Positions 1 to 64,000 are shown, counted from the first letter of the stretch. The stretch: 64,000 nucleotides of DNA from Prosthecobacter debontii (GCA_945870855.1 CAMBTP010000006.1:1-64000), one strand, 5' to 3'. Notes: a model not told the origin generated them from the sequence alone. Numbers and translations are program-made.

Positions 1-141
1 GGATATGTTGGTGGGCACAACCTCCTCGGCCGCCGGCATTTCGGCGGTGGCTTTGGAAGGGCGATAGGGGTCTGCGGGTTTTTCCTGGGCGTGAAGTGAC
101 GCGATGAGGAACGAGGCGATAATCAGTGTTTTTGTTTTCAT
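1..141 (-). CDS. Partial secreted protein, N-terminus only (MKTKTLIIASFLIASLHAQEKPADPYRPSK...), runs off window start
   Basis: Reverse complement reads ATG plus a hydrophobic signal peptide, open to the window edge. Confidence 0.5.
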   Translation of the reverse strand, partial: MKTKTLIIASFLIASLHAQEKPADPYRPSKATAEMPAAEEVVPTNIS

Positions 142-183
142 GACGCAGCTATTCAAACAGATTGCCGTCCGGTAAGTGTCAAA

Positions 184-336
184 GGATTGTCAAAATTGGG
201 CGGCCCTCGGCAGGCCTTTGCGCGAGACGTGGCGGGCAAACGCCGCATGGGCGTCGCGCTCGCAAGAGGCGCTGATATCGAGAAGGCACGCGAAAAAGCT
301 CGTAACGCCATTGCGGCCATCGAGGTGTCGCTATGA
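184..336 (+). pseudogene. C-terminal remnant resembling PurT (formate-dependent GAR transformylase)
   Basis: Frame 1 reads ...FARDVAGKRRMGVALARGADIEKAREKARNAIAAIEVSL*, like the PurT C-terminus ([26 protein letters not shown]); no N-terminal part is present. Confidence 0.55.
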
Positions 337-391
337 CCCATGCGGGAAGTTCTCGATTATAGCGGAAACTTCCGTTATATTGTCGCCGCTC

Positions 392-1495
392 ATGACGCTC
401 AAAGATCTCGGCTGGACTCCAGAACTTAAAAAAGCCTTCGCACCATATCGCGAAAAAGGCTGGGTTCCCGCGCGCCTGATCCGCGAGACATCGATCAATT
501 TCTCGGCGTTCCTCGATGGCGGTGAAGAGATTCACTGTATCCTCTGCGGACGGCTTTGGAATGCGGCGGTGGTGGATTCCGATCTGCCTGCCGTGGGGGA
601 TTGGGTCGCGATCGAAGAAGGTGACGATGACAACCCGCACGTGATCCGCGCACAGCTGCCGCGTCGGACAGTTTTTTCTCGAAAAATGCCGGGCAACAGC
701 AGTCAGGCGCAGGTGATCGGGGCGAACATTGATGTCGTCACCGTGGTCACAGATGCGGGATCTGACTACAACCTACGGCGCATGGAGCGGTATTTCACAC
801 TGATCCACCTCAGTGGGGCGAAGCCGGTGGTGCTGCTGAACAAGTCCGACCTTTTCACCAAGCTGGAACTAAAAAGCGCTGCCGCAGAAATCTCCGCACT
901 GTGCCCAGACGCCTCCGTTCACATCACCTCGGCGCTCAAGGGCGATGGGCTCAAAGCGATTCGCGGTCACCTCGCACCTGGAATTACGATGTGCATCGTA
1001 GGTTCCAGCGGGGTGGGGAAATCGACGCTCGTGAACCAACTCTACGGCGAGGAATGGCAGTGGGTGAGCGAGGTGAACGAGACTACGGGAAAAGGCCGCC
1101 ACACGACCACGACCCGCGAGCTTGTTCCATTGGATGGCGGCGGGATGCTTATCGACAACCCCGGGATGCGCGAGATCCAGATGTGGACGGACGAGTTCAC
1201 CCTGCGCGGCAGTTTCGAGGATATCGCGGCGCTCACCGCCGAGTGCAAGTATTCGGATTGCAGCCATGTGAACGATGCGGGCTGCGCGATCCGCAAAGCT
1301 GTCACCGAGGTAAAGCTTGATCCTGCCCGCTACGAATCCTTCCTGAACCTAGAAACCGAGATCGAGGCGCTGCGCAAACGCGCCAAAAAACGCCAGATGG
1401 CCACCGAGCGCTGGCACAAGCGCAACCATCGCGTGAAGGCGCGCAATCTCGCCGACAGAATCCAACTAGAAAAAGACGAACGTGGTGACATCTAA
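392..1495 (+). CDS. rsgA: Ribosome small-subunit-dependent GTPase A
   Basis: Circularly permuted GTPase motifs (NKSDL, GSSGVGKSTLVNQL, DNPGMRE) and Cys/His zinc site CKYSDCSHVNDAGC; ATG at 392 preferred over GTG at 176. Confidence 0.93.
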   Translation: MTLKDLGWTPELKKAFAPYREKGWVPARLIRETSINFSAFLDGGEEIHCILCGRLWNAAVVDSDLPAVGDWVAIEEGDDDNPHVIRAQLPRRTVFSRKMPGNSSQAQVIGANIDVVTVVTDAGSDYNLRRMERYFTLIHLSGAKPVVLLNKSDLFTKLELKSAAAEISALCPDASVHITSALKGDGLKAIRGHLAPGITMCIVGSSGVGKSTLVNQLYGEEWQWVSEVNETTGKGRHTTTTRELVPLDGGGMLIDNPGMREIQMWTDEFTLRGSFEDIAALTAECKYSDCSHVNDAGCAIRKAVTEVKLDPARYESFLNLETEIEALRKRAKKRQMATERWHKRNHRVKARNLADRIQLEKDERGDI

Positions 1496-3809
1496 ATCCT
1501 TTCTCAGATATCTAACTCTCTTCTGCTTTGCCGCATGCCTACCCTGTATCGGCCAGGTGAAGGATCTTTTGAAAATAACAGAGTCCAGCGCGGCAGAGAA
1601 AAAAAAGCCCATCCCTGATCTCCGTGCCCAGCTCGAAAAATGGAAGGCCGAGGCCGAGGGCGAACTGGCGAGGCTCGAGCGTTACGATACGCCGGAGACG
1701 CTGCCTGAAGGAATCAGTGCATCGGATTTATCATCCCGCCGACGTCCCCTAGAGCAGACCTTGCTCGTAATTTCCCGCCACCTGCTCATCCTCGATGATG
1801 CGGCGGAACCGGTAGCAGCAATGCAAGCAGCGAAGGCCGAGGCAGAGGCATGGAAAGGATTCGATACACCACCACCTCAATCCGCGTTAATGGTGGATGA
1901 GTTGATCGAGCGCAAGGAGGCCATCGAGGGCAAGCAGGCTTCTAGTCGGTCTTCGATGGAAGTTTTCAAAGTCACACTCGCAGGGTTGATTCGAGATTCG
2001 AATAACACCGAGAAGGATGTAGAATTGGCAATAAAAGCACTTGAGCAGGCGAAGGAGAACAAGGCCACGCTTCAATGGAAACTCGATACACTCAAAGCGA
2101 AGCAACGCTCGCTGTTCATTCGTGCCAGCGGCCTGCAACGCGGTATCGCTGCTCTTGAGGAAATGATGCGCGCAAACGATGTCTCACTCGGATTGCTTTC
2201 GCGGAAAATCAGGGAGGCCGGCAATCATCTCGTTTTCAGCGAGGAGGATCTCTCTCTGATTAAGGAAGCCTCTGCGGATAGGCAATCGGCGCTAAAAAAA
2301 GAAGCTGTAGAATGCCGCAAGCGCCAACGCAAAGCCGACGATGAAAAGGCAGTGACTGCTGCGGCACTAGCCGCACTTAAGGCAAGCTCGGAACCAGATC
2401 GCGCTGCTCTGGAAATGGCAGAGCTCAACGCAGAAACCGCCGCCGTTCAACTCGAAGCTCTCCAGTCCATTTCCGATTCGCTCGATGCTTTCCTACAAAT
2501 CGAGGCCTTTACTCCTGAAACTTACGAGCAACGGTTCATTCTTTTAGGTAAACCAACTCCTGCCCAGCGAAAGGAAGCCATCGCGCACCTTGCTTCATTG
2601 TATCAGCGACTCGAAGCCTGGGAGGTTGTTTCAAACAACCAACATTCATCGGTGACGGCTGACATCGGGAAAGAACAATCGCGTGCTTCGTTATTATCCG
2701 CAGACGATCCGAAGCTCGTTCCTCTAAATAAGCAGCGTGCCATCTTGTGGGAGAAACAAGCACTCATCCAACGCGCGATCCAGACGATCACTAATCAGCG
2801 CCGCACGATCGCCCGCTGGCTTTATCACTATTCGGATAAGCAGAAAGCGCCATGGCACGCACCCGCAGCCGAGATGCTTTCCAATGTGTGGCAGGCCGCG
2901 AAGGGGATTTGGAATATTCCTGTAAACCGCTACGAGGAAACGCTAGAAGTCGATGGGCAAGAAGTAGTGCAAACCCGCTTTGTTACCCTCGGGACCATCA
3001 TTGCGGCGATACTTGTATTTATCTTCTCATACTTCATTGCGGCGAGGATCTGTCGCAGGGTGCAACGAATCCTTGTTCACCGTCAGCTCATCGGCGAAGC
3101 GCAGGCGCGCACTCTGCGGAATTGGGTAATGCTGTTTGTGGCTCTGCTTTTGGCATTTGCCACATTGAGTTGGCTCAGTATCCCGCTCACGATCTTTGCC
3201 TTCCTCGCCGGTGCGCTGGCCATCGGTGTCGGTTTCGGCACGCAGACGATCATCAAAAATTTCATCAGCGGCATCATCCTGCTGTTCGAAAGGAAGATCC
3301 GCGTTGGCGATATCATCGAGGTGGACGGCGTCAATGGAGTTGTCACGGAAATCAACACGCGCTCCTCGATTGTGCGAGGTGTCAACGGTGTCGAGAATTT
3401 GGTTCCCAATTCGCTTCTGCTTGAGAACCGGGTGGTGAACTGGACCTTGAACTCGCGCCTCCTCCGCCGAGAGCTAACCTTACGTGTGGCCTTAGACTCG
3501 CACCCCCAGCAAGTGATTGAGATCCTCCACGAGGCAGTGGCTCGCCACGGACTCATCCTCAAAGAGCCAGCCCCCTTTGCAACTCTCTCCCACTTCGGCG
3601 ATAGCTCACTCGATTTCATCCTCTACTTCTGGATCGAGCTTAACGATAAAACCAACGGGCTTCTGGTTGATAGCGACCTTCGTATCATGATCGAGAAGCG
3701 CCTTGCTGACTTCGAGATCCACGTCGGCATCACGCGACCACAGGCTGTGGATACCCCGACAAAATCTCAAGCAGTGAGCGGTTACGAAGAGAAATCCCTA
3801 ATCCCATGA
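1482..3809 (+). CDS. MscS/MscK-family mechanosensitive channel with long coiled-coil N-terminal region
   Basis: MscS pore/beta domain: AGALAIGVGFGTQTIIKNFISGIILLFERKIRVGDIIEVDGVNGVVTEINTRSSIV. Confidence 0.9.
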   Translation: MVTSKSFLRYLTLFCFAACLPCIGQVKDLLKITESSAAEKKKPIPDLRAQLEKWKAEAEGELARLERYDTPETLPEGISASDLSSRRRPLEQTLLVISRHLLILDDAAEPVAAMQAAKAEAEAWKGFDTPPPQSALMVDELIERKEAIEGKQASSRSSMEVFKVTLAGLIRDSNNTEKDVELAIKALEQAKENKATLQWKLDTLKAKQRSLFIRASGLQRGIAALEEMMRANDVSLGLLSRKIREAGNHLVFSEEDLSLIKEASADRQSALKKEAVECRKRQRKADDEKAVTAAALAALKASSEPDRAALEMAELNAETAAVQLEALQSISDSLDAFLQIEAFTPETYEQRFILLGKPTPAQRKEAIAHLASLYQRLEAWEVVSNNQHSSVTADIGKEQSRASLLSADDPKLVPLNKQRAILWEKQALIQRAIQTITNQRRTIARWLYHYSDKQKAPWHAPAAEMLSNVWQAAKGIWNIPVNRYEETLEVDGQEVVQTRFVTLGTIIAAILVFIFSYFIAARICRRVQRILVHRQLIGEAQARTLRNWVMLFVALLLAFATLSWLSIPLTIFAFLAGALAIGVGFGTQTIIKNFISGIILLFERKIRVGDIIEVDGVNGVVTEINTRSSIVRGVNGVENLVPNSLLLENRVVNWTLNSRLLRRELTLRVALDSHPQQVIEILHEAVARHGLILKEPAPFATLSHFGDSSLDFILYFWIELNDKTNGLLVDSDLRIMIEKRLADFEIHVGITRPQAVDTPTKSQAVSGYEEKSLIP

Positions 3810-4663
3810 CGGCAAGGAGCGAGGTGATCTATGTCTGCGGCGCAACAGCGTCCGGAAAAACTTCCCACGCATTGGAACTCGCGGTCTCGATGCGAGGCGA
3901 AATTGTTAACGGTGATGCCTTCCAGCTTTTTCGTGGTATTGAAATCCTCAGCGCCACGCCGACGGCGGAGGAAATGGCTGTAGCGCCACACCATCTGTTC
4001 GGTGTCCTCGCTTCTGAGGATCGTTGCGATGCGGGTCGCTATACCGAAATGGCTCGTGAAGTGATTTCGGATATCCACTCTCGTGGAAATACGGCGATCG
4101 TAGTAGGTGGCTCGGGTTTGTATTTGAAATTCCTCACCCACGGCCCTTCTCCACTGCCGCAGGGTGATGTAAAACTTCGCGAGCAAATGGATGCCCGCCC
4201 GCTGGAGGAGCTTTTTGCGGAGCTGGAGAGACTCGATCCTGCCGAGGCGGCGCAGGTGGATCGACATAATCCCCGCTATGTTTCACGGGCTCTGGAGATT
4301 TGTCTGCTGAGTGGGAAAAAGGTTTCCGAAATGCGCGATAGCTGGGCGGAGAAGACCCGCGAAATCGAATCGATACTGAACGGCGTTTGGTTGATCCGTA
4401 GCCGCGAGGAACTGCACCGCCGCATCGCGCTGAGGACGGAGAAGATGCTTGCCGAAGGGGCCATTGAGGAGGTCGCCGCGCTGGAGGGCGTTTCCGGAAG
4501 CTGGGAGAAAGCGATCGGCGCAAAGGAAATCCGCCGACTTCTTTCCGGCAAGATCAGCCGAGCCGAATGCGCTGAACTCATCACCGCCGCCACCCGCCAA
4601 TACGCGAAACGCCAGGAAACATGGTTCCGCAGGGAAAATTGGTTGAAGCGGGTGGAGCTTTGA
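3806..4663 (+). CDS. miaA: tRNA dimethylallyltransferase
   Basis: P-loop CGATASGKTSHALELA, NGDAFQLFRG, GGSGLYLKFLTHG. Confidence 0.93.
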   Translation: MTARSEVIYVCGATASGKTSHALELAVSMRGEIVNGDAFQLFRGIEILSATPTAEEMAVAPHHLFGVLASEDRCDAGRYTEMAREVISDIHSRGNTAIVVGGSGLYLKFLTHGPSPLPQGDVKLREQMDARPLEELFAELERLDPAEAAQVDRHNPRYVSRALEICLLSGKKVSEMRDSWAEKTREIESILNGVWLIRSREELHRRIALRTEKMLAEGAIEEVAALEGVSGSWEKAIGAKEIRRLLSGKISRAECAELITAATRQYAKRQETWFRRENWLKRVEL

Positions 4664-4700
4664 ATTTTGGATGGGGGGCACACGCGCCTTCGCGTGTCGC

Positions 4701-4824
4701 GGAGTGCGCCCTCGCTCTCCGCTGGCTGGAAAGATCCTGTACGCCGTGAAGCCGAAACAAGGCCCGCCGTATCTCCAACCAAGTTTCCAGCGAGGGCATC
4801 GGAAACAGCACGCGAGGGCGCTCC
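4701..4824. repeat. Long imperfect intergenic inverted repeat
   Basis: GGAGTGCGCCCTCGC (4701) pairs with GCGAGGGCGCTCC (4812-4824). Confidence 0.5.
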
Positions 4825-5056
4825 CCCTGAGTTTCACCTCTCCCCCGGAAACGGATCAGCCGTGAGGCGGAGCTGGACTTCCATTTCGCCTATGGTTGGA
4901 ATTTTGCCTCCGACCACCGAAAGGACGTAGGCTGTGGCGGTTCCGATAATCGTAAAAGTAGCGAAAATCACCTTACGAATCGCTCCTGCCGCAACAGCGC
5001 GAGCCCTTTCACTCTCAGAGCTTGCATGACCGCCACTTTGCAGCGATGGAAGGGGC

Positions 5057-5824
5057 ATGGATCGCTGGTTCTTGATCGCGGCAACCGCCCTCGCCGCTGT
5101 GGCGGGGGTGCGTGGCTTGCTGGTATTGAGGCACGGGAAGATGAGTTCCTGGACGGTATGGTGGATGATCGCGGCGCTGATCTGCCAGATCGGCTACCTC
5201 GTGATCCGGGGGGAAATGCGCGGGGCGTGCCCGCTTCGCAGCATCGGTGAAATTTCCGTGTATCTCGCGTGGTCGCTGACGCTTTTCTACCTGCTCGTCG
5301 GGCCGATGTATCGGATTTCCCTGCTCGGAGTGTTCACCGCGCCTGTGGTAGTTTTGTTCCAAAGCTTCGCGCTGCTGCCGGGTCGGCTGGCCGCAAATCC
5401 TGCGAAAATTCTCAACACAAACCCCTGGGGCGAGACGCATTCTGCAATGTCGGTGCTCGCCTACGGTGCTCTGGCGCTCGCGGCGGTGGCTGGGGTGATG
5501 TTCCTTGTGCTTGATCGCCAGCTTAAGGAGCACCAGCTCAAAGGTGGACTTTTCAGAAATCTCCCGCCGGTGCGTGAGTTGCTCGTTTCTCTGGAGCGGC
5601 TGCTTTGGATCGGGATGATCCTGCTGACCATCGGTCTGGTAGCAGGTTTGTTGATGCCGCATGGGCATGGTGCGAAGGCGCACCTTATCGCAGCGGTGGC
5701 GGTATGGGCGGGATACATCGCACTAATCGCGGTGAAGCGGGTCCGCGGAATCACCGGGCGGCGGTTCGCGTTAGGGGCGGTCGCGCTGTTTGTTCTTTCA
5801 CTGGGGGTTTTCGCTTTCGTCTGA
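5057..5824 (+). CDS. Cytochrome c assembly (CcsA/HemX-like) membrane protein
   Basis: Multi-TM protein directly upstream of hemA with the WGETHSAMSVLAYGALALAAVAG region typical of CcsA-like proteins. Confidence 0.8.
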   Translation: MDRWFLIAATALAAVAGVRGLLVLRHGKMSSWTVWWMIAALICQIGYLVIRGEMRGACPLRSIGEISVYLAWSLTLFYLLVGPMYRISLLGVFTAPVVVLFQSFALLPGRLAANPAKILNTNPWGETHSAMSVLAYGALALAAVAGVMFLVLDRQLKEHQLKGGLFRNLPPVRELLVSLERLLWIGMILLTIGLVAGLLMPHGHGAKAHLIAAVAVWAGYIALIAVKRVRGITGRRFALGAVALFVLSLGVFAFV

Positions 5825-6813
5825 TGGAACTCGCCTGCCTGGGACTGAACCACAAAACGGCGCCCGTCGAGGTGCGCGAGCGCTTTGCCGTGGGCAGTAC
5901 CAAACTCGGCGAGGCCGCGCTGCAACTGCTCGAGACATCGGGCGCGGCGGAGGGCGTGGTAATCTCTACTTGTAACCGCACCGAATTCTACCTCGCCGCC
6001 GAGGATGTGCGTGAGGCGGTGAGGCGGCTGGAGATAGGACTTGCCGATAAGGTGCACGGCCACGATGGGTTGTATTACCGCCACGAAAATGCACAGGCTG
6101 CGCGGCATCTTTGCAAGGTCGTCAGCGGACTAGATTCCATGCTGCTCGGCGAGACGGAAATCTTCGGCCAAGTGAAGCAGGCTTATCACGCCGCGCACGA
6201 GGCCGGCGCCACCGGCGCCACGCTGAACCGCCTTTTCCAAAAGGTCTTCGGAGTAGGGAAAAAAGTCCGCACGCAGACATCGATCCAAGAGGGCTCCACC
6301 TCCATCGGCAACGTCGCCGTCGAGCTAGCGGAGAAAATTTTCGGCCACCTGAAGGACAGCGAGGTGATGGTGCTCGGCGCGGGGGAGATGAGCCGCCTAA
6401 CGGCGAAAGCGCTTGTTTCGCGCGGCGCAAAATCCGTCATCGTCGCGAACCGTACTTATGACCACGCTTTGGAACTCGCCGCCGAGATGAATGGGCGCGC
6501 GGTGCGTTTCGACGATTGGTTGCCCGTGCTCAAAGACGTGGATGTCGTCATCTCCTCCACCGGCGCGCCGCATACCGTGATCCACGCGAAGGATATCGAG
6601 TCCATCCGCCGCGCTCGGAAATTCCGTCCGCTGTTCCTCATCGACATCGCCGTCCCGCGCGATATCGAGCACGCCTGCGGCGAGATCGAGGAGGTCTATC
6701 TTTACGATATCGACGCCCTCGAGCAACTCGCCGACGAAGCCCGCGCACGCCGCTCCCAGCAGATCGCCGAGTGCGAGAAAATCATCGAGGCGGAGTTAGT
6801 GAAACTCCTTTGA
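5824..6813 (+). CDS. hemA: Glutamyl-tRNA reductase (short form, ~329 aa)
   Basis: NHKTAPVEVRERFA, STCNRTEFY, GLDSMLLGETEIFGQVKQAY, GAGEMSRLTAKAL; lacks most of the C-terminal dimerisation domain. Confidence 0.93.
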   Translation: MELACLGLNHKTAPVEVRERFAVGSTKLGEAALQLLETSGAAEGVVISTCNRTEFYLAAEDVREAVRRLEIGLADKVHGHDGLYYRHENAQAARHLCKVVSGLDSMLLGETEIFGQVKQAYHAAHEAGATGATLNRLFQKVFGVGKKVRTQTSIQEGSTSIGNVAVELAEKIFGHLKDSEVMVLGAGEMSRLTAKALVSRGAKSVIVANRTYDHALELAAEMNGRAVRFDDWLPVLKDVDVVISSTGAPHTVIHAKDIESIRRARKFRPLFLIDIAVPRDIEHACGEIEEVYLYDIDALEQLADEARARRSQQIAECEKIIEAELVKLL

Positions 6814-6944
6814 GTGCGGCGATGATTCGCCGCTTTTGTTCACGGTGGATTCCGGTGATAGTGGGCGCGCGGAACTTTCCAAGCCCACTCCGCATCGCGC
6901 ATAAGAATACAAAAGCGGCGAAAAGATCGCCGCAGTCAAAAGCC
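6808..6944. repeat. REP/BIME-like repeat, copy 1 (left flank of RAYT)
   Basis: ~136 bp repeated at 7530-7665; contains hairpins GCGGCGATGATTCGCCGC and GCGGCGAAAAGATCGCCGC. Confidence 0.85.
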
Positions 6945-6981
6945 GCTTCACAGCGGTCATTGAGCGATCCATCATAGCGCC

Positions 6982-7518
6982 ATGGACATCTCTTGGCCAC
7001 ATGCCCCGCCGCACGATTGTTTCGCGCCGGGCATGTATATGGTCACCGCAGGCACTTATATGAAGCTGCATCATCTCAAATCCCGCGCTCGTCTCCGTTA
7101 TTTCTGCGAAACTCTCTTGGATGGAGCCGCTGCGCATGGATGGGAACTCCAGGCTTGGGCGGTTCTGAGCAATCACTACCATTTTATCGCGAAATCGCCG
7201 TTGGAGGGAAAGGGATCTCTAGCCAAATGGATCGGTGCGCTTCATCGGAAAACGGCGATCCACCTCAACGGTTTGGATGAGACGTCGGGGAGGAAAGTCT
7301 GGTATAACTATTTCGATACGCCGCTTACCTTTCAGAAATCCTACTTCGCCCGATTGAGTTACGTAAACAACAACGCGGTGAAACATGGCCTAGTGCTGAG
7401 GGCTGTCGATTATCCTTGGTGCTCCGCCGCGTGGTTCGAGAAGAACAGCACGCCCGCTTTCAGGAAAACCATCGAATCCTTCAAAACCGACGATCTCAAC
7501 GTCTTCGATGATTATTGA
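6982..7518 (+). mobile_element. REP-associated tyrosine transposase (RAYT, Y1_Tnp family)
   Basis: GMYMVTAGTYMKLHHL and AWAVLSNHYHFIAKSP (HUH motif); flanked by palindromic direct repeats. Confidence 0.9.
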
Positions 7519-7529
7519 GGCGTAGCCTT

Positions 7530-7665
7530 TTTGAGTGCGGCGATGATTCGCCGCTTTCGTTCACGGTGGATTCCGGTGATCGTGGGCGCGCGGAACTTTC
7601 CAAGCCCTACTTGTATCTCGCCTAAGAATACAAAAGCGGCGAAAAGATCGCCGCAGTCAAAAGCC
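7530..7665. repeat. REP/BIME-like repeat, copy 2 (right flank of RAYT)
   Basis: Near-identical to 6808-6944. Confidence 0.85.
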
Positions 7666-8637
7666 ATGAACCCTGCCCTTGAAACACTCGCACTCGCTTT
7701 GCGTGAGCACGCCATCGTTCAACCCGCCCTGTTCCTTGGCGCAGAGCCGCATCCGGATCTCCTCCGTGCCACCGGATGGCAGCCGTTGAAGCCGCTCTCT
7801 GATCTTTGCGCGACCGCAGGGATGAGTATGGCTGATGAACCTCAGGGGAAATATGCAACCGTCCTTTTTCTCCCGGGGAAATCGAAAGAAGAGACCCTCG
7901 CCGGTTTCGCCCGCGCCCATAATTTCCTCGCGCCCGGCGGTATACTTATCGCCGCGCTCGCGAACACATCGGGTGCCGCCCGTTTTGAGAAAGAGCTCTC
8001 CAAGGCCGCCCCGCTACTCTTCTCCGTTTCAAAAAACAAGTGCCGCGCGTTCGCTGTTGGGAATACAGAACCATGGGATACCGCCATCCTCACAGCATGG
8101 CGCGGACTTTCCGAACCCCGCATCATACGGAATACTACATTTACCGTAGTTCCCGGCGTGTTCAGCGCAGATCACATCGATCCCGGCTCCGCCCTGCTCG
8201 CGGAATATCTCCCCGCCTCCCTGCGCGGTGAGATCGCGGATCTCGGCGCCGGATGGGGTTTCCTCAGCCATGTCGCCTTGGGAAAATGCCCGGGCATCAC
8301 CCGCATCGATCTCTTCGAGGCCGACTCCCGAGCCCTCGCCTGCTCCCGGAAAAACGTCACCGGCGCGGCGGAGTTCCATTGGCACGACGTCACTGCCGGC
8401 CTGCCGGGCAAATACGACCACATCCTCACCAACCCGCCCTTCCACACCGGCCAGGCGCGGGACATCGGCCTCGGCCATGCCTTCCTCACCACCGCCGCCC
8501 GTTCCCTGAAACGCGGAGGCTGCCTTCACCTCGTCGCCAACCGCCAGCTCCCTTACGAGGCGCATTTGGAATCACTCGGACTCCGCCCCCGCCTCCTCGC
8601 GGAAACGGGCGGTTTCAAGGTGATCACTGCCTCGTGA
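7666..8637 (+). CDS. rsmC: Class I SAM methyltransferase, RsmC-like
   Basis: DLGAGWGFLS SAM motif and ILTNPPFHTG N6/N2-MTase motif. Confidence 0.8.
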   Translation: MNPALETLALALREHAIVQPALFLGAEPHPDLLRATGWQPLKPLSDLCATAGMSMADEPQGKYATVLFLPGKSKEETLAGFARAHNFLAPGGILIAALANTSGAARFEKELSKAAPLLFSVSKNKCRAFAVGNTEPWDTAILTAWRGLSEPRIIRNTTFTVVPGVFSADHIDPGSALLAEYLPASLRGEIADLGAGWGFLSHVALGKCPGITRIDLFEADSRALACSRKNVTGAAEFHWHDVTAGLPGKYDHILTNPPFHTGQARDIGLGHAFLTTAARSLKRGGCLHLVANRQLPYEAHLESLGLRPRLLAETGGFKVITAS

Positions 8638-8708
8638 AAATGCCTTAGCGACGGCCGGTTTTGAAAAAATCGGCTTGCGTGACGTGTTATTCTGAAAATA
8701 ATTACGTC

Positions 8709-8957
8709 ATGTCCAAATTGACCCTCCACGTCCCCGAAGACTTGGTCACCGCTGCCAAGAGCGAGGCGGCGACGCGGCGGGTTTCTGTTTCAAAACTTGT
8801 ATCCGACTATTTTGCCTTTCTCGCTGCCAACAATCCCGCGGCGGACAGCGATATAGGAAGGCTCGCTCCCAGAACTCGTCGCTTGGCAGGATGCATTTCC
8901 AGCACGAATACCGACATCGAGGATTACATCGATTATTTGGAGAGAAAGCACTCGTGA
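8709..8957 (+). CDS. Antitoxin, DUF6364-like
   Basis: Small protein MSKLTLHVPEDLVTAAKSEAATRRVSVSKLVSDYF overlapping a PIN toxin gene. Confidence 0.75.
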   Translation: MSKLTLHVPEDLVTAAKSEAATRRVSVSKLVSDYFAFLAANNPAADSDIGRLAPRTRRLAGCISSTNTDIEDYIDYLERKHS

Positions 8958-9370
8958 AAGCCCTCATCGATACGAATGTGATCGTCGATGTTTTGGCAAA
9001 ACGTGAACCATTCTTCGCGGATTCAGCTCTGGTGTTGGATCATGCGGAAAGGGGCGACTACATCGCCATGGTTTGCGCAACCACGATCACCACGATTTTT
9101 TATCTGGTTCGGCGCGAATATGGTTCCGAAGCGACGGTGGAAAGGATCAAGGATTTGACGGCGATTTGCGGCATCGCGCCTGTGAACCGCTCGGTGATCG
9201 ATTCCGCTCTTCACAGCGGTTTTGCGGATTTTGAGGACGCAGTTCTGCATCATTCCGCCGTTCTGGCTGGCGCGGATTGTATCGTGACGCGAAACGTCGC
9301 CGATTTCCGGCAGTCCTCTCTTCTAGTGTATTCACCTACGCAGTTTCTTGCTGCTCTGGGCCAAGAATGA
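8954..9370 (+). CDS. PIN-domain toxin (VapC family)
   Basis: ALIDTNVIVDVLAKREPF N-terminal PIN motif and GADCIVTRNVADF; start overlaps antitoxin stop. Confidence 0.87.
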   Translation: MKALIDTNVIVDVLAKREPFFADSALVLDHAERGDYIAMVCATTITTIFYLVRREYGSEATVERIKDLTAICGIAPVNRSVIDSALHSGFADFEDAVLHHSAVLAGADCIVTRNVADFRQSSLLVYSPTQFLAALGQE

Positions 9371-9391
9371 GTGCATTGGGATAACTCACGT

Positions 9392-10678
9392 TCAGATTTT
9401 CCCCAGCACCTCTCCAAAAACCGTGAGCGTCTCATCGAGATCCGCTTCAGTGTGGGCGAGGGAAAGGAAGCCGGTTTCGTAAGGGGAGGGGGCTATATAA
9501 ACGCCACGCTCCAAACAGCCCCAGAAGAACTTTTTGAAGAGGCCGAGATCCTGTTTCATCACGTCATCGACGTTGACGATCTCGCGGTCGGTGAAGAAGA
9601 GGCAGAACATGGAGCCGACTCGGTTGATGCGGTGGGGAATGCCTTTTTCCGTCATCAGGGCGCGAAGGCCGGTCTCGAAATGGAGGCCGAGTTGGTCGAG
9701 GCGGGCGAAGCCGTCGGGTGTGCCGCTGGAAAGCTCGCGGAGCTGGGCGAGGCCCGCCGCCATGGCCAGCGGATTGCCGGAAAGCGTGCCTGCCTGATAG
9801 ACAGGGCCGATCGGCGCGACCATATCCATCACATCCGCGCGTCCGCCGAAAGCGCCGACCGGCAGGCCGCCGCCGATCACCTTGCCAAAACAGGAAAGAT
9901 CCGGTGTGAGGTTTTCCAATCCCTGCACGCCCGCCCTACCGAGGCGGAAGCCGGTCATCACTTCATCGAAGATCAGCAGCGCGCCGTATTGCTTTGTGAT
10001 CGATGAAAGCAGGCTGAGGTATCCGGGTTTCGGGAAAACGAGTCCGGCGTTGGCGGGGTAGGACTCGACGATGATCGCGGCGATCTGTTCTCCCATTTTT
10101 TCGAAAAGCTGGGTGAGCGCCACCGGATCGTTGTAGGAAAGGACGATGGTTTTTTCTGCAAAAGCTTTCGGCACGCCCGCGGAATCTGGCTCGCCGTGGG
10201 TTAGCGCGCCGGAACCGGCGGCGACGAGAAGCGAATCACTATGGCCATGGTAGCAGCCGTTGAATTTCACGATGTAGTCGCGCTTCGTAAAGCCACGTGC
10301 CACGCGGATCGCAGACATGGTGGCCTCGGTGCCCGAGGAGGTCATGCGCACCTTTTCCACCGAGGGCACCCATTCGCAGATCGTCTTCGCCATATCGACC
10401 TCGTAAGGATTCGGAATACCGAAGGAAATGCCGTCCTTGGCGACTTGATGGATCGTGTTTGTGATCGCAACAGGCGCGTGGCCGAGGATGTTCGGCCCCC
10501 ACGAGCCGATGTAGTCGATGTAGGTTTTGTCATCGATGTCGGTGATGCGGCAGCCCTTGGCCCGGCGGACGAAGAATGGCTCGCCATCGACGTTTTTGAA
10601 AGCGCGCACCGGGCTGTTCACGCCCCCCGGGATGTATTGCTTGGCGACGGCGAAAAGTTTGCTGGAGAGATTCGTCAC
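9392..10678 (-). CDS. hemL: Glutamate-1-semialdehyde 2,1-aminomutase
   Basis: GGVNSPVRAFKNVDGEPFF, FDEVMTGFRL, GGGLPVGAFGG. Confidence 0.96.
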   Translation of the reverse strand: MTNLSSKLFAVAKQYIPGGVNSPVRAFKNVDGEPFFVRRAKGCRITDIDDKTYIDYIGSWGPNILGHAPVAITNTIHQVAKDGISFGIPNPYEVDMAKTICEWVPSVEKVRMTSSGTEATMSAIRVARGFTKRDYIVKFNGCYHGHSDSLLVAAGSGALTHGEPDSAGVPKAFAEKTIVLSYNDPVALTQLFEKMGEQIAAIIVESYPANAGLVFPKPGYLSLLSSITKQYGALLIFDEVMTGFRLGRAGVQGLENLTPDLSCFGKVIGGGLPVGAFGGRADVMDMVAPIGPVYQAGTLSGNPLAMAAGLAQLRELSSGTPDGFARLDQLGLHFETGLRALMTEKGIPHRINRVGSMFCLFFTDREIVNVDDVMKQDLGLFKKFFWGCLERGVYIAPSPYETGFLSLAHTEADLDETLTVFGEVLGKI

Positions 10679-10829
10679 GCGGGTAGTCTCAACTCCGTTA
10701 CAAAAGTTCTCAAGGGCGGAGATACGCCGCTAACAAGTTCTCCCGCGAGTGGAACGCCGAAAGCACGTGGAAAACGCAAATTCCGCTTCCCCTCATAGTT
10801 AGGGCATGCGTGTTGAATGCTGTTTTCAT

Positions 10830-11087
10830 TTGTACACATCGCTTCCAAATCCTTAATCTGAAGTACACTTTTTTAAAAACCTCTAGAATTTCTCAAAAAA
10901 AACTCCTTTATTTTTTGAAAAAATCCCGTTTTTATTCAAAAATTCTGTAAATATTTCATACAAAATAATTTGTAACCCACTGTGTATGAACGCTTAAAAA
11001 ATTAAATTAAAATTTCTCACTTTCTTCTTGTGGAAAATGTGTACTAAAGTGTATTTTACTTACGTCAACGCGATAGCCATCACTGCA
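10830..11087 (+). promoter_or_regulatory. AT-rich upstream region of the dcw cluster with recurrent GTGTAY/GTACAC motifs
   Basis: Strong AT-rich tract in a GC-rich window; TGTACAC at 10831, AGTACACT at 10862, TGTGTAT at 10981, TGTGTACTAAAGTGTATT at 11038. Confidence 0.4.
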
Positions 11088-11546
11088 ATGAGCGACCAAT
11101 TCCAGCAATACAAGGGCACCTACCCTTACAAGACGGACTCGAAGAATCGGGTCAACGTCGTTGCTGCGTGGAGGCCGCAGCCAGGTGAGAACCTTCATCT
11201 AATGGCGTCGTTCGATAAAAAAAGCGAACTTCCGATTATCAAGGTGATGACGGATGAGGGCATCGCCAGCCGCCTGAGAACCGTCGATGAGCACATCACC
11301 GATCCCGGCGAGAAGGCGGAGATCAAGAGTGAGCTGAAAAGAAACCTGCGCGACGCGAACCTCAACGACCAAGGCAGGCTGCTCATTCCCAAGGATTTCG
11401 CGAACCATGCCGAAATTGAGTCTGACGCGGACGTTTACCTCGTCGCGGGCGATTCGCATTTCGAGGTCTGGAGCAAAGAAAATTACATGAAGGCACTCGG
11501 AGGCCTCGGAGTCGCTCCTGCTCGCAACAAACTCGGCATTTTCTAA
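11088..11546 (+). CDS. mraZ: MraZ-family transcriptional regulator
   Basis: Beta-barrel MraZ pattern (KGTYPYKTDSKNRVNVVAAWR, DQGRLLIPKDF) directly upstream of rsmH. Confidence 0.87.
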   Translation: MSDQFQQYKGTYPYKTDSKNRVNVVAAWRPQPGENLHLMASFDKKSELPIIKVMTDEGIASRLRTVDEHITDPGEKAEIKSELKRNLRDANLNDQGRLLIPKDFANHAEIESDADVYLVAGDSHFEVWSKENYMKALGGLGVAPARNKLGIF

Positions 11547-11580
11547 ACCTTTCACTAATCCCACACCCACACTGGCACAC

Positions 11581-12837
11581 ATGCAGTTCAACCGTCCAAG
11601 CCTCGCAAACGAGACGACCTACCTCACGGCGGCTTCCGGCGTGTTCGTCCGTGCGTGGGGGTTGGGTTCCTTTTCCCCAAATTCTCTGGCTGGGCGGATG
11701 AAGTCTCTCGGGACAGAGCTTCATTCGCTTTTTAATCCGGTGCGTCGCGCTGCTCCTGGCTGGTTGTCAGCGCGGCCACCGGTAAATTTTTCCAAAAGAT
11801 CACAAAACAGTGCGCTCGGGACAGCACACGGTTTTGCGTTATCGGACGCCGCGACCGCTCCGGGCTGGTTGTCTGCCTCGGCGTCCGAATCCCTTTCCCC
11901 GGAAGGCTACCACCTTCCTGTCCTCGCCGATGAGGTGCTCGAGATGATGAATGCCGGACCCGGTAAATATATCATCGATGGCACGCTGGGCGGCGGCGGA
12001 CATTCGGAGCTGTTTCTGAAAGCCGGCGCGAAAGTGCTTGGCGTGGATCGTGATCCCGAGGCCCTCGCCCATGCAGGTTCTCGGCTCGCTGGGTTTGCTC
12101 CAAATTTTTCCACCTATCAGGCGAATTTTTCGGAAATCACAGGCCATCCCGGCATCGCGGCGGGAGAACTCGCCGACGGTTTACTGCTCGATCTCGGGGT
12201 TTCCTCGCGCCAGCTAGATTCCGCGTCACGTGGCTTCTCTTTCATGCGTGAGGGTCCACTCGACATGCGCATGGGACCGAACGCGAAAATGACCGCCGCC
12301 GAACTCGTCAACCACTCGCCCGAAGCCGAGATCCTCCGCATCCTTCGCGAATACGGCGAAGAACCGCGTGCTCGCCGGATTGCCGCCGCCATCGTTGAAA
12401 GGCGCTCAGTGAAACCTTTCACCACCACCACGGAACTCGCTGCCTGCATCGAGAAAGCCGTAGGTCGCAGCGGCAAAACGCATCCTGCAACCCGTAGTTT
12501 CCAAGCGATCCGCATGGCGATCAACGAAGAACTCGAATCGCTTATAGCCGTCCTTTCCTCCGCCACCAAGATCCTTAAACCCGGAGGCCGCCTGCTCATC
12601 ATTACATTCCACAGTCTCGAAGACCGCGAGGTTAAGAGATACCTCCGCCAACACTCACAACCTTACATCGACGATCCTACCTGGCCGGAGGCGAGACCGA
12701 ACCCCGACCGCATCTTCCGATTGCTTTCGAAAAAAGCCATCGCGCCCAGCGCCCAAGAAACCTCCGCGAACCCACGAGCCCGTAGTGCAAAACTACGGGT
12801 CGCTCAGCTTTTGGGGGATGAGCCCATCACCGTCTAA
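11581..12837 (+). CDS. rsmH: 16S rRNA (cytosine1402-N4)-methyltransferase; start uncertain, homology begins ~11902
   Basis: YHLPVLADEVLEMM, IDGTLGGGGHSELFL, ITFHSLEDREVKRYLR; ~107-aa N-terminal extension encoded by palindromic repeats. Confidence 0.93.
   Translation: MQFNRPSLANETTYLTAASGVFVRAWGLGSFSPNSLAGRMKSLGTELHSLFNPVRRAAPGWLSARPPVNFSKRSQNSALGTAHGFALSDAATAPGWLSASASESLSPEGYHLPVLADEVLEMMNAGPGKYIIDGTLGGGGHSELFLKAGAKVLGVDRDPEALAHAGSRLAGFAPNFSTYQANFSEITGHPGIAAGELADGLLLDLGVSSRQLDSASRGFSFMREGPLDMRMGPNAKMTAAELVNHSPEAEILRILREYGEEPRARRIAAAIVERRSVKPFTTTTELAACIEKAVGRSGKTHPATRSFQAIRMAINEELESLIAVLSSATKILKPGGRLLIITFHSLEDREVKRYLRQHSQPYIDDPTWPEARPNPDRIFRLLSKKAIAPSAQETSANPRARSAKLRVAQLLGDEPITV
11698..11886. 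repeat. Cluster of four palindromes (two alternating types) in the 5' part of the rsmH ORF
   Basis: 11698-11724 and 11804-11835 share loop core CTCGGGACAG; 11737-11782 and 11844-11886 share GCTCCKGGCTGGTTGTC. Confidence 0.75.
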
Positions 12838-12868
12838 ATTTTTCTACAAAACACCACCCGTCACCGTC

Positions 12869-13222
12869 ATGAACCGCCGCCGCCAAGAAACACAGCATCA
12901 AAGGATTTCTCCTTTTGCGATCTTCTCCATCATCCTTGCGATGGCGATCGGAACAATCGGTGGAGTGACACATGTTGTTTATCGGAATTGCCAGATTAAG
13001 ACCGCGCGCGATATCGACGCGGTCGAGCGCCGCATCGAGCAGCATCAACTCGACATCCGAACCGTGGAAATGCGCGCCGATCAGATCCTGAATCTTTTCG
13101 CCATTCGGAAAACTCTTGAGGAGGTCGGCACCGACCTTGTTCCGATCCCTCTCGGTGTCTCGGAGGATATCCTCCCGCCGGATGACGCCTCTGAATCCGC
13201 CTCCGTATCAGCCAGCCTGTGA
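12869..13222 (+). CDS. FtsL-like/septum formation small bitopic protein
   Basis: Position between rsmH and ftsI; one TM followed by a coiled coil. Confidence 0.6.
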   Translation: MNRRRQETQHQRISPFAIFSIILAMAIGTIGGVTHVVYRNCQIKTARDIDAVERRIEQHQLDIRTVEMRADQILNLFAIRKTLEEVGTDLVPIPLGVSEDILPPDDASESASVSASL

Positions 13223-15144
13223 ACCGCGCTTTCAAAAACCGTTGCATCGTCCTCTGCCTGGTCTTGGTGACCTTGCTCAGTGCCTTGTCCGCGCGCCTCG
13301 TCCAGATTCAGCTTGTAGACAGGCAACGCTATGCCGCTTCTTCATCCAGAGCATTCCATCGTGTTGAGCGGCTACCTGCAATCCGTGGAATGATTGTGGA
13401 TCGCAACGGCGAGCCCATTGCGAAAAGCATTCCAGTGGCCTCCGTCTTCGTGGATAAAAACCACCTCTACGATCCCAAGCTTGCTTCCTTCGGCCTCGCT
13501 TACATTGAGGCTTCTGAGGATAGCTCATGGAAAAAGCTCTCTGCGGAGGCGCGCGTCCGTCGCATCTATTCCTTACGCGGTGAGATCCTTGCCCGCGAAA
13601 CACCTGATGCGATCGTGGATAAGCACCTTGCCCGCATGATCTACCTCCTCGCCCGACCGCTTGGCATGAAACGCGACGAGATGCGCACCGCCATCGAGAC
13701 GAGTAAAGCGAAGTGGTTCCCCATCGCCAAGGAGATCCCGGACGATATTGCAGAAGGGCTGCGCGAAATTGTTGGGGAAAATTACATCCAGGGCATCGCT
13801 TTCGAAAATACGATAAAGCGCTGGTATACAAATCCGGATATCGCCACCCACCTCACTGGCTTCACGGGTGAAGTGGAGGAGAAAACTGAAGATGGCAAAA
13901 CAGCCTACCGGATGGCAGGTCGTTTCGGGATCGAATCTTCTCAAGAGGAATTTCTGACAGGGCGCGATGGCCGCCGCGAGCACCGTAGAGATTCGCGCGG
14001 CTTGATCATTCCCGGTACGGCCAACAGCTTGCTGCCTCCTCGCGCCGGACTTAACGTAAAACTCACCATCGATATCGGTATGCAGGCGATCGTGGAGGAA
14101 GAGTTGGATGCGGGACTCGCCGAGTTCAAAGCGAAGCGAGGTGCGGTGATTGTCATAGATCCCAAAACCGGCGAAGTTCTAGCCATGGTTTCACGCCCGC
14201 ATTTCAATCTTAATGATAAATTAGATCTGCAGGAAAACTCCTTCAATTACGCGATCCAAGCAAAATTCGAACCGGGCTCAACAATCAAAATTTTAGCTAC
14301 TTCTAGTGCTTTGAACGAGAAATTGGTTACGCCCAACACGGTGTTCTTTTGCCCGAGTTATCTACAGGAGAATAAATTCAGTGTGAAGGATTCTCACTCT
14401 TCCGGGATGCTTACTTTCGAGCAGATCATCCAGAAATCGAACAATATAGGCTGCTGGAAAATGGCCAAGCAGCTCGGCACGAAGCGCTATTACCAATACG
14501 TGCATGGCTTTGGTTTCGGTCAACGCTCTGGCATCCAACTCAGCGGCGAGAACCCAGGCACCGCCGCAGTCCCCACCCTGCCGGTTGATTTCTCACGTTC
14601 TGCTTACGGATATTTCATTGGTGTTACGCCGATCCAAATGGCCGCCGCTTATAGTGTGATCGCTGGTGATGGTCGTCTCTTGAAGCCTACGATCGTCAAG
14701 TCTCTCGTCGCCAACGACGGGACGGTGGTCGATGAGTTCCTACCGGAATCCCGCGGTCAGGTAATTTCTCCCGCTACAGCCGCAAAAATGCGCACCGCCC
14801 TTCATAAGGTAACCCAGCTCGGCGGCACTGCCCAGAAAGCATGCGTTGCCGGTTACAAAGTCTGTGGAAAAACCGGCACCGCTGTCTTTCACGACCCCAA
14901 GCGGGGAGGATATATTAACGGATCTTATGTCGTGTCCTTTGCCGGATTCATGCCCGCTGATGATCCGGCCTTCGTCTGCTACGTTGTTATCGAGGATCCG
15001 AAGACGACCGAGGTAACACGCTACGGTGGAACCATCGCCGCCCCCATTTTCTCGAAAATCGCGACACGCCTCGCAGCTCACATGAATCTGGCACCCACCG
15101 AGCCGATCAAGGATTCCAAAGATCCAATCGCCAAGTCCCATTAA
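13219..15144 (+). CDS. ftsI: Penicillin-binding protein 2/3 (FtsI family)
   Basis: FEPGSTIKI (SxxK), KSNN (SxN), CGKTGTAVF (KTG). Confidence 0.93.
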   Translation: MNRAFKNRCIVLCLVLVTLLSALSARLVQIQLVDRQRYAASSSRAFHRVERLPAIRGMIVDRNGEPIAKSIPVASVFVDKNHLYDPKLASFGLAYIEASEDSSWKKLSAEARVRRIYSLRGEILARETPDAIVDKHLARMIYLLARPLGMKRDEMRTAIETSKAKWFPIAKEIPDDIAEGLREIVGENYIQGIAFENTIKRWYTNPDIATHLTGFTGEVEEKTEDGKTAYRMAGRFGIESSQEEFLTGRDGRREHRRDSRGLIIPGTANSLLPPRAGLNVKLTIDIGMQAIVEEELDAGLAEFKAKRGAVIVIDPKTGEVLAMVSRPHFNLNDKLDLQENSFNYAIQAKFEPGSTIKILATSSALNEKLVTPNTVFFCPSYLQENKFSVKDSHSSGMLTFEQIIQKSNNIGCWKMAKQLGTKRYYQYVHGFGFGQRSGIQLSGENPGTAAVPTLPVDFSRSAYGYFIGVTPIQMAAAYSVIAGDGRLLKPTIVKSLVANDGTVVDEFLPESRGQVISPATAAKMRTALHKVTQLGGTAQKACVAGYKVCGKTGTAVFHDPKRGGYINGSYVVSFAGFMPADDPAFVCYVVIEDPKTTEVTRYGGTIAAPIFSKIATRLAAHMNLAPTEPIKDSKDPIAKSH

Positions 15145-15149
15145 TTGAA

Positions 15150-16673
15150 ATGCTTCTCCGTACCCTAATTTCCCCACTACATAAAGTCACCGTGTCGGGG
15201 ACGCTTGACCTTGAAATCAGCGCTCTCACGGCGGATTCCCGTGTGGCGGAGCCGGGTAAGCTTTTTGCGGCGATTCGTGGTACGAGCATCGACGGGCATA
15301 AATACATCCGCGAAGTGATCGAAAAAGGCGTGACTGTAGTCCTCGCCGAGACCGCGCCGCCTTATGATTTGCCGCAAGCGGTGGCATGGCTCCATGTGCC
15401 AGACAGCCGTGCCGCGCTGGCCGTGCTTTCGGCTACATTTTATAACGAGCCAGCAGGGGAGCTTAAGTTGTGCGGTATCACCGGCACGAACGGAAAGACT
15501 ACTACTGCATTCCTAGTAAATCACATCATGCGGGAGGTATGGCACCGCGCCGGTCTGCTTGGTACGATCTTCGTCGATGACGGCGAGACCCGCACGCCTG
15601 CGAAGCACACAACGCCCGGGTCTATCGAGCTCAATTCCATCCTCGCCACCTTCCGCGACAACGCCTGCCGCGGTGCGGCAATGGAGGTTTCCTCGCATGG
15701 AATCCATCAGAAACGAGTTCATCATATCGCGTTCGACGCTGCCGTTTTCACCAATCTTACCCAAGATCATCTCGATTATCACGGCACGCTTGCGAATTAC
15801 ATGAAGGCGAAGGCCTCTTGGTTCAACGACCTCGCAGCGAATCCGCTAGGGAAAAAGCCCGTTGCCATTATCAACATCGACGACGCGCGTGGCAACGAAC
15901 TCGCCATGACGCTCGACGGCAAGATACCGGTGCTGCGCTATGGCTTCGGCGTGCATTGCGATTTCCGCGCAAACAACTTCCGCCAGAAGCCTGACGGCAT
16001 GACTTTCGAACTTGCGGCGAAGGGCAAAACCTTCCTCGTCCGCGCGCCGCTCATCGGACGATTCAACGCTTACAATCTCCTTGCCGCCATTGCCGCCGCC
16101 TCGGCTTGCGGAATCAAACCGCGCGAGGCCGTCGCCGCGCTTGCTGATTCGCCACAGGTGCCTGGTCGTATGGAAAACGTGGGCAGTGCGGGTGGTGCGA
16201 CGGTCTTTGTCGATTACGCCCACACTCCGGATGCGATCGAAAATGCTTGCCGCACCTTGAAAGAACTCGATCCGCGCCGCCTCATCACCGTCTTCGGCTG
16301 TGGTGGGGATCGCGATAGCGCAAAGCGCCCTCTCATGGCCTCTGCGGCCGCGAGGCACAGCGATGTGGTCGTCATTACTTCCGATAATCCCCGCTCCGAA
16401 GATCCGGCAGCGATCATCCGCGAGATCGAGAAAGGTCTGCCTGCAAAGTGCAACCACCTTTCCATCATCGACCGCGCCGAAGCGATCAACGCTGCCATAG
16501 CGAACTCCCGCTCTGGCGATATCATCCTCATCGCTGGAAAAGGCCACGAGAGCACCCAGCAGTTCGCTGACCATACCATCGACTTCGACGACCGGAAAAA
16601 GGCCGATCTAGCCCTCCGTAACCGCTCCTCCGAAATCTCCGAAATGCGCGCCAATCCCCAACCCCGTTTCTGA
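15150..16673 (+). CDS. murE: UDP-MurNAc-tripeptide synthetase
   Basis: ITGTNGKTTTAFLV, FTNLTQDHLDYHGTL, VFVDYAHTPDAIENAC. Confidence 0.93.
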   Translation: MLLRTLISPLHKVTVSGTLDLEISALTADSRVAEPGKLFAAIRGTSIDGHKYIREVIEKGVTVVLAETAPPYDLPQAVAWLHVPDSRAALAVLSATFYNEPAGELKLCGITGTNGKTTTAFLVNHIMREVWHRAGLLGTIFVDDGETRTPAKHTTPGSIELNSILATFRDNACRGAAMEVSSHGIHQKRVHHIAFDAAVFTNLTQDHLDYHGTLANYMKAKASWFNDLAANPLGKKPVAIINIDDARGNELAMTLDGKIPVLRYGFGVHCDFRANNFRQKPDGMTFELAAKGKTFLVRAPLIGRFNAYNLLAAIAAASACGIKPREAVAALADSPQVPGRMENVGSAGGATVFVDYAHTPDAIENACRTLKELDPRRLITVFGCGGDRDSAKRPLMASAAARHSDVVVITSDNPRSEDPAAIIREIEKGLPAKCNHLSIIDRAEAINAAIANSRSGDIILIAGKGHESTQQFADHTIDFDDRKKADLALRNRSSEISEMRANPQPRF

Positions 16674-16715
16674 AATTCCGAATCCTTTCCGTCCTGCTTC
16701 CGTCATACAGAAAAC

Positions 16716-18077
16716 ATGCAATCCACCGCACGACAGATCAGCGAAATCCTAGGCGCCCCACTCATCGGGGACGCGGGCGACGTTGTTGTCCGCAAGGTAT
16801 TCACGGACTCGCGTAAGCCGGAGTCCGGCGGCTTGTTCTTTGCTCTCAAGGGCGAAAATTTCGATGGAGACATCTATGCGGAGGCGGCGTTGAAAAGTGG
16901 GGCTACGGTGGCCGTAGTACATGCCTGGAATGGCGGTGAGGTACCTGCTGGCAAAGCGGTCATCGAGGTGCCGGACACGCTTTTCGCCCTCCAGCGGCTC
17001 GCCCATTGGTGGCGTAGCCAGCTTGACATCCCGGTGGTCTGCATCACCGGATCGAACGGCAAGACCTCGACCAAGGATTTCGCCACCGCTGTCCTCTCGC
17101 AGGTCTTCAACGTCAACGCGACAAAGGGCAATTTAAACAACCACATCGGGCTGCCGCTGACCGTGCTTGCCACGGAAAAAGACCATACCGCCGCGATTTA
17201 CGAGATTGGAATGAACCACAGCGGTGAGCTATCGCCCCTATGTGAGATTTCACGCCCAAAATACGGCATCATCACCAACATCGGCACGGCACACATTGAG
17301 TTCCTCGGATCGCGCGAGGCCATCGCGGAGGAAAAAGGCACACTTGGACGTTATCTTCCTGAGGATGGCGTGTTGTTCACCCCCGCCGCTTGCGATTTCA
17401 ACGAATATTTCCGCGCCCGCACCCGCGCCCGCATGATTCCGGTTGGTAACGGACGCGGTATTGTCCGTGCCGAGAACATCCGCCCGCAGGCCGATGGTAC
17501 ACGCTTCGATCTCGTCATCGAAGGCGAGGAAACCTACGGCGTATTCATCCCTGTCCTCGGCAAGCACATGGTCACCAACGCGCTCCTTGCCGCCGCAGTT
17601 GGCTGGAAACTTGGTATCACCGCGGAAAAAATCGCCCTCGGCCTTTCCTCGGTGAAACTGACGTCGGGACGCATGCGCCGGATTGAATGGGAAGGCATCA
17701 CTCTGCTCGACGATACCTACAACGCGAACCCAGAATCCATGGAGGCGGCCATTGAGACGCTCACGGAAATAAAGCTTCCGGATGGGGCGCAACGCATCGT
17801 CGTTCTCGGAAGAATGGGTGAGCTTGGCGTCCATGCCATCGACGCGCACGCACGCATCGGCGCACTCGCCGCCGCGAAGGGACTGTGCCTGATCGCCGTC
17901 GGTGAGGGCGCGGAAGGCATAGCCGCCGCAGGGCAGGCGCCCCATTTCCCCGACATCCACGCCGCCGCCGATTGGCTCCTCGCAAATTCCCGCGCCGGTG
18001 ACGTCATCCTATTTAAGGGTAGCCGCACCGCCGCCATCGAAAAAGTCCTCCAAACCGCCTTTCCCGCCGCATGCTAA
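16716..18077 (+). CDS. murF: UDP-MurNAc-tripeptide--D-Ala-D-Ala ligase
   Basis: VCITGSNGKTSTKDF, NLNNHIGLPLTVL, LLDDTYNANPESM. Confidence 0.95.
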   Translation: MQSTARQISEILGAPLIGDAGDVVVRKVFTDSRKPESGGLFFALKGENFDGDIYAEAALKSGATVAVVHAWNGGEVPAGKAVIEVPDTLFALQRLAHWWRSQLDIPVVCITGSNGKTSTKDFATAVLSQVFNVNATKGNLNNHIGLPLTVLATEKDHTAAIYEIGMNHSGELSPLCEISRPKYGIITNIGTAHIEFLGSREAIAEEKGTLGRYLPEDGVLFTPAACDFNEYFRARTRARMIPVGNGRGIVRAENIRPQADGTRFDLVIEGEETYGVFIPVLGKHMVTNALLAAAVGWKLGITAEKIALGLSSVKLTSGRMRRIEWEGITLLDDTYNANPESMEAAIETLTEIKLPDGAQRIVVLGRMGELGVHAIDAHARIGALAAAKGLCLIAVGEGAEGIAAAGQAPHFPDIHAAADWLLANSRAGDVILFKGSRTAAIEKVLQTAFPAAC

Positions 18078-19288
18078 CCGCCATTTACGATTTCTGGTAC
18101 GCCGCCCACCAAGCCGAGATCGCCGCGGGCGTAAAGGATGGCTGGGCGCACACCTTCTCATTCCTCAACCTCTTCCAATACGTCACGTTCCGCGCGGCGA
18201 CGGCGGGGCTCCTCGCGTTTGTGATCTCGATCCTGATTGGCCCGCGCATCATTCGGAAACTCATCTCGCTCAAGGTCGGCCAACCAATCCGCACCGCCGA
18301 GGAAGTCCACAAACTCGCCGAACTTCACGGCGGCAAAATCGGAACCCCGACGATGGGCGGCGTCCTGATCATCGCCAGCGTGTTGATTTCCACCTTTGTC
18401 TGCGCCCGAGTCTTAAATCCTTTCGTCGCAGTCTGCGCCTGCACGATGTGCGCCTGCGGTTTACTTGGCTTCGTGGACGATTACACAAAGGTGAAAAAGA
18501 AAAACTCCGATGGAGTCTCAAGTCGCACCAAGCTTTTCTGGCAGTTCGTGATCGCACTGATTGCGGCCTGCTTCATCTACTTCAAACCAGAGATCTCCGG
18601 CTTCGGAGACAGCGCCGATCAGGTTGCTAAAAACGTCGCTGGCTTTCGCTTGGGTGACCTGCAGATCGGAATTGGTGATATCTGTTTCCCGCTGATCAAG
18701 GTTCCTATTGTCAGTCTCGGTATTCTTGTCATCCCTTTCTTCATACTGATTATTATCGGTTGCTCTAACGCCGTGAACCTCACCGACGGCCTCGACGGTC
18801 TCGCCGCTGGTTGCACGATATCGGTGGCACTGAGCTACTCGCTGCTGGCCTATCTCGCCGGTCACTTTTTCATGGCTACCGACTATCTCGTCATCCCGCA
18901 CAACCGCTACATCGGAGAGCTCGCGGTATTTCTCATGGCGTTAGCCGGTGCGGCGTTTGGATTCCTCTGGTTCAACTGCCATCCGGCGAAAGTCTTCATG
19001 GGCGACACCGGATCGCTGGCCATCGGTGGCGCACTAGGCACCGCCGCGATCTGCGTGAAGCAGGAATTGCTGCTTGTGATCATCGGTGGCGTGTTCGTCG
19101 CGGAGGTGCTTTCCGTGATGCTTCAGGTCGGCTCTTTCAAGCTGCGCAGGAAACGCATCTTCAAGATGGCTCCCATCCACCATCATTTCGAACTGCTGGG
19201 ATGGCACGAGTCCCAGGTCATCATCCGTTTCTGGATACTCTCCATCATGCTCGCTCTCTTCGGACTTGCTCTCCTAAAAATTGCCTAA
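18071..19288 (+). CDS. mraY: Phospho-MurNAc-pentapeptide transferase
   Basis: GTPTMGGVLI, CSNAVNLTDGLDGLAAG, FMGDTGSLAIGG, APIHHHFELLGW. Confidence 0.97.
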   Translation: MLTAIYDFWYAAHQAEIAAGVKDGWAHTFSFLNLFQYVTFRAATAGLLAFVISILIGPRIIRKLISLKVGQPIRTAEEVHKLAELHGGKIGTPTMGGVLIIASVLISTFVCARVLNPFVAVCACTMCACGLLGFVDDYTKVKKKNSDGVSSRTKLFWQFVIALIAACFIYFKPEISGFGDSADQVAKNVAGFRLGDLQIGIGDICFPLIKVPIVSLGILVIPFFILIIIGCSNAVNLTDGLDGLAAGCTISVALSYSLLAYLAGHFFMATDYLVIPHNRYIGELAVFLMALAGAAFGFLWFNCHPAKVFMGDTGSLAIGGALGTAAICVKQELLLVIIGGVFVAEVLSVMLQVGSFKLRRKRIFKMAPIHHHFELLGWHESQVIIRFWILSIMLALFGLALLKIA

Positions 19289-20612
19289 CGCTTTGAAAGA
19301 ACCATCCAACATTACCGGCAAACACGTCGCCGTCTTCGGAGCTGGGCGCTCCGGGCGTGCCGCCGCCGCGCTTGCTCTGCGCGAAGGCGCCGTCGTGTCG
19401 GTTTGGGATCAGGGTGGTTCTTCTGCCTTCGAGAAAATCCCTTCGGGTGTGGAAATCCATCCCGAGATGAAAATCGAGGATGCCGAAAACTTCTCTGCGG
19501 ATCTCATCGTGATCAGCCCTGGTATCGATACCTACTCGCCGCTTATTGAGGCCTTCGCTGCGAAGGCGAAGATGATCGGCGAGACGGAGTTTGCATCGCA
19601 TTACTACGCGGGCGGCATCATCGGTATCACGGGCACGAACGGCAAGACCACCACCACGGAACTCGTTTCCCGCATCCTTCACGAAGCAGGACTCGGTGGC
19701 ACACCTTGCGGAAACTATGGAGCGCCCTTGTCGGAGATCGTAATTTCTTCCGAGGTGCCAGCCGCCGTCGCGTTGGAGCTTTCCTCCTTTCAGCTTGAGA
19801 CTATCGACGATCTCCGTCCCCGGGTTTCCATCTGGCTGAACTTCGCCCCCGACCACATGGATCGCTATCCAACCGTAGAGGCTTACAAGAACGCCAAGCT
19901 GCGGATTTTCAAAAATCAAACCACAGAAGACACGGTGGTTATGAGATACGGCGAGGAGCTAGGCGAACTCATGCCGAACTTGATCACATTCTCTACGGAA
20001 ACGCGTGAAGCGGATTTCTTTTCCGATGGAATCACGATCATACAGGACGGTAGGATACTTCTCGATCTCGAGGCGGAAACTTCCCTGCGCGGTTTGCACA
20101 ATGCGGAGAACGCGATGGCGGCGATGGCGGCGTGCATGGCCTACGGAATTTCGCCTTCACTCATTCCTACGGCACTACACGGCTACGCACCGCCGCCACA
20201 TCGCTGCGAGTTGATCCGGACTCTCGATGGTGTCGAATACCTCAACGACTCGAAGGCCACGAACCTTCATGCGCTGCAATGCGCACTGCGTTCACAGAAC
20301 CGTCCTGTCGTCTTGATTGCGGGCGGCAAGGACAAGGGGCTCGATTACGCTCCACTGCTTCCCATGCTCGGGCGGCAGGCAATTTCAGCCGTCACGTTCG
20401 GCCAGATCGCGCGTCCTCTTGCGGCACTTTTTAATACCGTTGTGCCGACAACCGCCGTCTCCACCCTCGCGGAAGCGATTGATACGGCGCGCTCCCTTGC
20501 TCCGCGTGGATCGACGGTGCTGCTTTCTCCAGGGACATCCTCATTCGACCAATTCAATGGATACGAGCAACGTGGAGACACCTTCCGCGATCTCGTTCAT
20601 CAACAAAGCTGA
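19281..20612 (+). CDS. murD: UDP-MurNAc-L-alanine--D-glutamate ligase
   Basis: ITGTNGKTTTTELV, ELSSFQLETID, NDSKATNLHA, LLSPGTSSFDQF. Confidence 0.95.
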   Translation: MPNALKEPSNITGKHVAVFGAGRSGRAAAALALREGAVVSVWDQGGSSAFEKIPSGVEIHPEMKIEDAENFSADLIVISPGIDTYSPLIEAFAAKAKMIGETEFASHYYAGGIIGITGTNGKTTTTELVSRILHEAGLGGTPCGNYGAPLSEIVISSEVPAAVALELSSFQLETIDDLRPRVSIWLNFAPDHMDRYPTVEAYKNAKLRIFKNQTTEDTVVMRYGEELGELMPNLITFSTETREADFFSDGITIIQDGRILLDLEAETSLRGLHNAENAMAAMAACMAYGISPSLIPTALHGYAPPPHRCELIRTLDGVEYLNDSKATNLHALQCALRSQNRPVVLIAGGKDKGLDYAPLLPMLGRQAISAVTFGQIARPLAALFNTVVPTTAVSTLAEAIDTARSLAPRGSTVLLSPGTSSFDQFNGYEQRGDTFRDLVHQQS

Positions 20613-20637
20613 ACTCTATTTTATACAACAAATAATC

Positions 20638-21426
20638 ATGAAATACGAACCCATACCCACACGTCGCCAACCTGTCCGCAAAACTATCTACGCGCGCCTT
20701 TTTAACAAGACGACAGCGAAGAAGCAACACGCTGCCGCAGCGCCCACCGCCGATGATATGGAAGAGGGCGGGATCAATATTTCCCGCTCGCTCACGATCA
20801 TCTTCGCGATACACATCGTGGCGATCGGCATGATCTTCATCCACAAGCAGTATCTCTCAGACCGCACCGCTGCACCTAAAAGCTCGGTTGCCGCCGCCGC
20901 TGTTGTGAAAACTCCCGCCATTGCCCAACAGAATAATTATCTCCCGGTGCTTAGTAGCGGCGACAAGCCTTACATGGTCAAGAAGGGCGACAACTACACG
21001 ATCATCGCCGCGAAGCACAGCATCACGGAAAGCGAGTTGCGCGAGATGAACAAAGGCACCGACATCCGTCCGGGAGTCGTGCTCCGCATCCCGCAGGGCA
21101 AACGAATTGTCGCCGAGATGCCGCCCGAGGTTGCCGCCATCCGTGAACATAGAACGACCAGCGACGCCGATCTCGGTCTGGTCGAAATTCTTCCTCCTCT
21201 TAAAACAGAAACCGCACAGCTCATCCGCCCAGCCATCAGCCAAGATCGCGAAGTCATCCCACGTGCGGGACTGGTTGCCAGCGGTCGCACCCACATAGTG
21301 AAGTCAGGCGATAACCTCTGGCGCATCTCGAATAATTATAAAGTCAGCCAGCAGGAATTGATGACCATTAACAACATCACCGATCCATCCAAACTGAAGA
21401 TCGGACAATTGCTTAAGCTTCCTTAA
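20638..21426 (+). CDS. LysM peptidoglycan-binding protein, single TM, two LysM domains
   Basis: YMVKKGDNYTIIAAKHSITESELREMN and HIVKSGDNLWRISNNYKVSQQELMTINNI. Confidence 0.88.
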   Translation: MKYEPIPTRRQPVRKTIYARLFNKTTAKKQHAAAAPTADDMEEGGINISRSLTIIFAIHIVAIGMIFIHKQYLSDRTAAPKSSVAAAAVVKTPAIAQQNNYLPVLSSGDKPYMVKKGDNYTIIAAKHSITESELREMNKGTDIRPGVVLRIPQGKRIVAEMPPEVAAIREHRTTSDADLGLVEILPPLKTETAQLIRPAISQDREVIPRAGLVASGRTHIVKSGDNLWRISNNYKVSQQELMTINNITDPSKLKIGQLLKLP

Positions 21427-21453
21427 TTTTCATGTATCCCTAAGGGAAAATTC

Positions 21454-22620
21454 TTGTTAGATTCCCCGCAAGTGCTACGCCACAGCTCCACACTCTTGAT
21501 CATCGCCGTCGCCCTCCTTTGCGGGCTCGGGCTGGTGATGCTAGCGAGCACCGGCGTATGGGTGCGCGGGATGGAAAATCCCTATCACTTCGTCACTCGG
21601 CAGTCGATCATGGTGGGTATCGGGTTGCTGGCCGCCTTCGGCATGGCGAAAATGCCCAGCGACTGGCTGCGCAAGCTCACGCCCATCGCGTATATAGTTA
21701 GTTGCATCCTGCTCGCCCTTTGTTTCATGCCTGGCATTGGTATCGAGGAATACGGCTCGAAGCGCTGGATCAAGTTTCCGATAGTCAGCCAGTTCCAGCC
21801 TTCCGAGGCGGCGAAAATGGTGGTCGTGGTCGCGCTCGCCCTGTGGTTCACACGCTGGCAGACGGAAGTGCACACTTTTTTGCGCGGCTTTGTTTTTCCA
21901 GGGATCATCATCATTATCCCCATCGGCCTGATCGCGGCGGAAACGGATGTGGGCACCGCTCTCTCGCTCGGCGTTGCGGCTTGTTCGGTGATGTTCTGCG
22001 TCGGCACTCGCCTGATCTATATGATTCCCACCGCCCTTCTCGGAATGGCCGGCGCGGCATGGTTCGTTTACAACAATCCAAACCGCTGGGGCCGTATCGA
22101 GGCATGGCTTGATTTGGAAAACCCTATCCATCAGCTCGACCGCGGCATGCAACAATGGCGCGCCCTTCTCGCGCTCGGCAACGGTGGCCCGTGGGGTGTC
22201 GGACTTGGTAACGGGGTGGAGAAATTCGGCACGCTGACCTTCGCTCACATCGATTTCATCTTCCCCGTAGTCGGCGAGGAACTCGGCTTGCCCGCTACTC
22301 TCGGGGTGGTTGTTTGCTACGTCGTGATTGCCGTCGGCGGTGTAGGCATCGCGTTGCAGGCGCGGCAGATTTTCGAGCGCTGCATCGCCCTCGGCCTCAC
22401 TTGCATGATCGTCGTCCCGGCTATGGTGAACATCGGAGTCACCACCGCCGTCCTTCCCAACGACGGCCTCCCGCTCCCCTTCGTCAGCTACGGCGGCACC
22501 AGCCTGGTCTTCAGCCTCGCTGCCGTTGGCCTGTTGGTAGGAATTCACCGTCGCTCGCAGGTGGCGGTCGCCAAGGCGTATCCGCTTGGTAAGGAAGTTC
22601 GTCTCGCTGTTAGGCTGTGA
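21454..22620 (+). CDS. ftsW: FtsW/RodA/SpoVE-family lipid II polymerase
   Basis: SEDS features KRWIKFP...FQPSEAAKM, PNDGLPLPFVSYGGTSLVF. Confidence 0.92.
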   Translation: MLDSPQVLRHSSTLLIIAVALLCGLGLVMLASTGVWVRGMENPYHFVTRQSIMVGIGLLAAFGMAKMPSDWLRKLTPIAYIVSCILLALCFMPGIGIEEYGSKRWIKFPIVSQFQPSEAAKMVVVVALALWFTRWQTEVHTFLRGFVFPGIIIIIPIGLIAAETDVGTALSLGVAACSVMFCVGTRLIYMIPTALLGMAGAAWFVYNNPNRWGRIEAWLDLENPIHQLDRGMQQWRALLALGNGGPWGVGLGNGVEKFGTLTFAHIDFIFPVVGEELGLPATLGVVVCYVVIAVGGVGIALQARQIFERCIALGLTCMIVVPAMVNIGVTTAVLPNDGLPLPFVSYGGTSLVFSLAAVGLLVGIHRRSQVAVAKAYPLGKEVRLAVRL

Positions 22621-22687
22621 GGTTCTGGATTGCGTCAACCTGCTAGTGTGTTCTGCCTTTAATCGGTAAACAAATAGATTGTTGTAG

Positions 22688-23524
22688 TCAGGCGTCAGCT
22701 GTGACCGCGATGTGATCGATGAGTCGCACTTCGCCGTAAAAAACTGCGCATGCTAGGACGGCAGGTTTTTCGAGACTTTTTGTGGGGGTCAGCGTTTCCG
22801 CATCTACCAGTGAGAGGTAGTCGATCCTTGCGAAGTGCGACTGGCCTATAATTTCCCCAGCGGTGCGCAGAATGGTCGCGGCATCGCTTTCCCCAGCGGC
22901 GGCGAGGAGCGCTCGGCGGATGCGCGGGGCGTCGGCTCGGTGCTCAGGAGTGAGGCGGGCATTTCGGGAGGACATGGCTAGGCCATCGCTTTCGCGCATC
23001 GTTGGGTGGGGGATAATTTCCGTCCGCAGGTCGAGATCCCGCACCATGCGGCGGATCACAGCGAGTTGCTGGAAATCTTTTTCACCGAAGACGGCGGCGT
23101 CGCAGTTTGTGAGGAGAAAAAGTTTTAGAACCACCGTGCAAACTCCATCGAAGTGCCCGGCTCGAGTCGCTCCGCAGAGGTGCTCGGAAAGTGAGTTTTC
23201 GGTTATGGTTATGGAGCGGTCGGGGAAATACATTTCGCCAGCGTCCGGGACGAACACGCCATCGGCTCCACGCGTTTCGCAGACTACGAGATCCGTTTCA
23301 AGCGGGCGGGGATAGGCCGCGAGATCACCGGCTCGATCGAACTGGATGGGGTTCACGAAAAGGGAGACGATCACAATGCCCTTCGCACCCGCTTTTTCTC
23401 GCGCCATCGAGATCAGCGACGCATGTCCCTCGTGAAGCGCCCCCATGGTCGGAACGAGGACAACAGGGCGAGATCCCACATCAAGGCGGGCGCGGAGTTC
23501 AGCTTTTGTTTTGGCGATCCACAT
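22688..23524 (-). CDS. panC: Pantoate--beta-alanine ligase
   Basis: VPTMGALHEGHASLI, SLFVNPIQF, FGEKDFQQLAVIRRMVRDL. Confidence 0.96.
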   Translation of the reverse strand: MWIAKTKAELRARLDVGSRPVVLVPTMGALHEGHASLISMAREKAGAKGIVIVSLFVNPIQFDRAGDLAAYPRPLETDLVVCETRGADGVFVPDAGEMYFPDRSITITENSLSEHLCGATRAGHFDGVCTVVLKLFLLTNCDAAVFGEKDFQQLAVIRRMVRDLDLRTEIIPHPTMRESDGLAMSSRNARLTPEHRADAPRIRRALLAAAGESDAATILRTAGEIIGQSHFARIDYLSLVDAETLTPTKSLEKPAVLACAVFYGEVRLIDHIAVTADA

Positions 23525-23592
23525 GGGCGGGTGATTTTAAAAAGAGTGAAGAGAACCAAGGATAAACGCGGATAAGAAAATGGAGTCAGCGG

Positions 23593-24186
23593 TCATGCGT
23601 TTCTTTCCGAATCCCGAATCCAATTCATAATGCGCATCCCTTGCCGGATGTATTGCAACATGGAAAGCAGGATGAACACCGCAGCAAAGGCACAGGGATA
23701 GGCTGGGGAAAGATCGGTTATTCGCAGCATTACCCAGCCGAGCACGACAAAGAGGAAGAAGGTGCAGACCTTGCCCGTCCAATGCGGCCGAATCTCCACT
23801 TTTTTCCGTGCAGACCACATCACCCGGATACCTGCGAGAATCACAGAATCACGCAGCACAACGAGCACCGCAAACCATAACGGAATTCGACAGTCTTCCA
23901 CACCCCAATCGAAGAACGTGAGGATGAGCAGCGTGCTGAGCATCAGCGCCTTGTCGGCTATGGGATCGAGGAATGCGCCGAGTTCCGATATCTGGTTGAA
24001 ATGCCGCGCGATCAAGCCATCGATCCCGTCGGTAGCCGCCGCAGTGACAAATACCCAGAACGCAGCCCAGCGCAGTGTCTCATCAGGTGTGCCCGCCGCC
24101 GTGCTGAGGCCGTAGGAGATCGCCAAAAAAGCAAACACCGGCACCAGCAAAAGCCGGAGGACAGTGAGTTTAGTGGCAAAGGTCAT
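23593..24186 (-). CDS. pgsA: CDP-alcohol phosphatidyltransferase family protein
   Basis: CDP-OH-P motif TDGIDGLIARHFNQISELGAFLDPIADK. Confidence 0.87.
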   Translation of the reverse strand: MTFATKLTVLRLLLVPVFAFLAISYGLSTAAGTPDETLRWAAFWVFVTAAATDGIDGLIARHFNQISELGAFLDPIADKALMLSTLLILTFFDWGVEDCRIPLWFAVLVVLRDSVILAGIRVMWSARKKVEIRPHWTGKVCTFFLFVVLGWVMLRITDLSPAYPCAFAAVFILLSMLQYIRQGMRIMNWIRDSERNA

Positions 24187-24265
24187 GCCGCTAAATTAGC
24201 AGGTTGATCAGAAATAGGAACGAGGAAAGATATGTGTCCATTCGCAGCTGAAAGCTTACTCGGAC

Positions 24266-24982
24266 CTACCAATTCACGTTCGTGCCGCGTGTATCAACGT
24301 GCGTGAACGAAGAGTAGCTACCGACGCCGCCTTTGAAGAGGCCGCGATCGCGGAGGCTACGAGTCGCAGAAGTGACCTTGCGTGCGGAGGTGTCGAATCG
24401 CACATCGACAGCGACATTTGCCATGTGCCAGGAATGGCTTTTAGCTCCGCCGCAGCGGGCATTGTATGCAGGAGTGCGGTAGGCGGAGACGATCTCCATC
24501 ACAGGAGTCCGCATCTCCGAGGAGATGCGGTCAATGACACGGAGTGTGAAGCCCATGCGCGTCCACCACTCACGAGGCGGCAGTGTGTTCCAAACAGATC
24601 CGTGCTCCTTTGCGTGCGGTGTAATCACATCCTGGGCGCTGATATTGCGCAGTTTCAGTGAATTTAGATAATTTGTATAATCCTTGAGGTTACGACCCTG
24701 TAGCCGGACCCACTCCTCGGGGAAGCCGCCGATGTTCTTGCTTGGCGTGGCGCCCTTGCCGACGCGGGTATCGCTGGAAATCGTATTCACTTTCACCACT
24801 GGCACATCTTTCATACCGCCCCATTTCCACATTGCACTGGCCGTCCCGGTAGAAGCGCAGAGCGCGGCAGTTGCAGCTCCCAGTGTCCCAATCACGTTGC
24901 GGCGGCTGGTCAAAGAATCTGTTAAAGATGGCGTTAAAATTAGGGAGGCAGTTTGGGTGGACTGCTGTTGTGGGTCGGTCAT
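24266..24982 (-). CDS. DUF882/peptidase M15-like protein with putative twin-arginine leader
   Basis: SRRNVIGTLG leader; SAYRTPAYNARCGGAKSHSWHMANVAVDVRF and HVDTRG metal-ligand pattern. Confidence 0.8.
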   Translation of the reverse strand: MTDPQQQSTQTASLILTPSLTDSLTSRRNVIGTLGAATAALCASTGTASAMWKWGGMKDVPVVKVNTISSDTRVGKGATPSKNIGGFPEEWVRLQGRNLKDYTNYLNSLKLRNISAQDVITPHAKEHGSVWNTLPPREWWTRMGFTLRVIDRISSEMRTPVMEIVSAYRTPAYNARCGGAKSHSWHMANVAVDVRFDTSARKVTSATRSLRDRGLFKGGVGSYSSFTHVDTRGTNVNW

Positions 24983-25210
24983 GGGATAAATGGGATCTTA
25001 AATTTTGCGTTAGGGATGGGTATTCAAAGCGGGAAGTGTGCCAGACTGTATCCAGAGCGCTTTCACTTTTTGAAATAAGCCCAGTTACCCAAGCAGCCTC
25101 AGAAATCTCGGCAAGAAAAAAAGGCCGATTTTCATCTAACAGGGCGGAGAGCTCAGGGTTCCTATACTAGGGAAGCACAGTCACAAAACTTTGTCAGAAA
25201 AGAGTTATTG

Positions 25211-25311
25211 AACCGCGAAGGCGCTAAGACGCGAAGCAAATACAATTGGAATTTATGTTTTTGGTTTAATGTAATCTGAGAAAACTTTGCGTCTTAGCGC
25301 CTTCGCGGTTC
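25211..25311. repeat. Perfect 23-bp inverted repeat around an AT-rich spacer
   Basis: GAACCGCGAAGGCGCTAAGACGC (25211-25233) and its exact reverse complement (25289-25311). Confidence 0.9.
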
Positions 25312-25427
25312 CCTATTTCTTGATTCGATGGGAGATCGGTACGGTTCTCTCCCTAGTGTTGGTGCCCTGGCGGAAAGCCATTGAAGGTATGAGAAAGGGG
25401 AGTCTAGCTCTTCCAACTCAGCGGTTT

Positions 25428-27182
25428 CTATTTCGGAACGGGACTGGATTTTCCGTGTGTTCGGAAAATGATCGCCGTCGCGAGGCCGACGAGGGAAAGC
25501 AGGATGATCCCCCAATCGCCGATGAGGGCGTAGAGCGAGAAGCTGGGGCTGACGGGGATGTTGAGTTCTGTTAGAAGGTTGCCACGGGTGAAATGGCTGC
25601 CTTTTTCGCTTGTGAGGATCTGGGGTTTTCCGGTGCGCGGATGGGCGGTGGAGCCGATGGTGTCGATGGCGGCGCTGACTCCGGTGTTCGCGCAGCGGAG
25701 CATGGGGCGGCGTAACTCGATGGCGCGGAAGCGGGCATTGGCGAAATGCTGGGCGGCGGCGGGTGATTCCTTGAACCATCCGTCGTTGGTGAGGTTCACG
25801 ATGATCTGCGGAGTGTTGCGAACGAATTTCCGGGTGAGTCGCGGCACGGTGTCCTCGAAACACACGGCGGGGATGATGCTGATGTCTTTCCCTTTGAGCT
25901 TGTAAGGCAATGGATCGAGTGATGATCCCGAGGTGAACGAGCCGTTGTATTCAGCACCCGCTTGTTGCTCGTAGATTTTTTTCAGCAAGGGGATGCTTTC
26001 CACAAACGGAATAGTCTCGCCGAAGATGACGAGGTGGCGTTTCCGATAGGTGTCGAGATCGCCCTCGGCGTTCTGGATCGCGATGGAGTTGTAAATTTTC
26101 GCATTCTCCTTTTGATAAAGTCCATCTTCGCGAGCTTCGCCTTCGATTTCGACTACGCCGTAGATCAAGTCGAACGTGCCGCCTTTGCGGACGCGTTCAA
26201 TCGTATCGATGTTCTCGCGCCACGAACCCCACTCGCCGGTGTCAGTGCGGATGATGCGGCCGTTCAATGCTGTCTCCGGCCACAGAACCCAATCGGGTGT
26301 GCTTAGCTCAATCTCGCCCTCATCGCTTTTTCCAATGGCGGCCTTGAGTTTTTCCTCGTCGGCTTTCGCGATAGTTTCCAATGCGCCTAGGGTTTCATCC
26401 TCGTAGCCCATGTGGACTTGCTCGGCAGGCCAGAGCACGGTCGCGCCCTCGTGCGGGATGTTGAGCTGGATCAGGAGGCTTTTCAGCGGGATTGATTCCT
26501 TTCCGCTTTCCCCCGCGATACGGAGGAGTCCGTAGGCGATGAGCAGTCCCACGCCGAGGACTGACGCAGTAAAGTCCCAGCGTGGGCGGCGTATGCCATC
26601 GCTTGCCGTTTTTTTCAGGCGGTAAGCGACCTGAACGAGGACACATTGAAAAAACACCAGCATCAGGGACAATCCGGCAACGCCTAACAGATCGGCGGCT
26701 TGTGAGATGACGAGGGTTTCGTGGAAAGCGATGCCAAGTCCGTTCCAGCTGAAGCCGGTGAAAAGCCAACCGCGCAGCCACTCAAGGCCAGCCCAGACGG
26801 TGGCGTGGGTGAAGGCGGTGAACAGGCTGCGGAAGGGGCTTTCGGAAATTTCTTCTGAGCGATTCCAAGGGTTTCCGAGGGTCGCTGCGAATGCTCCGAA
26901 TGCTCCGAAGAACAGCGCAAGGTAACTTGCGAGGACGATGGGGCCGAGCCATGAGACGGTGGACAACCATGAAACCTGGATGCCAAAAGAGATAGCGCCG
27001 ACAAGGTAGCCAATCAGGAAACCTTTCTTCGCGCGGTGCTTTACTTTCAGTGTCCACAGCGCAATGAGCAGCGGGATCAGGCAGAGCCATGCTAGCCCCG
27101 CATAAGAAAATGGCGGCACCAACGCGGCGACCATCAGGCCGGAGAGGACGATGGCGAGGGCTCGGAAAAGTAAGGTGCGCAT
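25428..27182 (-). CDS. lnt: Apolipoprotein N-acyltransferase
   Basis: Multi-TM N-terminus, nitrilase domain WPETALNG, VCFEDTVPRLTRKFV, NLTNDGWFKESPAAAQHFANARFRAIELRRPMLRCANTGVSA. Confidence 0.94.
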   Translation of the reverse strand: MRTLLFRALAIVLSGLMVAALVPPFSYAGLAWLCLIPLLIALWTLKVKHRAKKGFLIGYLVGAISFGIQVSWLSTVSWLGPIVLASYLALFFGAFGAFAATLGNPWNRSEEISESPFRSLFTAFTHATVWAGLEWLRGWLFTGFSWNGLGIAFHETLVISQAADLLGVAGLSLMLVFFQCVLVQVAYRLKKTASDGIRRPRWDFTASVLGVGLLIAYGLLRIAGESGKESIPLKSLLIQLNIPHEGATVLWPAEQVHMGYEDETLGALETIAKADEEKLKAAIGKSDEGEIELSTPDWVLWPETALNGRIIRTDTGEWGSWRENIDTIERVRKGGTFDLIYGVVEIEGEAREDGLYQKENAKIYNSIAIQNAEGDLDTYRKRHLVIFGETIPFVESIPLLKKIYEQQAGAEYNGSFTSGSSLDPLPYKLKGKDISIIPAVCFEDTVPRLTRKFVRNTPQIIVNLTNDGWFKESPAAAQHFANARFRAIELRRPMLRCANTGVSAAIDTIGSTAHPRTGKPQILTSEKGSHFTRGNLLTELNIPVSPSFSLYALIGDWGIILLSLVGLATAIIFRTHGKSSPVPK

Positions 27183-27227
27183 GGGAAAGACTTGGGTTGT
27201 GAAGCCGGTCGGAGACGCGGCTCTCCA

Positions 27228-27968
27228 TCAGAGCTTGGCGGGATTCTCGCCGAGGGCGAGGAGAAGCATGAGCACGCGGAGGGCTTTCTCTATTTTTGAT
27301 TTCCACGGGCGCGTGGGGCGGAGGATGGGCCATCCGTTTTCTTTCGCAAGGGCTTCGAGTTCCGCATTCGGATTCACGACGGTGGCGTTTCCGCAGATCG
27401 AAAGCATCGGGAGATCCGCGGTGCTGTCGGTGTAGCCGTGCGAGTTCACGAGTTTATCTCCGATGAAATACGATGTGGGTAGTAGTTCGCGGAGGCGGGT
27501 GACTTTTCCCCTGCCCTTGTGATTCGTGAGGTCGGGGAAAAGCAGGTTGTTTTCCAAGACGGTGCCGAGGGAGATGTCGAACCCGAGGATGCGGCCGACC
27601 TCCGCCGCGTAGCATTCCGGGCTGGCGGAGCTGAGGACGGTGAGGTGACCCGCGGCCTTGTGCTCCGCGAGGGCGGCCTTGAGCTCAGGGTAAATGGTTG
27701 GCATCAGTTTCGCGGCGAATTCTCGGGAAAGCTCAGCGACGCGATCAGGTGGCATTTTCCAGAGGAAACAATGAAACGCGCGCTTCATGTTCTCCGTTCC
27801 CAGCAGCTTTGCGAAGGGCAGGAAGGCGAGAAATAGCGGCACTGAAAACGCGCGCCATGGCTCCGCGTGGATCACGTGGTGGCGAAAAAGGAGTTGGCAA
27901 TCCCACGCCAGCAGGGTGCCGTCCATATCGAATAGGGCGATGCCGGGCGGTGTTTCAGGTAGGGTCAT
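27228..27968 (-). CDS. HAD-IB family hydrolase (SerB-like)
   Basis: ALFDMDGTLLAWD, LSSASPECYAAEVGRILGFD, YTDSTADLPML. Confidence 0.88.
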   Translation of the reverse strand: MTLPETPPGIALFDMDGTLLAWDCQLLFRHHVIHAEPWRAFSVPLFLAFLPFAKLLGTENMKRAFHCFLWKMPPDRVAELSREFAAKLMPTIYPELKAALAEHKAAGHLTVLSSASPECYAAEVGRILGFDISLGTVLENNLLFPDLTNHKGRGKVTRLRELLPTSYFIGDKLVNSHGYTDSTADLPMLSICGNATVVNPNAELEALAKENGWPILRPTRPWKSKIEKALRVLMLLLALGENPAKL

Positions 27969-28078
27969 TTTGATAAAATGACCCAGGGTGTGGGTCGCTG
28001 AAAGGTGATGGGTAAAATGCTCCGCGTTCACGCCGCGTAAGGATGGGAGCGGATTTCAGATCGGGTTGGGCGCAATGG

Positions 28079-28103
28079 AGGCTCGTTTTGGCAAAACGAG
28101 CCT
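28079..28103 (-). terminator. Palindrome downstream of leuD, possible terminator or REP
   Basis: AGGCTCGTTTTGGCAAAACGAGCCT, near-perfect 25-nt palindrome 13 nt beyond the leuD stop. Confidence 0.5.
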
Positions 28104-28115
28104 ACCATTCCTTGT

Positions 28116-28718
28116 TCACACGTAGTGCAGCGCTTTGGCGCGGTCGTTGATCGCGGCGTCGTTGTCGATGAGTTCCTGGATGGGATCCCAGCGGCCGGAA
28201 ACGAGGGCTTCGCGGGCGGACTCGGGCATTTTCACGGAGAACTCGAGATCACAGCAGGTGCAGACAATCATTTTCTCAAGGTTGATGGTGACTACGGTAT
28301 CCGGCTTTTTCTCGATCGCAGCGCGCAGGGCGGCGATGTCAGCGGCGGAGGCCATCACACAGGGCATGGCGAGGGTGGTGGAGTTGCCGTAGAAAATCTC
28401 CGCAAAGGATTCTGCGATGACCGCGTTGAATCCATATTTGCGCAGCGATTGGGGCGCGTGCTCGCGGGAGGAGCCGCAGCCGAAGTTCACGCCGGCGATG
28501 AGGATCGACGCGTCCTTGAAGCGTTCGTCGTTGAGCGGGTGCTGGGTTTTCTCGCCGGTTTCGGAATCGAAGCGTACATCGTAAAACGCGAACTCGCCGA
28601 GTCCGTCGAAGGTGACGCATTTCATGAAGCGCGCGGGGATGATGCGGTCGGTATCGATGTCCGCGCCGGGGATGAAAACTCCGGTGCCGGTGACTTGTTT
28701 AACGGGTTCGAGGGCCAT
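28116..28718 (-). CDS. leuD: 3-isopropylmalate dehydratase small subunit
   Basis: GADIDTDRIIPARFMK, GVNFGCGSSREHAPQSL. Confidence 0.96.
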   Translation of the reverse strand: MALEPVKQVTGTGVFIPGADIDTDRIIPARFMKCVTFDGLGEFAFYDVRFDSETGEKTQHPLNDERFKDASILIAGVNFGCGSSREHAPQSLRKYGFNAVIAESFAEIFYGNSTTLAMPCVMASAADIAALRAAIEKKPDTVVTINLEKMIVCTCCDLEFSVKMPESAREALVSGRWDPIQELIDNDAAINDRAKALHYV

Positions 28719-28755
28719 GGTAGTGAAATTTTAAACTTTAAACTCTAAATTGGGA

Positions 28756-29370
28756 TTATCCGTCCTCTCGGAAGCGGAGATAAAAGGGGCGTTTGACATC
28801 GTCTGGGAAGGGGTTCGACTGGTAGAAATCAGAGACCTTGATGGCCATGCCAACGGATGACAGTTCGATTACGGAATCCATCATGGTGAAGAGATGGCGC
28901 TTCCAGTTGTCCGAGCGGCGGGTGACAAAAATCTCTGGCCATGCCTGCTCGATGATCACGATTTCCTCAACGCTGGGGATGCGTTTGTATGCTGCCAACT
29001 TTTCACCCCTATCTTGTCGAGCGGTGGAGGGGGAGATGACCTCGATGATTAGCTTGGGTTCGCGCATCACGTGGGTGTCCTCTCCAGCTGGCTCGCAGGT
29101 GACGAAGACATCCGGGTAGTAAAAGGCGTCGCCGAGATCATCGGATAGTTCGACTTTCACGGATTCGATGAACACGCGGCAATGACCACCGCGCAGATGG
29201 CTTTTCAGAATGGCGTAAATATCTCCGCAAATCTCATTATGTTCCGCACTGGCACCGACCATGGCGTACACCTTGCCATCGATGTATTCATGGCGCATCT
29301 CCGCAACGCGCTCACCTTCGAGATACTCGGCGGGCGTGATTGGAAGTTGTCTTGCGGCGCTGCTGCTCAT
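28756..29370 (-). CDS. Uma2-family (DUF820) putative endonuclease
   Basis: EYLEGERVAEMRHEYIDGKVYAM, YYPDVFVTC, PKLIIEVISPSTARQDRGEKLAAYKRIPSVEEIVII. Confidence 0.92.
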   Translation of the reverse strand: MSSSAARQLPITPAEYLEGERVAEMRHEYIDGKVYAMVGASAEHNEICGDIYAILKSHLRGGHCRVFIESVKVELSDDLGDAFYYPDVFVTCEPAGEDTHVMREPKLIIEVISPSTARQDRGEKLAAYKRIPSVEEIVIIEQAWPEIFVTRRSDNWKRHLFTMMDSVIELSSVGMAIKVSDFYQSNPFPDDVKRPFYLRFREDG

Positions 29371-29500
29371 TTCGCTGTTTGTAACGGTTTGGCGGGAGAG
29401 AGTTTATTTCGGGTCATTATAGAGTCTTGAGATCCTTGATGAGGTCTTGATGCTTCATCTCCTGCCAATACGTGATTTTCGCTTTCATGATGGGATGATA

Positions 29501-30925
29501 CTACGCAACGGCGGCGGCTGTTTCCAGATCGAAAAGCTCGCGGGCGTCGGTGATGTGGCCTTTGATTGCGGCGGCGGCGACCATGACGGGGGACATCAGG
29601 ACGGTGCGGCCGGTAGGGGAGCCTTGGCGGCCTTTGAAATTGCGGTTCGATGAAGAGGCGCAGAGTTGATCACCGATGAGTTTGTCGGGATTCATGGCGA
29701 GGCACATCGAGCAACCGGCGGCGCGCCATTCGAAGCCCGCCGCGCGGAAAATTTCCGGAAGACCTTCCTGCTCGCATTGGATCGCGACGATCTGCGAGCC
29801 GGGAACGGCGATGGCTTGCACGCCCGCCGCGACCTTGTGGCCCTGGATGTATTTCGCGACCTCGCGAAAATCCGAGATCCGGCCGTTGGTGCAGGAGCCG
29901 ATGAATGCGACGTCGATTTTCACGCCTTGGATCGGGGTGCCGCCGGGGAGTTTCATGTAGGCGAGGGCTTCCTCGATGCTGGCCTTTTCCTCGGGGGTCT
30001 TGGCCTTGAGTGGATCGGGGATGCTTTCGGTGATGCCGATCCCGGCGTCCGGGGAAATGCCCCAGGTGACGGTTGGCTCGATCTCGGAGGCGTTGATTTT
30101 CACGATGTCATCGAACACCGCATCGGCATCCGAGGCGAAGGAGAGCCAGCGGGCGGCGGTTACTTCAAAATTTGTGTTATCGACGTAAGGGCGGCCTTGC
30201 AGGTAAGCGATGGTCTTCGCGTCGGGATTCACGTAACCGCAGCGCGCGCCACCTTCGATGGACATATTGCAGACGGTCATGCGCTCCTCCATGGACATGC
30301 GGTCGAAGACATCGCCGGCGTATTCGTAGGCGAAGCCGATACCGCCGTTCGCGCCGAGCAGGCGGATGATGTGGAGGATGACGTCCTTCGCGTAAACGCC
30401 GGGGCGGAGGTCGCCGTTTACCTCGATACGGCGAACTTTCATTTCCTCCAGCGCAATGGTCTGCGTCGCGAGGACATCGCGCACTTGGCTGGTGCCGATT
30501 CCGAACGCGATTGCTCCGAACGCGCCGTGGGTGGCCGTGTGGGAATCGCCGCAAGCGATCGTCGTGCCCGGTTGGGTGATGCCTTGCTCGGGACCAACGA
30601 CGTGGACGATACCTTGCTTGCCGGATTTCAGGTCGAAATAGGTCACGCCGAAGTCATCGCAGTTCTTGCGGATCGCATCGATCATCTCTGCGGCGAGGGG
30701 ATCGGCGGGCTGGTCTTGGTTGATGGTCGGGACGATGTGGTCGATCGTCGCGAAGGTGCGTTGCGGGAATTTTACCTTGAGGCCGAGATCGCGCAGCATC
30801 CCGAAGGCCTGCGGCGATGTCACCTCGTGGATCAGGTGTGTTCCGATGAAAAGCTGCGTGCGTCCATCTCCGAGGGTGCCAACGCGGTGTGAATCCCAAA
30901 CTTTCTGAAAAAGGCTTTTTCCCAT
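29501..30925 (-). CDS. leuC: 3-isopropylmalate dehydratase large subunit
   Basis: [50 protein letters not shown]. Confidence 0.97.
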
Positions 30926-31088
30926 AACTAGTAGCCGCCGTGGTTTTGCGGCGGGGCGGGAATGTGGATAGGCGACGGGGAAACTTCAACTCTCAAAAAT
31001 CAACTTTCAAATGAAGATTCCTACGGGCCCGATGCCGATTCTTGAAATTTGAATTTTGGAATTTGAAATTTCCCGCTACACCTCCCGT

Positions 31089-32228
31089 GTGGCCGCGAAA
31101 CCTAAGACATCATCTACCAACGCAAGCTTCTATGTGATCGTGGGGACGGATGATGGTTTGGTGCGGGAGGAGGCGCTGGCGCTTTATAATGAGCTCACTG
31201 GTGGCAACGACGATGGCTTCACGCATGAGACCATCGACGGCAACGCCGACAACTCGGAGGGCGCGTTCCAGATCTGCTCCAGCGCGATCCAATCCCTGAT
31301 GACCATGCCGATGTTCGGCGGTGACAAGGTGGTGTGGCTGCGCAATGTGAATTTCCTCGGCGATGATGTGACCGGCCGTGCCCAGCGCACCGAGGCGGGT
31401 GTGGAGGCTTTGCGGGGTGTTTTGGAAAAAGGACTGCCGGATGGCATTCGTTTCATCCTCTCTGCGGACAAGGTGGACAAGCGCCGGGCGTTTTGGAAAT
31501 TTCTGGAGAAGAACGCCAGTGTAAGAATCTTCGATAAAATCGATATCAGCCGCGATGGCTGGCAGGACGAGGTGGGGAGATTGGTCGATGGTCGTGCCAA
31601 GGAGCTGGGTCTGGGTTTCGAGCACGACGCGCTCGAGCTTTTCATCATGCTCGCCGGGGAGCAGACGAAACAGATCGCGAATGAGTTGGAGAAAATTGAT
31701 CTCTACCTCGGCACCGAGCGCCGCACCGTGACGGTGGAGGACGTGCGGGCACTCGTCCCGCTGAGCCGGACAGCGGTGATTTTCGAGACCGGGCAGGCGA
31801 TCCAAGTGGGCAACGTGGCTCGCGCGATTCAGCTTGTCGATGAGCAGCTCGCCGCTGAGGAATCCGCCGTGGGGATCATGCGTGCCTCGATCATCAACGT
31901 CGTCCGCAACCTCTACATGGCGAAGCTGATCCTTGAGAAATTCAAAGCGCCTACCGGAAATTACGGTGCCTTCGCCGGTGCCCTCAACAAGCTCCCTGCC
32001 GCCGACCGCGCGTGGTTGCCTCAGAAAAAGGACGGCTCCGGAGTGAATTTGTATCCCGTTTTTCTCGCCGTCCCGAACGCGAAAAACTTCGACTTGGATG
32101 GGCTCCAGCACGTGATGGAGCAGACGCAGAAAGCCGATCAGGCGCTGGTGACAACCGGGCTGGATCACCGCTTGGTGTTGCATCGCTTGATCGCGGAGAT
32201 TGCGGCGGCTAGAAAAGCGAAGAGGTAG
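31089..32228 (+). CDS. holA: DNA polymerase III delta subunit (HolA-like)
   Basis: YVIVGTDDGLVREEAL, LAGEQTKQIANELEKIDLYLG architecture; GTG at 31089 preferred. Confidence 0.82.
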   Translation: MAAKPKTSSTNASFYVIVGTDDGLVREEALALYNELTGGNDDGFTHETIDGNADNSEGAFQICSSAIQSLMTMPMFGGDKVVWLRNVNFLGDDVTGRAQRTEAGVEALRGVLEKGLPDGIRFILSADKVDKRRAFWKFLEKNASVRIFDKIDISRDGWQDEVGRLVDGRAKELGLGFEHDALELFIMLAGEQTKQIANELEKIDLYLGTERRTVTVEDVRALVPLSRTAVIFETGQAIQVGNVARAIQLVDEQLAAEESAVGIMRASIINVVRNLYMAKLILEKFKAPTGNYGAFAGALNKLPAADRAWLPQKKDGSGVNLYPVFLAVPNAKNFDLDGLQHVMEQTQKADQALVTTGLDHRLVLHRLIAEIAAARKAKR

Positions 32229-32274
32229 GGCCGAAGAGGTAGGGCCGAAGAGGTAGGGCTGAAGAGGTAGGGCT
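32219..32274. repeat. Four tandem 14-bp units GAAGAGGTAGGGCY
   Basis: Direct reading; the first unit contains the holA stop codon. Confidence 0.9.
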
Positions 32275-32436
32275 GATCCGGCTCGGTCTGCCCTGATCGA
32301 AAACGGAGGAGCTGTTATCACGCAATGGTAGTGGAACCGATGTGAGGCGGGCTTTTTGCCTCGAGATTTCACTCCCGCCAGAGTGAGCGGTGCGTTTGAT
32401 TTTTGAAATGGGCTGACCGAGCCGGATCAGCCCTAC
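32267..32436. mobile_element. MITE-like element copy 1 (170 bp, 22-bp TIRs)
   Basis: GTAGGGCTGATCCGGCTCGGTC ... GACCGAGCCGGATCAGCCCTAC. Confidence 0.85.
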
Positions 32437-32517
32437 CAGGGTGAAACTTTAAACTTTAAAACTCAAAGGAAGACGGGGTTTGCTATTCCTCTGCATCAGA
32501 AGGGAAATCCCAGCATG

Positions 32518-32687
32518 GTAGGGCTGATCCGGCTCGGTCTGCCCTGATTGAAAACGGAAGAGCTGTTATCACGCAATGGTAGTGAAACCTAACTGAGTCG
32601 GGCTGTTTGCCTCGGGATTTCGCTCCCGCCAGAGTGAGCGGTGCGTTTGATTTTTGAAATGGGCCGACCGAGCCGGATCAGCCCTAC
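32518..32687. mobile_element. MITE-like element copy 2 (170 bp, same TIRs)
   Basis: Same TIRs and largely identical interior in the same orientation. Confidence 0.85.
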
Positions 32688-32693
32688 CTCATA

Positions 32694-34811
32694 TCACCAC
32701 TCATATTTCACGCCGCAGACAGCGCCGAAGCCCTGCTCGTTCTGGCCGGAGCCGTGGATGCGGTAATCTTGATCGAGGAGGTTTTGAAGGGTGGCCGTTA
32801 GTCTGAGATTTTCGATGGGTTCGTAGCCTACGCCGAGGGAGGCTACGATGTATCCCGGGGTGCCGTTGGTGGGGATTCGTTGGTTGTCGGCAGCTTGATC
32901 GAGCGAATTGACGCGATCGGCATCGACTGCTCCACTGAGGCGGCCTTCGATCCACCATTTTTCATCCACGGATGTGTAGCGGAGTGCGGTGGAGGCCGTA
33001 AAAGGCAGCATGCGGGGAATCCAGCGCTCGGTGGGGGTGCGTTGGCTGATGTCATTTTTTCCTTCCTGCCATGCGGCGAAGGCGGTGGCTGTCCAGCGCT
33101 CATCGATGCTCCAGATCGCCTCGGCCTCGATGCCGTAGATCGAGCTGTCATCGCCGTTCACCACGAAGGTATGCGGGCCCACTGTGTATGAGGAAATGGC
33201 TCCACCGGTGCTGAAAGTATGGAAAACGGCGGCTTGGAGTTGGATGTCTGTGAGAGGTTTGCCGCGTGCTCCCAGCTCGAAGGTGAGGAATTTTTCAGGA
33301 TCCACGCTGGGTGAGCCACTGCCGTCGAGACCGCTGAGAGAAGCGGTGTTTCCGGTGAGATCGGCTAAGTTGGGAGAGCGGAAACTCTGGGATGCAGAGG
33401 CGTAGGTGATCCAGTCATCGTTGATTTCATAACTGGCGCGAAGGCTGGAGGAGAGATCGCTCCATGAATTTTCCCCCGATATGTCGACGAGTCCGCCGGA
33501 GGGGCGGTAGGCTCCCCATTCCGCCTGTGCGTAGGTGAAGCGTGTGCCGCCGGAAATTTCCCATCGGGAGGTGGGCTTCCATGTGTACTGTCCGTAAAGA
33601 CCGAGTAAATCGTAAGTGGCATCGTCGGCGACGGGGCGTGAACCGGGACGGCTAACCAAGCCCGCGCCGGAGTTGCGGCTGGCATCGCTTGCAACCTCGT
33701 CGTGGTAGTAGTCGAGGCCATAGACCAGATTGCCGGGGCCGATGGTGGACTCGAGGGCGAGATCCATGCCCATCGTTTCCACCTCGGCGTTCTGGAACTG
33801 GAGATAATTGCCTGTGGTAAATGGGCTTGCGGCGCTGGCGCGGCGATCCTGCATTTCGCTTTCGTTGCTTGTTTGGTAGGACAGGGTGGCACTCCATTTA
33901 TCCAGCCATGAGCTTTCATTGGCGATCTCCTGCGCGACACGGAGGTAAGTGAGAGAACGTTCTTGGTCGTAGTTGTTGGCGACCCATGTGCCCGCTGCGG
34001 CGATGTGATTGCCATAGGTCCAGCCGGGATTCTGAATTGTACGATGCCAGCGCGAGATGTCATCCTGGTTGACGTATTGGCTAGCAAAAGTCAGCAGGGT
34101 GTCCTGGGAAATTTTCATATCGAAGCGCAGGTCGTAATCCTGTTCCCCGTATCCCGTGCCGCGCATGGTTCCCACAGAGGAGTCCTCAATGTCGCCAAAG
34201 TCTTTCTGAGTGATGCCGAAGTGAAGGCCGTATTCTCCGCCTACTCCGATGCTACTCTCAATGCGGCCGACATGGCTGCCTTGTCCATTGCTGGTGAATT
34301 CATAGGACGCTGTGCCGTGGGTGAAAAACGCGCCTTGGGTTTCATTCATGAAATTCGAGGATTTCGTAAAGGCGTTGAGCGTGCCGCCGATCGCATCCGA
34401 GCCGTAGAGCACCGAGCCTTGGCTTTTCACCAGCTCGATATGATCCAAGGAATACGAGTCCACGGTGTTCCAGTATTGGATGGGGCCGCTGCGCCAAGTT
34501 GAGTTGTTAAGGCGGACTCCATCGACAAGCAAAAGATTCTGGCGACCGGTGAAGCCGCGAATGAAGGGGGAGCCATGGCCATGGGTGGTTTTCTGCACCA
34601 ACACCCCAGGCGTGTATTGCAGCGCTTCGGGAAGCGTGCGGCGCGCTTGATCACGCATCGTTTCCTCGGTGATGTTTGCCACGCTGTAGGGGAGGAATTG
34701 AGTGTTCTCAGAGCGGGTGGCAGTGATCACCAGCGGATCTAGGAAATCCTGGGCAGCGGCGGTTACGATGCTGGCAAGCAGGGTGAGCGGCAGGTGTGCT
34801 TTTGTGAACAT
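32694..34811 (-). CDS. TonB-dependent receptor
   Basis: Signal peptide, plug ALQYTPGVLVQKTTHGHGSPFIRGFTGRQNLLLVDGVRLN, C-terminal aromatic residue (W). Confidence 0.93.
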   Translation of the reverse strand: MFTKAHLPLTLLASIVTAAAQDFLDPLVITATRSENTQFLPYSVANITEETMRDQARRTLPEALQYTPGVLVQKTTHGHGSPFIRGFTGRQNLLLVDGVRLNNSTWRSGPIQYWNTVDSYSLDHIELVKSQGSVLYGSDAIGGTLNAFTKSSNFMNETQGAFFTHGTASYEFTSNGQGSHVGRIESSIGVGGEYGLHFGITQKDFGDIEDSSVGTMRGTGYGEQDYDLRFDMKISQDTLLTFASQYVNQDDISRWHRTIQNPGWTYGNHIAAAGTWVANNYDQERSLTYLRVAQEIANESSWLDKWSATLSYQTSNESEMQDRRASAASPFTTGNYLQFQNAEVETMGMDLALESTIGPGNLVYGLDYYHDEVASDASRNSGAGLVSRPGSRPVADDATYDLLGLYGQYTWKPTSRWEISGGTRFTYAQAEWGAYRPSGGLVDISGENSWSDLSSSLRASYEINDDWITYASASQSFRSPNLADLTGNTASLSGLDGSGSPSVDPEKFLTFELGARGKPLTDIQLQAAVFHTFSTGGAISSYTVGPHTFVVNGDDSSIYGIEAEAIWSIDERWTATAFAAWQEGKNDISQRTPTERWIPRMLPFTASTALRYTSVDEKWWIEGRLSGAVDADRVNSLDQAADNQRIPTNGTPGYIVASLGVGYEPIENLRLTATLQNLLDQDYRIHGSGQNEQGFGAVCGVKYEW

Positions 34812-34967
34812 TGGAGGTCATTGGATAAGGTGTGCCGCGTATTCGGACAAGATTCCTGTAGGGTCGAAATTTATCCATCCCATCAAAAAGCGGTCGTGAA
34901 ATGCCCTTGGAAATTCATTTTATCGACAATCTACCGTATTTAGGCCTTATTGGTCTTGGTTCACTTC

Positions 34968-36245
34968 ATGGATAAAAACCGACCATTTCTTCTCAAGACG
35001 CGCTCGCTGTCCGTTTGGCTGGCGGTGGGGGTCGGGGCGTTTGTGTTAGTGGGATCGGTGGCGATGATGGGATTTTTCCAGTATCTCTCCCGGACGGAGG
35101 AAGTGATAGCTTTGGAGTCGATCGGCCGGACTAACGCGCTTTTCCTCGATCAGAACCAGCTGCCGCAGACTGAGTTCATGGCCGCACAGATCGGGCGAGT
35201 GATGGGGGCGGAGGTGAGTTTCATGGAGGCAAAAAACCAAGCTGCCGAAGGTGTGGCGAAGCGTGAGGGAGATATCATCCGTGTTGGCTTCGCACTCGAA
35301 AGCGGACGGGAGGTTTGGTTTTCCCGCAAGGTGGGAAAGCACGGAGCGCTGCCCGTTTGGAAGCGGCTCGACGCGCGGTTGGCGCTCGGCGGGTTCTGGG
35401 CTTTATCGCTGGTTTTTTCGCTGTGGCTAGGTCGTAAGGTCACGCGGCCGCTGGCGAAACTCGAAGCCGCGCTGCCCGGTATTGGCGGCGATGAGACACC
35501 GCGCGGTTTGCCTGAAAAAGGACCACGCGAGATCGTGAGCCTTGCCTCCGCACTTCGGGAAACGCATGCCTCGCTGATGGAGGAAAGAGACAAGCGCAGG
35601 CACGCGGAACGACTCGCACTGCTGGGGCGAATGGCTACGAGCCTCGCACACGAAGTTCGTAATCCGGTCTCGGCGATCCGGCTGCATGCGCAGTTGTTAG
35701 AAAGAGTTTGCGCGCCCGCTGAAAGGGAATCCGCCGGGTTGATCATCGGTGAGGCGGGGCGCATCGAATCGCTGGTAAACCAATGGCTGCGCTACGCAAA
35801 ACCCGAGCCAGTGACGATGGTGCCGGTCGATCTTCCCGAGCTGGTCCGCGAGGCGCGGCAAAGTCTCGGCCCGCAAGCGCAGCATGCCGGGGTCGAGATC
35901 CGCGAAGAAATAAATCCGGTATGGGGTGGCCACCCAGTGAACGGCGACCGTGAGCGCCTGCGGCAAGTCCTTTGCAACCTGATCCTAAACGCGATCCAAA
36001 GTATGCCGACCGGTGGCGCGGTAACCGTGCGGATATTGCCCGGCGCGCTCGAGGTGCAGGATCAGGGTGGCGGCTTCAGCGAAAAAGCTCTCGCACGTTT
36101 CGGCGAACCGTTCCATTCCGAGCGCGAGGGCGGCATGGGTCTCGGGCTGGCCGTTTCCAAGGAAATCATCGAATCCCACGGCGGTAAAATTTCTGCCACC
36201 AACCTGCTCGGCGGCGGCGCATGTGTCCGCATCGAATGGGCGTAA
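34968..36245 (+). CDS. Membrane sensor histidine kinase
   Basis: HAMP-like linker, H-box LAHEVRNPVSAIRLHAQLLE, N-box NLILNAIQS, G-box GGMGLGLAVSKEI. Confidence 0.93.
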   Translation: MDKNRPFLLKTRSLSVWLAVGVGAFVLVGSVAMMGFFQYLSRTEEVIALESIGRTNALFLDQNQLPQTEFMAAQIGRVMGAEVSFMEAKNQAAEGVAKREGDIIRVGFALESGREVWFSRKVGKHGALPVWKRLDARLALGGFWALSLVFSLWLGRKVTRPLAKLEAALPGIGGDETPRGLPEKGPREIVSLASALRETHASLMEERDKRRHAERLALLGRMATSLAHEVRNPVSAIRLHAQLLERVCAPAERESAGLIIGEAGRIESLVNQWLRYAKPEPVTMVPVDLPELVREARQSLGPQAQHAGVEIREEINPVWGGHPVNGDRERLRQVLCNLILNAIQSMPTGGAVTVRILPGALEVQDQGGGFSEKALARFGEPFHSEREGGMGLGLAVSKEIIESHGGKISATNLLGGGACVRIEWA

Positions 36246-36258
36246 AACTGAACAAGCT

Positions 36259-37569
36259 ATGGCAGCCATTCTCATCATCGAAGACGAACACGCGCTGGGC
36301 AACGCGCTGGCTCTCGCTGTCCGACGTCTCGGGCATCTGCCGACGCTTGCCGCGAGCGGAGGGGCTGCGTTGAAACTACTCGTCGAGCGGAGGTTCGAGG
36401 CCATCGTTCTGGACATCGGGCTACCGGATGTCAGCGGCCTTGTGATCCTTGAAAAAATCCGCGCTGCCGGTTCGAAAATCCCCGTCCTCATTATCAGTGC
36501 TCATGCGACCCTTGATCATACGATCACCTCGCGGAAACTCGGGATCGCCGATTATCTAATCAAGCCGCTCGATCTCCAGCGCTTCGAAGAGGTCATTTCC
36601 TCGCTCGTCACAAAAAGTGTCCTCATCGCCGGCCCCGCCGAGCGCCCGGCGATTTCCCTGATCGGAGCTTCGCCGGGCATGCACCGGGTTTTTCTCGGAA
36701 TCGCGCGTGCCTGCGGAGGTGATCCGCCTGTCCTGATTCACGGCGCCAGTGGCACGGGAAAAACGCTTGCTGCGCGTTTGATTCATACAAACGGAAGTCG
36801 TGCTGCCGAACCATTGCGTCTGGTCGAATGCGGCTCGATCCATAGCGCCGATTCGTTACGTGCAAGCTTGGCCGATGCAAACGGCACGTTGGTTCTCGAA
36901 GACATCGATAGTCTCTCGCCAGAACTTCAGGGCGTGCTCGCCGAGGTAATGGGGCGAACGGATGTCCCGCTGCCGCGATTGATCGCTACCATGCGCGCCG
37001 ACCCTCGCGATCCCGCGATCGAAAACTCGCTGAGGGCAGACGTTTTTTACACCTTCAGCGCCCTCTCCATCGCGATGCCCGCGCTCCGTGATCGCACCGG
37101 CGACATCCCCGCCTTAAGCCGGTTTTTCAACGGAATCCATGGTGATACTGCGACCGCCTTTGAGATTTCCGCCTCCGCCCTGTGCGCCTTGCAGGCCTAT
37201 GCATGGCCAGGAAATGTCCGCGAACTGCGGCATGTGATCGAGCTTGCTCTGGCGATGAACCGCGGTGGCCCGCTGTTACCCGGACATCTGCCTCCCCATG
37301 TCGCCGAAGCCCTGCACACTTCGGGCGGGAAAGTGGTCGGCGGCGAGCTGGATGCCGTGATCGCCCGTTGGCTCGATTCACAGTTGGAAATGACCCCCGA
37401 GGCAAACTGGCAATACGACGACCTCCTGGAGCGGATCGAGAGCGCCATGCTCAAACACCTGTTAGAGCGCTTCGAAAACCGCCCCACACGCCTCGCCACC
37501 GCGCTGCGCCTCAACCGCGCGACCCTGCGCCAAAAACTCCGCCGTGCGGGGCTTTCCGGAGACTCATGA
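36259..37569 (+). CDS. NtrC-type response regulator (receiver + AAA+ + Fis HTH), apparently lacking GAFTGA
   Basis: Receiver VLDIGLPDVSG; Walker A HGASGTGKT; Walker B GTLVLEDID; YAWPGNVREL; C-terminal Fis-like helix. Confidence 0.9.
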   Translation: MAAILIIEDEHALGNALALAVRRLGHLPTLAASGGAALKLLVERRFEAIVLDIGLPDVSGLVILEKIRAAGSKIPVLIISAHATLDHTITSRKLGIADYLIKPLDLQRFEEVISSLVTKSVLIAGPAERPAISLIGASPGMHRVFLGIARACGGDPPVLIHGASGTGKTLAARLIHTNGSRAAEPLRLVECGSIHSADSLRASLADANGTLVLEDIDSLSPELQGVLAEVMGRTDVPLPRLIATMRADPRDPAIENSLRADVFYTFSALSIAMPALRDRTGDIPALSRFFNGIHGDTATAFEISASALCALQAYAWPGNVRELRHVIELALAMNRGGPLLPGHLPPHVAEALHTSGGKVVGGELDAVIARWLDSQLEMTPEANWQYDDLLERIESAMLKHLLERFENRPTRLATALRLNRATLRQKLRRAGLSGDS

Positions 37570-37572
37570 TTT
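37513..37572 (+). repeat. Putative attL: 60-nt direct repeat at the 3' end of the response regulator gene
   Basis: AACCGCGCGACCCTGCGCCAAAAACTCCGCCGTGCGGGGCTTTCCGGAGACTCATGATTT; matches 42921-42980 with 2 mismatches. Confidence 0.9.
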
Positions 37573-37628
37573 TCCGCGCCTGCCATGTGAATGCACGCAC
37601 CTTGACTAGGCCTAGACAGTTTGATAAC

Positions 37629-39068
37629 ATGGCTGCACAAAACCAATGTTTTGATCCGCCAAATCCGCTAAAACCCTTACAAAACAAGGGGATTTATGCC
37701 CGTAATGACCCCTTTGTTGACATGCCAGACACTGGTATGAATGGCTCTGGTGACAAAGTGGTGACAAAACCTGATTCGGGCTCCACCGCCCGCTCAAGAA
37801 AAAAACAAGGGCCTTATCTCAAGGTCAAATTCGGATCAACTGTGGTGCCTATCTATCGCACGGTGGCAAATGGAAGAACCCGCTTCACTCTCAGCTTTTA
37901 CCGCAATCGGCGACGGGAACGTAAAACCTTCAGCTCGCTGGACGAAGCGAAGAAGGAAGCGCTCTTCGTGGCGCAGCGGGTTCAGAGCGGGATGCAACAC
38001 GTCACTGATCTCAAGCCGCACGAACGCGACAGCTACAAGGCGGCGGAGGCACTGTTGGAAAAGCTCGGTATTTCGCTGTATTCCGCCGTGGAGGACTACG
38101 TGAGCGCACGAACATTAGCCGGAACTCAATCGCTGACTGTGATGGCCACCGATTATGCAAAAATGTGCGGATCAGTTATGCGCCGTATTACAGTCACTGA
38201 GCTTTTCCCCGAATTCATGGCAAGAAAAGAGCAGGACGGCCTTAGCCGTAAATATCTCTACAATCTGCGGGGACTTCTTAGGCGTTTCATGGAAAAGTTT
38301 CCAGGTCCCATCCTTGAGGTCACCGGTCCTGACGTCGATGCTTGGATACGGTCTCTTTACACTGGGGCGTCTTCAAGAAAGGCACTGCTGCTTGTAATCA
38401 AGACGTTCTTCGCCTTTGCCAAGGAGCAGAATTACTTGCCTGCGGATAGGCGTAGCGTGCTCGAGCTCATAAAGCTGCCCACTGTAAAATCTACCGAACA
38501 CACGGCGATATTCACACCCGAGCAAATGGAGAAAGTGTTGCACAACGCACCTCCGTCACTGGTTCCAATTTTTGCCATTGCAGCGTTTGCAGGTATTCGT
38601 ATGGCTGAAATTGATCGCCTTGATTGGTCTGCCATAGACTTGGACAGGCGCATCATTGAGTTGCGAGCTGGGCAAACAAAGACTGCGTCACGGCGCGTCA
38701 TCCCGATCAGCGACAATCTGTATGCTTGGTTGGCTCCATTGCCACGCGTCGGAAAGGTGGTTCTCAATACAACTCAGCATTTGGACATGTCTCGGCTATC
38801 TCGTGCACTGGGTATTGAATGGCCGCCCAACGTGCTACGGCACTCCTTTATCAGTTACCGGATCGCCATCGTCCAGAGTGCCGACCAAGTGGCGCTGGAG
38901 GCAGGAAACTCGGCGACCATCATCTTCAAGCACTACCGCGAGCTGACCACGCCCGAGGTGGCGGAGAAATGGTTCAGTATCCTGCCCAAGGAAGGTCAGT
39001 GGGAAAACACTTTCCGATATGACCGCAAGAGGCGACGGGTGATCCTCAACGGAGTGGAATACCAGTGA
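37629..39068 (+). CDS. Tyrosine-type site-specific recombinase/integrase; start uncertain
   Basis: Box I AAFAGIRMAEIDRLDW, box II PPNVLRHSFISYR, candidate nucleophile in IIFKHYRELTT. Confidence 0.88.
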   Translation: MAAQNQCFDPPNPLKPLQNKGIYARNDPFVDMPDTGMNGSGDKVVTKPDSGSTARSRKKQGPYLKVKFGSTVVPIYRTVANGRTRFTLSFYRNRRRERKTFSSLDEAKKEALFVAQRVQSGMQHVTDLKPHERDSYKAAEALLEKLGISLYSAVEDYVSARTLAGTQSLTVMATDYAKMCGSVMRRITVTELFPEFMARKEQDGLSRKYLYNLRGLLRRFMEKFPGPILEVTGPDVDAWIRSLYTGASSRKALLLVIKTFFAFAKEQNYLPADRRSVLELIKLPTVKSTEHTAIFTPEQMEKVLHNAPPSLVPIFAIAAFAGIRMAEIDRLDWSAIDLDRRIIELRAGQTKTASRRVIPISDNLYAWLAPLPRVGKVVLNTTQHLDMSRLSRALGIEWPPNVLRHSFISYRIAIVQSADQVALEAGNSATIIFKHYRELTTPEVAEKWFSILPKEGQWENTFRYDRKRRRVILNGVEYQ

Positions 39069-39497
39069 CCGCCCGTCCTATTTGCGCGCCAACTACGCCT
39101 AACGGAAGCGGAATGGAGGTGTGAGGGCTGGGGACACCGGCACACCTTGCGCGTCCGGAACGTGCTCCTACGCGGCACCCAACGCTAAATACTGGGCTTG
39201 GGATGAAGTCCTTTCATCCGTCAAAAAACCGCGATAAAAGAATTCTTGGCAGAGCGGCTTGGAGAGCTACAGTCGCGGCGAATAAATACCGTGGTGAAAA
39301 TCCCCAACCCCCATTTCCCTGCCCTCCAATCTTCGCCAAAGCTACGACATGGGGCGGTCCAACCCAATGGCTCTTTTAGAAGGCTCCAGCCCAAAGCAAA
39401 TTCCTAGCACCGAACGGGTTTTTTTCCCGATCCATGATCCGTGCCTGTGCGCGGATTACGTTTTCCATTTTTTCACCAACCAAACCAACCAAACACC

Positions 39498-41570
39498 ATG
39501 AAATTTACCAAACTTATCCCACTATCCCTCATCATCCACGTTTCCGCGCAGGAAACACCCACGACAGGCGAACTCGATCCCCTCACCCTCACCGGCAAGG
39601 CCGAGAGCCTGATCGGCACCGCCGGCACCGCATCCAAAGGCCAGGCGAACCACGAAGAACTACTGGAAAGGCCGTACTTGCGGCGAGGCGAGCTGCTTGA
39701 GGTCGTGCCCGGTGTGATCATCACCCAGCACTCCGGCGACGGAAAGGCGAACCAGTATTTCGTCCGCGGCTTCAACCTCGACCACGGCACCGATTTCTCC
39801 ATCTCGATGGACGGGCAGCCGGTGAACTTCGTGACCCACGCCCACGGCCAGGGATACGCGGATCTCAACCCGCTGATCCCCCAGTTGGTGGAAAGCATCG
39901 ATTACTGGAAAGGCCCCTTTCACGGCCAACTCGGCGATCTCAGCACGGCGGGCGGGACGCGGTTCAACTTTTTCGACACCCTGCCAAGCGGCATCGCAAG
40001 CATCGGCATGGGGCAGCACAATTTCTTCCAAGGTCTGCTTGCGGATACGATCTACCTCCGCCAAAAGGACGCGAACGGGGATTTCTCCGCGCTGACCTAC
40101 GGGCTGGAATACAACTACTACGACGGCCCCTGGCAGCGCGAGGGGAACTCCCAGCGCTCCAACGGTTTCCTGAAATACTTCCAGCAATCCGGGCGCGACA
40201 GCTTCAGCGTCACGGCGATGGCCTACGATGCGGAGTGGGACTCCACCGACCAGATTCCGAAACGCCTCATCGACAGCGGTGCGCTCGACCGTCTCGGAAA
40301 CATCGACAACACCGTGGGCGGCGAATCCAGCCGCTACAGCCTGATGGCGGAGTGGAACCGCGACGAGGCCAACGGGCGAACTCATGCGGATGTTTTCGTC
40401 GGCACATACGACATGGATCTGTTCTCGAACTTCACATACAACCTCGACAATCCTGACACGCCGTTCGACGAATCCGGCCCGGGAAACCAGTTCGAGCAGG
40501 AGGACGGGCGCTGGTTCCTCGGTGGCGAGGTGCGGCGCGAGTGGGATTACGACACGGACAACACCTTTACCGTGGGCTTGCAGACGCGGCACGATTTCCT
40601 GAGCGGCATCGGCCTCTACAACACCACAGCAAGGGTGCGGAACAGCGCGGTGCGGGTGGATGATGTCACGCAAAGCAGCGCGGGCATTTACGCCATGGCG
40701 GATCACCGCGTGAACCATTGGCTGCGCTTGCAGCCCGCATTGCGTGCGGACGGATTCCACTTCGATGTGGAAAGTGACAATCCGGTGAACTCCGGATCGG
40801 AGACCGACGGGATCGTCAGTCCCAAGCTCAACGTGGCCTTCGGCCCATGGAACGACACGGAGTTCTACGCGAGTGCCGGTCTCGGCTTCCACTCGAACGA
40901 CGCGCGCGGTGTCACCATCACCACCGATCCCGTCACCGGCCAGCCGGTCGATCCCGCCGATCCGCTGGTGCGGACATTCGGCTATGAGCTCGGCATGCGG
41001 ACGGAAGCATTCGAGAAAATCGTCAGCACGGTGGCGATTTTCTACCTGCATAGTGATTCGGAGCTGATCTATGTCGGCGATGCGGGCACGGCGGAACCCG
41101 GCGGTGCCACCGAGCGCTTCGGCATCGAGTGGGCAACATATTGGACGCCGAGCGAATGGCTGATGGTTGATAACGAGCTGACCCTCAGCGAGGCGAAGCT
41201 GCTCAACGATCCCGCTGGCAACGAAATTCCCGGCTCGGTACCCATGACAATGAGCACCGGTTTCACCATCGGCGCGGATGAGGGTGTGTATGGCGCACTT
41301 CGCTCCCGCTTTTTCAGCCCCCGCCCACTGGTCGAAGACGGCAGCGTGGATTCGCGCATGTCATGGCAGCTCAACGGTCGCCTCGGATACCGTAAAAACG
41401 ATTGGGAGGTCGCGCTTGATGTGCTGAACATCCTAGGTCGTGACGACAATGACATCGAATATTTCTACACCTCCCGCCTCCCCGGCGAGCCGGTAGAGGG
41501 TGTCGATGACGTCCATCTCCACCCCACCGAGCCACGCACCTTCCGCGTTTCCCTCACCAAGTATTTCTAA
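39498..41570 (+). CDS. TonB-dependent receptor (island cargo)
   Basis: Signal peptide MKFTKLIPLSLIIHVSAQ; plug GELLEVVPGVIITQHSGDGKANQYFVRGFNLDHGTDF; C-terminal FRVSLTKYF. Confidence 0.93.
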   Translation: MKFTKLIPLSLIIHVSAQETPTTGELDPLTLTGKAESLIGTAGTASKGQANHEELLERPYLRRGELLEVVPGVIITQHSGDGKANQYFVRGFNLDHGTDFSISMDGQPVNFVTHAHGQGYADLNPLIPQLVESIDYWKGPFHGQLGDLSTAGGTRFNFFDTLPSGIASIGMGQHNFFQGLLADTIYLRQKDANGDFSALTYGLEYNYYDGPWQREGNSQRSNGFLKYFQQSGRDSFSVTAMAYDAEWDSTDQIPKRLIDSGALDRLGNIDNTVGGESSRYSLMAEWNRDEANGRTHADVFVGTYDMDLFSNFTYNLDNPDTPFDESGPGNQFEQEDGRWFLGGEVRREWDYDTDNTFTVGLQTRHDFLSGIGLYNTTARVRNSAVRVDDVTQSSAGIYAMADHRVNHWLRLQPALRADGFHFDVESDNPVNSGSETDGIVSPKLNVAFGPWNDTEFYASAGLGFHSNDARGVTITTDPVTGQPVDPADPLVRTFGYELGMRTEAFEKIVSTVAIFYLHSDSELIYVGDAGTAEPGGATERFGIEWATYWTPSEWLMVDNELTLSEAKLLNDPAGNEIPGSVPMTMSTGFTIGADEGVYGALRSRFFSPRPLVEDGSVDSRMSWQLNGRLGYRKNDWEVALDVLNILGRDDNDIEYFYTSRLPGEPVEGVDDVHLHPTEPRTFRVSLTKYF

Positions 41571-41745
41571 GAGTCGAAGCCAACCCCCATTTCCCCGCCC
41601 TCCGGTCCGTCCCAATGGCTGTTTCAGAAGGCTCCCGCCAAAAGCATGATAAAATTTCCCTGATAAAATTTCCTGATAAAATTTCCCAGGGAAATAGTAG
41701 GAAATTCCTGTTGCTATGGGAAATTTTGCGGGTAGGATCGGGGGA

Positions 41746-42879
41746 ATGAGTAGTAAGCGATTCCTGAGTCCTTGGAAAAATTCGTCGGAGAAGCCGGTGA
41801 TTTATCACTGCGTATCGCGGGTGGTGGATCGGCGGTTTGTGTTGAAGGAGGAGGAGAGGGAGAAGTTCCGCATGTTCATGAGGATGGTCGAGAATTTCAG
41901 CGGTTGCCGGGTTCTTTCCTACTGCCTGATGTCCAACCACTTCCACATTCTCCTCGAAGTGCCGCCCGCGCCTGCCGAGGGGGTTTCCGATGGGGAAATC
42001 CTGCGGCGCCTGGGGGCGATTTACAGCGAGGCGGCGGTGGCTGCGATCGCCCGTGAAATGGAGGAAGCTAGGGCGGAGGGAGCGGAGGCGCTGCTAGGGG
42101 AAATTCGTCTGCGGCACACGCGGCGCATGCACGACCTCAGCGAGTTCATGAAAGCTCTGCTGATCCGTTTTACCCGCTGGTTCAACCGCACGCACCAGCG
42201 TACCGGAACCTTGTGGGAAGATCGCTTCAAGAGCGTGATTGTGGAAAGCGGTTTGGCGGCGCGGACAATGGCGGCGTATATCGACCTGAATCCGGTCCGT
42301 GCGGGGATGGTGGAAGATCCGGCGGAGTATCGTTGGAGCAGCTATGGCGAGGCAGTGGGTGGAGGCAAAAAGGGAAACGGGAAGAAGGCGCGGGAAGGAT
42401 TGGTGCGGGCGAACCGTTGCGACAAAGGGGTGGGATTTGATGCCACGCAATGGCTGGAAGTGGCGAAGAATTACCGGATCCTATTGGGAATGGCGGTGGC
42501 GAGGAAGCGTGGGAAGGCGAAGTTGGAAGAGATGATGGGGAAAGGGAAAGCCCCCGGGAAAGCAGCGGAGATGCGGAACATGAATATGGAGGAAATCATC
42601 GAGCATCTAGAGAAAACAGGCCAGACGATAGGTTTGCCCGACCTAACTGCGGCGAAGATATTGAGGATGCGGGTGAGATACTTTACGGACGGGGCGGTGA
42701 TTGGAAGCAAGGCGTTTGTGAACGAGGCGTTCGCGGGGGCGCGGGAGAGGTTTTCGGCGAAGAGGAAGGATGGTGCGCGACGGATGCGGGGCAGCGGCGC
42801 GGCGGCGAAGGGGGTATTGTGGAGTATTCGGGATCTGCGAGTGGGGGTCGGAATTGAGGACTTACAACGATCATCGTGA
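41746..42879 (+). mobile_element. Y1_Tnp/RAYT-like transposase, long form (~378 aa)
   Basis: VIYHCVSRVVDRRFVL, YCLMSNHFHILLEVP (HUH), RTGTLWEDRFKSVIVE, YIDLNPVRAGMVEDPAEYRWSSY. Confidence 0.92.
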
Positions 42880-42920
42880 CTGACGCCCGAACCACATGAC
42901 TGAAAATCGCACGGCGCCTG

Positions 42921-42980
42921 AACCGCGCGACCCTGCGCCAAAAACTCCGCCGTGCAGGGCTTTCCGGGGACTCATGATTT
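42921..42980 (+). repeat. Putative attR: second copy of the response regulator 3' end
   Basis: Encodes ...NRATLRQKLRRAGLSGDS* identical to the regulator C-terminus, detached from any gene. Confidence 0.9.
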
Positions 42981-43057
42981 CCCGAGTTTTGCCATCGAGC
43001 GGTTATGGGGAATACGCAGTAAGACGACGCTGCACGTAAGATCAATGCAAGAGCTGC

Positions 43058-44209
43058 TCAGGGAATCGAGTGGTAGATTTCCTCCAGCGCCATGACGGTG
43101 TAGGCGGTGACGAGGACGGGGTTGGATTCCATCCAGCGGCCGTTGTCGTTTACCCATGAGCCGTTCTCTCGTTGGGAGGAAAGGAGTTTTCCGGCGAGGT
43201 CTTTGCGCCAATCCGCCTCGGAACCATCATCGAGTTTGAGCTTGTTGATACCGGCGGCGTTAAGGGCTTTCGCCATTACTTGATAGTAATAGTAAAGGCC
43301 TTCGGGACCCATGTTTGGATTTTCCTCGACCGTGTAGTTTTTGCCTAGCCATGACTTCACAGCCACTACGCGAGGATCATCTGGAGAGAGCTTCGCGTAA
43401 ACTAGGGAAAGCAAGCCCGCATAGGAAATGGAGCCGTATCCGCGCAGGGCGACCTTGCCATCGGCGGTGGTCTCGGTGCCGGCCTTGGAATCTCCGGGAG
43501 TGTAAACGAAGCTACCTTTGTTTTTCGGATCATCGGAGGGCCACTCTTGGTCGTTCGTTTCGGTAAGGTTCTGGCTGCGGGAAAGGAAGGTCAGCGCGGC
43601 CTGCCAATCAAGTTTCGGTTCGTCGGCGTAGTTTCCGTCCTCGATCACGGTGTCAGAAAGCGAGAGTGCCTCTAGCGAGAGGTAGGTGTTCGACATATCG
43701 GTGTGGTCGTCCTTGGAGCCGTAGCCGATGCCGCCGTCGTTCTTGTTGTCGGTCTCGCCTTTCACGCCGATGTCCCATTGATTCGCAATGAGGTGGCGGC
43801 GTGCCTTGACAATGGCGGGTTCGAACTCGGCCATGCCGGTGGACGACATGGCGGTGAGGGAGGTGGCGGTGTTGTAAACAGCGAGGCCACGGTTATAGAT
43901 GCCGCCGTCCTCTTTCTGTTGTTCGAGGAGCCAGTCGAAGCCTTTTTTCATGTGATCTGGGAGCTTGCCACTCGAGAGATCGATGTTTGGATCGCGGGAG
44001 AGGGCAGTGAGGGCGAGGGCGGTGAAAGCAGGCAGGCCGCCATCGTCCCAGAAGCCTTTTTCTTTCTGCTGCTCTGCTAGCCAGGCGTTGCCGCGGGCGA
44101 TGGATTGTCCTACCTCCTGTTTGATGGAGAGGTATTCTTTACTGGTTTCCGCATGTGCTGGGAATGCGGTGGCGCAGAGGGCGAGGGTTAGGAGGTATGG
44201 CGCTTTCAT
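43058..44209 (-). CDS. Secreted prenyltransferase/squalene-oxidase-repeat (terpene cyclase-like fold) protein
   Basis: Signal peptide; repeats GNAWLAEQQKEKGFWDDGGLPAFTALALTAL, FDWLLEQQKEDGGIYNRGLAVYNTATSLTAM. Confidence 0.88.
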   Translation of the reverse strand: MKAPYLLTLALCATAFPAHAETSKEYLSIKQEVGQSIARGNAWLAEQQKEKGFWDDGGLPAFTALALTALSRDPNIDLSSGKLPDHMKKGFDWLLEQQKEDGGIYNRGLAVYNTATSLTAMSSTGMAEFEPAIVKARRHLIANQWDIGVKGETDNKNDGGIGYGSKDDHTDMSNTYLSLEALSLSDTVIEDGNYADEPKLDWQAALTFLSRSQNLTETNDQEWPSDDPKNKGSFVYTPGDSKAGTETTADGKVALRGYGSISYAGLLSLVYAKLSPDDPRVVAVKSWLGKNYTVEENPNMGPEGLYYYYQVMAKALNAAGINKLKLDDGSEADWRKDLAGKLLSSQRENGSWVNDNGRWMESNPVLVTAYTVMALEEIYHSIP

Positions 44210-44334
44210 TGGTTTCGTGGTTTAGTCTCGCTAGCTAGTTCGGTCAGTTTTTTACTTTCGACAAGGTTCCCTTATGGACAAAAATTATCCACTAGGAAAA
44301 AATATGGACGTGTGTCGCCCGTGAAATTTGGGGA

Positions 44335-45339
44335 TCAGTCGAGAAAACCGCGCGCCTTGAAATTGTTCAGGCGGTGAGCGGTATTCACCAAGCCGTCGAT
44401 AATGACTTGGGTGTAGGAGCGGCCGTCGCAGGTATCGACACCATGGCCGGGAACGGCATCGCGCAGAGATTGGAGGGCGGGATCGTCGTGGCGGAAGGCT
44501 TCCACGAAAACGGTTTCCAGTTTCCCGGTGTGGGCGGCGGCGGAAAGGGTCGCGCCAATCCAGCCATCGTCGGTTGTCAGGCAGCCGCGGGTGGTTTTTG
44601 CGGAGGCATGGAAAATGCCCATGTGGCCAGCGGCGGCGAGTTCCCCGATGAGGCGCACGTTTTCGGCGATGGAGAGGCCGGAATCGCCCATGTGGGCGGA
44701 GTCGATGAGGAGTTTGAAGTAGTCGCGGCCGAGTTCCTTGTTGATCGCTTTGATGAAGCCCCAGGCGCGCTCGATGTTGGTGAAGGTCTTGAACTCGACC
44801 GGGCGGAGGAACTCGATGTGCCATGCGGTGATGGCGGAATCCAGAAGACCCGCCTCTTTCACCGCGCGGACGTGGAGTTTCACGTTCTGCGCTATGGCGG
44901 TATCGAGATCCATATCCGCCGGGCCGTTCATCCATTCCTCGATAGAAGTGGAGGCGACGGAGACCGCGCCGTATTTGATTGCGGCTTTGAGCGAGGGAAG
45001 GAGTTGGGAAATGACTGTGTCCTCGTCAGCGGGATTCATCGGGTTTGCGCCTCCGACCATCATGATGAGGTGGATCTCCAGACCCAGTGCCTTGAGCCCG
45101 TCCATCATTTCCGCGATGTCTGCCTCGCCGGTGCCGGGGAAAAGCGAGATCTGCACGCAGTTCGGGCGAACTGGCGATTGGGCGCAGATCCGATCCATTT
45201 CCGCGACGATGACGATGCGGCCGTCGGCTTCGCGCGGGAAATGGCCGTTTGCATCAGGCACCAAGCCGTCGATGAAACCGATGTGTGTTGGTACGATACC
45301 GAGTGCGATTTGGGGTTTGAGCGAGAATGTTTCGGGCAT
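44335..45339 (-). CDS. Xylose isomerase-like TIM-barrel (sugar phosphate isomerase/epimerase) family protein
   Basis: TIM-barrel pattern with KLLIDSAHMGDSGLS and HASAKTTRGCLTTDDGWIG. Confidence 0.7.
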   Translation of the reverse strand: MPETFSLKPQIALGIVPTHIGFIDGLVPDANGHFPREADGRIVIVAEMDRICAQSPVRPNCVQISLFPGTGEADIAEMMDGLKALGLEIHLIMMVGGANPMNPADEDTVISQLLPSLKAAIKYGAVSVASTSIEEWMNGPADMDLDTAIAQNVKLHVRAVKEAGLLDSAITAWHIEFLRPVEFKTFTNIERAWGFIKAINKELGRDYFKLLIDSAHMGDSGLSIAENVRLIGELAAAGHMGIFHASAKTTRGCLTTDDGWIGATLSAAAHTGKLETVFVEAFRHDDPALQSLRDAVPGHGVDTCDGRSYTQVIIDGLVNTAHRLNNFKARGFLD

Positions 45340-45413
45340 GGCGGGAGTTTGTGGAGGATGGTGGGCGAGTCAAGGATACGAAAAACGGCGGGCTGTAGAT
45401 TCGTTGTTTTGCC

Positions 45414-45497
45414 TTGGAGTGCGGAGACAAGTCTCCGCTTTTCTTCGGCGCGACATGTCGCGCCAAAGAAAAGCTCGGACATGTCCGAGCACTCCAA
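45414..45497. repeat. Composite palindrome: three 18-bp palindromes inside a closing stem
   Basis: TTGGAGTGC...GCACTCCAA enclosing GCGGAGACAAGTCTCCGC, GGCGCGACATGTCGCGCC and GCTCGGACATGTCCGAGC. Confidence 0.9.
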
Positions 45498-45502
45498 ATC
45501 GA

Positions 45503-48500
45503 TCACGTCTGCGCGGCATTGTCCTTTTTTGTGGTCGTTTTACGATCCGCAAAGCGTTGGACGAAGACATAGCACACCGGAATGAGGAACAGACCGATGA
45601 GAGTGGAAATGCTCATACCGAAGACCACGCCGGTGCCCATGGTGCTGCGGGAGGCGGCACCGGATCCTGTGGCGAGCATGAGGGGGACGCAGCCGAGGAT
45701 GAAGGCAAAGGAGGTCATCAGGATGGGGCGCAAGCGGAGTTTCGCGCCGATGAGTGCGGCCTCAAGGGTGGGCATGCCTTCATCCCTTTTCATCTTCGCG
45801 AACTCGATGATCAGGATGGCATTTTTAGCTGCTAGGCCGATGAGCATGACCAGACCAACCTGCGCATACACGTTCATTTCAAAATTCCTAAGCAGGAGAC
45901 CCAGCATCGTCCCAAGAATCACGGTGGGGACGGACAGCAGCACGGCAAACGGCAGAGTCCAGCTTTCGTATTGGGCAGCAAGAAGCAGGAATACAAAAAC
46001 GATGGCCATGCCGAAGATGATACCTGCCTGCCCCTCGGATTTCTTCTCTTGAAGAGTTAGGCCCGACCATTCGTAGCCAACATTGGAAGGCATTTTGGCC
46101 ATGATTTCCTCCATTGCCTTGATCGCTTGGGCAGAGCTGTAGCCCGGAGCGGGTGAGCCCATCATCTCTGCGGAGAGGAAAAGGTTAAAGCGCGTGACAA
46201 AGTTAGGCCCTGACATTTTCGAGACATTTACGAGGGTATTCAGTGGAACCATGCCGCCTTCGTTATTGCGCACATAGAACTTTCCGACGTCGTCCGGTGA
46301 GTTGGTGAATTGAGGCTCGGCCTGGAGGAAGACCTTGTAAACCCGACCGAATTTCACGAAGTCGTTCACGTAAAGCCCGCTCAAGTAGGCTTGCAAGGTC
46401 TGGAAAACACTGTCCACCGGAACCCCGAGCGTGCGGGCTTTTTCGCGATCGAGCTCCACTTTTACCTGAGGGGTGGATGGCTGGAAAGTCGTGGTCATAC
46501 GCCCGATCTCTGGGCGTTTGGAGGCTGCGGCGATCACTTGGTTCACATAGGTGGAGAGCTGCTCGACACTGCCGCCGGATTTATCCTGCAACTGCATGGT
46601 GAAACCCGACACGCTGCCATACCCCGGAAGGGCAGGCGGACCGAAGGCAAATACCCGTGCGCCGGGAATGGCGTAGAATTTCTTGTTCCATTCCGCGACA
46701 AGCGCCTTGGCATGGAGTTTCGGATCCTTGCGCTCATCCCAGTCATCTAGACCCACAAACATCATCGCCGAGTTGGAGAAAGTCTGCGAGTTGAGGATGT
46801 TCATCCCGGAGATGGCAAGAGCGGAGCGCACGCCCTTGGTGTTGCCCACGATGTGCTCCACCTGTTTCAAGATCGCATCTGAACGCTGCAATGAAGCGCC
46901 CTGAGGAAGCTCGACCGCGACGAAAAGGTATCCTTTGTCTTCATCGGGAATAAACCCGCCTGGCACGAATTTTCCTAGGAGGAAAATACCGCCACAGACG
47001 ACCACCAGTAACAACATCGAGCGCGCCGCCTTTCGCGTGAGGCCGCCAACGACCTTTCCATATCCTTGAGTAATCCAATCGAAGAACTGATTGAATTTCC
47101 CGAAGAACCAAGCGATCGGGCCACGACCCGGCTTCGGAGCGCGTAGCAGCATGGCGGACAAAGCGGGACTGAGTGTGAGCGCATTGATTGCGGAGAAAAT
47201 TACCGAAATGGCGATGGTCAGAGCGAACTGCTGGTAAAGCGCGCCGGTGACCCCACCCATGAAAGCGACCGGGACGAAGACTGCACAAAGAATCAGCGCG
47301 ATGGCCACCACCGGCCCGGACACCTCTTTCATCGCCTGCCGTGTGGCATCTATGGGAGATTTGCCGTGCTCGATGTGATGCTGCACTGCCTCCACCACCA
47401 CGATGGCATCATCCACCACAATGCCGATGGCGAGCACCAAGCCGAACATGGTGAGCGTATTCACGCTGAAACCCAGCATTGGGAATATGATGAAAACACC
47501 TAACAAGGAAACCGGCACCGTGAGCATCGGAATGATGGTGGCACGGAAGCTTTGGAGGAAGATGTAAACGACCACCAACACCAGAATGATGGCTTCAAAC
47601 AGCGTATGCACGATGGCCTCCATCGACGCCTTGATCGGTAATGTGGAATCGAGCGTGATGCTGTATTCCATATCCGGGGGGAAACGGGATGAAGACTCAT
47701 CGAGGATGGCCTTGACCTTGTCTGCCGTCTGAATCGCATTCGCGCCCGGTGCCAGATAGACTCCGAGCGCGCCGGCCGGAGCCTTGTCGAGACGCGCGCG
47801 CAGTGCATAAGTCTGGGCGCCCAGATCGACACGTCCCACATCCTTGATTTTTACCTGTTGGCCGTTGGCACTACTTCGGACAATGATTTCCTCAAACTCC
47901 TTTGGCTCACGCAGGAGACCCTGAGCGCGGATGCTGAATTGGCTTTCCTGCCCCGGTGGCGCGGGTTCCGCACCGATGCTGCCAGCGGGTGCTTGCGCGT
48001 TCTGCTCCTTGATCGCACTGGCCACATCCTGCGGCGTCACTCCCAGCGATGCGAGTTTCTCAGGATCTAACCAAACGCGCATGGAATAATCCTGTGCGGT
48101 GAAATTCTTCACATCACCGACGCCCGGAACCCGCTTGATTTGATCCACCAGATTGATGTCCGCATAGTTTCCTAAAAACACTCCGTCGTAGGTGCTCTTG
48201 GGTGATGACAATCCGATCGCCAGCAAAATATCGGGTGACGAGCGATTTACCACCACGCCCTCACGCTTCACTGCATCCGGCAGTTGCGCCTGTGCCTGGC
48301 CCACGCGGTTTTGCGCGTTCACCTGCATGATATCCACATCCGTGCCTACATCGAAGGTGATGTTGAGCGTCATCTTGCCATCGTTACTATTGATCGACTG
48401 CATGTAGAGCAGCTTGTCCACGCCGTTGACCTTGGACTCAATCGGTGTCGCCACGGACTCCATCACTGCTTCTGCCGCAGCACCGCGGTAAGTCGTAGTG

Positions 48501-48634
48501 GCCTGGATGAGGGTCGGGCTGACGTTCGGGTATTCCGAAATCGGCAACCGCGAAAGTGAGATGAGCCCGACGATGCAGGTCAGGATTGAGATGACCATCG
48601 CCACGATAGGCCGACGGATAAAAAATTCGGCCAT
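45503..48634 (-). CDS. RND multidrug efflux transporter permease (HAE1/AcrB family)
   Basis: MAEFFIRRPIVAMVISI, GIVVDDAIVVVEAV, AAKNAILIIEFAK. Confidence 0.96.
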   Translation of the reverse strand: MAEFFIRRPIVAMVISILTCIVGLISLSRLPISEYPNVSPTLIQATTTYRGAAAEAVMESVATPIESKVNGVDKLLYMQSINSNDGKMTLNITFDVGTDVDIMQVNAQNRVGQAQAQLPDAVKREGVVVNRSSPDILLAIGLSSPKSTYDGVFLGNYADINLVDQIKRVPGVGDVKNFTAQDYSMRVWLDPEKLASLGVTPQDVASAIKEQNAQAPAGSIGAEPAPPGQESQFSIRAQGLLREPKEFEEIIVRSSANGQQVKIKDVGRVDLGAQTYALRARLDKAPAGALGVYLAPGANAIQTADKVKAILDESSSRFPPDMEYSITLDSTLPIKASMEAIVHTLFEAIILVLVVVYIFLQSFRATIIPMLTVPVSLLGVFIIFPMLGFSVNTLTMFGLVLAIGIVVDDAIVVVEAVQHHIEHGKSPIDATRQAMKEVSGPVVAIALILCAVFVPVAFMGGVTGALYQQFALTIAISVIFSAINALTLSPALSAMLLRAPKPGRGPIAWFFGKFNQFFDWITQGYGKVVGGLTRKAARSMLLLVVVCGGIFLLGKFVPGGFIPDEDKGYLFVAVELPQGASLQRSDAILKQVEHIVGNTKGVRSALAISGMNILNSQTFSNSAMMFVGLDDWDERKDPKLHAKALVAEWNKKFYAIPGARVFAFGPPALPGYGSVSGFTMQLQDKSGGSVEQLSTYVNQVIAAASKRPEIGRMTTTFQPSTPQVKVELDREKARTLGVPVDSVFQTLQAYLSGLYVNDFVKFGRVYKVFLQAEPQFTNSPDDVGKFYVRNNEGGMVPLNTLVNVSKMSGPNFVTRFNLFLSAEMMGSPAPGYSSAQAIKAMEEIMAKMPSNVGYEWSGLTLQEKKSEGQAGIIFGMAIVFVFLLLAAQYESWTLPFAVLLSVPTVILGTMLGLLLRNFEMNVYAQVGLVMLIGLAAKNAILIIEFAKMKRDEGMPTLEAALIGAKLRLRPILMTSFAFILGCVPLMLATGSGAASRSTMGTGVVFGMSISTLIGLFLIPVCYVFVQRFADRKTTTKKDNAAQT

Positions 48635-48640
48635 GATCGT

Positions 48641-49873
48641 TTAATGTCTCCCGGGTTGGATTTGTTTTTCTGCCTTCGCTTTCATCGCCGCGAATTCAGC
48701 AGCGGTGAGGGCGGTGACAGGCTCACCCTCGCGGGCTTTCTGAATCCCCTCGAGGATGATGCATTCGCCGGGTGTGAGGCCATCGGAAACCACAAAGTCC
48801 GAGCCGACCTGTTCCGCCACGGTGATAGGCCGTTGGTGGGTGAGTTTTTCTTTCGAGACGATCCAGACAAAAGTTTTTCCTTGGAGTTCGAGCACCGCGC
48901 GCTGGGGGATTACCACGCAGTTCTTCCGTGTTCCAAGATCCACCCTGGCGCGGGCAAACATGCCTGGACGGAGAATTTTTTCACGGTTTGGAAATTCCGC
49001 CCTCACCCGAAGCGTGCCGGTCTTCACGTCCACGGCGCGATCGATGAAAACGAAACGCCCTTGATCCGCGTGCTCCTTGCCATCCGAGAGGATCAGATGC
49101 ACGGGCAGCGACGCCACGTCCTTTCCGATCAAGCGGCTGCGTTGTTCCGCCTTGATGTATTCCACCTCGCTGACGTTACAATAGAACCAGATGGGATCGA
49201 GCTTTGACATCGTGGCCAACAAGGTAGGCTGCCCTTTGCCAACGAGTTCGCCGATGGATACTTGTTTAGCGCCGATGAGACCCGTGATGGGCGCCTTCAC
49301 TTCGCAATAACCCAGATCCAGCTGGGCGGATTCCACACGTGCTTTGGCAGATTCTATATTGGCCAAGCCGACTTCGACGGACGCCTCCGCATTATCAAGA
49401 TCTTGTTTTGGGATGGCGCGTTTGGCGTAGAGATCCGTGTAGCGATCGACGTCCTTTTGGTATTTGTTGAGTGCCGCGGTTGCTTCCGCGAGCGATCCAT
49501 TCGCCGCCGCGAGCCTCTCGATGAAAGGCTTACGATCCAATTCGAAAAGCACGTCACCTTGCTTGACCTCCACCCCTTCTATAAAAAGCATTTTTTCAAC
49601 AAACGCTTCGACTCGCGCGCGGACTTCCACATTTTGGGGCGAATCCAACTGGCCGATAAGCGTGGTGTGAAGAGGAATATCTTTGGTAGTGATCTCCATC
49701 ACCTGCACGACCGGTGGCGGTATTACAAGGGGCTCGGATTTCTTGCAAGAAACGAGGCTGAAAAGCAGTGCCAAGGTGCCAAGGAATGGATTATATCCAG
49801 CCCGCTCACGGATATACGACAAAGGTAGTAGGTAAGTCTTCAAAGCGATAATGGATAACGTAGCAGACAACAC
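48641..49873 (-). CDS. RND efflux periplasmic adaptor subunit
   Basis: VRARVEAFVEKMLFIEGVEVKQGDVLFELD, APITGLIGAKQVSIGELV. Confidence 0.94.
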   Translation of the reverse strand: MLSATLSIIALKTYLLPLSYIRERAGYNPFLGTLALLFSLVSCKKSEPLVIPPPVVQVMEITTKDIPLHTTLIGQLDSPQNVEVRARVEAFVEKMLFIEGVEVKQGDVLFELDRKPFIERLAAANGSLAEATAALNKYQKDVDRYTDLYAKRAIPKQDLDNAEASVEVGLANIESAKARVESAQLDLGYCEVKAPITGLIGAKQVSIGELVGKGQPTLLATMSKLDPIWFYCNVSEVEYIKAEQRSRLIGKDVASLPVHLILSDGKEHADQGRFVFIDRAVDVKTGTLRVRAEFPNREKILRPGMFARARVDLGTRKNCVVIPQRAVLELQGKTFVWIVSKEKLTHQRPITVAEQVGSDFVVSDGLTPGECIILEGIQKAREGEPVTALTAAEFAAMKAKAEKQIQPGRH

Positions 49874-50077
49874 TCTTTAAAAAACCATTACTGGTCTGTC
49901 AATCCGCACAATATCATCAAACTCAAAATTCCAAGGCAGGTTGTGTTGGTTTGCTGTGCACATCAGAAAAAACGTTCTCGCGCCAGCCAGGGTATTTTTG
50001 ATAATTTACATTAGTGCGCGGCAGGTTTCACTTCCTCGCGCGGTCTACTTATTCTATTTCTACCCCCACTTCATTCC

Positions 50078-51463
50078 ATGCGTCAGCTTCACATACTTCC
50101 CGGTTTCATCCTGCTGAGTTCCTGTGTGCTAGGACCACAGCTGGGCGCTCCGGACACTCCAATTCCTTCATCGATCCGTGGGGATTCAGCGCCGCATGGT
50201 CAATCATTTGGCGACAACTCATGGCGCAAGGTATTTACGGATGCCACCCTGCGCTCGCTGATCGAGCGCGCGATTGCTAAGAATTCAGATCTCACGGCGG
50301 CAACCTATCGGATCGAGATCGCGCGCGCCCAAGCCAATGCCGCCCGCGCCGATTGGTTTCCCTCCGTAAATGGCAGCACCGGAGGCTCTGCGAACTACGC
50401 ATCGCCGAATGCGGGACAAGCCGTGCCGGGCGGGGATCGAAGCTCCGAGTCATATGATTTGACTGCCTTACTCAGCTGGGAAATCGACCTGTGGGGAGGC
50501 ATCCGCCGCAGCAACGAAGCCGCTCGCGCCAATCTGCTCGCGGCGGAATATCAGCGCGATGCCGTTCAAACTAGTCTCGTCGCCGCCGTAGCCTCATCAT
50601 ACATCGAGTTGAAAAACCTCGATGAGCGGTTGGCTATTTCAAAGCGCACGGCTGAGAGCCGCAAAGCTTCACTTAAGTTGGTGATAGCTCGCCGCGACGG
50701 AGGGGTGAGCTCGGATCTGGAGGTTGGGCAGGCCGAGGCATTGCTGGGACAGGCGCGTGTCGCCATCCCTGTGACGGAGCAGGCCATCGCCGCCAAGGAA
50801 AATGAAATCCGCGCCTTGCTCGGCGAGTATCCTGGAAGCGTGGTGCGTGGGGGCAGTCTCTCCAAGTTGGACGATTCCCTTTTGATCAAAGGCGGCCTGC
50901 CCTCCAGCCTCTTGCAAAGGCGGCCGGATCTTGCCGCTGCGGATCAAGCTTACCGCTCCGCCGTGGCGCAGATCGGTGTTGCGGAAGCACTGCGTCTCCC
51001 CTCGCTTTCCCTCACGGGAAGTGGCGGGATGCTCAGCCAGGATCTTGATAATCTGTTAAAGGGGAAATCCGGTGCCTACTCCATCGGCCCGCGCCTCGCT
51101 GGCCCGATTTTCGATGCGGGACGCGGCAAGGCCCGAACCGATGCTGCAAAGGCGCAGGCTGGCGAGGCTCTCGCTCATTTCGAGAGCGCTGCGAAACAGG
51201 CATTTCGTGAATCGGCGGATTCGATCAACAACCACATGAAAACGGGACAAATCGCCATGGAGCTGAGCAGTCTTGTCGAATCAAACCGCAAGGTGGCGAC
51301 TTTAGCAAATAACCGCTTTCAAGGCGGGGCGTCCAGCTACCTTGAAGTGCTTGACGCCGAGCGCAGCCTCTTCAACTCCGAACTCGAACTCACTGATGCC
51401 CGCCGCGACCGGCTTCTGTCTGTTATCCTAGCGTATCGTGCTCTGGGTGGTGGCTGGAAGTAG
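50078..51463 (+). CDS. Efflux outer-membrane factor lipoprotein (NodT/TolC family)
   Basis: Lipobox-like LLSSC; RADWFPSVNGSTGG, LLSWEIDLWGGIRRSNEAARANLLA, LLQRRPDLAAADQAYRSAVAQIGVAEA. Confidence 0.94.
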   Translation: MRQLHILPGFILLSSCVLGPQLGAPDTPIPSSIRGDSAPHGQSFGDNSWRKVFTDATLRSLIERAIAKNSDLTAATYRIEIARAQANAARADWFPSVNGSTGGSANYASPNAGQAVPGGDRSSESYDLTALLSWEIDLWGGIRRSNEAARANLLAAEYQRDAVQTSLVAAVASSYIELKNLDERLAISKRTAESRKASLKLVIARRDGGVSSDLEVGQAEALLGQARVAIPVTEQAIAAKENEIRALLGEYPGSVVRGGSLSKLDDSLLIKGGLPSSLLQRRPDLAAADQAYRSAVAQIGVAEALRLPSLSLTGSGGMLSQDLDNLLKGKSGAYSIGPRLAGPIFDAGRGKARTDAAKAQAGEALAHFESAAKQAFRESADSINNHMKTGQIAMELSSLVESNRKVATLANNRFQGGASSYLEVLDAERSLFNSELELTDARRDRLLSVILAYRALGGGWK

Positions 51464-51542
51464 GTTTTGGAATGGGCGGCAGCAGCGTCTATTCAGATTT
51501 CGACCGCTTGATGCCACGCTGATGATATGGTTAATTCCATGT

Positions 51543-51785
51543 ATGAAAACCATTACAGTTAATGTATCCGAGCCGGTTTATGAAGAATTCAGGCAGTATG
51601 CGCGGAAAACGGAGCGGAAAGCATCTGAATTGATCCGGGAAGCTATGGAGGTTTATCGCCAGCAGCACATGGGACGGCGAACTTCGTTAAGGGACCGACG
51701 TCCGATCAGTGTGGGCGGGGCGATTCAAGCCATTACAGCGGAAGACGATATCCTGGGAGGCATGCTCAATGACGCACGGGATTGA
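51543..51785 (+). CDS. Ribbon-helix-helix type antitoxin-like protein
   Basis: MKTITVNVSEPVYEEFRQYARKTERKASELIREAMEVYRQQH. Confidence 0.75.
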   Translation: MKTITVNVSEPVYEEFRQYARKTERKASELIREAMEVYRQQHMGRRTSLRDRRPISVGGAIQAITAEDDILGGMLNDARD

Positions 51786-51939
51786 CACCGATTTTACCCT
51801 CCATCAATTGGGCAGGAAGCGGCTGCTGGATACAATGTTGGCGGCGAGCTTCCGAAGTGCAGGAGTGAAACGGATCGTAACCAACAACGAACGTGATTTC
51901 ATGGTGCTGGGTGGATTCGAGATCGTGAATTTCCGGTAA
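51769..51939 (+). pseudogene. C-terminal fragment of a PIN/VapC toxin
   Basis: LGRKRLLDTMLAASFRSAGVKRIVTNNERDFMVLGGFEIVNF matches a PIN C-terminus; catalytic N-terminus absent. Confidence 0.7.
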
Positions 51940-51982
51940 TAAAAAACCAGCACCGTGCTGGACGGAGCGGGTTTTGGAAGTC

Positions 51983-52013
51983 GGAAGATGCGGACTGAAG
52001 ATCCGCGATCCGT
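51983..52013. repeat. 31-bp interspersed repeat, copy 1
   Basis: GGAAGATGCGGACTGAAGATCCGCGATCCGT; copy 2 at 59685-59715, 1 mismatch. Confidence 0.85.
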
Positions 52014-52066
52014 GCTTCCATTCCTCGATAGAGGTAGAGGCGAGGGAGATCACGCCTTGCTGCTTG
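52014..52066 (-). pseudogene. Short remnant of a TIM-barrel isomerase gene paralogous to 44335-45339
   Basis: Minus strand reads TKQQGVISLASTSIEEWKHGS versus IKYGAVSVASTSIEEWMNGP. Confidence 0.6.
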
Positions 52067-52067
52067 G

Positions 52068-52775
52068 TCAAGCGCCTAGGTAGGCGGCCTGAACTTGGGG
52101 GTTGGATTTGACTTGGGCGGATGGCCCTTCGATCAGGATTATGCCGGTTTCGAGGACGTAGGCGTAGTTGGAAATGTCGAGGGCGAGATTTGCGTTTTGC
52201 TCAACTAACAAAATCGTAAGCCCCTGCTCGCGGTTGATTTCCACGATGCGTTCGAAAATCGTCTTCACCAGCAGCGGTGCGATGCCCAGAGAAGGCTCGT
52301 CGAGCATCAGGAACTTAGGCCTCCCCAATAATGCCCGACCGATCGCCAACATCTGCTGCTCGCCACCTGAGAGCGTGCCTGCGGATTGGCTTTCGCGTTC
52401 CTTGAGGCGTGGAAACAGGCTGAACACATACTCCGTCTGCTCGGCGATCCACTTCCTATCGCGTTGGAGGTAAGCGCCCATCATCAGGTTTTCATGCACT
52501 GTTAGATTGGCAAAAACCATCCGCCCCTCCGGCACGTGGCAAAGCCCGCGACCGACGATTTTGTGAGGCGGCAGTTTGGAAATTTCCTGGCCGTCATAGA
52601 GGATCGAGCCGGAGCTTGGTTTCACCAATCCCGATAAAGCCCGGAGCGTGGTGGATTTGCCCGCGCCATTCGCGCCGATGAGTGTGACTATGCTGCCCTG
52701 CGGAACCTTCAGGCTAACGCCATGGAGGGCTTTGATCGCGCCGTAGGCAACGTGGAGATTTTCGACAGAGAGCAA
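52068..52775 (-). CDS. livF: Branched-chain amino acid ABC transporter ATP-binding protein
   Basis: GANGAGKSTTLRALSG, LSGGEQQMLAIGRALLG, LMLDEPSLGIAPLLV. Confidence 0.95.
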   Translation of the reverse strand: MLSVENLHVAYGAIKALHGVSLKVPQGSIVTLIGANGAGKSTTLRALSGLVKPSSGSILYDGQEISKLPPHKIVGRGLCHVPEGRMVFANLTVHENLMMGAYLQRDRKWIAEQTEYVFSLFPRLKERESQSAGTLSGGEQQMLAIGRALLGRPKFLMLDEPSLGIAPLLVKTIFERIVEINREQGLTILLVEQNANLALDISNYAYVLETGIILIEGPSAQVKSNPQVQAAYLGA

Positions 52776-52820
52776 GAGGTTTGATGGTTGAGAGTTGATG
52801 GTTGAAAGAAAGAGAAGAGG

Positions 52821-53174
52821 CTATGCCAGCAGGGAGCGCCTTAGGTCGCTTAGCATTCGCCCCTGTTCTTCGGCAGCTAGGTAAAGAACTTCAAAATCCT
52901 CGGGTGTGAGGAAGCCTTGGTTTCTGCTGATAAAGCATTGCGAAACGACTTCGAAAAGCGATCCCGTGGCAATCTCAAGAAAACGAGCGAAGTCTTTGCG
53001 TGAGTTCTGGGAACTGCCCTCGGCGATGTTTGAAGAAATCGAAACTGCGGCTCTCCGCATCTGGTTGGACAACTCAAAGCGCTCGTCCGACGGAAAATCG
53101 CGGGTAAATGAGTAAACCGTATCCGCGAAATTGATCGCCTTCTCCCAAACTTCGAGTCGTTCAAATCCATACAT
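52821..53174 (-). CDS. Four-helix bundle protein (23S rRNA intervening-sequence protein family)
   Basis: FERLEVWEKAINFADTVYSFTRDFPSDERFELSNQMRRAAVSISSNIAEGSSQNSRKDFARFLEIATGSLFEVVSQ. Confidence 0.93.
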   Translation of the reverse strand: MYGFERLEVWEKAINFADTVYSFTRDFPSDERFELSNQMRRAAVSISSNIAEGSSQNSRKDFARFLEIATGSLFEVVSQCFISRNQGFLTPEDFEVLYLAAEEQGRMLSDLRRSLLA

Positions 53175-53217
53175 AATCCCAATCGTTCCTTTTCTTCCTC
53201 TTTCAATCAACCATCAA

Positions 53218-53991
53218 CTAATCCCCACTCGCTCCAAGATAGGCTTCGATGACTTTCGGGTGGGATTGGATTTCCTTGGGCGTGCCCTCGGCGATTTTGA
53301 TGCCGTATTCGAGGACAGCGATGCGTTCGCAGATGCCCATGACGACTTTCATATCGTGCTCGACGAGGAGGATGGCCATGCCGAAGCGCTTGCGGATAAA
53401 CTCAATGAGAACCATCAGTTCTTCCTTTTCCGAGGGATTCATTCCGGCGGCTGGTTCGTCTAACAGAAGGAGCTTGGGCTGGGTGGCGAGGGCCCGGACG
53501 ATTTCCAAACGACGCTGACCACCGTACGGCAGACTGGTGGCGGGTTCGTCGCGGAAGTCTTGGAGTGAAAAAACTTCGAGTAGTTCCATCACGCGGTCTT
53601 CGACTTCCTTCTCGCCGGCATGATGGGAACGTCCGCGCCAGAGAGCTTGGCGGATGCCGTGTGCGCGGTGGAGTTGGGTGGCCGCGCGGACATTGTCAAA
53701 AACGCTCATCGAGCCAAACAAGCGGATATTCTGAAACGTCCGAGCCATTCCACTTTTCGTAAGCACGTGGGGTTTCTTCCGAGTAGTCGGTTTTCCTGCG
53801 AACATGATCTTCCCGTCTGTCGGTTGATAGACACCCGTGATCATGTTGAAAACGGTCGTCTTGCCTGCTCCGTTCGGGCCGATGAGTCCTACCAACTCGC
53901 CTTCGCTTACGCACAAGCTCACATCACTGACGGCCACCAATCCGCCGAAGCGGATCGTGATGTTCTCAAGTTCTAGCAAAGAGGCACCCAT
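53218..53991 (-). CDS. livG: Branched-chain amino acid ABC transporter ATP-binding protein
   Basis: GPNGAGKTTVFNMITGVYQPTDG, LPYGGQRRLEIVRALAT, LLLDEPAAGMNPSEKEEL. Confidence 0.95.
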   Translation of the reverse strand: MGASLLELENITIRFGGLVAVSDVSLCVSEGELVGLIGPNGAGKTTVFNMITGVYQPTDGKIMFAGKPTTRKKPHVLTKSGMARTFQNIRLFGSMSVFDNVRAATQLHRAHGIRQALWRGRSHHAGEKEVEDRVMELLEVFSLQDFRDEPATSLPYGGQRRLEIVRALATQPKLLLLDEPAAGMNPSEKEELMVLIEFIRKRFGMAILLVEHDMKVVMGICERIAVLEYGIKIAEGTPKEIQSHPKVIEAYLGASGD

Positions 53992-53997
53992 GATCGT

Positions 53998-54939
53998 TTA
54001 GTGCGTGAGCGGCTTTCTTTTCCGCCCGAAGTGAAACAGCCCCTGCGGACGGGCGATCATCAGGAAAATGATTAGCAGTGCGTAGATGATCATCCGGTAT
54101 TCGGCGACGGCGCGGAGAAACTCCGGCGCGAGTGTGAGTATGATGGCCGCCAGAATCACTCCGCCCGTGCGCCCCATACCGCCGAGGATCACCATCACGA
54201 CGACTTCGAAGCTTTTCATGAAGTCGAACACCTGCGGATTGATCGTGGTCTTATGGTGGGCGAAAAGTCCGCCCGCGATGCCCGCGAAGAAGGCACCTAT
54301 GACAAAGGCCGTGACCTTGTATCGCGTGGGGTTAAGCCCCATCGAGCTAGCGGCCACCTCATCATCATGGACGGCGATAAAGCCGCGGCCGTAAGTGGAA
54401 TTTACAAGGCAACCGACGACGTAAACTGCGATGGCGGCGAGAATGAAAGTCCAAGTTAGGCCAGTCATGCGCGGAATGCCGCTGAGCCCACTCGCACCAC
54501 CGGCGGCCTCCACGTTTTGGAAAATCACGCGGATGATTTCTCCAAAGCCGAGGGTGACGATGGCTAGGTAGTCGCCTCTCAGGCGCAGGGATGGTATGCC
54601 AACGAGTAGTCCCGCCAGTGCGGCGACTAGCCCGCCAACCAACAGCGCCGGGAGGAACATCCACGCCAGAACCTCAGCTCCCATGCTTTTTTGTGCGGCC
54701 AATGTGATCATAGCGGCAACGTAGGCACCGACGGACATGAAACCAGCGTGGCCAAGGCTGAATTGGCCGGTGTGGCCGTTTATGAGGTTCAGGCTGACGG
54801 CGAGGATGATTGCGATGCCGATATCGATGATGACGCCGCGGTAGTAGAGGTTCATTTGATCCGCACCAAGGCCAGTGATCACCGCCGCGACGATGGCGAT
54901 GAGAAGAAGCAGGCGTGGGTCTTTCAGAATGCGCGACAT
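53998..54939 (-). CDS. livM: Branched-chain amino acid ABC transporter permease
   Basis: NLINGHTGQFSLGHAGFMSVGAY, LRLRGDYLAIVTLGFGEIIR. Confidence 0.94.
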   Translation of the reverse strand: MSRILKDPRLLLLIAIVAAVITGLGADQMNLYYRGVIIDIGIAIILAVSLNLINGHTGQFSLGHAGFMSVGAYVAAMITLAAQKSMGAEVLAWMFLPALLVGGLVAALAGLLVGIPSLRLRGDYLAIVTLGFGEIIRVIFQNVEAAGGASGLSGIPRMTGLTWTFILAAIAVYVVGCLVNSTYGRGFIAVHDDEVAASSMGLNPTRYKVTAFVIGAFFAGIAGGLFAHHKTTINPQVFDFMKSFEVVVMVILGGMGRTGGVILAAIILTLAPEFLRAVAEYRMIIYALLIIFLMIARPQGLFHFGRKRKPLTH

Positions 54940-54941
54940 GA

Positions 54942-55853
54942 TCAGACTTTTTCGATCTGTTTGGAACCGAGCAGGCCGGTGGGTTTGAAAATCAGGATCA
55001 AGATGAGAATGGCGAAGGCAATGCCGTCGCGGTAGGTTGAAACACCAGACATACCGCCGGCGTAGGTTTCCACAATCCCGAGCAGGAGACCGCCGAGGGC
55101 CGCGCCGGGGAGATTACCGATACCGCCGAGCACGGCGGCGACGAAGGCTTTGAGGCCGACGGATACGCCCATGAGAGGCTCGATCCCGGTGTAGGTCATG
55201 CCATAGAGGATGCCGCCTGCACCTGCGAGAGCGGAGCCGAGACCGAAGGTGAAAGATATGATGAAGCTGTTACTGATGCCCATCAGGGAGGCGGCGGCGG
55301 AGTTGTGGGAGACAGCCCGCATCGCCATACCGATCCGGGTTTTTTTCACGATGAAAGTGAGCGCGGCTAGTAGAACCAAGGTCACGCCGAGGACTACGAA
55401 CTGGGTGGTGTTGAAAGAGAGGCCGCCGAGTGAGAAATTTCCGCTGGGTAGCAATGGTGGAAAGGCTTTCTGCGAGGCACCGAAAAAGGCTTGGTGCTGG
55501 CAGGTGTATTGGATGAGCAGGGAAACACCGATGGCGGTGATCAGCACGGTGAGTTTGGGGCGGTTTCGCAATGGGCGATACGCTAAGAGCTCAATCACAA
55601 TGCCAATGATTGCGCAGATGATCATGGTCGCTGCCATCACCGCGACCCACCCACCCCAACTAGGTAGCGGGAACCATTTTGCGATCTGCGGCGCGAGATA
55701 AAACCCGGCGAAGGAGCCGAGCATGAACACATCGCCATGCGCGAAATTGATGAAGCGCAGCACGCCGTAAACCATCGTGTAGCCGATGGCGATGAGGGCA
55801 TAAACCGAGCCGAGAGCGAGACCGTTGACGAGTTGCTGGGAAATCTCGTTCAC
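54942..55853 (-). CDS. livH: Branched-chain amino acid ABC transporter permease
   Basis: LVNGLALGSVYALIAIGYTMVYGVLRFINFAHGDVFMLGSF. Confidence 0.95.
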   Translation of the reverse strand: MNEISQQLVNGLALGSVYALIAIGYTMVYGVLRFINFAHGDVFMLGSFAGFYLAPQIAKWFPLPSWGGWVAVMAATMIICAIIGIVIELLAYRPLRNRPKLTVLITAIGVSLLIQYTCQHQAFFGASQKAFPPLLPSGNFSLGGLSFNTTQFVVLGVTLVLLAALTFIVKKTRIGMAMRAVSHNSAAASLMGISNSFIISFTFGLGSALAGAGGILYGMTYTGIEPLMGVSVGLKAFVAAVLGGIGNLPGAALGGLLLGIVETYAGGMSGVSTYRDGIAFAILILILIFKPTGLLGSKQIEKV

Positions 55854-55928
55854 GGGCGGGCGGTGTGTGACATTCTTGGGCGGGTGGCGGGCGGCGTTCT
55901 TGGAATCATCAGAAAAACCGATCTTCGA

Positions 55929-57068
55929 TTACGGGGCGATGGTTTCGAGGAACTTGAACTTGCCGTCCTTGATCTGGAGGATCGCGGCGGACTTCACCGC
56001 GTCGCGCTTCTCATTGAGCGAGAATTTCCCGGTCACACCTTCGAAATCCTTGGTGGCGGCGATCGCGTCGCGCAGTTTGGGGCCTTCCGTGGTGCCCGCG
56101 CGTTTGATGGCCTCGGCGAGCACGTAGGCGGAGTCATAGCCGAGGGCGGCCATCGCATCCGGGGTCTTGTTGTATTTTGCTTTGTAGGCAGCGACGAATG
56201 AGGTCATTTTCGATGAGGTATCCTCGGGCGAGCAGTGAGTGGAGAAGTAGTGGCCTTCTATCGCTTTCCCGGCGACTTGAAGCAAGTTTTCAGACTCCCA
56301 GCCATCGCCACCGAAGAGCGGGATGCTCAAACCAATTTCCTGAGCCTGGATCGCGATCAGCGCGACGTCGGTGTAGTAACCGGGAATAAAGACCGCATCG
56401 GGAGCCGCACCCTTGATGGTGGTGAGCTGCGCCTTGAAGTCCTTGTCGCTGCCGTTGTAATCCAGTTCGGAGGAGATCACGCCGCTGTTTTTTGTAAACT
56501 GCTCCTTAAAATACTTCGCGAGACCCTTCGAGTAGTCGCTCTTGGCATCGGTAAGAATGGCGACCTTTTTTACCTTCAGGGTGTTGATGGCAAAATTAGC
56601 CATGACTGTGCCTTGGAAGGGATCAATGAAGCAGACGCGGAAAATGTAGTCGCCTACCTCGGTCACTTTCGGGTTGGTGGACGCGGGGGAAATCATCGGG
56701 ATTTTCGCTTCCTGTGCGATGGGCGCGGCTTCGAGCGAGCGGCTGGAAGCAACTTCGCCAAGGATGGCGACCACGCCGTCGCGAGAGATCAGCTTGTTGA
56801 CGATGTTCGCCGGCTCGCCTGCCTTCGATTGGTTGTCCTCGGTGAGAAGCTCGATCTGTTTGCCGAGAACGCCGCCGGCTTTGTTGATTTCCTCAAAGGC
56901 CAGTTCCGTACCCTCATGCGAGGACATGCCGAAGGTCTTTTCCTTTCCGGTGAGCGAGGCGAATTCGCCGACCTTGATGGTGTTACCGTCTCCGGATTTG
57001 CAACCCGTGAGCGATAGGATGCCAAAAAGGGATGCAAAGGTGACAAGGAGTAGGCTTTCAGGTTTCAT
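55929..57068 (-). CDS. Branched-chain amino acid ABC transporter substrate-binding lipoprotein
   Basis: MKPESLLLVTFASLFGILSLTGCKSG lipoprotein signal, periplasmic-binding fold type I; start corrected to 57068. Confidence 0.92.
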   Translation of the reverse strand: MKPESLLLVTFASLFGILSLTGCKSGDGNTIKVGEFASLTGKEKTFGMSSHEGTELAFEEINKAGGVLGKQIELLTEDNQSKAGEPANIVNKLISRDGVVAILGEVASSRSLEAAPIAQEAKIPMISPASTNPKVTEVGDYIFRVCFIDPFQGTVMANFAINTLKVKKVAILTDAKSDYSKGLAKYFKEQFTKNSGVISSELDYNGSDKDFKAQLTTIKGAAPDAVFIPGYYTDVALIAIQAQEIGLSIPLFGGDGWESENLLQVAGKAIEGHYFSTHCSPEDTSSKMTSFVAAYKAKYNKTPDAMAALGYDSAYVLAEAIKRAGTTEGPKLRDAIAATKDFEGVTGKFSLNEKRDAVKSAAILQIKDGKFKFLETIAP

Positions 57069-57250
57069 AATGATCAATATGAGATTGTTGCGAATTCTAG
57101 GAACCCTCGATTCTGAGTGCAATAGCATTATGCATGCCGCTGGGAAGCTCACTTCCCCAGTGTCATCATTTATTGGCACCACACGCAAGTATCCCCCATT
57201 TTCAAATAGGCCTTGGGAAGAAGCACCCCGCGGCATCTTGCGGAAAAGTT

Positions 57251-57982
57251 TCAATAGCGCATCACCCGCGACAAAAACCGCTGGCAGAGAGCGGACTTCG
57301 GAGCGGCGAACAATCCGGCGGGCGGCGAAAGCTCTTCAATTTTCCCTGCCGCCACGAAGGCCACTTGATCGGCCACGGCGCGGGCGAAGCCCATTTCATG
57401 CGTGCTTAGGATGATATCCTGCCCGGCTTCCGCGAGTTCTTGGATGAGTTCTAACACCTCCGCAGTCATCTCCGGATCGAGTGCGGAAGTAGGCTCGTCG
57501 AGAAACAGGACTTCCGGTTGATGGGCGACCGCGCGGGCAATGCCGACGCGTTGTTGTTGCCCACCTGAAAGCTGCGCGGGCAGCTTGTCCGCGTGATCCA
57601 GCAGGCTGAAGCGGTCAAGTGCCTGCTCCGCCAATACCAAAGCTTCGGCCGGTGGATGGCCGTGCACTTTTTCCAACGGCAGCGCGATATTGTGCCGTGC
57701 GGTGAGATGGGGAAACAGGTTGAACTGTTGGAACAAAAATCCATTTTTACGGCGGTAAGCTTGGAGCTCGGAAACTTCGGTGGAAAGCCGTTGGCCATTG
57801 ATTTCGATGATCCCCTCGTCTGCTGTTTCCAACCCGCCCAGCAGCCGCAGCAGCGTGCTTTTTCCCCCGCCTGACGGACCGATCAGCACCAGTACGCGCG
57901 CCGCGCCGACGGATAAAGAAAGCCCGTCTGCCGCGCGCGTCTTGCCGTAGCATTTCGTCAATTGAGTGACTTCAAGTTTCAT
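57251..57982 (-). CDS. Polar amino acid ABC transporter ATP-binding protein
   Basis: GPSGGGKSTLLRLLGGLE, LSGGQQQRVGIARAVAHQPEVLFLDEPTSALDPEM. Confidence 0.93.
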   Translation of the reverse strand: MKLEVTQLTKCYGKTRAADGLSLSVGAARVLVLIGPSGGGKSTLLRLLGGLETADEGIIEINGQRLSTEVSELQAYRRKNGFLFQQFNLFPHLTARHNIALPLEKVHGHPPAEALVLAEQALDRFSLLDHADKLPAQLSGGQQQRVGIARAVAHQPEVLFLDEPTSALDPEMTAEVLELIQELAEAGQDIILSTHEMGFARAVADQVAFVAAGKIEELSPPAGLFAAPKSALCQRFLSRVMRY

Positions 57983-58748
57983 GACGGAAGCGTTTTTCCA
58001 ACCAGTGCGACAACCACGCCACCGGAAGTGTCAGGATGAGATAGCCCACCGCCAGAGGGATGTAGCCCTCCAGTCCGGCGTAGGAACGGGAGATCACATT
58101 CCGGGTGTTGTAGAAATACTCCGCCACGCCGATGACACTGAGCAACGACGAGTCCTTGATCAACGAGACGAACAGTCCCGCCATGGCCGGCAGCACCCGC
58201 CTCAAGGCTTGGGGAAAAATTACATAACGGTAAACTTGGAACGGACTGAACCCCACCGCCCGCGCGGATTCCCATTGCGTGCGCGGGATGCTCTCCACGC
58301 CGCCGCGCAGGATTTCACCGAGATACGCACCTTCAAAAACCGACAGCAGCAGAACGCCGATGATCAGCTTGTCGTCGAGCCCGTGCTCGCCTAACGGCCG
58401 CGCGAGTAGCGGCGCGAAAATCACGAAATAGCCGAACAACAAATGCACGAGCAGCGGCGTATCCCTAACAAATTCAAGAAACGCCCGGCAGGTGCAGCGT
58501 ACGAAGACCAAATGTGAGCGCTGGCCAAGCATAAACAGCAGCCCGAAAAAGATGCTCCCGATCAGCGCCGCGAAGGAGATTCCCAAGGTGACCAACCAGC
58601 CATTCCACAATGCCTCCCGGTATTCCCAAGTCTTCGACCAATCCGCCTGTTTTCCTAAAACCGCAAAGAGCGACGTGCAGAGCCACGCGAACACCACCGC
58701 CAAAATCATGGCGACAAGGACATTGGCAAACAACTGGCGGCGATTCAT
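57972..58748 (-). CDS. Polar amino acid ABC transporter permease (HisM/GlnP family)
   Basis: FLEFVRDTPLLVHLLFGYF, EGAYLGEILRGGVESIPRTQWESARAVGFSPFQVYRYVIFPQALRRVLP. Confidence 0.94.
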   Translation of the reverse strand: MNRRQLFANVLVAMILAVVFAWLCTSLFAVLGKQADWSKTWEYREALWNGWLVTLGISFAALIGSIFFGLLFMLGQRSHLVFVRCTCRAFLEFVRDTPLLVHLLFGYFVIFAPLLARPLGEHGLDDKLIIGVLLLSVFEGAYLGEILRGGVESIPRTQWESARAVGFSPFQVYRYVIFPQALRRVLPAMAGLFVSLIKDSSLLSVIGVAEYFYNTRNVISRSYAGLEGYIPLAVGYLILTLPVAWLSHWLEKRFRHET

Positions 58749-58763
58749 ATCTGTCGGCTTTCC

Positions 58764-59567
58764 TCACCTGAGAATGAATGGAATACCTGCCCCTTCGAGA
58801 AACTTTTTCTCCTCCTTGAGATACTTCTCCGCCAAATCATCGAATCCGTTCGACTTACGGAAATCGTCTATGAAGCCGTTCACCTGCGCTTTCAAATCAT
58901 CGCGCCCTTTGGCAATTCCGATCGCCCAGGACTCCTCAACGAACGGCTTGAGCAAGCCTCGCGTGGTGTCTTTGTTCTCCTTCGCGTATTGGTAAATGCT
59001 CAGCTGATCATAGATGAAGGCATCCGCGCGCCCCTGCACCACTTCCAAAACACAAGCGGTCTGGTCTTCGAACACCATCCGCTTCGCATCCGGCAGATTG
59101 TTGATCGCCCAAGTCTCGCCGGTTGTGGTCGCCTTTGCCGTGATCACTCGACCCGGACGCCTCAAATCATCGATGGACTCGATGCCCGATTCTTTTTTTA
59201 CCAACAGCGCAAGTCCGGTGAACGCGTAGGGATTGGAAAAATCAATCGACTGCCGGCGCTCGTCGGTAGCGGTCATGGAGGAAATGATCAGGTCGATATT
59301 GCCCGTTTTGAGTGCGGGGATAAGCCCGGAAAAACTCATCGGGACAATCTGCAGCGGGCGGTCGAGATGCTTTGCCAGCGCCTCCGCGAGCATGACGCTC
59401 ACGCCATCGGGATTTCCCGCCTTGTCCTGCATTTCAAACGGCGGATAGCTCAGCTCCATCCCGATCCTTAGCACCGAGCCTTTGCCCGTGGGCTTTGATT
59501 GATCGCCACATCCGCTGGCAGCGACGCTGCACCCAGTGAGAATCAGGAAACGGCGGCGATCAATCAT
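58764..59567 (-). CDS. Extracellular amino-acid-binding protein (SBP family 3), twin-arginine plus lipobox leader
   Basis: MIDRRRFLILTGCSVAASGCG; RIGMELSYPPFEMQDKAGNPDGVSVMLAEALAKHL. Confidence 0.93.
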   Translation of the reverse strand: MIDRRRFLILTGCSVAASGCGDQSKPTGKGSVLRIGMELSYPPFEMQDKAGNPDGVSVMLAEALAKHLDRPLQIVPMSFSGLIPALKTGNIDLIISSMTATDERRQSIDFSNPYAFTGLALLVKKESGIESIDDLRRPGRVITAKATTTGETWAINNLPDAKRMVFEDQTACVLEVVQGRADAFIYDQLSIYQYAKENKDTTRGLLKPFVEESWAIGIAKGRDDLKAQVNGFIDDFRKSNGFDDLAEKYLKEEKKFLEGAGIPFILR

Positions 59568-59646
59568 GGGCTGACGATAGCTGGATATGTTCCGGGCGAA
59601 AGGGTGGAAATGACTCTTTTTATCTCGCTCGATAGACCGGTTACCA

Positions 59647-59679
59647 AAAACCCGCCGTCCTTGCGGAGCGGCGGGTTTT
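59647..59679 (-). terminator. Hairpin downstream of fusA, rho-independent type
   Basis: AAAACCCGCCG...CGGCGGGTTTT; read on the minus strand it ends in a T-run. Confidence 0.7.
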
Positions 59680-59684
59680 GAATT

Positions 59685-59715
59685 GGAAGATGCGGACTGA
59701 AGATCCGCGGTCCGT
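59685..59715. repeat. 31-bp interspersed repeat, copy 2
   Basis: GGAAGATGCGGACTGAAGATCCGCGGTCCGT; see 51983-52013. Confidence 0.85.
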
Positions 59716-61811
59716 TACTTGGCAGCGCGGAGGGCTTCTTCTTTGGCCTTGGCCTTGGCGATGACGTCGTCGGAGACGTTTTTCGGGCAGGGGGCGTAGT
59801 GGGAGAACTCCATGGAGAACTGGCCGCGGCCGGAGGTCATGGTGCGGAGGTCGCCGATGTAGCCGAACATCGCGGAGAGCGGTGCTTCGGCTTTGACGCG
59901 GATGCCGCCGGGAGTTGGCTCCTGGCCTTGGATCATGCCGCGGCGGCGGTTGAGGTCGCCGATGACGTCGCCGACTTTTTCTTCGGGAGCGAAGACGTCT
60001 AGTTTCATCATGGGCTCAAGAATTTGTGGGCCGCACTTGACCATCGTCTGGCGATACGCGGCTTTCGCAGCGATTTCGAAGGCGATGTTGCTGGAGTCAA
60101 CGGCGTGGAAGCCACCTTCGTTGAGCGTGACCTTGAAGTCCAAGCAGGGATATCCCGCGAGTGGTCCTTTACTGACGCAGGTTTTAAAGCCTTTTTCGAC
60201 GGCGGGGATGAACTCTTTCGGGATGCTGCCGCCGGTGACTTTGGACTCGAAGATGAAGCCAGAGCCGACTTCGCCGGGCTCGATGGTGTAGTCGATTTTC
60301 GCGAACTGCCCGGAACCACCCGACTGTTTCTTGTGGGTGTAGCTGTCGTTGAGGGATTTGGTGATCGTTTCACGGTAAGCAACCTGCGGAGCACCGACGG
60401 TGACCTCGACCTTGTGAGTGCGCTTGAGGATGTCGATTTTGATGTCGAGGTGGAGCTCGCCCATGCCTTTGAGGATCATCTCGTTGGTTTCCTCGTCGGT
60501 TTCGATACGGAAGGACGGATCTTCCTGGATCATCTTGCCGATGGCGTTGGCGAGCTTTTCAGCGTTTGCCTTATCCTTGGGGGCGACGGCGATGGAAATG
60601 ACGGGATCAGGGAAAACCATCGGCTCGAGGGTGGCTGGGTTTTTCTCGTCGCAAAGGGTGTGACCGGTTTGGACGTTTTTGAGACCCACGATGGCAACGA
60701 TGTCGCCCGCTTGTGCGGAGTCGATTTCCTTGCGGTCATCGGCGTGCATTTCGACCATGCGGCTGATGCGCTCGGTTTTGCCGGTGAACGAGTTGAGGAC
60801 GGTATCGCCCTTCTTGATCGTGCCCGAATAGATGCGGGTGAAGGTGAGCGCACCGAACTTGTCATCCATGATCTTGAACGCCAGGCCGCGGAATGGGGCG
60901 GTCGGGTCGATGACGGCGAAATTGCCGGTTGGGGCGCCTTCGGCATCCACTTCGGGGAGTGGCTTGACGTCGAGCGGGTTAGGCAGGTAATCGACGACGG
61001 CGTCGAGGACGAGCTGGAGGCCTTTGTTTTTGAACGATGAACCGCAATAAGTTGGGAAAAATACCAGATTGACCGTGCCCTTGCGGATGCATTTTTTGAC
61101 ATCATCGATGCTTGGTTCGGTGCCATCGAGGTAGGCTTCCATGACCGCGTCGTCTTGCTCGACGGCGGTCTCGATGAGTTGGGCGCGATATTCCTTGGCC
61201 TTGTCCACCATATCGGCGGGGATTTCCTCGATTTTGAAATTTTCGGGTTGGCCGGATTCGTCCCAGATGTGGGCTTTCATGGTGAGGAGATCGACGACGC
61301 CGACGAACTCAGATTCCGTGCCGATGGGCAGAACCATAACGAGTGGAGTTGCGCCGAGGATCTTTTTCACTTGGGCGACAACGCGGTAGAAATCCGCGCC
61401 GATACGGTCGAGTTTATTGACATAAATAACGCGGGAAACACCGGAATCGTTGGCGTAGCGCCAGTTGGTTTCCGATTGTGGTTCCACACCACCAGAGCCG
61501 CAAAACACGCCGACGCCGCCGTCGAGCACTTTAAGAGAGCGGTAAACCTCGATAGTGAAGTCCACGTGGCCGGGGGTATCGATGATGTTGAACTGGTGCT
61601 CTTTCCAGAAGCAAGTGGTGGCGGCGGATTGAATGGTGATGCCGCGCTCGGCTTCTTGATCCATAAAGTCCATGGTGGATGCACCGTCGTGCACTTCGCC
61701 GATCTTGTGGATCTTGCCGGTGAGTTTGAGGATACGCTCGGTGGTGGTGGTTTTGCCGGCGTCAACGTGAGCGAAAATGCCGATATTGCGGTATTTGGAG
61801 AGGTCTTTCAT
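59715..61811 (-). CDS. fusA: Elongation factor G
   Basis: [44 protein letters not shown]. Confidence 0.97.
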
Positions 61812-61903
61812 GCCTTATGTGTGTGGTGGTCTGACCGCCAAACAGATCGGCGGGGGCGGGTTTTTAGACGAGGATGCGGCTTTTGCAACCTTTGATTGTG
61901 TTT

Positions 61904-62722
61904 TCAGCACAAGCGGATCATGTCCTTTACGAACTGGCACCAGAGAAAGAGGATTCCTCGGCAGGAATATTTAAAATGGCCGTCGCCGGTGAGTTGGATG
62001 ATGCCGGACTTGAGGTTGTGATCCACTTGGTGACGCATTTCGGACTCGATTTCGCTTTCGATGTTCTCCGGGTTGGGAACACGGAGTTCGGCGGAGTTGA
62101 TTTTCATCCGCGCAAGGAATATTTGGTGATCTGCCAATATCTGGTGGAAGCAGGATTTCTCGCAGGGGACGTGGTTCCACTTAAGGTTAGGCGAGCAGCG
62201 GAGGGTGGGGGCGAAGGGGAAATTCGTGGTGCGCCAGGTGCGCCCGGAGGAGTCGGTGGAGGTCACGGAAATGAAAGCGAAGGCGACTTCCTCCTGCTCG
62301 CAAAGGCAGACGGAAGCGATGGCGCGCTCTTCCGGGTGCCAGAAGAGGCGGAAGTGCTGCTGCATGCCAGACCATTGCCAGCCGCAATCAGAGACATGCT
62401 CGAAGCCGGCCTCCTCCATGCCCGCTGCAGCCTCGATGGCGTTGGGAAAAAAGGAGGGGTTCGGTAGATCCTTGTGGCGCAGGCGGTTGTTGAGCGGCAT
62501 CCGCAGGTGGCGGACGTGGGTGAGCAACTCGATCCATGGCAGGAAAAACCACAGGCAGGCGCCCGCGATTCCAGCGAAGATATTTCCGCTGATGAAGTAG
62601 AAGAACGAGAAAGTGGCGAAGAGGAAGACCAGTGCGCCGAGCTTGCGGGCGCAGTTTTTTCGGGCCGACCTCAGCGCCATGGCCATCACGAAGAGGCCGA
62701 TCACGATCAATGTTTCACGCAT
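61904..62722 (-). CDS. Hypothetical membrane protein
   Basis: Long ORF with N-terminal TM helices; no family recognised. Confidence 0.6.
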   Translation of the reverse strand: MRETLIVIGLFVMAMALRSARKNCARKLGALVFLFATFSFFYFISGNIFAGIAGACLWFFLPWIELLTHVRHLRMPLNNRLRHKDLPNPSFFPNAIEAAAGMEEAGFEHVSDCGWQWSGMQQHFRLFWHPEERAIASVCLCEQEEVAFAFISVTSTDSSGRTWRTTNFPFAPTLRCSPNLKWNHVPCEKSCFHQILADHQIFLARMKINSAELRVPNPENIESEIESEMRHQVDHNLKSGIIQLTGDGHFKYSCRGILFLWCQFVKDMIRLC

Positions 62723-62812
62723 AAAGTTTCAAGTTTCAAATTTCAACGAAGAGTAAGCCTGAAGATAGAGCTGATTCTAAAACTTGAATTTTGAATGTTG
62801 AGATTTGAATTT

Positions 62813-64000
62813 TCAGCCTGCAAGTGCCTGCATGAGATATTCGGATGGGCGGAAATTCTCGATGAGGACTTCCTGCTGTTCGCCGCGGTTCATGCGGACT
62901 TGGAGTAGGTTGAAGTTCGGCGTCTTGTGCGGGGCGAAGAGGATGTCGTCGTGGGTGGCGTTCTCGTGTTTCTTAAACATGCCCGGTAGGATGTCGCCGC
63001 CGAGATGGTCGTCGCGGCCAGTGGCGAGGTGGCAGGTGCCGAGGATTTTTTCGTCCTGAATATCGGCGTAGGAAACGGGTAGCACCTGGGTGCCGAAGCC
63101 GAGCTCGCCGAGGGTGCCGGTCATGGGGTCGTCGGCTAGGCGGGCGTTGTGGGCGTCGATAGTGGCCTGGTTGCCCTCGATCAGGGTGGAGCGGTAAATG
63201 CAGCGGTCTTTCACATCGAGCACGCCGAGGGTGCCGTCCTCGTATTTCATTGGGAATTGGCCGTTCGCGTCGGTGGGGACGAAGTAGACTTCACCGGCGG
63301 GCAAGTTCGCGATGTCGGGTTTTTCTCCTAGGCAGAGACCGTGGGATTTCTGTGCGTCCTGTGCTTCTAAGCCGAGGCTAGCGGTGAGAATACGGCCGTC
63401 TTGGAGCTGGAAGTCGATTTCGATGGAATCGGCATTAGTGAGGGCGAGGCGGAGCTTTTCCGCGTCGCGGGACACTTCTCGGTAATCGACGGCGAGGCCG
63501 GATTTGAGGATAACTTCGTTGAGTCCGTGGAGGGTGGCTCCGCGGAATCCGAATTCGCGTGCTTTAGCGGTCAGCGGAGCGGTGGCGGACCAGGTGGAGA
63601 TGCAGAGAATGAGGTCGTATTGCGGGTAGATATCGCGGTCGAGGGAGAGTTCCTCGCCGTTGGTATCCCAAACTTCGTCGGTGAGGTCGAGGTTGGAGCC
63701 GCGGGTGTAGCGGTAAGCGAACATCTCGCCTCCGGTCATGCCGAGCCTCGCCATAGCGTGGTCGCGGAGGGCTTCGTAGAAATATTTGTAGGCATTTTTC
63801 TGGATCGGAAAACCGTCTTCGTTCAGGAAAGCGAAGTCCTTGATGAGCGCGGCAGGTTCGTCGAAATCTAAAAGGATGCAGACGCGGCAGCCTTTGGTTG
63901 GCTCGAAAACCGTATGAAGAAGGCGGACGACATCGAATTCGGGGAATTTCCGCTTCTCGGGATTTAGTAAAATCTCTGGAGAGAGATAATCCGGCAGGTT
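62813..64000 (-). CDS. Aminopeptidase-like (M29-like) protein, 5' end beyond window
   Basis: Frame stays open upstream of the listed ATG to the window edge; GTLGELGFGTQ and GTCHLATGRDDHLGG resemble M29 metal-ligand segments. Confidence 0.55.
   Translation of the reverse strand, partial: NLPDYLSPEILLNPEKRKFPEFDVVRLLHTVFEPTKGCRVCILLDFDEPAALIKDFAFLNEDGFPIQKNAYKYFYEALRDHAMARLGMTGGEMFAYRYTRGSNLDLTDEVWDTNGEELSLDRDIYPQYDLILCISTWSATAPLTAKAREFGFRGATLHGLNEVILKSGLAVDYREVSRDAEKLRLALTNADSIEIDFQLQDGRILTASLGLEAQDAQKSHGLCLGEKPDIANLPAGEVYFVPTDANGQFPMKYEDGTLGVLDVKDRCIYRSTLIEGNQATIDAHNARLADDPMTGTLGELGFGTQVLPVSYADIQDEKILGTCHLATGRDDHLGGDILPGMFKKHENATHDDILFAPHKTPNFNLLQVRMNRGEQQEVLIENFRPSEYLMQALAG

Follow-up and report, generated by a model that had tools for sequence, protein, structure and literature searches.

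Islands in protein genes are common, with 43.4% of islands in coding sequences against 33.8% in tRNA/tmRNA genes (PMC12424338). Combinations of an integrase with ISCR are likewise known from GIsul2 (PMC9376610), and a rolling-circle route is the presumed means by which ISCR elements mobilize neighbouring genes (PMC13393415). Since protein-gene islands and integrase-ISCR combinations have thus already been described, the locus that we analyzed is a variation on known kinds. A first-pass annotation of this DNA knew of no described element with such a target and cargo. Our search of openly accessible literature agrees insofar as it turned up no account of an island inserted at the 3' end of a gene for an NtrC-like regulator, but target and cargo do not make a new element class.

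The window, a 64,000-nucleotide stretch of contig C6 (assembly of 2.98 Mb in 91 contigs), was compared with genomes of the same genus, which are Akkermansiaceae/Verrucomicrobiaceae MAGs; 73 genomes were surveyed. Our data suggest that the region from 37.5 to 43.0 kb is probably not one integrase element but a composite insertion with nested parts, placed where the regulator and DUF2238 genes meet. Its features are collected in Table 1. Domain searches agreed with the gene identities originally assigned (NtrC-type regulator, PF00589 integrase, TonB receptor, and Y1/RAYT gene), the gene at 41743-42879 scoring 61.8 bits against the NCBIfam model REP_Tyr_transpos (NF047646), for which the cut-off is 80.

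Table 1. Features of the regulator-adjacent insertion, in window coordinates
Feature	Position	Strand	Basis or remark
NtrC-like response regulator gene, intact, target side	36262..37569	+	Response_reg, Sigma54_activ_2, AAA_lid_14, HTH_8
Regulator tail, left copy of direct repeat	37513..37576	+	Repeat comparison and assembly search
36-bp arm common to window and G068 downstream of regulator; possibly decayed DUF2238 3' end	37577..37612		Flank comparison
LE, left end of integrase unit, opening with half palindrome TAGACAGT-TTGATAA	37613..37703	+	Terminus common to G066:C20, G068:C172, and G020:C4
Tyrosine recombinase, 448 aa, open	37722..39068	+	PF00589; R291, H374-x-x-R, and H404/Y405 motifs present
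Putative right-end region of IS91-like element, after integrase	39219..39409	+	Ends in RE copy 1 (39306-39409, ..GCAAATTCCTAGCA)
Putatively captured segment with TonB-dependent receptor gene (~39498-41570)	39410..41579	+	Homology limits at RE borders; Plug and barrel domains
RE copy 2, without last ~10 nt	41580..41646	+	nhmmer match 41582-41646
Y1/RAYT-like transposase gene	~41743..42879	+	PF01797 (Y1_Tnp) above cut-off; NF047646 below cut-off
Regulator tail, right copy of direct repeat	42914..42984	+	Repeat comparison and assembly search
DUF2238 gene, leftover 3' end	42978..43028	-	Comparison with G038 and G066

The recurrence of the regulator 3' end at the right boundary, on which the annotation was built, is real. 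The direct repeat (37479-37576 and 42887-42984) comprises 98 nt at 85% identity with a spacing of 5408; its core starts at ~42914 and contains about 4 mismatches in ~66 nt, so that the duplicated part is the final ~64 nt of the regulator gene. A search of the whole assembly returned these two copies far above chance (E values of 9.7e-47 and 2.9e-26) and no third, making them a unique pair. The repeat spans the overlapping stop codons of the convergent regulator and DUF2238 genes. Regulator orthologues are found in G038 (94% amino acid identity), G068 (90%), and G066 (88%). In G038 and G066 a lone regulator tail, which in G038 reads ..GACTCATGATTTTCCGAGTTTCGCCATCGAG.., runs directly into the right flank of the window's insertion; next comes DUF2238, convergent with the regulator, and the two stop codons overlap in TCATGA. 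The same two genes adjoin each other in G024, G067, and G069. The single-copy empty site that the annotation had proposed to look for in relatives thus exists in two of them, which indicates that ~5.4 kb was inserted in the window lineage: the stretch beside the regulator is a real insertion, absent from close relatives. Separately, the DUF2238 gene of the window is missing ~580 bp at 43028 compared with G038 and G066.

The integrase unit has a left terminus of its own within this insertion. When 37570-37725 was searched against DNA of the whole genus, three loci (G066:C20, G068:C172, and G020:C4) matched rightwards from 37613 or 37620 and none extended further left, while their left flanks are unrelated to one another and to the regulator. 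The left terminus of the window's unit therefore lies at ~37613, 37 bp inside the insertion. The regulator-side match of a further contig, G068:C21, covers only 37570-37623, and where regulator-side and LE matches meet it reads TAGACCGTTTGCGAAACGGTCTA, in which inverted 8-bp arms flank a centre of 7 bp. The corresponding 23-bp palindrome has the form TAGACCGT-TTGCSAA-ACGGTCTA and stands intact and unoccupied at this place in G068. Further intergenic palindromes with up to 3 mismatches were found in G068 (two), G002 (one), and G038 (one), compared with one control match in 73 genomes. The loci L246, L249, L250, L248, and L247 (G002, G068, and G038) carry this 23-bp palindrome between genes in the near-perfect form TAGACCGTTTGCCAAACGGTCTA.

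The left ends read TAGACAGT-TTGATAA-CATGG in the window, TAGACCGT-TTGCCAA-CATGG in G020:C4, and TAGACCAT-TTGCCAA-CATGG in G068:C172. We infer from these that each may consist of a chromosomal arm, a core, and the element, the expected look of attL at a palindromic attB. The G066:C20 copy, in which LE begins a few bases later and the half palindrome is poor, counts against this reading. A search for the right half-site gave nothing convincing at the window's right end, so integration at the palindrome is deduced from the left ends only. At a tRNA-Met-linked integrase in G000:C16 (L005 ~1303; L049), the common downstream sequence breaks off inside TTGGCAAACAGTCTA, half of the 23-bp palindrome; this break is possibly a right junction.

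The annotation had further supposed that the integrase uses the regulator 3' end, and here the comparison with its family pointed elsewhere. The survey of 73 genomes revealed about 40 related integrases, about 30 of which lie 43-78 bp downstream of a tRNA gene on the same strand. Their subclades follow tRNA identity: Leu(aag), Leu(cag), Lys(ctt), Arg(acg), Met(cat), Tyr(gta), and Phe(gaa). The window integrase shares 57-69% amino acid identity with the tRNA-linked copies, and three further copies in its own genome obey the tRNA-adjacent rule. Its closest relatives, at 88%, are two copies in G020; no tRNA gene adjoins either of these or the window integrase itself. The annotation had suggested looking for family members next to HTH-gene 3' ends; of the related copies examined, none lies beside a regulator tail. 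With relatives at tRNA 3' ends and a left terminus at ~37613, inside the insertion, the supposed use of the regulator 3' end by this integrase is not supported.

A distant branch of integrases (35% amino acid identity) adjoins tRNA-Ser, and in L239 a repeated fragment of the tRNA 3' end directly precedes the integrase, evidence in favor of tRNA attachment in the family at large. L239 at ~5100-5600 carries, in reverse orientation, tRNA-Ser and a second copy of its 3' end; the integrase comes next and is followed by one small gene of HTH-like type and by a transposase of IS91 type, an arrangement that looks like stacked tRNA islands. Within a few kilobases of the tRNA-linked copies, no convincing far-end tRNA repeats were found. 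The conserved region after the integrase was considered as a structured RNA and rejected (z-score of -0.31; no Rfam match near threshold). An intergenic repeat of the type TTTCAACTCTCAAGGAAGAAG occurs at L084, L083, L015, and L016, in several genomes, and also directly before both G020 integrase copies.

Downstream of the integrase, a second system comes into view. A ~76-bp repeat, RE, begins about 240 bp past the integrase stop codon, ends at 39409, and recurs after the TonB gene. Homology of the TonB segment to G066 (39412-41561) and to G024 (39409-41581) begins and ends at the RE copies, and in G003 a TonB homologue likewise lies between two RE copies. In G019, and by sequence also in G024, a HupE/UreJ gene follows the counterpart of the receptor gene; on the strength of this neighbour we would guess at a role in metal uptake. 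RE is present in 55 of the 73 genomes and forms same-direction arrays at L238, L239, L240, and L245 (G071:C128, G042:C22, G053:C265, and G060:C56), in which the segments between copies range from 34 to 67% GC. L185 (G020:C4) has one copy each of LE and RE with tandemly repeated units of roughly 190 bp between them.

Genes with Y2_Tnp and Zn_Tnp_IS91 domains stand upstream of RE in L239, L173, and L240, with a homologue in L245, and L238, L209, and L201 retain only the C-terminal ends of IS91-type transposase genes there. In total, seven loci of relatives thus have an IS91-type Y2 transposase gene or its C-terminal end just upstream of RE; the window segment itself has no Y2 transposase gene left. 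These upstream genes make the right end of an IS91/ISCR-family element the best reading of RE. The similarity between L173 and L239 ends at the RE 3' end, and integrase remnants have mostly lost their 5' part and retained their 3' part, the pattern to be expected if rolling-circle capture is one-ended. Shuffled sequences fold as well as RE does, and the dinucleotide GC follows it in the arrays viewed. The lack of a significant fold led us to discard RE as an attC site or a REP palindrome, and two observations led us to reject it as the cognate site of the window's integrase family: the G071 arrays occur without that integrase, and many tRNA-linked integrases occur without RE.

Considering these data, we propose that the locus was built in layers. 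The junction between the convergent genes would first have been opened, with duplication of the regulator tail. A recombinase unit of the tRNA-targeting family would then have entered, its left end at the 23-bp palindrome just past the regulator, presumably by site-specific recombination at the TTGCSAA core. IS91/ISCR-like rolling-circle transposition at fixed ~76-bp right ends would have linked one such end with the integrase gene and brought in, as captured DNA, the segment carrying the TonB receptor gene, and the RAYT gene would form a fourth layer. The repeats, the empty site, the common termini, the tRNA linkage of the relatives, and the Y2 genes upstream of RE in relatives were observed directly; the order of these events and the enzyme responsible for each are inferred.

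The annotation had instead described a single integrative element of ~5.4 kb, in which the regulator 3' end serves the integrase as attB while the carried copy regenerates the gene. Much of its factual basis stands: there is an insertion with a duplicated tail beside an open integrase, and the empty site in G038 and G066 is exact, just as a simple att model predicts. The repeat mismatches also lie towards the outer parts, like differences between attP and attB. What does not hold is the unity of the element. The integrase unit has a terminus within the insertion that recurs at three loci without the regulator tail, its relatives target tRNA genes while no other copy has that tail, and the receptor cargo is separately bounded by terminal repeats of a different, IS91-type system. 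We therefore consider a single element unlikely. For the cargo, one might also think of a chromosomal integron, with RE as its attC and the TonB gene as a cassette, since the arrays run in one direction and the gene segments that they enclose deviate in GC; as the RE ends lack RYYYAAC/GTTRRRY pairing, no significant fold is formed, and IS91-family transposase genes precede RE, this explanation is highly improbable.

Within the layered explanation, the origin of the tail duplication has to be sought elsewhere than in the window integrase, which is unlikely to have made this repeat because its terminus lies inside the insertion. One scenario, which we regard as a serious candidate although short of probable, is an accidental partial duplication, the left side being G068-like, the right side G038-like, and illegitimate recombination having fused the two. 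The left arm at 37577-37612 weakly resembles a decayed DUF2238 3' end and has a 12-bp deletion in common with G068, and the right tail copy resembles the intact junction. If real, this similarity would make the left side native flank and the repeat an accidental duplication; it is weak, however, with a p value of about 0.006 per comparison (arm versus the DUF2238 3' end of G066), uncorrected for the several comparisons made. Alternatively, the repeat may be left from an older outer element at the gene junction, which has lost its recombinase and was followed later by the present integrase, a scenario that we hold to be only slightly less likely. In its favor, G068 past the regulator carries the same 36-bp arm and then foreign DNA, with a gene for a large YDG/MBG-repeat protein, until the contig end, and the regional tree pairs the window with G068 (UFBoot 74). 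Nevertheless, a DNA search found the arm nowhere else in the genus, and no second tail was seen in G068, a genome only 66% complete. With the window and G068 paired in the tree, one old event in their ancestor would suffice. Both scenarios fill the first layer and thus overlap with the layered explanation, and the weights given to them do not sum to one with it.

The nested composite insertion that we favor has wider implications. A locus can be composite even where repeat, integrase, and empty site together give a textbook attachment signature, and such a repeat should not be credited to the nearest integrase. Target switching can also be put to the test here, since within a single recombinase family most subclades are tied to one tRNA each and one subclade apparently to a palindrome between genes. 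The arrays of IS91-like capture seen across the genus are a more interesting by-product than target or cargo; they suggest a route by which these bacteria gain single genes, such as the receptor gene. We tentatively advance the idea that Akkermansiaceae possess a genus-wide mode of gene capture. Right ends of ~76 bp and IS91-like type, frequently attached to tyrosine recombinases specific for tRNA genes, would assemble foreign gene segments into arrays of one direction, so that rolling-circle transposition would arrive at a result resembling an integron; the window recombinase would have exchanged tRNA genes for an intergenic palindrome of 23 bp. In the literature searched, arrays of this IS91-like kind, spread through a genus and linked to tRNA integrases, had no match, and they may still have been described.

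Among known systems, the dusA islands likewise have a protein-coding gene as their integration site, but theirs is common to many members, whereas the regulator site was seen once here (PMC4482086). In tRNA-targeting islands (Islander/TIGER), as in the family described here, the integrase lies directly past the tRNA 3' end with one subclade per tRNA; unlike these, the window copy has no adjoining tRNA (PMC12424338). GIsul2, with its ISCR2-related CR2-sul2 unit, also brings a tyrosine integrase together with an IS91/ISCR-type element, its attachment site lying downstream of the protein-coding guaA and its integrase moving both parts (PMC9376610). Here, by contrast, the integrase belongs to a family found at tRNA genes, its window copy has a palindrome as its terminus, and movement of both parts together is only putative. 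While the window differs from IS91/ISCR elements in having no Y2 transposase gene left, and those of the genus in often standing beside tRNA-specific integrases, they have in common a Y2/HUH transposase gene, one fixed end, the carriage of adjacent genes, 5'-truncated copies, and same-direction arrays (PMC13393415).
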